From positions 1-32,234 of the forward strand of contig JAKSBL010000376.1 of NCBI GenBank assembly GCA_022361115.1: a stretch of 32,234 nucleotides of DNA, read 5' to 3'. The stretch is from Spirochaetota bacterium (GTDB taxonomy: Bacteria; Spirochaetota; GWE2-31-10). The notes beneath the pieces were generated by a model that saw only the letters and a list, made by a program, of their open reading frames with translations, ran no database searches and was not told the DNA's origin. Below are positions 1-32,234 of the stretch, one piece after another; positions within the stretch are counted from its first letter, which is position 1, and the number at the start of each line of letters is the position of its first letter. A program made the translations under genes and the position numbers.

Positions 1-43
1 TAAATAAAAAATCCTTTAAAAATAGTTCTTTATTTTAAAGGAT
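1..43 (-). terminator. Intrinsic terminator of rpmH-rnpA-yidD operon
   Basis: An 11-bp perfect inverted repeat (positions 11-21 and 33-43, arm ATCCTTTAAAA) with an 11-nt loop is followed on the minus strand by TTTTTATTTA (positions 10-1). This is the form of a Rho-independent terminator. The yidD stop codon (30-32) lies inside the loop, so the last yidD codons form part of the hairpin. Confidence 0.75.
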
Positions 44-248
44 CATAGCCCCCTTTATTCCAGGGATTACAGCGTAAAATTCGGTAACAAGAGAGTCCCA
101 ATGCTTTAAAAAAAGGATACTTGGTAAAAGCTTCTTCAGCATATTGGGAACAGGAAGGATAAAACCTGCATGAGGGCGGTAATGCGGGTGATATGAATTT
201 ACGATAAAATTGAATTATTAACAAAAAAATTTTATTTAGTACTTTCAT
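30..248 (-). CDS. yidD: Membrane protein insertion efficiency factor YidD
   Basis: 72 aa, the usual size for YidD, a small membrane-associated protein that assists YidC-dependent insertion of inner-membrane proteins. Visible family features are an amphipathic N-terminus, the central [13 protein letters not shown] segment with its conserved cysteine, a second conserved cysteine in [10 protein letters not shown], and GGYDP near the end. The ATG at 248-246 overlaps the 3' end of rnpA by 17 nt, so the two genes are translated from one message. In many bacteria yidC follows, but here a terminator sits on the yidD stop codon, so yidC is either outside the window or separately transcribed. Assignment is secure. 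Confidence 0.93.
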
Positions 249-588
249 TTTTTATTTGGTCAAAAATTGCCAGCAGGTGATCCTTTTTTTTTGAGAAAGA
301 GGAAGAGAAGGTTTTTACAATAATTATCATATCGACTTGTGGTAATCGATCAGAATGTGTACGGAATATTTCTTTTACAACACGTTTTTCATAATTACGG
401 GTAACAGCATTACGGATAATGTTTCTATCTTTTTTCTTAACGATAATTCCAATTCGTGAGGTGTTTGAATGATTCTTTGTATAGCAACAATGATATAATT
501 GACTTCTGATAAATTTGCCATTTGCAAATACCTGATCAAATTCCTTTCTCTTCCGCAGTCTCTGCCAGTGACTAAAGGAATGACTCAT
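232..588 (-). CDS. rnpA: Ribonuclease P protein component RnpA
   Basis: 118 aa protein subunit of RNase P, which with the catalytic RNA trims the 5' leader of pre-tRNA. The N-terminal [15 protein letters not shown] segment and the basic RNR-like motif ([11 protein letters not shown], about residues 59-69) are typical; the usual second Arg of RNR is Tyr here. Length matches the family. The ATG at 588-586 shares one base with the rpmH stop codon (TAATG), implying translational coupling. The rpmH-rnpA-yidD order is the classical one near bacterial origins. The RNase P RNA gene itself is not in this window. Confidence 0.92.
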
Positions 589-731
589 TAACTATCAGAA
601 ACGGTTAATCTTTTTCTTCCCTGTTGTCTTCTTCTTTTTAAAATTGATCGTCCATTTTTAGTAGACATACGTGTACGGAAACCATGTTTGCGGGCGCGTC
701 GTACCTTAGAAGGCTGATATGTCCTTTTCAT
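588..731 (-). CDS. rpmH: 50S ribosomal protein L34
   Basis: A 47-codon reading frame starting [18 protein letters not shown] and running through [10 protein letters not shown] to a basic tail. This is the highly conserved L34 signature. L34 is a small basic protein of the large ribosomal subunit. The start ATG is at 731-729, preceded on the minus strand by GGAGAAAACG, which provides a Shine-Dalgarno (SD) sequence. The stop overlaps the rnpA start by one base. The C-terminus is slightly longer than the common 44-46 aa because of the LTVSDS tail. Confidence 0.95.
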
Positions 732-903
732 CGTTTTCTCCTAATCAACATCTTATTATATACATGAAAATGTCTATTTATTATAAAGCAGTAAAGAAAT
801 ATGTATCTTCGTTACTGTATGTTTATTTAGACTATTGGATTATTTAAACTCTCTTTATTGCTTTTAATGAATAGACATCTTTAAAAACTTAAAGAATAGG
901 GGG

Positions 904-933
904 ATAATATCATTTTAATCTAATTTATGTCAA
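904..933 (-). promoter_or_regulatory. Predicted sigma70-type promoter for rpmH-rnpA-yidD
   Basis: Read on the minus strand: perfect -35 TTGACA (933-928), 18-bp spacer, -10 TATTAT (909-904). It predicts a start near 897 and a leader of about 165 nt before rpmH. The region 732-974 otherwise holds no gene that I can support. Confidence 0.55.
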
Positions 934-974
934 GCTTATCCTTTCAAATTCTTTTCTCAAAATAATATATTTGT

Positions 975-1409
975 TTATTCATTACCCAAAAATTTTTTTA
1001 GGTTTTTTTCCCAGTTTTCTGGATCTGGACTTTCTTTTTTCGCTTTTTTAACAGTTTTTTTTATTTCAGGTATATCAGGATGTTGAACCTTGCCGAAAAC
1101 AAATCTGATATCCTCAATTTCAATCCCATTCAGAATTTTATTTTTCTCTTTCAGCTCCATAATTCTTTGAAAAAATTGACTTTTATAGCTTTGAAGAGTC
1201 GGGATTAAACCTTGATGAAGGCAATTGACCGACAGAACTTTTTTATAGATCGACCGTGGCATAGTATAAGAAAAAAGTTTTGCACCAACAATATCCTGCC
1301 AGTTTTTTTCAATCAGATATACTTGTGCCGAAAAAGTCATTCGTTCTCTTCTCATGATTCTTTCTAAAATGGAACGAATATTATGCTGATTCATTGATGA
1401 TTTTGCCAT
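975..1409 (-). CDS. DUF721 / DciA-like protein (predicted replicative helicase loader)
   Basis: 144 aa. The core motif NWQDIVGAKLFSYTMPRSIYKKVLSVNC (about residues 37-64, with W, VG, T-P and L-V positions) is that of the DUF721 family, which contains DciA, the ancestral bacterial protein that helps load or activate DnaB. After the core comes a Lys-rich tail without clear fold. The ATG at 1409-1407 has AGGA six bases upstream; a second ATG at 1394 is possible but lacks that spacing. The first 29 nt overlap the 3' end of recF, consistent with co-transcription dnaA-dnaN-recF-DUF721. Function is inferred from family membership and context. Confidence 0.8.
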   Translation of the reverse strand: MAKSSMNQHNIRSILERIMRRERMTFSAQVYLIEKNWQDIVGAKLFSYTMPRSIYKKVLSVNCLHQGLIPTLQSYKSQFFQRIMELKEKNKILNGIEIEDIRFVFGKVQHPDIPEIKKTVKKAKKESPDPENWEKNLKKFLGNE

Positions 1410-2475
1410 CTTTCATCCTGATGATATGGATTTTATTTTTATCCGGAAAAAAGCTCAAATACTTATCGTCAGTTATGGTAAAAAATAATTGATAGCCAGC
1501 AGAAATTTCAGATAAAAAACGCTGCTGTTTTACCGGATCTAACTCTAATATAACATCATCAATCAAAAATATAGGTTTTTTATGAAACTTTTGTTGATAC
1601 ATTTGACTCTGAGCTAATTTTAAAACTAAAGAGGCTAATCGGGTCTGGCCAAAAGAAGCAAATTTATGAAAAACTTTTCCGCTGATTAAAAATAAATATT
1701 GGTCTCGATGACTGCCAACCTGACTATGTCCTGCTTCTATATCTCTTTTTCGACTTTGTTCTAGTTTAATTAAGATATTCTCTTTTGTCAATTCTTTCAT
1801 GTCGCAGGCTGGTTTATAGATAATTTTAACTTTTTCTCCAAATTGACTGATTTTTAAAAAATTCTCCTGGAAGATCAGACTGATCTGCTGGATAAGTAAA
1901 TTTCTTTTTTGCTGAATATAAAAAATGGTTTCTGCCAATTGAATATCATAGGTAAACAGAAGGGAAGGTTGATCGGATTTCAATAAAGTATTTTTTTGCT
2001 TCAGCAGGTTTTGATATTTTTTTAGATAGTATAAGTACTCCTGATCCAGTACTGAAAAAAAAATATCAAAATAATGCCGTCTCACAGCCGGGCTTCCGGA
2101 AACAATAAACAAGTCATCATTAGAAAATAAAACCGTTAAAAGTTTGCCCAATATCTCAGAATGTTTGATCACTTTTTTGAGATTATATTCCAGCTCTTTT
2201 TTTTTCTGGTATTTTATTTTTAAAACATCCGGATGCCCTGCTTCACTAAACTCTGCCTGTAAAAAAAAATGATTACTCCCTTTGCGAATGATATCCTGGT
2301 CTTTGGCCTGCCGAAAGGGACGTGCATGAGCTAAATAATAAACAGCTTCCAGCAAATTGGATTTTCCCATACCATTTGGTGCCAGAATAATGTTATGATT
2401 TTTGTCTGGATGGAAAGAAAGGTCAAGATCATCAAAATTTCTAAAATTTAAGGCTCTGAGGGTGCGTAGATACAA
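1381..2475 (-). CDS. recF: DNA replication and repair protein RecF
   Basis: 364 aa ABC/SMC-like ATPase of recombinational gap repair; it helps RecO/RecR load RecA on gapped DNA. The Walker A motif APNGMGKSN is at residues 32-40, the ABC-signature-like segment is GHSQVGSHRDQ near residue 250, and the Walker B/D-loop is FLIDDVILELD near 305. Length is standard. The start is a TTG (2475-2473) giving the family-typical opening YLRTLRALNFRNF; AAGAG lies about 8 nt upstream, and no in-frame ATG fits better. It lies 40 nt after dnaN and its last 29 nt overlap the DUF721 gene. Confidence 0.93.
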   Translation of the reverse strand: MYLRTLRALNFRNFDDLDLSFHPDKNHNIILAPNGMGKSNLLEAVYYLAHARPFRQAKDQDIIRKGSNHFFLQAEFSEAGHPDVLKIKYQKKKELEYNLKKVIKHSEILGKLLTVLFSNDDLFIVSGSPAVRRHYFDIFFSVLDQEYLYYLKKYQNLLKQKNTLLKSDQPSLLFTYDIQLAETIFYIQQKRNLLIQQISLIFQENFLKISQFGEKVKIIYKPACDMKELTKENILIKLEQSRKRDIEAGHSQVGSHRDQYLFLISGKVFHKFASFGQTRLASLVLKLAQSQMYQQKFHKKPIFLIDDVILELDPVKQQRFLSEISAGYQLFFTITDDKYLSFFPDKNKIHIIRMKDGKIINESA

Positions 2476-2515
2476 TTTTTATGCTCTTTGGTGAAGTATA
2501 ATTTTTAAGCCATGC

Positions 2516-3622
2516 TTAAACAGTCATCGGCATCATTATACAGAGATAGTCATCATCTTTCTCTTCTTTGACAGTAATGGTTGCTTTGGAATTGGTGTAC
2601 TCAATTTTTACCCGGCTATCTTTAAAGACAGAAAGCACTTCTAATAAATAAATATAATTAAAAGCAATTTTTATAGGTTCAAAAGAAAACTCCACAGGAA
2701 TGATTTCTTCACCAGATCCTAAGGTGATGTTTTCAGTATAAATTTTCAACTGATTTTCTTCTAAAGAGAAAATAATTTTATGCGTCTCCTTATCTCCTAA
2801 CAAAGAGATCCGGTCAATGGCCTGGTAAAAGGTTTGCCGATCAACGACAAAGTGTTTATCCTGTTTTTCTGGAATAACTTTTTCATAGGGAGGAAAATTT
2901 CCCTCTAACAGGTTAGAGACAAAGTAATGACCATCAATATTGATATAAATGCTTTGGGAGGTTAAAGCCAACTGGATATCGCCATTACCACTGGTTAGTT
3001 TATTGGCTTCCATCAGGACTTTGACTGGAACAATAATACTGATGTTTTCGATATTGGGCAGGTTGATTTGCTTATTGATAAAAGCCATTCTTTTCCCATC
3101 AGTAGAAACCATTCTAATGGTGTCTTCATATTTTTCTAATAAGATACCGCTAACAAATTTACGGCTATCTGTATTACTAACAGCAAATTTAGTCTTCTCA
3201 ACCATCTCAGAGTACATTTCCTGCTTGAGAGAAAAAAACTCAACATTATCAACTGGTTTAATAGGAGGATATTTATCGGCTTCTACCCCTTTCAGATGAT
3301 AAACAATATTATCATTATCCTGAGGTTTGATGGTTACTAAATTATTTTCATCTGTGGTGACTTCGATTTCATCTGCAGGCATCTTTTTTACGATTGAGTA
3401 AAAACGGTTACAGTAAACAGATACAGAGCCTGTTGATTGAACATCAGCTGGGATTTCACTGTTGTAACCTAAAGCTGTATCACTGGCTGAAATTTTTACT
3501 CCATTTTCACCTGCTTCAATTAAAACATTGGAGAGAATAGAAATACTATTTTTGGTGGATATAACATTTTCTGCAATGGTTAAAACTTTGCTTAAATTTT
3601 CTTTACTGGTGACAAATTTCAT
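2516..3622 (-). CDS. dnaN: DNA polymerase III beta subunit (sliding clamp)
   Basis: 368 aa, matching the three-domain beta clamp that tethers DNA polymerase III to DNA. Family segments include MKFVTSKENLSKVLTIAENVIS at the start, LSNVLIEAGENGVKISASDT, VSTDGKRMAFIN in domain 2 and the C-terminal end YLCIMMPMTV, which corresponds to the conserved hydrophobic cleft and PMR/PMT terminus. The ATG (3622-3620) has GGAG six nt upstream. It lies downstream of dnaA on the same strand across an unusually long 548-nt gap that I interpret as the origin. Confidence 0.96.
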   Translation of the reverse strand: MKFVTSKENLSKVLTIAENVISTKNSISILSNVLIEAGENGVKISASDTALGYNSEIPADVQSTGSVSVYCNRFYSIVKKMPADEIEVTTDENNLVTIKPQDNDNIVYHLKGVEADKYPPIKPVDNVEFFSLKQEMYSEMVEKTKFAVSNTDSRKFVSGILLEKYEDTIRMVSTDGKRMAFINKQINLPNIENISIIVPVKVLMEANKLTSGNGDIQLALTSQSIYINIDGHYFVSNLLEGNFPPYEKVIPEKQDKHFVVDRQTFYQAIDRISLLGDKETHKIIFSLEENQLKIYTENITLGSGEEIIPVEFSFEPIKIAFNYIYLLEVLSVFKDSRVKIEYTNSKATITVKEEKDDDYLCIMMPMTV

Positions 3623-3666
3623 TCTTTACTCCAATATAATGAAATTATTTTGCTAATTGTTAACAG

Positions 3667-3688
3667 TACTATATTAATACTATATTAA
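3667..3688. repeat. Tandem 11-mer TACTATATTAA x2
   Basis: Two identical, directly adjacent 11-bp copies at 3667-3677 and 3678-3688, all A/T except one C each. They lie next to the trio-like tract and could be part of the duplex unwinding element. Confidence 0.6.
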
Positions 3689-3696
3689 ATTTAAAA

Positions 3697-3736
3697 TAGT
3701 ATTAGTATTTAGTAGGCATTGATAATATGTGAATAA
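3697..3736 (-). promoter_or_regulatory. Putative basal unwinding element: DnaA box plus DnaA-trio-like tract
   Basis: On the minus strand the box TTATTCACA (3736-3728) is followed after 12 nt by a tract containing CTA at 3715-3713, 3712-3710, 3705-3703 and 3699-3697 (TAG on the plus strand). Spacing is 3, 7 and 6 nt, so the 3-nt periodicity is imperfect. Family knowledge: DnaA-trios guide single-strand DnaA filament formation. The match is by eye. Confidence 0.45.
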
Positions 3737-4170
3737 TCCATTTATCTTCTTGTTATACTGTAAGTTAGCAATCAGAATAGTATGTTAATACTTATGTTAA
3801 CAATGCAATAATATTAACAGATCAATAAGTTATTGACAAGTTATTTTGACCTTTTTCATAATTTATTTTCAATGAGAATTAGAATTTTATATGAATTGAT
3901 GGAGGGGAGTAGGACTTTGAGGGATCATTCAGACACTAAAGCTACTGATAATAAAATACTGAGTAACTTGTGAATAACTGAATCGTTTATTGGAGGTTAG
4001 AGAGGAGAGTCATGTAAATGCAAAAAAACTGGTTAGGAAGGTAAGATTGATAAATATAATTTATTTCATTTTTATCATTCTGCCTGAGATATTTATTTTG
4101 TTGATGAGAAAGCTTTTCATTGATCATTAGTTTTATTGGAGAAAAATAACAATATTAAGGAAGAGATTTG

Positions 4171-5610
4171 TTATTCTGATTTGATTTTATTGATCAGATG
4201 TTCAATATCACCTTTAATTTTTGAGTCTGTATTGGTGAGGTCTTCGATTTTTTTAGTAGCATGCATAACCGTTCCATGTTCTTTATTGCCAAAGTATGTT
4301 CCAATTTGAGTAGTGGAAAGACGGGTTAGTTTTCGCGAAAGGTACATGGCAATTTGACGGGCCAGGGCAATGGATTTTGTCCTTTTATTACCGATAATTT
4401 CCTGGGTTTTCACATCATAGTATTCCCCAACCATATGGATAATTTTATCTACAGATACCGAAGAAGTGTAAATATTTACAGTTATTTTTTCTTTTAAACG
4501 GTACATAACAATATCCAAGGTAATGGTTTCGATATTCATAATACTGGAATAAGCTAGTAGATCTTTAAAAGCCCCTTTTAAATCTCGGATATTCCCTTCA
4601 ATGTTGGTACAAATGTATTCCATGGCATCATTTTTAATGGTGAGACCGTAAGTATCAGAGAGAGTCTCTAAAATAGCCATTCTCAGCTCAAAATCCGGCG
4701 GACGGAGATCTACGGTTAAACCCATACTAAAACGGCCTTTTAGCCGGGCTTCCATTTTTTTTACCTTGTAAATCGGTTGATCACAGGAAAAGATCATTTG
4801 TTTATGGTTATCATAGAGTTTATTAAAGGTATGAAAAAATTCTCCCTGTATTCCCTCTTTATTTGCAAAAAACTGAACATCATCGATGAGTAAAACATCC
4901 AGTTGGCGATATTTAATACGAAACTTTTCCTGGGCACTTGACTTTAATGAATTAACAAAATCATTGGTAAATTCTTCAGATGAAACATATTTTGCCTTTT
5001 TGGTCGGAAAATATTCTCTTATGTGTTTTGCAATGGCTTTTAATAAGTGTGTCTTGCCCAATCCACTTTCGCCCCAGATAAAATAGGGATTGTATTTTGT
5101 TCCTGGATTTTCAGCTACAGCCTTTGCTGCATGTGCTGCAAATTCATTCGAGCTTCCAATAATAAAGGATTCAAAAGTATAGTTTTCATCTTCTGACTGG
5201 GGGTTCATGATTCCGGGCTGGTTGGTAGAAAGTGGAGGAAAAGGAATATTCTTAACTTCGTTTGCCGGAGAGGTAATGATCTGGGGATGGGGAGTACTGG
5301 TCTTGCTTTCAGGCGTTTCAACAGCAGATTTTTCTACTTTTGCCATCTCTGGTTTTGCTTTATCAATTTTAAATTCTACTGAACATTGATAACCTGAAAT
5401 ATGATTTAAGGTATCAGTAATGAGTTCTTGATATTTTAAAATGTTATCTTTAATAAAATTTGAGGGTACTGCTAAGGTCATTTTTTTTTCGTTTATGTTA
5501 AACTGATCATAATCAATACGATTGATCCACATAAACATTTCATTTTGAGACAGGACACTTTCTAATTCTTTTTTAACACCATCCCAATACATGGAATACA
5601 TGTCTGACAT
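4171..5610 (-). CDS. dnaA: Chromosomal replication initiator protein DnaA
   Basis: 479 aa. Domain I covers about residues 1-80; a long low-complexity linker follows (85-140). The AAA+ domain has Walker A GESGLGKT (180-187) and Walker B DVLLIDDVQF (238-247). The C-terminal helix-turn-helix domain (about 385-479) contains ARQIAMYLSRKLT. The box-recognition signature is unusual: where E. coli has SLPEIG and GRDHTT, this protein has STTQIG (432-437) and NKEHGT (442-447). Thus residues equivalent to L422, P423, D433 and T435 are changed, while R399 (here R410) and H434 (H445) are kept. The ATG (5610-5608) has AAGAGG about 9 nt upstream. It binds boxes at the origin and opens it. Confidence 0.97.
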   Translation of the reverse strand: MSDMYSMYWDGVKKELESVLSQNEMFMWINRIDYDQFNINEKKMTLAVPSNFIKDNILKYQELITDTLNHISGYQCSVEFKIDKAKPEMAKVEKSAVETPESKTSTPHPQIITSPANEVKNIPFPPLSTNQPGIMNPQSEDENYTFESFIIGSSNEFAAHAAKAVAENPGTKYNPYFIWGESGLGKTHLLKAIAKHIREYFPTKKAKYVSSEEFTNDFVNSLKSSAQEKFRIKYRQLDVLLIDDVQFFANKEGIQGEFFHTFNKLYDNHKQMIFSCDQPIYKVKKMEARLKGRFSMGLTVDLRPPDFELRMAILETLSDTYGLTIKNDAMEYICTNIEGNIRDLKGAFKDLLAYSSIMNIETITLDIVMYRLKEKITVNIYTSSVSVDKIIHMVGEYYDVKTQEIIGNKRTKSIALARQIAMYLSRKLTRLSTTQIGTYFGNKEHGTVMHATKKIEDLTNTDSKIKGDIEHLINKIKSE

Positions 5611-5727
5611 ACAACAGAACCTCTTATAGTTATTAACAATTTATTGACAACGTATACAAAAATAGGTTAAATTTTGTAAATTTAAATAAATTTAGCAAAA
5701 TTTAATAAATATCTATAACTTCTCTTT

Positions 5728-5760
5728 ATTTAGGCAAATAGAGAAATTTAGGCAAACAGA
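5728..5760 (+). repeat. Iteron-like direct repeat in dnaA leader
   Basis: ATTTAGGCAAATAGA (5728-5742) and ATTTAGGCAAACAGA (5746-5760): 14 of 15 bases match with an 18-bp period. They lie between the dnaA promoter and start codon. Role unknown; a protein-binding site is possible. Confidence 0.6.
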
Positions 5761-5799
5761 AAATAAAGGGTAAATTCTCATTAACAGTTCATTATTAAG

Positions 5800-5819
5800 T
5801 TATTGACAACTTATTGACA
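5800..5819 (+). repeat. Tandem TTATTGACA motifs (putative variant DnaA boxes)
   Basis: TTATTGACA at 5800-5808 and 5811-5819, with further copies at 5641-5649 and 3830-3838, all on the plus strand. The motif differs from the canonical box TTATNCACA only at position 6. The one other exact copy I noticed in the window lies inside cbiF (23499-23507). Confidence 0.5.
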
Positions 5820-5848
5820 GTTTGTTTCAGTTACTTTTCGCATCCTCT

Positions 5849-5877
5849 ATTATAGAATAAACCTATCAGTAATGCAA
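5849..5877 (-). promoter_or_regulatory. Predicted dnaA promoter
   Basis: Read on the minus strand: -35 TTGCAT (5877-5872), 17-bp spacer, -10 TATAAT (5854-5849). The predicted start near 5842 leaves a leader of about 230 nt that contains all three upstream TTATTGACA motifs and the iteron-like repeat, a layout that would suit autoregulation by DnaA. Confidence 0.55.
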
Positions 5878-6084
5878 AGGGAATTTATGTTTTTTTTATA
5901 TCCCTGATAAGTTTTTTTATTTCTCTATAAAAACTTATTTTTTGATGATATTAAACTGAATTATATCCCTTTTCTGGAAATGAAAAAAAGTAAAGTATCC
6001 TTTTTTATACAGTTCAAAAAAGTAAATTCCTGGATTTGGAATTTTTTTGAATTTAAAATTCAGGAATAAAAATTTGTTTTTTTC

Positions 6085-6113
6085 TTGTCATCCCAATTGA
6101 ACTTCAGTATAAT
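6085..6113 (+). promoter_or_regulatory. Predicted pgeF promoter
   Basis: -35 TTGTCA (6085-6090), 17-bp spacer, consensus -10 TATAAT (6108-6113). The predicted start near 6120 gives a leader of only about 16-25 nt. Confidence 0.6.
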
Positions 6114-6135
6114 GGCAAAAACCTGTTTATGACTT

Positions 6136-6909
6136 GTGAATAAGATGACAATAAATGAATTCTCACTAACTCCGAAATTCACTCAATTTAACAAGCAGCT
6201 AAAGTGGGGTTTTACCCTTCCGGTTTTAGGAAACCAGGCTTTAACCCGTCCAAGTGTTTCTTCGGGCCTGTCCAATCAGGTAAATCGGAAAAATTTAGCA
6301 GAAATACTAGGGTTAGATATTCAGTCAATTTTCGCACCCCGTCAAATACATTCCGATGTCATCTTTGAGGTGACTCCAGCTTTAGCTGGAAAAGGAGCGG
6401 CTGAGCTGGATACTGCTTTGGAAGGCGATGCTTGTATTACTCAAAATAAACAAATTTTATTATTGACGACTTTTGCAGATTGTATACCTGTGCTTTTATA
6501 TGATCCTCAAACAAACTGGGCAGCAACGATTCATTCCGGATGGAAAGGAACTTTTTTAGAAATCGTTCCTAAAACCATCGCTCTGCTCGAAAGTAAAGGG
6601 ATGAATGTTGAAAACCTGTATGCTGCTATTGGCCCGGGTATACGGGACTGTTGTTACCAAATCGGGGAAGATTTTTTTCAGTACTTTACCCAAACCAGAT
6701 ATGCTCCCTATTACACAAAAAAGGGCTCTCAGTGGTTTTTTAACCTCTCTGAGGTAGTTTACCACCAAATACTCAAAAATGGTTTAAAACAGGAGCATAT
6801 TGATTATCCCAGGATGTGTACGTTCTGTCACACTCAACCTGATTTTTTTTCCTATCGCAGAGATCATGACCATTATGAAGCACAAGCTGCTTTTATCACC
6901 CTGGTTTAG
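6136..6909 (+). CDS. pgeF: Laccase-domain (PgeF/YfiH family) protein
   Basis: 257 aa from GTG 6136, or 254 aa from ATG 6145; neither start has a clear SD and both lie close to the predicted transcription start. Family motifs are all present: QIHSD with His72, FADCIPVLLYDP with Cys116, IHSGWKGT with His133 (the H-C-H metal site), then AIGPGIRDCCYQIG and the C-terminal TFCHTQPDFFSYRRDH. Characterised members act as purine nucleoside phosphorylases/adenosine deaminases, and E. coli YfiH (PgeF) corrects misincorporated amino acids in peptidoglycan precursors. Which activity dominates here cannot be told. An exact DnaA box (minus strand, 6135-6143) overlaps the GTG. Confidence 0.88.
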   Translation: MNKMTINEFSLTPKFTQFNKQLKWGFTLPVLGNQALTRPSVSSGLSNQVNRKNLAEILGLDIQSIFAPRQIHSDVIFEVTPALAGKGAAELDTALEGDACITQNKQILLLTTFADCIPVLLYDPQTNWAATIHSGWKGTFLEIVPKTIALLESKGMNVENLYAAIGPGIRDCCYQIGEDFFQYFTQTRYAPYYTKKGSQWFFNLSEVVYHQILKNGLKQEHIDYPRMCTFCHTQPDFFSYRRDHDHYEAQAAFITLV

Positions 6910-6986
6910 CAATACTCTTTTATTTAAACTTTTCTATTGCCTTATTCCTGTTGAAAACTTAACTTATTTATTATAAGGAGTTGATC

Positions 6987-7682
6987 ATGAAAAAGATTCA
7001 GTTATTGATAATACTCACCTTTATGCTTTTTCCCCTTTATAGTATTGATGGTTTTTTTATTGGTTATAAAGGAGGATTTTTATTAAAAGTCGATGTGGCA
7101 TCTGCTTTTCAATCCAAGCGGGTAATTGACGAAGATAAAAAAAAGGAAAATAGTATACCCACAGGAATGGGTCAATATGGAAATACCAATCCCCATAATT
7201 TCCCACGAGTCGTGGAAGCAAAAACTGCACCCTATGGAGATATGGTAGTATTTTGGGGATATAAATTTCCTAAATTGTTTAGCCTGGGATTTGGAGTCTT
7301 ATTATCCAATTTAGTGATGCCTTCATTAATGTTTGATTATAAGTTTTCTTTTCGGGAGGATAAACGAATTCGTCCCTATGTATTTATTGATATTTATGGA
7401 GGATTGTTTGACGGATTTCCCATTGGCCTTTATGCTGGCGGAGGGATGGATATTTTTTTAAATCAGCACTTTTTCTTTTTAATTGAATCAAAACTGGGAG
7501 CAGAGATTTTTGTTTCTCAATACTATGATGATGGCAATAACAGTAATCCAATCTGGCATTGGGATTCTGTTTACGCTTATGCTGGATTTGCTATTTATCT
7601 TGGCCTGGGTTATCAGTTTAAAAATAAATGGACGGATGAAAATGGCAAATGGCTGGGCAATCCGAGGAAACGAAAAAGTTAG
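6987..7682 (+). CDS. Probable outer-membrane beta-barrel protein, function unknown
   Basis: 231 aa from the ATG at 6987, chosen because AAGGAG sits six nt upstream. An N-terminal hydrophobic segment (KKIQLLIILTFMLFPLYS) is a signal peptide with a likely cleavage site after it. The mature part is rich in Gly and aromatics with alternating strand-like stretches (GFFIGYKGGFLLK, YVFIDIYGGLFDGFPIGLYAGGG, YAGFAIYLGLGYQF), typical of small 8-stranded outer-membrane barrels. No conserved enzymatic motif is seen. The charged tail after the last strand (NPRKRKS) is not a classical C-terminal aromatic BAM signal; the last aromatic strand ends about 20 residues before. It is followed by a convergent gene. 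Confidence 0.6.
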   Translation: MKKIQLLIILTFMLFPLYSIDGFFIGYKGGFLLKVDVASAFQSKRVIDEDKKKENSIPTGMGQYGNTNPHNFPRVVEAKTAPYGDMVVFWGYKFPKLFSLGFGVLLSNLVMPSLMFDYKFSFREDKRIRPYVFIDIYGGLFDGFPIGLYAGGGMDIFLNQHFFFLIESKLGAEIFVSQYYDDGNNSNPIWHWDSVYAYAGFAIYLGLGYQFKNKWTDENGKWLGNPRKRKS

Positions 7683-7707
7683 ATATTAATAACAATGTGA
7701 GCATTGA

Positions 7708-8184
7708 TTAAATTTCTGTTTTTGTAAAAAGGGTATCAAAAACATTTTTCAGTTTATTAATGGCTTGTTCGGTAAACATACCTGCAATGGAAGACAGGGC
7801 AGCAATTCCATAAAGGTTGATTTGATCTGGTGAATTAGCAGAAGTGAGCAATCCCCCTCTGATTAAGAAATAAAAAATTAATGCCAGACAACTGCCTAAA
7901 AATGGTTTTAAATAATACCACCAGATCCAGCGGATATTAAAATCGTTTGCACCAAAGTGCTGAGCAAATGATTTCATAGTAAAAATTAAACTGCCAATTG
8001 CCCCGGTAATCATCACAATCATTAAATAGAGCCGTTCTCCTTGGAGATTTAAAAAGTTGGAAATATCTTTTTCAAAAGGCCAAATAAATATCAGGAGGAT
8101 AACCAGGCCTATGGTCAGCAGGATGTTGTAAAGACCAGTAAAGATGACAATGCTATACCAGAGAAATGTTTTATTGTTTTCCAT
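7708..8184 (-). CDS. Hypothetical four-TM membrane protein
   Basis: 158 aa with four predicted membrane helices (about residues 11-36, 52-72, 92-110 and 122-138) and a short charged C-terminus. The LSSIAGMFTEQAINKLKNVF ending resembles a motif I have seen in other uncharacterised membrane proteins, but I cannot assign a family. The ATG (8184-8182) has no good SD. The gene is convergent with the barrel protein and divergent from smc. Function unknown. Confidence 0.6.
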   Translation of the reverse strand: MENNKTFLWYSIVIFTGLYNILLTIGLVILLIFIWPFEKDISNFLNLQGERLYLMIVMITGAIGSLIFTMKSFAQHFGANDFNIRWIWWYYLKPFLGSCLALIFYFLIRGGLLTSANSPDQINLYGIAALSSIAGMFTEQAINKLKNVFDTLFTKTEI

Positions 8185-8525
8185 AAAAAGTTGAAATATT
8201 GGTTACTAGAGTTTATATTAGTATCGTAGTTTGCTTTAATAAAAATTAATTTAATCTCATTGACAGATTAATTTTTCTTTTGTATCATGATTTTCTTTCT
8301 TTAATTATGCTGATTAAAATGGAAAATAAATTTACCATTTTCGGCATTTCTGATATAATATTTTTCTAAGAGGCTCTTACAAAGGCAAAGAACACTCTTT
8401 GGGGTTTGCAAATAAGATGCATGCAAACACCTCCTAAGATTCCTTTTTGTGATCTTTTTAAAACTATCTAAAACACTATTTTTGCTTATAACTAATAAAT
8501 CAAATGGTAATCCAGAGGTACTCGG
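8185..8525 (+). promoter_or_regulatory. smc upstream region: two predicted promoters and a structured leader
   Basis: 341 nt without a gene. Promoter 1: TTGACA (8260-8265), 17-bp spacer, TATCAT (8283-8288). Promoter 2: extended -10 TGATATAAT (8351-8359) with a weak -35 TTTACC (8331-8336), 17-bp spacer. Downstream lie three inverted repeats: AAGAG/CTCTT (about 8368-8379), CAAAG/CTTTG (about 8384-8401) and GTTTGCA/TGCAAAC (about 8405-8431). A weak AAGAT/ATCTT hairpin with a short T-run follows. This may be a leader or a small RNA of unknown type. Confidence 0.45.
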
Positions 8526-11363
8526 ATGGTATTAAAGAAACTCATTGTTAACGGATTTAAGTCATTTTGTGATCATTCTGAAATCACTTTTGATAAAGGG
8601 ACATCCGCTATTGTTGGTCCCAATGGTTGCGGTAAGTCTAATATTGTGGATGCTATTAAATGGGTAATTGGTGAACAAAAAACCAGGATGCTCAGAGCTA
8701 ATAATATGACTGACGTAATATTTAAAGGGACTGAAGAAAAACGTGGTTTAGGACGTGCAGAAGTTAAATTGATTTTAGTGAATGATGATAATCTCTTACC
8801 ATTAGAATATAATGAAATTGAAATATCCAGAATTATTTATGCCTCAGGGGAAAACGAATATTATATCAACAAAGAAAGGGTGCGGCTAAAGGATATTCAG
8901 GAACTTTTCTTTGATACAGGAGTGGGTAAATCAGCCTACTCATTTATGGAACAGGGAAAGATCGATTTAATCCTTTCTACCAAACCTGAAGACCGCCGCT
9001 ATATTATTGAAGAAGCTGCAGGTATTACTCGTTATAAATCGAAGAAAGATGAATCCATAGCTAAACTCAAACAGTCAGATGAAAATATCATGCGGGTCAA
9101 AGATATCCTGAAAGAGGTGGAAGGACAGTATAAGCACATGAAGGATCAGGCTGAAAAAGCAATCCGTTATAAAGAACTCTATGAGAAAGAGATGAATCTG
9201 GAGATTGAGATCAACCTTAACCGGATCAGTCGCCAGAAAAAAATTCGAGATGAATTCAATGAAAAACTGGAAAGTGCTGAAAAATCATTAGAAGAGGTTA
9301 AAGAAAAAATTGATGCTCTGGAATCCACTGTTGCTGATAAAATGGTTCACTTAAATGAATTGGAAGTAAAAAAAATTGACAACCAGCGTTTCCATTTTCA
9401 AGTAGAAAGTGAAATGAAAGTCATTACTTCCAAGATCAATTTATTGAAGGACCAGTTACAATCTTTGCAGGCTGCATTAAAATCAGACCAGGAAAAAATT
9501 GAAGTTTCCAAAAATAAGATTGCTGAAATTGAAGAAGAAATTGCAGATATTGATGACAGTAAACAAGATGTGGCAAACCAGATCGGAAGTACAAATACAG
9601 ACATTCAGTTTTACCAGCAGTCTATTGAATCAGCTGATCTACAAGTAGCCGACTTAGAGCAAAAAATTACTAGCCTGAAAGATTTGATCACAGTTACTGG
9701 TAAAGAATTAGAAAACCAGCGGACAGCTCATCGAGAGATTACTGATGCATTAATTATCAAAATTAATCAGTCCTTAAATGAGCTGGCCATTAATGAAAAA
9801 GAAATCATGGATTTAAAAGGTAATCTGAATCAGAAAATTTCCGGTATTGCCGAAGAGATTCATTTTCGTAAAGCTTTTATTGATGATATATTAAAGACTG
9901 GATTAACGGATAATCAAAAAGATAAATATCTTAACATGCTGAAGGAACTTCAAAATTCATTAGGGTCGATTGAAGAAAAAATTTATGCCACCAATGGTGA
10001 TGTGAAAAAATTTATTCAGGCAACAGAAATGTTTGTCGATGATATTTTCAGTCCCGAAGGGGTGGTTCAGCAAAAACGTCAGGTTGAAAATCAAATTAAT
10101 CAGTTAAATGAAAAGATCAAACAATCCAATCAGCAGATCGAAGAATTCCAGAGTGATATTACTTCGGTTATCCAGTCAAAAGATAAAAATAGAGAAATTT
10201 TATCAGAGCTAAAAATCAATATGTCAACTTTGATTGAAAAACAAAATTCTATTGAAAAAGAATTAGAAAGAACATTATCATTAAAGAAGCTGCATCAAGA
10301 TACTTACAATGATCTGAAAATTCAGGTGAAACAGTCTCAAGACAAAATTGAAGATTGTGAGATTGATATTGATGATCAACAAGCTGAAATGGCCAGGCTG
10401 CAAAGAAAAAAAATTGATATAGAAAAATTTATTGAAGACCTGAATTTTCAAATACAAAAAGAAAATGCTTCCATGACAAAGCAGCAGCAGTCAATAAAAG
10501 AAATCAATGACCGCTGGATAAATAAAAAAAGTGATGTAGAAAAACTCAATATCAAGATTACTGAAGCAACGACGACTGTTAAAAATATTTATGATTCCTT
10601 TTATGAAAACTTCAGTATCAATCTCAGTGAATATGAATCAAAAGGTGGATTTATTACTAATCGTGCTTATGAAGATGTTCGTCGAGAACTCAGTAATGTA
10701 AGAAGTGAAAAATCTTCATTAGGAAATGTTAACCTTATGGCTATTGAAGAGAGCAAGATCCTGGAGGAAAGATATCAGTTGTTGACTGACCAGCTGAATG
10801 ATCTAGAGGAGGCCAAGGTTGATTTATTAAAAGTAATTGAAGAACTCAACCTGGTATCTCAGGAGTTGTTCTTAAAGACCTTTAATCAAATCAAGATCAA
10901 TTTCCATAAACTTTTCAGAAAATTATTTGATGGAGGAAATGCTGAGATTAAACTGAGTCAGCCGGATAATGTTTTGGAAAGCGGCATAGAGATTACTGCT
11001 CATCCTCCTGGACAAAAGACCCAAAGTATTACTTTGCTTTCTGGTGGCCAGCGAACCATGACTGCCATATCTTTAATGTTTGCTACATTTTTAGTAAAAC
11101 CTTCACCTTTTTGTTTACTGGATGAAATTGATGCTGCTTTGGATGAAGAAAATGTTACCCGTTTTGTAAACCTGGTGAGTGATTTTAAACAAACCAGTCA
11201 ATTTATTATTATTACGCATAATAAGAAAACCATATCAGCAGCAGATGTTATGTATGGTGTTACACAGGAACAAAGGGGTGTATCAAAGATTGTTTCTGCA
11301 AAACTAATCAATGCTAATGACATGAAAAATGAAACTGCTCCGGCTAGTGAGACATCAGCTTAA
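8526..11363 (+). CDS. smc: Chromosome segregation ATPase SMC, short form
   Basis: 945 aa, shorter than the usual 1150-1190. Walker A GPNGCGKS is at residues 31-38, the signature LLSGGQ near 837-842, Walker B CLLDEID near 863-869, with a D-loop and a THNK switch His after it. Two long coiled coils (about 160-435 and 515-780) flank a central region (about 440-515, containing LKTGLTDNQKDKY and FVDDIFSPEG). This centre is small and lacks the Gly-rich pattern of the classical SMC hinge; it also has no CxxC zinc hook. AGAGG lies 8 nt before the ATG. SMC compacts and aligns newly replicated origins, usually loaded by ParB at parS; two parS sites lie 2.2 kb downstream. Confidence 0.9.
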   Translation: MVLKKLIVNGFKSFCDHSEITFDKGTSAIVGPNGCGKSNIVDAIKWVIGEQKTRMLRANNMTDVIFKGTEEKRGLGRAEVKLILVNDDNLLPLEYNEIEISRIIYASGENEYYINKERVRLKDIQELFFDTGVGKSAYSFMEQGKIDLILSTKPEDRRYIIEEAAGITRYKSKKDESIAKLKQSDENIMRVKDILKEVEGQYKHMKDQAEKAIRYKELYEKEMNLEIEINLNRISRQKKIRDEFNEKLESAEKSLEEVKEKIDALESTVADKMVHLNELEVKKIDNQRFHFQVESEMKVITSKINLLKDQLQSLQAALKSDQEKIEVSKNKIAEIEEEIADIDDSKQDVANQIGSTNTDIQFYQQSIESADLQVADLEQKITSLKDLITVTGKELENQRTAHREITDALIIKINQSLNELAINEKEIMDLKGNLNQKISGIAEEIHFRKAFIDDILKTGLTDNQKDKYLNMLKELQNSLGSIEEKIYATNGDVKKFIQATEMFVDDIFSPEGVVQQKRQVENQINQLNEKIKQSNQQIEEFQSDITSVIQSKDKNREILSELKINMSTLIEKQNSIEKELERTLSLKKLHQDTYNDLKIQVKQSQDKIEDCEIDIDDQQAEMARLQRKKIDIEKFIEDLNFQIQKENASMTKQQQSIKEINDRWINKKSDVEKLNIKITEATTTVKNIYDSFYENFSINLSEYESKGGFITNRAYEDVRRELSNVRSEKSSLGNVNLMAIEESKILEERYQLLTDQLNDLEEAKVDLLKVIEELNLVSQELFLKTFNQIKINFHKLFRKLFDGGNAEIKLSQPDNVLESGIEITAHPPGQKTQSITLLSGGQRTMTAISLMFATFLVKPSPFCLLDEIDAALDEENVTRFVNLVSDFKQTSQFIIITHNKKTISAADVMYGVTQEQRGVSKIVSAKLINANDMKNETAPASETSA

Positions 11364-11528
11364 ATTCTTTCTTCATTGTTTTGATTCAATTGCCTCAATT
11401 CTCTCTCATATCACTTCAATCAGATCTTTAGCCATAAGTTTAAAATTTTGCTAAAAAAGATATCATTTTCTTTAGAATTTGTTTAAAATTACGAAAATAT
11501 AACTAACTGGGGAAATAAAGGGGAAATC

Positions 11529-11966
11529 ATGTCAGGTCTCAATCGCTTCAGAGAATTCGCTCATTCTTTATTAAAAAAAATTGATGATTTTGTCACACAT
11601 AATCTTAAAGAAGTGATCATTGTCATTGGCGTTTTTACTGGCATTATCATAGTGGGTACTATACTTTTTAGTGCCATTCTATCTTCTGGAAAATCAAAAA
11701 AAAATCCTTTGGTTATAGAGGAAACCAGAGAAACTCCTGTTGAGCAATCCTTAAATTATGATCAACTGGATTATTTATTAAAAGATAGTGTTGCCTATCC
11801 ACACCTTAAGTCTTTTGATGTAACCATGGATTATATTGATTTTATGCCTCTAAAAGCAGATTACCAACCAGATAAAGAAGCTTTTCAATATGAACTGGAT
11901 CAACTGATCCAAGTAACCCTGGAGGAGTCTTGCAAATTTAACTTTGAGAAGCGGAGGGGAAAATGA
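11529..11966 (+). CDS. Single-pass membrane protein of unknown function
   Basis: 145 aa. A basic/amphipathic N-terminus (1-28) is followed by one membrane helix (about 29-53, VIIVIGVFTGIIIVGTILFS) and a 90-residue, mostly charged domain, probably outside the cytoplasm. No family recognised. The ATG has AAAGGGGA a few bases upstream. Its TGA overlaps the ATG of the next gene by 4 nt (ATGA at 11963-11966), so the two are translationally coupled and probably act together at the cell envelope. I see no strong promoter in the 165-nt gap after smc, so read-through from smc is possible. Confidence 0.65.
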   Translation: MSGLNRFREFAHSLLKKIDDFVTHNLKEVIIVIGVFTGIIIVGTILFSAILSSGKSKKNPLVIEETRETPVEQSLNYDQLDYLLKDSVAYPHLKSFDVTMDYIDFMPLKADYQPDKEAFQYELDQLIQVTLEESCKFNFEKRRGK

Positions 11967-13588
11967 AAAAAATTATTGTTTTATTAATACCTGTTATATT
12001 GGCGGGCTGCTTAAGCCATTCTAATGTTTTTGTAAAAGATACTCCCATATCTCAAGACCAATCACCGAATAATATAATCACCAACTATCCAGATCAAGAT
12101 GAGCGTCAAGAAATGCTGAGTAAAAAAAATGAACCAATGGATGCAACTACCGATCTTGTAATAAGTGATAATAATGAAATTTTAAAAGAACAGATTACTT
12201 ATAAAAAGCAGGAATTAGAAAAAAAGCAAATTGTGACAAAGACAAATTCTGATCTAGTAAAAAAAACCATTCCAACTCAATCCAAAGAAAAATCAATAAA
12301 CAGAGAAGAAAACTCAACAGAAACAGTGGATAAAAAATATATGGAAACTTCTGCTATTGAACAAAAAAATAATGATTTTCCAGAACAATTCCCTGCACCA
12401 GATAAAGAAAAAAAACAAAATAAAGTTGTGAAAAAAAAGCAGCAAAAGAAAGATAAAATTCTTAACAAAAAAGAAACCCTTAAATCTATACCTGTTAATT
12501 TAAAGACTTTTAATCAGGAATATTTTCCATTGATTACTCAAAATCAAAATCAAATTAATTATCAAAATCTGGACCTGGATAATATAAAAATTGTTGAACA
12601 GGAAGCGTCTGTAATTAATGCAGAAGAAAATAAAGAACTCAATATCTCTTTGAAACAACCCAACTGGATTTTAAAAAGCTCTTCTCCTGTTGCATTGCCT
12701 TTATTGAGCCGTGAAAATCTGAAGAACAGCACATCCTTTCGATTTCAATTATCTTCACCCCAAGATTACCAATTGCTTTTTATTCGGTATAGTGAAATGG
12801 AAAATACGATTTATCGCAAGCCTTTTCAAATTGTGGTAAAAGCAAGACGAATTTTTATTATGAAGCAGGATGAAGAATTTCCTGATAGTGAAGCAAAAAT
12901 TATTACTTTTCATGAGGATTCAGGTTCTGAAGCAGATCAGACTCAGGAAAAAGCAGCTCAACCTGAGGTTGAACAGGAAGATTTTCGGCTGGATTTGGCT
13001 AACCGTTTATTTGATCAGGGCAAGTATAAAGAGGCAAAAAATCGCTTTGAAAGTGTGATTAAAGATGGATATTCAGATCCTGAGCTATTTTATAAATTAG
13101 GAGTTATTGAAAAGGCTGATGGAAATCTGGAACAAGCCAAAACTCACTTTGAGAACAACATGAATGACCAGGAAAATATCTATTACATCAAAGCTCTGCT
13201 GGAATATATTAATTTATTAAAAGAGCAAAATAAAAATCAGCAAGCATTGGATGCAATTTATAATCGAGGTTTTTCTTTAGAATTAGCAGAAGAAGATGCA
13301 GAAGAGCTGTCATTGTTATTAGCCGATGTTTATTATAACATGGCTGATTATTTTGAAGCTTCCCGTGAATATCAACGTTTTGTTCAACAATTTCCACATT
13401 CTTCTGCTATTGATAAAGCTCTTTTTTATCTAGCCTATGCAATGGAAAGCTATTTAAATAACCCAGATTATAAAGAATCAGCCCGCTTATATCAAAGAAT
13501 ATTAAATGAGTATCCTGAGTCAAATTATTTTTATTTAAGTAAAAATCGATTGTTATATTTAAAAAGACATTTTTTAAATATTTATTAA
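11963..13588 (+). CDS. TPR-repeat lipoprotein
   Basis: 541 aa. A lipoprotein signal peptide with lipobox LAGC (Cys16) starts the protein. Residues 30-180 are low-complexity, rich in Lys, Gln and Glu and likely disordered. A beta-rich segment (about 250-300) follows, then an acidic linker. From about 340 to the end lie four or five tetratricopeptide-like repeats (for example ANRLFDQGKYKEAKNRFESV, LADVYYNMADYFEASREYQRF, LYQRILNEYPESNYF). The last repeats recall YbgF/BamD-type proteins, but neither assignment is firm. The 4-nt overlap with the upstream membrane protein suggests one envelope complex. Two parS sites follow its stop codon. Confidence 0.75.
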   Translation: MKKIIVLLIPVILAGCLSHSNVFVKDTPISQDQSPNNIITNYPDQDERQEMLSKKNEPMDATTDLVISDNNEILKEQITYKKQELEKKQIVTKTNSDLVKKTIPTQSKEKSINREENSTETVDKKYMETSAIEQKNNDFPEQFPAPDKEKKQNKVVKKKQQKKDKILNKKETLKSIPVNLKTFNQEYFPLITQNQNQINYQNLDLDNIKIVEQEASVINAEENKELNISLKQPNWILKSSSPVALPLLSRENLKNSTSFRFQLSSPQDYQLLFIRYSEMENTIYRKPFQIVVKARRIFIMKQDEEFPDSEAKIITFHEDSGSEADQTQEKAAQPEVEQEDFRLDLANRLFDQGKYKEAKNRFESVIKDGYSDPELFYKLGVIEKADGNLEQAKTHFENNMNDQENIYYIKALLEYINLLKEQNKNQQALDAIYNRGFSLELAEEDAEELSLLLADVYYNMADYFEASREYQRFVQQFPHSSAIDKALFYLAYAMESYLNNPDYKESARLYQRILNEYPESNYFYLSKNRLLYLKRHFLNIY

Positions 13589-13606
13589 AGGGATTGGTTT
13601 TTTTAA

Positions 13607-13622
13607 TGTTTCACGTGAAACA
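13607..13622. promoter_or_regulatory. parS site 1 (ParB binding)
   Basis: TGTTTCACGTGAAACA, a perfect 16-bp palindrome that matches the bacterial chromosomal parS consensus (TGTTNCACGTGAAACA). It lies in a convergent intergenic region about 8 kb from dnaA, where origin-proximal parS sites are expected. Confidence 0.93.
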
Positions 13623-13645
13623 ATTTGAAGATTATTAATGTTGAA

Positions 13646-13661
13646 TGTTTCACGTGAAACA
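13646..13661. promoter_or_regulatory. parS site 2 (ParB binding)
   Basis: An identical 16-bp copy of TGTTTCACGTGAAACA, 39 bp centre-to-centre from site 1 and 5 bp beyond the stop codon of the SpoIIE-type phosphatase. parA and parB are not in this window. Confidence 0.93.
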
Positions 13662-13666
13662 TGGAT

Positions 13667-15160
13667 TTAAAAACCTATGTATCTGGCTAAAATCATAGTC
13701 ATATCATCTTTTCTATTATTATCACAATAGTGGAGAACTTCCGAAAAAATCAATTCTTTAATATCTTCAACACTTTGATCCGCATTTAATTCAATAATAT
13801 CCATAAGCCATTCAACACCATTAAGTTGATTGTCTTTATCTTTAGCTTCAATGATGCCATCAGTATAAATGCAGAGAATATCTCCTGTTTGCAATTGTAT
13901 AACCTGATCTTCTAAGGAATCAGAAATATCCTTCAGCAATCCTAAATAAATACCCTTTGTTTTATACTGGACACATTTTTTATCTTCTTGGTGATATACT
14001 ATAAGATCGGTATGCGAGCCGGCATGTAAAAATTTTCCATTTCCTTTATATTTCATAAATACCATTGTCATAAATTGGCTTTCTTTTAAACGTTCACGAA
14101 CATTTTCATTTAATATGTGATTGACTAATTGAATAGCAATTTTAGGCGTAATTTCAGTAATCCCTGTAACATGGGAATTAAAAGAAGTTTGCGCCATCAT
14201 CATGATTAAACCAGGAGTGACACCATGACCGGAAACATCTCCTATGGCAAACCACATATTGCCCATAAAATCATAAACAATATCGTAGTAATCACCACCC
14301 ACTTCTTCTGCTGTTTGCATACCAGCAGAAATTTCAAAATCGGGATGAGTGATAACTGGTGGACAAAGGGAAGTTTGAATGCGTTGAGCTATTTCCATTT
14401 CTCCTCTTAATCGTATTCTCTCTTTTTCTTTAGTAATGCTTTCTTTTATTTTTTCAGCCATATCATTTGTACAAATTGCCAGATGGCCTAATTCATCTTG
14501 GGATTTGATTTGAACCCTTTCATCTAGTTCCATTTGTGAAAATTTATAAACGACTCTGTTTAACTCAGTAATAGGTTTTAGGATTATTCTGTTTAAGCTG
14601 ATTATTAAAACTAAAAACAGGACAAAAGCTAAAGTTGAAAATTGAATAATCGTTTTCGAGATGAGGCCATATATTTTTATTTTTAAAGGATGATCCGTTG
14701 TATATAATTCTAATGTACCTAAAGTCTCATGAATGCCATTTGATTGAAAGATAATTTTTGAAGTCAGGGTTTCATATGCTTTAGATCGTAATTTTTCAGG
14801 CTGATAATTTTCCTTTACTAGTTCAATGTATTCTCCGTTGTCATTTTTTTGCAATCCATAGTATAAATTTGTGTTATTGTTTTTAATGACAATTGCCAGG
14901 ATATAATCCTTCCATAAAGACATTGAAACAAGTTTTCTCACATCACCATCATTATAATTCCAAAGGGGGTCGGTAATACTGAAAACTAATCGTTCCAGCT
15001 CTTTTTTGGACTCCTCTGAAAGTTTATTTCTTTCTAAGGAGCTTTCTCTGGCAAATACAATGACGGAAATAATAACAGTGATGATCAAAATAAAGAGACC
15101 TAAAAAAATGAGAAGCTTGGAAGTTAATGTTGTCTTTAGTCGATAATTTGGTCTTTTCAT
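13667..15160 (-). CDS. Membrane HAMP-SpoIIE (PP2C-type) serine phosphatase
   Basis: 497 aa. TM1 (about 14-36), an extracytoplasmic sensor module (about 40-160, with the motif LWNYN at 66-70), TM2 (about 165-190), a HAMP linker (191-245) and a C-terminal SpoIIE/RsbU-type PP2C phosphatase (about 250-497). Metal-binding motifs are visible: EVGGDYYD (Asp290), IGDVSGHG (Asp308), IYTDGI (Asp434) and NRKDDMT near the end. Proteins of this layout dephosphorylate anti-sigma-factor antagonists in partner-switching signalling; no such partner is encoded nearby. The ligand is unknown. The sensor module resembles both halves of the exported protein at 17633-18358. Confidence 0.88.
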   Translation of the reverse strand: MKRPNYRLKTTLTSKLLIFLGLFILIITVIISVIVFARESSLERNKLSEESKKELERLVFSITDPLWNYNDGDVRKLVSMSLWKDYILAIVIKNNNTNLYYGLQKNDNGEYIELVKENYQPEKLRSKAYETLTSKIIFQSNGIHETLGTLELYTTDHPLKIKIYGLISKTIIQFSTLAFVLFLVLIISLNRIILKPITELNRVVYKFSQMELDERVQIKSQDELGHLAICTNDMAEKIKESITKEKERIRLRGEMEIAQRIQTSLCPPVITHPDFEISAGMQTAEEVGGDYYDIVYDFMGNMWFAIGDVSGHGVTPGLIMMMAQTSFNSHVTGITEITPKIAIQLVNHILNENVRERLKESQFMTMVFMKYKGNGKFLHAGSHTDLIVYHQEDKKCVQYKTKGIYLGLLKDISDSLEDQVIQLQTGDILCIYTDGIIEAKDKDNQLNGVEWLMDIIELNADQSVEDIKELIFSEVLHYCDNNRKDDMTMILARYIGF

Positions 15161-15189
15161 AATACAGATCCGTAGAAAATCATAATATT

Positions 15190-15217
15190 ATTATAGAGAT
15201 TATTTATAATTTAACAA
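15190..15217 (-). promoter_or_regulatory. Predicted promoter of the SpoIIE phosphatase gene
   Basis: Read on the minus strand: -35 TTGTTA (15217-15212), 16-bp spacer, -10 TATAAT (15195-15190). The predicted start near 15183 leaves a leader of about 22 nt. It implies the gene need not depend on transcription from the GH31 gene upstream. Confidence 0.45.
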
Positions 15218-15240
15218 GGCGTAAGATTTTTTCTGTTTTT

Positions 15241-17235
15241 CTATGATTGTATTTTCATTTCACTAAACAAGTTGCTCCACTTACTTTGCTTGCGGAAAAA
15301 AACCGGAGGTTTTCCCAAGGGGGTTTTTACTAAATGTTTTCCTTGAGAAAAACTTTGACCAGTGAAAAGGTGAATCCATTGATCATCAGGAAGATAAACT
15401 TCCCATTCTTCTTTTCCTTCCAGATAAACAGGAGCTACTAAAAGATCTCTGCCAAGTAAATATTGATAGGAAAGAGAAAATGTTTCACGATCATGTTCGT
15501 AATGGAGAAATAGTGGCCGCATGACAGGAATACCTGTTTCAGCATTTTCTTTTACAGCAGCTTTTAGATAAGGGGCCAGTTTTTGATAGACTTTAACCAT
15601 AGATGCCAGAAACTTTATTGATTCATCATCAGAATAAAATTGCCAATTGGTGTCGGGGCGGTTCCCTTCATGAGTTCTCATCATAGGAGTGAAAGCTGCA
15701 AACTCAGTCCAGCGGTATAATAATTCTTTGGTACGTTTTAAATGATAAAGTGTTGTATAGCCTCCAATATCACTATGGTGTAGTCCTGCTCCCATTAGGC
15801 CTAATGAAAGGGCTGCAGGTATAACTGAGGCTAATCCATCATCTAAGCTCCAGTCAACATTCTGATCCCCTGCCCAGATCAGGGGGCAATATTTTTGTGA
15901 AGCCGTATATCCAGATCGCATAAAATATAAAATTTCTTTTTCTTTGCCCTTTTCTTTAACTGCTTCAGCATTACATTGTGCCCATAATACTGGCCATTTG
16001 TTATGCATTAATTCTCCGCTGATTCCATTGTAACATACTGCATCGGTTGGTAAATATTCTCCAAAATCCGCCATCCAACCTGCCAATCCCAGTTCAATCA
16101 TATTTTCTTTTATAATATTTTTATACCACTCAAAAGCAGCAGGATTGGTCAGGTCGACAATACCGCCGTCAAATTCTCCAAAGTCGATGATATAATTGTC
16201 CCCTTTTTTATTCTTACAAAGATATCCGTTTTTTTCTGCTTCTGGAAAAAGTGTACCGTCTTGACAGATATAGGGATTGATGTATCCTAAAAATTTGATT
16301 CCTTTTTTGTCTAAGTTTGCGATTGTTTTTTTTAAGTTTGGATAGAGCTCCTCACTACAAACCCAATCCCATTTTAATCGTTTCCCAAAAGAAGTATAAC
16401 GAATTCCCTGCCAGTCTTGAGCCCAAATGGCAGCTACAGAAACTCCTTTTGATTCAGCATTGGCTAAGTGTTCCAGACATTTTTGTGTTCCTCCCTGGAC
16501 ACCCATGGTAATTCCCTGATATACCCAATCTGGTAGTTCCGGTTGATTGCCGAAGTAGTTAGAGTTTTTCCGGACAAGATCCAACATGTTTTGTCCGTTA
16601 ATAAACTCAATTTGTTGAGGAACTTCCCAAATTTCTAATTGATGATAATCGGGATGAGAAAAATCAAAATCCATATATGCTGAACTGTCAACATGACAGG
16701 TATAGTGGCGATTGGAAACAAAGGTTGGTAAGGGAAAGAAGGTTGTGTAATAATCTCCTCCAGCCCAGTTTTCATTATCTGCATGAAAAGTTGCTAAAGA
16801 GGATTTATTTCTGCCAACACCTTGTTCAGATACCCAGAGAGGAAAATTTTTTCCCCGCAAATTAAAATATGAAAACTGCTCTCCACATCCATAAATAGAT
16901 TCATCAGGCTGAGCTGAAATTCTCAACCAGATACGATTTATAGATGGATCCATTTTTTTAAAATGAATTACAAGTCGATCCTCTTTTTTTTCAACTATGA
17001 TTTTGATTGATAAGAGGCCATTGCGGGAAAAAATGACTTCCTGGTCATTCAATACTTTGTATTCTCTCAGAGCCATTTTTTCCAAAAGCCGGTCCTTGAT
17101 TTTAAAGTTGCCATGTAGCATTTGGTATTCTGCTTGCCCGGTACCAGCAAATATGACTGGTTTTGACTGGCTGTGTTTGATTAAAAGTTTGTTGTCTAGG
17201 CTGATGGATAATTCCTGGTTTTCTACTGAAAGCAT
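15241..17235 (-). CDS. yihQ: GH31 family sulfoquinovosidase (YihQ-like)
   Basis: 664 aa. Long stretches match E. coli YihQ as I know it (IYGCGEQFSYF, SEQGVGRNK, GGDYY-TFFP-PTFVS, MMRTHEGNRP, KPYLK-AV). Catalytic residues are the nucleophile Asp390 in WMADFGEYLPTD and the acid/base Asp457 in IWAGDQNVDW. Sulfonate-recognition residues equivalent to YihQ R301, W304 and Y508 are present as Arg286 and Trp289 (FGKRLKW) and Tyr493 (DIGGYTT). This separates it from ordinary alpha-glucosidases. It should hydrolyse alpha-sulfoquinovosides from plant or cyanobacterial sulfolipid to release sulfoquinovose. There is no signal peptide, so it is cytoplasmic. AAGGA sits 6 nt before the ATG. No sulfoglycolysis genes are nearby. 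Confidence 0.9.
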   Translation of the reverse strand: MLSVENQELSISLDNKLLIKHSQSKPVIFAGTGQAEYQMLHGNFKIKDRLLEKMALREYKVLNDQEVIFSRNGLLSIKIIVEKKEDRLVIHFKKMDPSINRIWLRISAQPDESIYGCGEQFSYFNLRGKNFPLWVSEQGVGRNKSSLATFHADNENWAGGDYYTTFFPLPTFVSNRHYTCHVDSSAYMDFDFSHPDYHQLEIWEVPQQIEFINGQNMLDLVRKNSNYFGNQPELPDWVYQGITMGVQGGTQKCLEHLANAESKGVSVAAIWAQDWQGIRYTSFGKRLKWDWVCSEELYPNLKKTIANLDKKGIKFLGYINPYICQDGTLFPEAEKNGYLCKNKKGDNYIIDFGEFDGGIVDLTNPAAFEWYKNIIKENMIELGLAGWMADFGEYLPTDAVCYNGISGELMHNKWPVLWAQCNAEAVKEKGKEKEILYFMRSGYTASQKYCPLIWAGDQNVDWSLDDGLASVIPAALSLGLMGAGLHHSDIGGYTTLYHLKRTKELLYRWTEFAAFTPMMRTHEGNRPDTNWQFYSDDESIKFLASMVKVYQKLAPYLKAAVKENAETGIPVMRPLFLHYEHDRETFSLSYQYLLGRDLLVAPVYLEGKEEWEVYLPDDQWIHLFTGQSFSQGKHLVKTPLGKPPVFFRKQSKWSNLFSEMKIQS

Positions 17236-17315
17236 AAATTTTCCTTGGTCTTCATGAAATTTTAGGAGAGCGTTCTTTGATCTGAATAGTAGTAAAAAAA
17301 CACCCTGTTTTATGT

Positions 17316-17344
17316 ATTATATGCTTTTTTATAAAAAAGCAAAA
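17316..17344 (-). promoter_or_regulatory. Predicted GH31 promoter with palindromic operator
   Basis: On the minus strand a -10 TATAAT (17321-17316) is preceded by the 18-bp perfect palindrome GCTTTTTTATAAAAAAGC (17323-17340), which fills the -35/-10 spacer; a weak -35 TTTTGC would be at 17344-17339. A palindrome in this position is typical of a repressor operator. No regulator gene is adjacent. Confidence 0.4.
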
Positions 17345-17503
17345 GAGAATATATTTAATTTTTTTCAGGGTGAAAATAATTATTTGTCACCTGGTGGTCT
17401 ATAATCACTCTGAAAATCAGACAAGTTGTAAAAAATCCCAGATGAGGCTTTTTGCAAAATTGAAAAAAAAGGTCAATAATTGTTTTACAAAACTACATAA
17501 AAT

Positions 17504-17531
17504 TTGCTTTTTGCTAGATATCAATTATAAT
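17504..17531 (+). promoter_or_regulatory. Predicted promoter of the exported sensor-module protein
   Basis: -35 TTGCTT (17504-17509), 16-bp spacer, -10 TATAAT (17526-17531). It lies about 100 nt before the gene at 17633. The rest of the 17236-17632 gap shows only AT-rich sequence. Confidence 0.45.
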
Positions 17532-17632
17532 TATATTGAGAAATGTTTCCTTTAATTATAAAAAAAGTCGTTTTAATAATCTTTTAAACTATTTTTAAAA
17601 GGTTAAGATTGATTTAATAATGGAGGAAATTT

Positions 17633-18358
17633 ATGTGCTCTTACTTAAAAAAAACAACATTTCGATTGCTATGTTTAGTGATCATTCTCAATACCTCCTT
17701 TTCTTTTGAAAATAATATCCTAAAATTAGAAATACTGTCAGATTTAATAGAAATTGAAATAAAAGATGCCCTTTGGGAATTTAATGATGACAGAGTTAAT
17801 GAAGTTATGCATATAGCCATGGAAAGTTCGATCATTACATCCAGTCTTTTTTTTGATCATAATGACCAGCTCTATAATGCTATTGTAAAAGATTATGGTG
17901 ATCAATACATCATCGTGAAATCTCAAAAAGAATTACAGATTATTGATCCTTTTTTAGTTAAATCCATTAAAACTCAAGGAAATTATTTAGGTTTTTACAT
18001 TTTAACATACCAGGAACATTTACTATACACTGGGGAAGATAATTTTGATTTTACTGTTAATATGATTTCAAAATTTATGGGTGCTTTACTCTGGAATTAT
18101 AATTATAAAGTTATAAATACCTATCTGAGCTGGTTACTCGATCATAAAAATTTAGAGTATAACATTGTTTGTGCCCTTATCTGTAATCATAACAATAAAA
18201 TTTTGACTGGGTATCAAAAACTACAGGATAATCAATTACAGGTTATAAAAAATTCAGAAGAATTACCTAACTATTTTATGATAAAAAAACAGGAAATATT
18301 TTATTCGGATAGAAAATTAGGTGAGTTAATCATCTACTATCATTATGCAGATTTTTGA
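17633..18358 (+). CDS. Exported protein with two tandem sensor-like modules
   Basis: 241 aa. An N-terminal hydrophobic segment (about 8-24, ending TSFSF) looks like a signal peptide. The rest consists of two similar modules: residues about 34-130 with LWEFN (47-51) and about 140-241 with LWNYN (153-157). Both follow the pattern of the extracytoplasmic sensor of the SpoIIE phosphatase encoded 2.5 kb away (LWNYN, then a V-rich helix, a KxxI strand and a final LG-L-x-Y strand). No HAMP, enzyme or membrane anchor follows, so it would be a free periplasmic protein. GGAGG lies 7 nt before the ATG. Function unknown; a ligand-binding or decoy role for the phosphatase sensor is possible. A cobalamin riboswitch follows, with its promoter starting 12 nt after the stop. 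Confidence 0.7.
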   Translation: MCSYLKKTTFRLLCLVIILNTSFSFENNILKLEILSDLIEIEIKDALWEFNDDRVNEVMHIAMESSIITSSLFFDHNDQLYNAIVKDYGDQYIIVKSQKELQIIDPFLVKSIKTQGNYLGFYILTYQEHLLYTGEDNFDFTVNMISKFMGALLWNYNYKVINTYLSWLLDHKNLEYNIVCALICNHNNKILTGYQKLQDNQLQVIKNSEELPNYFMIKKQEIFYSDRKLGELIIYYHYADF

Positions 18359-18370
18359 ATGAAACTTCAC

Positions 18371-18400
18371 TTGACAAAGCCTGTCTATTCAAGGTAAGGT
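18371..18400 (+). promoter_or_regulatory. Predicted promoter of the cbi operon
   Basis: Perfect -35 TTGACA (18371-18376) with a poor -10 TAAGGT at 18395-18400 (18-bp spacer), just before the riboswitch 5' end. Confidence 0.4.
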
Positions 18401-18410
18401 ACAGATAAGA

Positions 18411-18626
18411 AAAACAGGTGGCCAGATAGCGAGGCAGAATAGGGAAGCAGGTGGAAATCCTGCACTAATGGATTAGCTGTAAACGGGGATGAAATAACCA
18501 GCTCTATTTAACGATAGGTTAAAAGTACAGAGAAGGTCACTGTTCTTGTACTCACAATTTTGAGTATTGAGGATGGGAAGATGGTTGAGAGTAAGTAGAT
18601 CCGTAAGTCAGAAGACCTGCCTGATA
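18411..18626 (+). ncRNA. Cobalamin riboswitch controlling the cbi operon
   Basis: The conserved core of the AdoCbl-type aptamer is visible: GGGAAGCAGGTGGAAATCCTG (18442-18462), then CTGTAAACGG (18477-18486) and the 3' box AGTCAGAAGACCTGCC (18606-18621). The 5' ACAGGTGGC (18414-18422) can pair with the 3' ACCTGCCTG. The middle box is degenerate compared with the usual GCCCCGCAACTGTAA. Long peripheral arms are retained (about 215 nt). No intrinsic terminator is seen between the aptamer and cbiA. The cbiA SD region CAGGATTT (18719-18726) is complementary to AAATCCTG in the aptamer (18455-18462), so translational control is possible, though this pairing may be fortuitous. Confidence 0.88.
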
Positions 18627-18729
18627 ACCAATTTTTATTATCTCTTTATTAAATACTTCTTATTTGTCTTTCTTTTCCTCTGGTTTTCTTATTTATAACA
18701 TCGGTTCTATATCAAAAACAGGATTTGTA

Positions 18730-20064
18730 ATGAAAGGTATTATCATTGCTGCCCCTCATAGCGGTTCCGGGAAAACCCTTTTTAGCATAGGATTAATGAA
18801 AACCCTAACCAATCAAGGTTATGAAGTCGTTCCTTTTAAAGTTGGGCCTGATTATATTGATCCCATGTTCCACCACATAGCAATCAATCAGAAAAGTTCA
18901 AATTTAGACAGTTACATGCTGGATGATCAAACAATAAAACAACTTTTCTCAAAAAAAATGAAAAAAAACTCAATGGCTGTCATTGAAGGGGTGATGGGAT
19001 TTTATGATGGTTATGCTTATTCTGTTAAAGCTAGTACTTATGATATTGCCAGAATATTGCAAATTCCCACAATTTTGATCATCAATGCACAAGGTGCTTC
19101 CGTTAGTTTACTAGCCCAAATAGCTGGTTTTTTGAATTACCAGAAAGGGAACCAGATTAAAGGGATTATACTGAACCAGATTAAAAATTTACACCATTAC
19201 GAAGCAATGAAAAGCAAAATTGAAGAAGAACTCTCTGTTGAATGTTTGGGCTATTTACCTCCAATGGCTAATGTGAACTTTTACTCACGGCATTTAGGGC
19301 TTATTCAGCCTGCTGAAATTCCTCAAATTCAATCAATGATTAACAAAATTGCTAAAACCATTGAAGATACGGTTAATATTGATCGCTTAGTTGCTTTAAG
19401 TGATATCAAAACAGCTAAAGTAGATAATGACTCACCAGTCAATAAAAAACAATTACGAATTGGAATTGCCTTTGATCAGGCTTTTTCTTTTTATTATCAG
19501 GAAAATTTAGATTTCCTGCAGGACAATAATTTTGAACTGGTATTTTTTAGCCCTCTATCCGATCCGGAACTGCCGAAACAGCTGGATGCACTTTATCTGG
19601 GGGGAGGATATCCTGAAGTATTTGCCGAACCATTACAGCAAAACCACAGCCTCAAAAAAGAGATTAGAACCAAACTGGAAAAAGGATTTCCTTGTTTTGC
19701 AGAATGTGGCGGGCTTATTTATCTAGCTAAAAATGTCATCACTGATCAAAAGTATCAAATGGTTGGTTTTTTTGATTTTGAGATTGAATTAACCGACAAG
19801 CTTCAGCATTTTGGCTATGAAGAAGTAGAGCTTGCCGGGGCAACAACCTTTGCTCATGAATTTCATTATACTCGAATAAAAGAAAGTTCACTTGCCAACA
19901 CTAATTATGAGTTTAAGTATTCTGTAAAAAAAAGAAACAAATCCTGGCAGGAAGGGTATTCAAGAAAAAATGTCATTGCTGGTTATCCTCATATTCATTT
20001 TCTTTCTAACCAGCAATTTAGTTTAAAAATTATTGAATTATTTAAAAAAGGAAAGTCCCAATGA
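18730..20064 (+). CDS. cbiA: Cobyrinate a,c-diamide synthase CbiA
   Basis: 444 aa from the ATG at 18730, which has AGGA six nt upstream and gives the family-typical opening KGIIIAAPHSGSGKT; a longer TTG-initiated version has no SD. It uses ATP and glutamine to amidate the a and c acetate side chains of the corrin ring. The N-terminal P-loop domain contains APHSGSGKT (7-15) and VGPDYIDPMFH. The C-terminal class-I glutaminase domain contains LYLGGGYPEVFAE and FAECGGLIYL with the nucleophile Cys326. First gene of the riboswitch-controlled operon; its stop overlaps the next start (ATGA). Confidence 0.93.
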   Translation: MKGIIIAAPHSGSGKTLFSIGLMKTLTNQGYEVVPFKVGPDYIDPMFHHIAINQKSSNLDSYMLDDQTIKQLFSKKMKKNSMAVIEGVMGFYDGYAYSVKASTYDIARILQIPTILIINAQGASVSLLAQIAGFLNYQKGNQIKGIILNQIKNLHHYEAMKSKIEEELSVECLGYLPPMANVNFYSRHLGLIQPAEIPQIQSMINKIAKTIEDTVNIDRLVALSDIKTAKVDNDSPVNKKQLRIGIAFDQAFSFYYQENLDFLQDNNFELVFFSPLSDPELPKQLDALYLGGGYPEVFAEPLQQNHSLKKEIRTKLEKGFPCFAECGGLIYLAKNVITDQKYQMVGFFDFEIELTDKLQHFGYEEVELAGATTFAHEFHYTRIKESSLANTNYEFKYSVKKRNKSWQEGYSRKNVIAGYPHIHFLSNQQFSLKIIELFKKGKSQ

Positions 20065-20681
20065 TAACTGATCCACTGGAAATAGAAAAAAAAAGTTTTG
20101 AAATCATCACAAATGAGTTAAATACGAATCATATACAAATTCCCAAAAAATACGAAAAAATTATCAAGAGGGTAATCCATACAACAGCAGATTTCGAATA
20201 TGCTAGTTTATTCCAATTTTCTGATGATTTTCTTACAACTATCACCCAGGCCATTAAAACGGGCTGCCGTATATATGCAGACACCAATATGATTATTGCT
20301 GGTGTTAATAAACACCATTTAGCCAAAAATCGCTGTGAAATTTATACACTGGTTCATGAGCCAGCTATTCGGGAAGAAGCAAAGGCGAAAGGAATCACCC
20401 GATCTTTATTGGGAATGGATAAAGCCTGCCAGGATGGACAAACAAAAATTTTTGTTATTGGTAATGCACCAACAGCTCTTTTTCATTTGTATAAAAAAAT
20501 TGAAGAAGAAAAGGTTCAGCCTGCAGCAATTATTGGAGTCCCCGTGGGATTTGTAGGTGCTGGTGAATCAAAAAATCAAATTGCTTTATCTAAAATTCCT
20601 AATCTGATTATTAAAGGGAGAAAAGGGGGCAGTACTGTTGCTGCCTCAATTTTAAATGCAATTTTATACCATTACTTATGA
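20061..20681 (+). CDS. cbiC: Cobalt-precorrin-8 methylmutase CbiC
   Basis: 206 aa, standard length. CbiC moves the methyl group from C11 to C12 to form cobyrinate. The catalytic histidine is His40 in RVIHTTADFEYA; other family segments are YADTNMIIAGV, IGNAPTALFHL, IGVPVGFVGAGESK and RKGGSTVAASILNA. The start overlaps cbiA by 4 nt, which suggests translational coupling. The stop TGA ends 7 nt before the chosen cbiD start. Confidence 0.94.
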   Translation: MITDPLEIEKKSFEIITNELNTNHIQIPKKYEKIIKRVIHTTADFEYASLFQFSDDFLTTITQAIKTGCRIYADTNMIIAGVNKHHLAKNRCEIYTLVHEPAIREEAKAKGITRSLLGMDKACQDGQTKIFVIGNAPTALFHLYKKIEEEKVQPAAIIGVPVGFVGAGESKNQIALSKIPNLIIKGRKGGSTVAASILNAILYHYL

Positions 20682-20688
20682 GTCTTTT

Positions 20689-21762
20689 ATGAATGAATAT
20701 TACCAGACAATCAATGGAAAAAAACTCAAACTGGGATTTACAACTGGTACAGCAGCAGCTTTAGCTGCCAAAGCAGCTGCCCGGATGCTGAAAAATCAAC
20801 AGATCATTACAGAAATAGCGTTGATTACTCCGGCAGGTATGGAAATGAACACCAGAGTTTTTGATCAAAAATTTACTGCCCAATATGCAGAGTGTTCTGT
20901 GGTAAAAGATGCTGGAGATGATCCGGATGTAACCAATGGCTTAAAAGTACACTGCAAAGTCAGTTATCAAAAAACCAATCAAATTGAAATTATTGGTGGA
21001 CATGGAATTGGCAAAGTAACCAAAAAAGGTTTAAGTGTGGCAGTCGGAGAAAAAGCCATTAATCCTCAACCCAAAAAAATGATAAAAGAGGCTGTCGCTA
21101 GTATTCTGGATGATAAAGGATTATGTGTTAAAATCTGGGTTCCTCAGGGAAAAGAAATTGCCAAAAAAACTTTTAATCAAAAGCTGGGAATTGTAGATGG
21201 TATTTCCATTTTAGGGACAACTGGTATTGTAAAACCAATGTCCCAGGCAGCCATAATTGAAACCATTATACTGGAACTGAAAGTTTTAAGAGAACAATCT
21301 GCTACTGTTATTCTGACATTTGGTAATTATGGGAAAGATTTTGTCATCCATTCTCTGAATCTTCCGGAAAAAAACATTATTAGTATGAGTAACTATTGTG
21401 GAGAAATTTTAAAACAGGTTATTCAGCTTGATTTCCAGTCTGCCATACTGGTAGGGCATATCGGTAAAATAGTCAAATTAGCTGGTTCCATTTTTAATAC
21501 CCATTCTAGTATTGCCGATGCCAGATTGGAAATTTTAGCCAGCCATTTTGGCTATTTTTCTGGTGATATGGAAAGAATGAAAAAAATTTTTACTAGCAAT
21601 ACAACAGAAGAGGCAATTGAGTATATTGAGGATTCACAGTTTTTTCACTATTTTGCTCAAGTGATTCACAATAAGATTTTTGATTTTTTGAAAATAAAAC
21701 ACTGGAATTTAAAGGTAATGATTTTTTCTCAAAGCAGGGGGTTGCTTGGTGAAACCAGCTAA
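20689..21762 (+). CDS. cbiD: Cobalt-precorrin-5B C1-methyltransferase CbiD
   Basis: 357 aa from the ATG at 20689; an upstream ATG at 20656 would overlap cbiC by 26 nt and adds residues not typical of the family. Conserved features are LKLGFTTGTAAALAAKAAA near the start, VVKDAGDDPDVTNG, GGHGIGKVTKKGLSVAVGE and NPQPKKMI. CbiD methylates C1 of the ring and is a marker of the oxygen-independent (early cobalt) pathway. It overlaps cbiE by 14 nt. Confidence 0.93.
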   Translation: MNEYYQTINGKKLKLGFTTGTAAALAAKAAARMLKNQQIITEIALITPAGMEMNTRVFDQKFTAQYAECSVVKDAGDDPDVTNGLKVHCKVSYQKTNQIEIIGGHGIGKVTKKGLSVAVGEKAINPQPKKMIKEAVASILDDKGLCVKIWVPQGKEIAKKTFNQKLGIVDGISILGTTGIVKPMSQAAIIETIILELKVLREQSATVILTFGNYGKDFVIHSLNLPEKNIISMSNYCGEILKQVIQLDFQSAILVGHIGKIVKLAGSIFNTHSSIADARLEILASHFGYFSGDMERMKKIFTSNTTEEAIEYIEDSQFFHYFAQVIHNKIFDFLKIKHWNLKVMIFSQSRGLLGETS

Positions 21763-22393
21763 AATAAATATTGTGGGAATGGGCCCTGGAAATCCTAAAT
21801 ACATTTTTCCGTTCGTTTACAAAATAGTGCAAAACAGTGATATGGTTGTTGGGGCTAACCGCTGTCTGCAAAATTTTGATTTAAAAAATAAAAAAGTGAT
21901 TCCTATCCAATCTTCCATAAATCAAGTAGTGGATTCAATCCAAAAAAACAGAGACAAAATAATCACTGTCATAGCTAGTGGCGACCCGCTTTTTTTCGGT
22001 ATTGCCCGTACGTTCCAGCGCTTCTTTTCTATAAATGAATTAAACATAGAACCAGGTGTTTCATCTGTTCAATACCTATTAAGCAAACTTGGCAAATCCT
22101 TACCTGATTATCATTTAAACAGTATGCATGGACAAACACAAGATGTATCAAAACTGATTCAGCAATATAAAAAAATAATTTTATTAACAGATAAGAAACA
22201 CAATCCTCAAATGATTATTGATGAATTAATAAAACTGAATCAATTTAACTTCCAGATGACAGTAGGTTATCAGCTCTCGTATGAGAATGAAAAAATCATC
22301 TGCGGATCACCGGTTAATATATTAGCCCAATTACCAGACGATCCATTATCCATTGTCGTTATTGAAAGGAAAACCGAATGTATCACGGAATAA
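21749..22393 (+). CDS. cbiE: Cobalt-precorrin-7 C5-methyltransferase CbiE
   Basis: 214 aa from the GTG at 21749, preceded by AGGGGG with about 7 nt spacing; a TTG one codon upstream is less likely. The tetrapyrrole methylase fold is shown by INIVGMGPGNPKYI at the N-terminus, VVGANRCL, and the SAM-loop ASGDPLFFGIARTF. CbiE methylates C5; CbiT handles C15 and the C12 acetate decarboxylation. In many bacteria the two are fused as CobL; here they are separate and overlap by 16 nt. Confidence 0.9.
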   Translation: MKPAKINIVGMGPGNPKYIFPFVYKIVQNSDMVVGANRCLQNFDLKNKKVIPIQSSINQVVDSIQKNRDKIITVIASGDPLFFGIARTFQRFFSINELNIEPGVSSVQYLLSKLGKSLPDYHLNSMHGQTQDVSKLIQQYKKIILLTDKKHNPQMIIDELIKLNQFNFQMTVGYQLSYENEKIICGSPVNILAQLPDDPLSIVVIERKTECITE

Positions 22394-22947
22394 AGGATCA
22401 AGACTTTATCAGAAGTCAAATCCCAATGACCAAAGAAGAGATCAGAGCTATTGTACTGAGAGAATTAAAGTTACAACCCAGTTCTATCCTTCTGGACATT
22501 GGAGCGGGAACAGGCTCTATCTCTATTGAAGCAGCACAAATTACACAGCAAGGAAAGGTTTGGGCAATTGAAGAAAAACCTGAAGCAGTTACATTAATTC
22601 AGAAAAATATAAACAAATTTGGTATTAAGAATATTAAAATTATTCAGGGACAGGCTCCAGACTGCCTACAGAATTTACCTGGCTTTACTCACGCATTTAT
22701 CGGAGGATCTGGAGGAAGAATATCTGAAATTCTTACTTATTTAAAAAACCAAATATCCCGGCCTGGATATATAGCCATTACCGCTATCAATCCAGATACA
22801 GTTAGCCAGAGCTATTCATTTTTGCAGAACCAGGGTTTCCAAGAAATAAAAAGCATATTAGTCCAAATATCCCGGTCGGAAAGAGCGGGTAACTCTGTTT
22901 TATACAAAGCCTTGAATCCAATTTATATCATCAGTGCAAATATATAA
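22378..22947 (+). CDS. cbiT: Cobalt-precorrin-6B C15-methyltransferase (decarboxylating) CbiT
   Basis: 189 aa class-I SAM methyltransferase. The N-terminal GIKDQDFIRSQIPMTKEEIRA is the CbiT signature, followed by motif I LLDIGAGTGSISIEAA (38-53) and FIGGSGGRISEIL. It methylates C15 and decarboxylates the C12 acetate. The ATG lies within the 3' end of cbiE. Length is typical. Confidence 0.92.
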   Translation: MYHGIKDQDFIRSQIPMTKEEIRAIVLRELKLQPSSILLDIGAGTGSISIEAAQITQQGKVWAIEEKPEAVTLIQKNINKFGIKNIKIIQGQAPDCLQNLPGFTHAFIGGSGGRISEILTYLKNQISRPGYIAITAINPDTVSQSYSFLQNQGFQEIKSILVQISRSERAGNSVLYKALNPIYIISANI

Positions 22948-22970
22948 AGTAATTAATAAAGGAGCCATAA

Positions 22971-23726
22971 TTGACAAAAGTCTATTTTATAGGAGCTGGT
23001 CCTGGTGACCCGGAGCTGCTCACGATCAAAGGAAAAAAAATAATTGATCAAGCTGATATTATTATTTATGCAGGTTCTCTGGTTAATAAGGAGATCCTGA
23101 AAGACCATAAAAAAGATGCTCAAATCTATAACAGCGCTGAAATGACACTGGAAGAAATTACTGGTATCATGCTGAAAGAAAGGGAAAATGATTGTTTGAT
23201 TGCCCGGGTACATACTGGTGATCCTTCCATCTATGGCGCAATTAAAGAGCAGATAGATTTTTTACATCAACATGGTATTCCTTATCAAGTTATTCCAGGG
23301 GTCAGTTCTTTTACCGCTGCGGCAGCTATCTTAGAAGCAGAGTATACACTGCCTTCTGTATCACAGACAGTCATTTGTACTCGAATAGAAGGAAGAACAA
23401 AGGTTCCTGCTGAAGAAAAACTGTCTGCTTTAGCCAAACACCAGTCCAGTATGGCCATATTTTTATCCATTGGACTGATTGATCAGGTTATTCAAGAATT
23501 ATTGACAGCCTACCAGGAAGATACACCTTGTGCTGTGGTATATAAAGCCAGCTGGCCAGATCAAAAAATTCTAAAAGGAAAGCTTAATCAAATTGTACAG
23601 CAAGTTAAGGAAAACCAGATTTCCAAACATGCATTATTACTGGTCGGTCGCTTTTTAGACACAAAATATGAAAAGTCAAAACTTTATGATAAAAATTTCT
23701 CTCATGGCACCAGGAAAAGCCGGTGA
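22971..23726 (+). CDS. cbiF: Cobalt-precorrin-4 C11-methyltransferase CbiF
   Basis: 251 aa from a TTG start, supported by the strong SD AAAGGAG six nt upstream; no in-frame ATG fits the N-terminus. Motifs are VYFIGAGPGDPELLT, YAGSLVNKE, VHTGDPSIYGA, PGVSSFTAAAA and TRIEGRTKVP, diagnostic of CbiF/CobM. It methylates C11 using SAM. The C-terminus (after GRFLD) carries about 20 extra polar residues. The TGA overlaps the GTG of cbiG (GTGA). Confidence 0.93.
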   Translation: MTKVYFIGAGPGDPELLTIKGKKIIDQADIIIYAGSLVNKEILKDHKKDAQIYNSAEMTLEEITGIMLKERENDCLIARVHTGDPSIYGAIKEQIDFLHQHGIPYQVIPGVSSFTAAAAILEAEYTLPSVSQTVICTRIEGRTKVPAEEKLSALAKHQSSMAIFLSIGLIDQVIQELLTAYQEDTPCAVVYKASWPDQKILKGKLNQIVQQVKENQISKHALLLVGRFLDTKYEKSKLYDKNFSHGTRKSR

Positions 23727-24766
23727 AAAAAAGTGTCATTGCAATTACCAAGAAAGGGATTGCTTTAGGAGAAAAAATTGTGAATTGGAATTCTCAATAT
23801 GAACTTTATCTTAAAGCAGAATATTATAAAGGTAAAAACCAGAAATTTTACGGTTCGGTTATGGAATTGGTAAAATCACTCTTTCAGCAATCCCGGAGCC
23901 TTATTTTTATTTGTGCAACAGGCATAGCAGTCAGAGCTATTGCTCCATTGCTGAAGGATAAAACCAGAGATCCGGCTGTTTTGGTAATTGATGAGCAGGG
24001 CCGCTTTGTGATCAGCCTCTTATCCGGCCATTTAGGCGGAGCAAATGCAGAAGCCAGTGAGATTGCTGCCTTTTTAAACGCTCAAGCCGTTATTACCACA
24101 GCTAGTGATCTTAATCAAAAAATCAGTATTGATTTATTTGCCAAAAATAACCATCTACTCATTGATAACATGGAAATGGCCAAAACATTGACTGCTATGC
24201 TGGTGAATGAAGAAAAAGTTGCTATGATTAGTGATATTTCCATTGCCGTTCCTGATTACCTCAATCTGCCACACAATCAGGCAAAAGGTATTATTTATAT
24301 AGGAAATCGGCAAAAAAAATTTAATATACCCGCCGTCAGGTTGATCCCAAAAAATATTATCCTGGGACTTGGTTGCAGAAAAGGTAAACCAGGGAATGAT
24401 ATTATAAATTTTATCAAAACCCAACTCAAAGCTATAAGGATTGATCCTGGCAGTATCCAGAAAATAGGGACTATTAATATTAAAGAAAAAGAAGCAGGGA
24501 TATTAGAAACTGCTCAGTATTTTCATGCAGATCTGGTTTTTTATAGTAAAGATCAGCTTAACCAGGTAGCAAAGCAGTTTAAGCAGTCTGAATTTGCCTT
24601 TAAAACCACTGGCACAGGGAATGTCAGTGAAGCCTCTGCCTTTTTAGCAGGTCAGAAGAGAGGAACCTTTCTTTTAAAAAAAGCTGTTTCTAATGGAATT
24701 ACCCTCTCTGTTTTTCAAACCAGCTTCAACTATGAAGAAGAACAAAATTGTTTTAAAGACAGGTGA
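23723..24766 (+). CDS. cbiG: Cobalt-precorrin-5A hydrolase CbiG
   Basis: 347 aa from a GTG that overlaps the cbiF stop by 4 nt. The N-terminal part has ICATGIAVRAIAPLLKDKTRDPAVLVIDE and ISLLSGHLGGANAEA, the CbiG signature. The C-terminal CobE-like domain starts at ILGLGCRKGKPG and includes FAFKTTGTGNVSEASAF. CbiG opens the delta-lactone and releases the C20 fragment as acetaldehyde, a step specific to the anaerobic pathway. Length is normal. Confidence 0.93.
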   Translation: MKKSVIAITKKGIALGEKIVNWNSQYELYLKAEYYKGKNQKFYGSVMELVKSLFQQSRSLIFICATGIAVRAIAPLLKDKTRDPAVLVIDEQGRFVISLLSGHLGGANAEASEIAAFLNAQAVITTASDLNQKISIDLFAKNNHLLIDNMEMAKTLTAMLVNEEKVAMISDISIAVPDYLNLPHNQAKGIIYIGNRQKKFNIPAVRLIPKNIILGLGCRKGKPGNDIINFIKTQLKAIRIDPGSIQKIGTINIKEKEAGILETAQYFHADLVFYSKDQLNQVAKQFKQSEFAFKTTGTGNVSEASAFLAGQKRGTFLLKKAVSNGITLSVFQTSFNYEEEQNCFKDR

Positions 24767-24800
24767 GATACTTGTTCAAACAGAAAGGCAAAAAAAAGCA

Positions 24801-25532
24801 ATGAGTAAAATATATATAATAGGAACTGGCCCCGGAAACCGACAGCATATGACTGAAAAAGCGCTAACCGCAATTGAAAAAAGCGAAGTCATTATTGGTT
24901 ATGAGACTTATCTCAATTTAATAGCTGAGTTAATCACTAATAAAACTGTTTTCTCATCAAAAATGCGGAAGGAAAAAGAACGTTGCCAGCAGGCGATTGA
25001 TTTAGCTTTAAAAGGAAAAGCTGTTAGTTTAATTTCTGGAGGTGATCCAGGGATTTATGGAATGGCAGGAATTCTGTTGGAATTAATTAAAAAAGAACAG
25101 TATACCATTGATGTTGAAATCATTCCAGGAATTAGTGCAGTCAATGCAGCAGCAGCCGTCTTAGGTGCCCCTTTAATGCATGATTTTGTCTGTATTAGTC
25201 TCAGCGATTTATTAACAGACTGGCAATTAATAAAAAAGAGAATTCATTGTGCAGCACAAGGAGATTTTGTTATTGCATTGTACAATCCCTGCAGCCGGAA
25301 ACGAATTAACCAGATCAAGGAAGCACAGCAGATCCTGCTGAAATATAAAGATAAAAGCACACCCGTAGGGGTTGTAAAAAACGGAATGAGAGATCAGGAA
25401 GAGTCCTTTCTCACGAGTTTAGATATGTTTTTAGATTACCCAATTGATATGTCTACATTGATAATTATTGGAAATTCCCATACTTATATTGCTGATAATA
25501 AAATGATTACCCCCCGAGGATATTCCATATGA
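24801..25532 (+). CDS. cbiH: Cobalt-precorrin-3B C17-methyltransferase CbiH
   Basis: 243 aa from the ATG at 24801, which gives the family opening KIYIIGTGPGNRQHMT and normal length; earlier in-frame starts would overlap cbiG and add unrelated residues. The SD is weak (AAAGG about 12 nt upstream). Other motifs are IIGYETYLNLI, ISGGDPGIYGMAG, PGISAVNAAAAVLGAPL, HDFVCISLSDLLT and ALYNPCSRKR, typical of CbiH/CobJ. It methylates C17 with ring contraction. It overlaps cbiJ by 4 nt. Confidence 0.92.
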   Translation: MSKIYIIGTGPGNRQHMTEKALTAIEKSEVIIGYETYLNLIAELITNKTVFSSKMRKEKERCQQAIDLALKGKAVSLISGGDPGIYGMAGILLELIKKEQYTIDVEIIPGISAVNAAAAVLGAPLMHDFVCISLSDLLTDWQLIKKRIHCAAQGDFVIALYNPCSRKRINQIKEAQQILLKYKDKSTPVGVVKNGMRDQEESFLTSLDMFLDYPIDMSTLIIIGNSHTYIADNKMITPRGYSI

Positions 25533-26290
25533 TCTGGATTATGGCTGGAACCAGTGAATCCAAAAAAATTATTGCTTATTGTCCAGAAGAGCAAAGGATT
25601 ATTACTGTTGCAACTGCTTTAGGAAAGGAAGAATTTCAAGAATACCCCAATTTACATCATAAAGCCATGTCTTATGAAGAAATGCTGATCTTTATCGATC
25701 AAAATCAAATTCGTGTTATCATCGATGCTACCCACCCTTTTGCTGCTAATGCCTCACAAAATGCTATACTGGCAGCTAAGTCAAAAAAAATTCCTTATTT
25801 TCGCTTTGAAAGAAAGAATACTTTTATTGATCAGCAGTACTTATATGAAAGTTATGAGGAAGTCATTCAAAAGTTGCAGCAGCAAACTGGAAATATTTTG
25901 ATAACGACAGGTATTAAAAATCTTAATTGTTATCAATCCATCACTCATAACCGTTTGTTTATTAAGATTATTCCTCATCAGGCTGCTTTTTTAGCCTGTG
26001 AAAAGGCCGGTTTTTCTGCAGATCATATTATAGCCTTAAAGGGAATTCTTTCTATTCCAATGTTACAGGCGATTATTCAGGAATTCCAGATAAAACACCT
26101 GGTCATGAAGGATAGCGGATGTGAAGGAGGAACCAATCATAAATTACAAGCTTGCTTATTAGAAAAAGTAAACCCTTATGTAATAAAAAGGGAACAACTG
26201 AATTATCCCCAAGTTTTTCACACAATAGATGATTTAGTTCACTATTTAGAAAAAACCAAATACTTCCTTAATATAAAACATTGTTTTTAA
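25529..26290 (+). CDS. cbiJ: Cobalt-precorrin-6A reductase CbiJ
   Basis: 253 aa NAD(P)H-dependent reductase of the CbiJ/CobK family. Family motifs are WIMAGTSESKKI at the N-terminus, IIDATHPFAANAS, YFRFER, ILITTGIKNL and KDSGCEGGTNHKLQAC. The start overlaps the cbiH stop (ATGA). Last gene of the cbi run; a new promoter and riboswitch follow within 50 nt. Genes for CbiL (C20 methylation), a cobaltochelatase and the nucleotide-loop steps are not in this window. Confidence 0.92.
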   Translation: MIWIMAGTSESKKIIAYCPEEQRIITVATALGKEEFQEYPNLHHKAMSYEEMLIFIDQNQIRVIIDATHPFAANASQNAILAAKSKKIPYFRFERKNTFIDQQYLYESYEEVIQKLQQQTGNILITTGIKNLNCYQSITHNRLFIKIIPHQAAFLACEKAGFSADHIIALKGILSIPMLQAIIQEFQIKHLVMKDSGCEGGTNHKLQACLLEKVNPYVIKREQLNYPQVFHTIDDLVHYLEKTKYFLNIKHCF

Positions 26291-26333
26291 ATCTGTTTTT
26301 AAAATATCTTCTCAAGGATAAAATGATTTTAAA

Positions 26334-26362
26334 TTGACAAGGCAGTATGATTTTAGTATATT
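26334..26362 (+). promoter_or_regulatory. Predicted strong promoter of the uptake operon
   Basis: Perfect -35 TTGACA (26334-26339), 17-bp spacer, -10 TATATT (26357-26362). The predicted start near 26369 is about six nt before the first riboswitch helix. Confidence 0.65.
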
Positions 26363-26374
26363 ATTTCTTGAATA

Positions 26375-26463
26375 ATCAAAGAAAGAGAAGTGAAAGTCTT
26401 CCGCTAGCCCGTAACTGTGATTTTAACTTAACTTGATAAGTTAGATAAGTCAGGTCGTTTGAT
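26375..26463 (+). ncRNA. Compact cobalamin-type riboswitch
   Basis: Core elements of the cobalamin aptamer are present in about 89 nt. A GAAG/CTTC stem encloses TGAAAGT (26387-26401), then CGCTAGCCCGTAACTGTGA (26402-26420) matches the conserved GCGCTGCCCCGCAACTGTAA box, and AAGTCAGG (26447-26454) matches the AAGCCAGG box. The ends pair as ATCAAA (26375-26380) with TTTGAT (26458-26463). The outer P1 and long peripheral arms of the first riboswitch are missing, as in short cobalamin classes. Between aptamer and gene, AAACCTAT (26517-26524) can pair with ATAGGTTT (26590-26597), hiding the SD of the next gene, which suggests translational control. Confidence 0.75.
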
Positions 26464-26598
26464 ATTCGCAAATCTATTATATTCATGACTTCGAGGATAG
26501 AGTCGGGAATATACCAAAACCTATGTAGTCATATAAAATTGGTATTACTCATTTGTTATTCAGTTTATCCTTGTTTATATTTTATTAGGATAGGTTTA

Positions 26599-27090
26599 AT
26601 GTTTGAAAAGCAGATTAAGAGCATTTTTATTATCATGTTGTTCTGTCTTCCATTTTTTCTACTTCATTCACAAAAGAGGGGATCATTACAGCAGTTAGAT
26701 TTCAATCAGCAAAATCAGCACACATTTATTACGCAAAAAGGAATTGCTGTCTCTTTAAATAGCATAACTATTTTCCAGGCAAATAACATGACTCATACAA
26801 GAAAACAATTTATATTAGAAAAAGTGATGATTTCCATTGGAGTCATTCATTTTGCTGTTGGAATTCCCTTGATTGTTATGGGAATTATCAATTATATTAC
26901 CCCCTATCATAATTATTCATCCATAACCAATGATCAGGCAAAATACTTTACTCTTACTGGTTCCGTTATATTTGGTTTGGGAACAACCTTGTTTATACCA
27001 GGAGTGGTAAGTATTGGAATAAAAATTCGAAAAAGGAAAAAACAAATGAATAAACCAAAATCAGATCTTTCTTACTCATCTCAATTTTAA
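26599..27090 (+). CDS. Unknown membrane protein, first gene after the compact cobalamin riboswitch
   Basis: 163 aa from the ATG at 26599, preferred because AGGATAGG lies just upstream; an in-frame ATG at 26485 lacks any SD. The N-terminus (about 6-25) is a signal peptide or signal anchor. Two membrane helices follow (about 93-115, ISIGVIHFAVGIPLIVMGII, and 127-150, LTGSVIFGLGTTLFIPGVVSIG), ending in a basic cytoplasmic-type tail (KIRKRKKQMNK). No family recognised. Its position ahead of exbB-exbD-exbD-tonB-receptor under one riboswitch suggests a part in corrinoid uptake. Confidence 0.65.
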   Translation: MFEKQIKSIFIIMLFCLPFFLLHSQKRGSLQQLDFNQQNQHTFITQKGIAVSLNSITIFQANNMTHTRKQFILEKVMISIGVIHFAVGIPLIVMGIINYITPYHNYSSITNDQAKYFTLTGSVIFGLGTTLFIPGVVSIGIKIRKRKKQMNKPKSDLSYSSQF

Positions 27091-27100
27091 GGAGTTCCTA

Positions 27101-27706
27101 TTGAAAACAAATTTACTATTTTTCTATTTTCAACAAGGGGGGCCTTTTATGTATCCTCTGTTTTTATTCTTATTTGGTGCCCTCTTTTTCATCATTGAAC
27201 GGCTGCTAGTTTTTACTCAGTTCAACTGGAAAACCCGTTATCAAATCAGTGATCTTAATCAAAACTATACGATAAAAAAACAAAATCGATTTACTTTGAT
27301 TCTTAAAAGCAACCTGAAATACTTTTATAATAATGGTGAAAAGTTTAATCAAATGATGGAAGTTGATATGCAAAACATTATTAACTATCTGGAAAAAAAT
27401 CTCAATTATTTAACAGCCATTGCTACTTTAGCACCCATTACTGGCTTTTTAGGTACTGTTTCCGGGATGATTATTGCTTTTAAAGATATCACCAATGCAG
27501 CAGATGTGACCCCGCAATTAGTTGCCGGCGGTATTTACGAAGCCCTGATCACTACTGCTACAGGATTGCTCATTACCATATTTACTTCTTTTTTTTATTT
27601 CTTGTTCACAGGAAAAATCAAAAAGTATATTACAAACCTTGAGCTGACAGTTAATGAAATCTATAAAGCAATTGAAACAGGAAAATTACAAGATTATGAA
27701 AATTAA
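27101..27706 (+). CDS. exbB: ExbB/TolQ-type proton channel subunit
   Basis: 201 aa from a TTG start, supported by AAGGAG six nt upstream. The MotA/TolQ/ExbB family is shown by GGPFMYPLFLFL in TM1 (about 14-34), IATLAPITGFLGTVSGMIIAF in TM2 (about 104-127) and GGIYEALITTATGLLITI in TM3 (about 143-166). With ExbD it forms the proton-driven motor that energises TonB. It is shorter than E. coli ExbB (244 aa), as in many TonB2-type systems. The 3' end overlaps the start of the first exbD. Confidence 0.9.
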   Translation: MKTNLLFFYFQQGGPFMYPLFLFLFGALFFIIERLLVFTQFNWKTRYQISDLNQNYTIKKQNRFTLILKSNLKYFYNNGEKFNQMMEVDMQNIINYLEKNLNYLTAIATLAPITGFLGTVSGMIIAFKDITNAADVTPQLVAGGIYEALITTATGLLITIFTSFFYFLFTGKIKKYITNLELTVNEIYKAIETGKLQDYEN

Positions 27707-28079
27707 AAAACACTCTAATATCCAGGCTGATTTTTGGGAAGGGACAATGAGTGATATTGCTTTTCTACTCATCATTTTTTTTATACTCACTACTTTTTTC
27801 AGTCTCCCCTATATTTTAAAATTCAACCAGGCTTTTTCCAATCAGGAAAATATCCGTGAAGACCAATTAACTACTATCGAGATCAATGAACAAGGTATCA
27901 TATTATTAAACAATAAAACCATTACATTAAATAAATTATCAAATTCATTTAATCAACAAGATAAATACCGGATAAAAGTGCATGCGAAACGGCCATACCA
28001 GGAATTCATTGATTTGCTAAATCTATTCTATGAACATAGAATCACAAAATTTGAGGTTGATACACAAAATGAAACTTAA
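27696..28079 (+). CDS. exbD: ExbD-family protein (first copy)
   Basis: 127 aa from the ATG at 27696; a longer frame from 27654 would run inside exbB. A short cytoplasmic N-terminus is followed by one membrane helix (MSDIAFLLIIFFILTTFF) carrying the proton-binding Asp20, then a periplasmic domain ending with a strand-rich region (IKVHAKRPYQEFIDLLNLF). The SD is weak, consistent with coupling to exbB (11-nt overlap). First of two ExbD-type genes. Confidence 0.87.
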   Translation: MKIKKHSNIQADFWEGTMSDIAFLLIIFFILTTFFSLPYILKFNQAFSNQENIREDQLTTIEINEQGIILLNNKTITLNKLSNSFNQQDKYRIKVHAKRPYQEFIDLLNLFYEHRITKFEVDTQNET

Positions 28080-28449
28080 AACAAAAAAGAATACATTAAA
28101 TATTCCAGTTACCAATATGGCTGACATTGCCTATTTACTTTTAATTTTTATTATAATTTTAAGCCTATTTAATAAAAATTATCAATCAGGTGTTGAGCTT
28201 CCCATATCTACTGGTTCGGAATTTCAGGATAAGGGAAATCAACTGGTCATAACACAAAAGGATTATTTATTAAATGATCTGGTAATCCTGAACATTCGTA
28301 CTTTAAAAAAAGAGTTACTTAAAATTGATAAAAGCAAACCAGTAAAGATTATTGCAGACCGTGAATTGGATTTTAGTTATATTCGCAATACTTTATCTGT
28401 TTTAAAAGAACTCAAATTTAATAAAATTGAATTTTTGGTTTCCGATTAA
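28069..28449 (+). CDS. exbD: ExbD-family protein (second copy)
   Basis: 126 aa from the ATG at 28069. The membrane helix VTNMADIAYLLLIFIIILSLF keeps the essential Asp (Asp19). The periplasmic domain shows GVELPISTG, VKIIADRELDFSYIRNTLSVLKELKFNKIEFLV, very typical of ExbD. The start overlaps the first exbD by 11 nt; the next ATG follows its stop directly. The two copies are diverged, so they probably form a hetero-pair, not a recent duplicate. Confidence 0.88.
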   Translation: MKLKTKKNTLNIPVTNMADIAYLLLIFIIILSLFNKNYQSGVELPISTGSEFQDKGNQLVITQKDYLLNDLVILNIRTLKKELLKIDKSKPVKIIADRELDFSYIRNTLSVLKELKFNKIEFLVSD

Positions 28450-29058
28450 ATGAATAATAATTTCATTTCGTTTTCAATCACCCTGTTTATCACATTCCTC
28501 ATATTTTTTATCCCAACTAAGCAAAGTAATCCCGTTTTAAAGGAAAAAGCAGTCCAAAAAAAAGTTGTAATTAAAAACTTCACTCTGATGAATTATAAAA
28601 TCATCCCTAATCATCAATTACCATCTGAAGACAATACTAAAAAAAATAAAAAAGAAAAGAGAAAAGAGGAAAATAAAAATTCCCAGCAGGCAATAAAAAA
28701 TAACCAAACAGAAAAAAAAGCAGAGTCCAAAGAAGTAGAAAAGCAAATTGATGCAAGTCAAGAAACCAGTAAGCCCATAAAGATCATTAATTATACCCCT
28801 GATTTTACCATTGACCAAATTCCTGTTTACCCGGATAAAGCAAAAAGAATGGGTCAGGAAGGAACAGTACAAATCTTAGTGATTACTGATATAAATGGAA
28901 AAATTCAGCAAGCTGTCATAAAAAAGTCATCTGGATACCCTTTATTGGATACATCAGCTTTAAAAGCAGTACGTAAATGGAGATTTTCTCAATTGAACTT
29001 ACAGGATAATAAAAATTATTTTAAAACAGAAATCGAATTTAAGTTAAGAAAAAGATGA
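28450..29058 (+). CDS. tonB: TonB-like energy transducer
   Basis: 202 aa. One N-terminal membrane anchor (about 6-23) is followed by a Lys/Glu/Gln-rich linker (about 58-100) in place of the usual Pro-Lys repeats. The C-terminal TonB domain (about 118-202) has YPDKAKRMGQEGTVQILVITD, GKIQQAVIKKSSGYPLLDTSAL and AVRKWRF. It spans the periplasm and transmits the ExbBD force to the outer-membrane receptor. The ATG directly follows the exbD stop, and its TGA overlaps the receptor start by 4 nt, indicating a dedicated transducer-receptor pair. Confidence 0.9.
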   Translation: MNNNFISFSITLFITFLIFFIPTKQSNPVLKEKAVQKKVVIKNFTLMNYKIIPNHQLPSEDNTKKNKKEKRKEENKNSQQAIKNNQTEKKAESKEVEKQIDASQETSKPIKIINYTPDFTIDQIPVYPDKAKRMGQEGTVQILVITDINGKIQQAVIKKSSGYPLLDTSALKAVRKWRFSQLNLQDNKNYFKTEIEFKLRKR

Positions 29059-31028
29059 AATATAAACAATTTATTAATTTTATTACCTTACTCATGATCA
29101 CTATTGTAGCATTGTCTGCTGAAGAAATCGACCTGGGTAAGATTGAAGTTATTGATGATCAGGAAAATCAATATGAAAAAGATGATCAACCAGAAACTTT
29201 TACAACCATTATTGAAGTTGATGAAAAAGATGAGACGAAAAACATTGCTGAAATATTATCTGCCTCAGCTGAAGTGTTTATTAAAGATACTGGTGGGGAA
29301 GCAGGAATCAGTACAGTATCTATTCGAGGAAGTACTTCCAAAAATGTTTTAATTTTAATAGATGGTTTACCTATCAATACTGCTGGAAACAGTTCTTTTG
29401 ATATTAGTATGATCCCTGCGAGTTCAGTGGAAAAAATTGAAATCATTCGAGGGGGGGATGCCTCATTATATGGTCCTGGAGCCATGGGTGGTGTCATCAA
29501 TATCATTACCAAAAAAACCGATAGAAACTATTTTAAAAACACAGTCAGTTCAAAGCTCAATCAATCATTTCATAACATTATGTCATCCGGGATTTATCAT
29601 CAGCACTTTGATCTCTTTATTTCTCTGGATTATCTTTATGACCAGGGAAATTATCAGTATTTTGATAATAATGGCACAGAGTTCAATGAAGAGGATGATA
29701 CTTTACAAGAACGAGCACACAATTGTGTTGAAAAAAACAGCTTGCTCTTAAAACAAAATTTTTATTTTCCACAAAATATTACTGCTGGTTATAGTTTTCA
29801 TTATAATGTGAAAAAAAATGAAATAGCTGGACCTTTAACTTTTGAAAATCATTTTGAAAATGCTTTTTTTAATACTAGTTTAATGAATATAGGAACAACA
29901 TTCAGTTTAGGAAACTCTAATCCCTACTTTACAGGAGATTTTTTCCTGAATTACAAAAAAGATTATTACCAGTATACTAATCCCCAAGAGTATGGCGGAG
30001 CCAGTTTAGAATCTACCAGAACAACCCATTTTGTTAAACATAAATTTCATTTTCAAATACTGGCCATCCCTTTTAATCTATTACATGTAATTGGTGAGTT
30101 TTCTTATGAAAATATAGAGGGAATCAGTCAGGACGAAGACCTATTTATTGCTGAAACAATTATCCCATCCAGAATAGAAATCTCAGGAATTATCAGAGAT
30201 GAGTTTCTGGTTTATCATGAAAAAATCGGGATGATACCAACTGCCCGTTTTCAATACAATAGTGATTTGGCTAAAAAATTTCACTTTTTATGGAATCTGG
30301 GAGCTTTTTTTAAACCGGCTAAAGGTTTAAAATTGAAATTCAATGGTTTTCATGCTTTTAGAAACCCGGATTTTACTGAAATGTATTACTCCTACGGCCA
30401 ATATGTAGGAAACCCAGATCTTAATCCTGAGATATCCTATGGAGGGGATGCGGGGATTCACTACAAACATAAATACTTCTTTGTTGAATCGGCTTTCTTT
30501 TGTACCTATTATCAAAATTTAATCATGTATCTTTTATCTTATGGATTTGTATATAAACCCAAAAATGTGGGAAATGTCATCTCTTTTGGAGGAGAGTTTC
30601 GTTTTCACTTTCATATGATTAAATTTTTTAACATTCAGCTCAGTTATACTCTCAATTATGTCAATGATTGGGAAGATTTAAAAAATGGAATTTTAAAACA
30701 ATTACCAGCTCATCCGCTGCAAACTCTGGTTAGCAGCATTAAACTAAACTTTCCTACTAAAATATTTCAGTATAATCTGGGGACACAGTTTAAATTTGAA
30801 GACTCAATTTTAATTACCTATAATGGTAGTAAATTTATTCCCCCCAAAATCATGATCGATTTTTTTTGGAGAGTCACAGCCCAGGATATAAAAATACTGG
30901 AACAGAACATCATCAATTTCACAATATTTATGAATATCAATAACCTGCTCAATATCTACACAACAGATGTGAGAAATTATCCATTAGAAGGATTTAGTGT
31001 GGAAATCGGCAGCTCATTTCAATTTTAA
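29055..31028 (+). CDS. TonB-dependent outer-membrane receptor, probably for corrinoids (BtuB-like)
   Basis: 657 aa. A signal peptide (about 1-22) is followed by a TonB-box-like segment (IDLGKIEVID). The plug domain (about 45-155) shows ILSASAEVFIKDTGG, VSIRGSTSKNVLILIDGLP, SSVEKIEIIRGGDASLYGPGAMGGVINIITKK. A 22-strand barrel follows with alternating aromatic strands, ending in a C-terminal Phe (GSSFQF), the BAM recognition signal. Size is close to BtuB (about 600-660). Corrinoid specificity is inferred from the cobalamin riboswitch upstream and the neighbouring cbi operon, not from sequence motifs. Confidence 0.88.
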   Translation: MKYKQFINFITLLMITIVALSAEEIDLGKIEVIDDQENQYEKDDQPETFTTIIEVDEKDETKNIAEILSASAEVFIKDTGGEAGISTVSIRGSTSKNVLILIDGLPINTAGNSSFDISMIPASSVEKIEIIRGGDASLYGPGAMGGVINIITKKTDRNYFKNTVSSKLNQSFHNIMSSGIYHQHFDLFISLDYLYDQGNYQYFDNNGTEFNEEDDTLQERAHNCVEKNSLLLKQNFYFPQNITAGYSFHYNVKKNEIAGPLTFENHFENAFFNTSLMNIGTTFSLGNSNPYFTGDFFLNYKKDYYQYTNPQEYGGASLESTRTTHFVKHKFHFQILAIPFNLLHVIGEFSYENIEGISQDEDLFIAETIIPSRIEISGIIRDEFLVYHEKIGMIPTARFQYNSDLAKKFHFLWNLGAFFKPAKGLKLKFNGFHAFRNPDFTEMYYSYGQYVGNPDLNPEISYGGDAGIHYKHKYFFVESAFFCTYYQNLIMYLLSYGFVYKPKNVGNVISFGGEFRFHFHMIKFFNIQLSYTLNYVNDWEDLKNGILKQLPAHPLQTLVSSIKLNFPTKIFQYNLGTQFKFEDSILITYNGSKFIPPKIMIDFFWRVTAQDIKILEQNIINFTIFMNINNLLNIYTTDVRNYPLEGFSVEIGSSFQF

Positions 31029-31052
31029 ATTTTCTAGTTTTTAATTATAGTA

Positions 31053-32177
31053 TTATTCTATTAGAAGCATAAATTGAGCATCTCCATAACGATTAGCTGA
31101 GCTGGAATATTGATCATGGATATCCAGAGTTTCCGGATCAAGAATATAAAGTTTGTTTCCATTAAATTCCGTCACAAATAACTGGTTGGACTTAGCAGCA
31201 AATTGAATGTCCGGGATATACGCCATTCCATGTCCTCCGGGAAAAGTTCTGTTTTTATTTTCGATCCAGGGTGATTGAGAAGCATCATAATAGCGCAGTG
31301 TTCCATTTCCCAGGTTACCTGTCCAGGCCTGGTCGTTATAAATGCAAAATGCGCCAAATGAGCTTTCGCCGGCTTGAGTAACAGGAACAATTGCAGAAGG
31401 ATTTGACATATTCACCGAGTTTAAATCAACGGTTTCTATTTTGCCATCTTCTAAAAAGCCGCTGCTATAGCTGCCGCTTGAGATAATATACAAAATATCA
31501 TTACTGATAAGCACCTGGTTGGTGTCTTTTGCTCCAGCATCAATATAACCAATGATACTGCTGCTGGCTAATGAAAAAACAGCAACTCGTCCCGGATTTC
31601 TGGTTTTAGTTGCTCCATTTTCTTCCGAGTACATGCAGGCGATAAAGATATAATCATTGGCTAATGAATCCCATAAAGTAATTCCCTGCGGAAAAGGATA
31701 ATAAATTTTACTGCTTTCATTCAGTATTTCTAAATCATGAGTTGCAATATGACTGCCACTCAGGTTGTAAACTAGTAACTGGTGCGTTAAATAGGCAGTC
31801 ACATAAATTTGATCATTATAGATAGCTGCTTTAAAAGGATTGGTTCCTGTTCCTGTAGAAAACTCATTTTTAATTTCAAAGGTTTTATAATCATAAATCA
31901 GGATTGAATTGGCTAAAGAATTGACAATATAGACATTGTTTTTATGTTTTATGATTTGATTGGGACTCTGTCCGGTTTGAACAGTACTTTCTGTTAGAGA
32001 TTCACCTTCTTTTTTGATAAAACTTAAATTCTCACTTAATCCGTTAATGACGGTTAAATAGGGAGATTCGATATCAAAAGCTGCTTCCTCTTCAGGATAA
32101 TGATAGGGATAGGTACAGCTATTAAATAAAAACAGGACTGTACAGAAGAAAAGAATGAAATATATTATTTTTTTCAA
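31053..32177 (-). CDS. Beta-propeller lipoprotein, possible BtuG-like corrinoid-binding protein
   Basis: 374 aa from a TTG start (32177-32175) with a weak SD. A lipoprotein signal with lipobox FNSC (Cys21) is followed by YncE/YVTN-like repeats: NNVYIVNSLANSILIYDYKTF, NDQIYVTAYLTHQLLVYNLSG, LFVTEFNGNKLYILDPETLD. About six or seven blades fit the length, indicating a seven-bladed propeller. In Bacteroides, BtuG is a surface propeller lipoprotein of this type that binds B12 tightly and works with BtuB. The gene is convergent with the receptor and 24 nt from it. Only 57 nt upstream are visible, so its regulation cannot be judged. A generic YncE-like lipoprotein remains possible. Confidence 0.65.
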   Translation of the reverse strand: MKKIIYFILFFCTVLFLFNSCTYPYHYPEEEAAFDIESPYLTVINGLSENLSFIKKEGESLTESTVQTGQSPNQIIKHKNNVYIVNSLANSILIYDYKTFEIKNEFSTGTGTNPFKAAIYNDQIYVTAYLTHQLLVYNLSGSHIATHDLEILNESSKIYYPFPQGITLWDSLANDYIFIACMYSEENGATKTRNPGRVAVFSLASSSIIGYIDAGAKDTNQVLISNDILYIISSGSYSSGFLEDGKIETVDLNSVNMSNPSAIVPVTQAGESSFGAFCIYNDQAWTGNLGNGTLRYYDASQSPWIENKNRTFPGGHGMAYIPDIQFAAKSNQLFVTEFNGNKLYILDPETLDIHDQYSSSANRYGDAQFMLLIE

Positions 32178-32234
32178 TTTTATTTCTCACTTTCTTGAAA
32201 TGAGTGGGTTTAACAACCCTCCAGTATAACCGGA

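Follow-up and report, generated by a model that had tools for sequence, protein, structure and literature searches.

Probable co-evolution of the DnaA recognition helix and the DnaA box in an uncultured class of Spirochaetota

Few protein-DNA codes of bacteria are as conserved as that of the initiator and its box, and the cytosine at box position 6 (C6) and Asp433 of DnaA are usually taken as fixed. In the Escherichia coli protein, R399 reads the 5′ TTA of the box and the recognition helix the 3′ TnCACA (PMC5742627). Published work places D433 and T435 at base contacts (PMC7561715, PMC8235120, PMC9638019): D433 and L438 contact box position 7 (PMC8235120), and residue 435 contacts bases (PMC9638019). 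The epsilonproteobacterial DnaA proteins of H. pylori and A. butzleri, with boxes of TTCAC core, have a lineage-wide preference with T at position 5, tied to recognition-helix changes at 435 and 438-439; these changes were suggested to explain the protection of the guanine opposite position 6 (PMC5043019), the mapping to position 6 being our own reading of the box. Thermotoga maritima offers another naturally occurring DnaA whose box, AAACCTACCACC, is non-canonical (PMC4285127), and for Dehalococcoides a box with G at position 6 (G6), TTATCGAAA, was proposed by prediction only, with Ori-Finder (PMC2275245).

The locus described here belongs to an uncultured class of Spirochaetota. Like E. coli and B. 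subtilis, it combines a full-length DnaA and a homologous helix-turn-helix (HTH) domain IV with 9-mer boxes, and like B. subtilis it has a bipartite origin with a box and DnaA-trio unwinding arrangement, seen in our case at the level of sequence. It differs from both in that its DnaA has R432K, D433E and T435G, that C6 of the TTWTNCACA box is mostly A or G, and that position 5 is mostly T. The epsilonproteobacteria keep C6 and D433, whereas in this class position 6 itself changes. The T. maritima box is different and longer and comes from an unrelated lineage, and the Dehalococcoides box, unlike that of the class, has A7 C8 A9 altered too. DnaA and the G6 box TTATTGACA were not found together in the literature searched.

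The window, that is, the whole stretch of 32,234 nucleotides analysed, comes from a Spirochaetota MAG of 5.30 Mb in 734 contigs, whose closest named relatives are Spirochaetes bacterium GWE1_32_154, ADurb.Bin133, Go_SlDig_bin_318 and GWB1_27_13 (DnaA identity 60-77%). Its dnaA gene (4171..5610, minus strand) codes for 479 amino acids. The protein scores 478.3 bits against TIGR00362 (curated equivalog cut-off 343.9), and PF11638, PF00308 (Bac_DnaA) and PF08299 (Bac_DnaA_C) all lie above cut-off within it, showing a single unambiguous full-length chain with an N-terminal, an AAA+ and a C-terminal HTH domain; domain IV is homologous to structures 1J1V and 8BTG. Bac_DnaA_C matches this protein alone in the whole genome, and no second DnaA was found. 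After dnaA follow dnaN (2516..3622, minus strand), which bounds the origin gap, then recF, a DUF721-like gene (called by eye) and rnpA. GC skew is weak across the window and becomes positive near dnaA. Elsewhere, positions 18664-31028 carry a cbi-like cobalamin-biosynthesis gene run and, after it, genes resembling ExbB/ExbD/TonB and one for a TonB-dependent receptor, all ordinary-looking by eye in the ORF translations.

The DNA-reading residues were located by MAFFT alignment to E. coli. Codons of T433-H450 (4261..4314, minus strand) specify the HTH helix pair STTQIGTYFGNKEHGTVMH, equivalent to E. coli 422-439; among them, those of T433/T434 (L422/P423) lie at 4309-4314 and those of K443-E444-H445-G446, the class-specific start of the recognition helix (R432-D433-H434-T435), at 4273..4284 on the minus strand. 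The counterpart of the minor-groove residue R399, R410 (4381..4383, minus strand), is kept, as are R407, Q408, H434 and H439, while L422T, P423T, E424Q, G431N, R432K, D433E, T435G and L438M are changed. The preliminary description had assigned R410, T433/T434 and E444-H445-G446 to E. coli 399, 422-423 and 433-435, and both its numbering and its coordinates are correct; R432K is a further change absent from its list. At the near-invariant base-contacting positions D433 and T/S435 there are thus E and G in the window protein, and E/Q and G/A throughout the class, as a variant feature of a protein which is still a member of the DnaA family.

How far do these changes extend in the phylum? We compared eight DnaA loci of the window's class with 72 other Spirochaetota DnaA loci. 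The usual Spirochaetota form of the first motif is STT[E/Q][I/V/L]G, so that Thr-Thr at 422/423, regarded in the preliminary description as part of an unusual combination, does not mark the window DnaA and, being normal where boxes are canonical, cannot explain a box shift. The other part of that claim stands, since in the domain IV alignment across the phylum the start of the recognition helix is unusual and D433E/Q with T435G/A is restricted to the class. E/Q433 with G/A435 occurs in 8/8 class DnaAs and 0/72 others; outside the class D433 is present in 68/72 loci (three Ala, one Asn) and Thr/Ser435 in 71/72 (one Ala). A degenerate-codon scan of 393 phylum genomes found the DnaA pattern [K/R]-E-H-[G/A]-T in this class only. 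It gave no sign that E433/G435 arose independently in other parts of the phylum: its ten matches outside the class were judged non-DnaA, mainly by position relative to dnaA places and not by translation. The class forms a single clade of the DnaA tree (support 100/100).

Other variants of the helix were seen in the same set. Another Spirochaetota clade (L130, L136, L138; genomes G026, G103, G123) has D433A with Arg439 (KAH[TS]), and near its dnaA genes we recognised no clear box motif or cluster. One DnaA with H434Y (RDYS; L101, G365) is accompanied by a ten-box TTAT..ACA array, mostly TTATGCACA or TTATCAACA, located 2.3-2.5 kb downstream of dnaA and not adjoining it.

Around the window's dnaA the boxes lie on both sides of the gene. 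Upstream, an outer pair consists of TTATTGACA at 5811..5819 (plus strand, -209 from the dnaA start) and TTATTGACA at 5800..5808 (plus strand, -198), 11 bp apart, and an inner pair of TTATTGACA at 5641..5649 (plus strand, -39) and TTATTAACA at 5630..5638 (plus strand, -28). In the dnaA-dnaN gap there are TTATTCACA at 3969..3977 (minus strand), TTATTGACA at 3830..3838 (plus strand), which overlaps a promoter-like match, and TTATTCACA at 3728..3736 (minus strand), which keeps C at position 6 and adjoins a DnaA-trio-like run, CCTACTAAATACTAATACTA, leading into AT-rich DNA (3697..3716, minus strand), the proposed unwinding site, identified from the letters alone. This is the layout of a bipartite oriC, with box clusters flanking dnaA and one box beside CTA-type trios and AT-rich DNA. 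Position 6 near dnaA is G in 4/7 boxes, A in 1/7 and C in 2/7, a departure from the C6 of TTWTNCACA; TTATTCACA is retained at three places of the window, the trio-adjacent box among them. Exact copies of TTATTGACA number five in 32 kb, with four, all on the plus strand, around dnaA at 3830, 5641, 5800 and 5811. With 139 copies in the 5.30-Mb genome, four within 2 kb have P of about 3e-7, or about 8e-4 when corrected for all 2-kb windows.

The same shift was found in the class as a whole. In the non-coding flanks up to 700 bp from dnaA (expectation from dinucleotide-preserving shuffles), the eight class loci contain TTATTAACA 17 times (0.65 expected), TTATTGACA 10 times (0.15), TTATTCACA 3 times (0.13), and neither TTATTTACA (0; 0.61 expected) nor TTATCCACA (0). 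In the other 72 loci the counts are 62 for TTATCCACA (0.35), 14 for TTATTCACA (0.75), 17 for TTATTAACA (2.1) and 1 for TTATTGACA (0.63); the 32 AT-rich loci among them have no TTATTGACA (0.48 expected), and TTATCCACA is kept in AT-matched relatives. Chance and base composition are rejected as the source of the class boxes by the shuffles together with these AT-matched relatives. A ranking of 9-mers independent of any motif placed TTATTAACA and TTATTGACA among the most over-represented in class flanks, and TTATCCACA and TTTTCCACA led in the others. When each box position was varied in turn, mainly positions 5 and 6 had moved in the class and the rest stayed tight: T1 T2 A/T3 T4 and A7 C8 A9 are as in TTWTNCACA at the class loci, while position 6 is A, G or C and never T. 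The association has P of 8e-10 by box and 1e-5 by locus; as the counts pool related species, these values describe association and not independent events. Individual genomes vary: the KQHG genome G046 has no recognisable box beside dnaA, and G060 has boxes with A at position 6 (A6) and no G6 boxes.

The altered boxes occupy places homologous to those of ordinary boxes. Minus-oriented pairs 11 bp apart upstream of dnaA are a layout common to the class and its relatives, often at roughly -250/-240 and -35/-24 in other Spirochaetota, where position 6 is C or A and never G in 32 such pairs from 27 loci. The window pairs have (G, G) at -209/-198 and (G, A) at -39/-28, and GWE1_32_154 has G at -196 and (A, G) at -35/-24. 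In the dnaA-dnaN gap a box is followed by a CTA-type DnaA-trio run, and in 36 other loci position 6 of this trio-anchored box is C in 25, A in 10, T in 1 and G in 0. The trio-adjacent box is TTATTGACA in G067 and G001 (L045 and L046, one genus), TTATAAACA in G038 and G060, and TTATTCACA in the window; in G027 the box-like TATTGACA abuts the trios in 4/4 copies of a repeated segment. G6 boxes therefore occupy a site where DnaA would be expected to nucleate, and class members have A6 or C6 boxes in use too. The G027 repeat (L047, contig G027:C259, 1091-3683) is itself peculiar: the box-plus-trio segment lies between dnaA and dnaN in four copies, three of them at a spacing of 920 bp. The cassettes that separate the first three copies code for two proteins, one of 62 aa and one of 134 aa, the latter bearing a retropepsin-like DTGA motif. 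The repeat could be an amplified origin segment, an inserted element or an assembly artefact.

Across the whole of five class genomes we counted 10 exact pairs of the form TTATTRACA-NN-TTATTRACA, four of them in the window's genome and two of those four at dnaA; the reversed control gave 0 matches in the class genomes, and TTATNYACA pairs gave 0 in all nine genomes scanned. Pairs or clusters of TTATTRACA also lie in gene gaps of class genomes away from dnaA (G000:C170:3418-3457, G000:C168:14062-14081, L150 3901-4095, L151 4219-4430). These may be promoters under DnaA control, sites of DnaA titration or, for G046, an origin that has moved.

The best explanation of these data, which we consider probable, is that DnaA domain IV has co-evolved with its box in this class. 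The window would then hold a replication origin of bipartite form surrounding dnaA, in a class whose ancestor changed the N-terminal end of the recognition helix from R/K-D-H-T/S to K-E-H-G, alongside E424Q and G431N/D, as the origin boxes passed from the TTATCCACA type to TTATT[G/A/C]ACA. At position 6, where C had been preferred and A came second, A and G would now be favoured, C tolerated and T shut out; position 5 would have become T, and domain IV would read the remaining positions in the same geometry. DnaA would assemble both on the upstream box pairs and, in the dnaA-dnaN gap, on the box next to the trios, where it would unwind the DNA; its binding to the class boxes is predicted. The recurring variant motif which the preliminary description noticed around dnaA is indeed present, as the four copies of TTATTGACA, and the shifted specificity it proposed fits the class-specific change from C to G/A at homologous sites. 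A clean switch to TTATTGACA does not fit: TTATTAACA is at least as common as TTATTGACA in the class and the window's unwinding-site box is still TTATTCACA, so that the specificity looks shifted and widened. A stronger version, in which Glu433 and Gly435 themselves recognise the G or A of position 6, so that the origin is partly orthogonal to canonical DnaA, is a tentative proposal to which we give somewhat under an even chance.

Could the boxes have changed under an unchanged DnaA? AT-biased mutation might have decayed them into weak AT-rich sites while the helix changes were neutral. The class flanks are indeed 73-84% AT, and A6 boxes exceed expectation in AT-rich relatives with ordinary DnaA too, with lower excess. 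Yet replacing C by G at position 6 brings in no A/T, and the G6 box is the most enriched over expectation. The change from C to T, which is the most frequent of those towards AT, was observed 0 times against 1.35 expected, and AT-matched relatives lack TTATTGACA and keep TTATCCACA. This origin of the boxes is therefore improbable. Still less credible, to the point of being very improbable, is that the TTATTGACA copies are sigma-70 -35 elements (TTGACA) and not DnaA boxes. A -10-like hexamer does stand 18 nt downstream in 2/4 window copies (3833 CATAAT, 5644 TAAATT), but the copies face against the direction in which dnaA and dnaN are transcribed, no -10 accompanies the 5800/5811 pair, and promoter-like matches in the region number 18, close to the shuffle mean of 13.9 (sd 3.4). 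Moreover, TTATTAACA is found as partner at the spacing of boxes, and relatives have canonical boxes at the homologous places.

More serious, though we think it rather unlikely, is that the box change is real but was caused by other class-stem changes (such as E424Q, G431N/D, R432K or the whole fold) and not by D433E/T435G. The class stem is long (0.66 changes per column), and the changes at 424, 431 and 432 fall on the branch that also carries those at 433/435. The sole relative with D433 and A435 (RDHA; L124) has ordinary TTATTCACA and TTATTAACA boxes, so that loss of Thr435 alone does not seem enough. On the other hand, of the positions that changed it is 433 and 435 for which published structures describe base contacts, and K432 is present also in relatives with canonical boxes. 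Given those base contacts, the longer acid at 433 and the loss of the side chain at 435 could plausibly have altered the position-6 preference. There was one evolutionary event only, in which residue and box changes could coincide on one long branch; that 433/435, rather than another change on this stem, are responsible is our inference.

Co-evolution of domain IV and its box would have practical and evolutionary consequences. Origin finders relying on TTATCCACA would miss the origins of this class. A coordinated change throughout the class would also be a natural experiment, in which an essential protein acting at several genomic sites changed its specificity, apparently via a widened intermediate accepting A, G and C.
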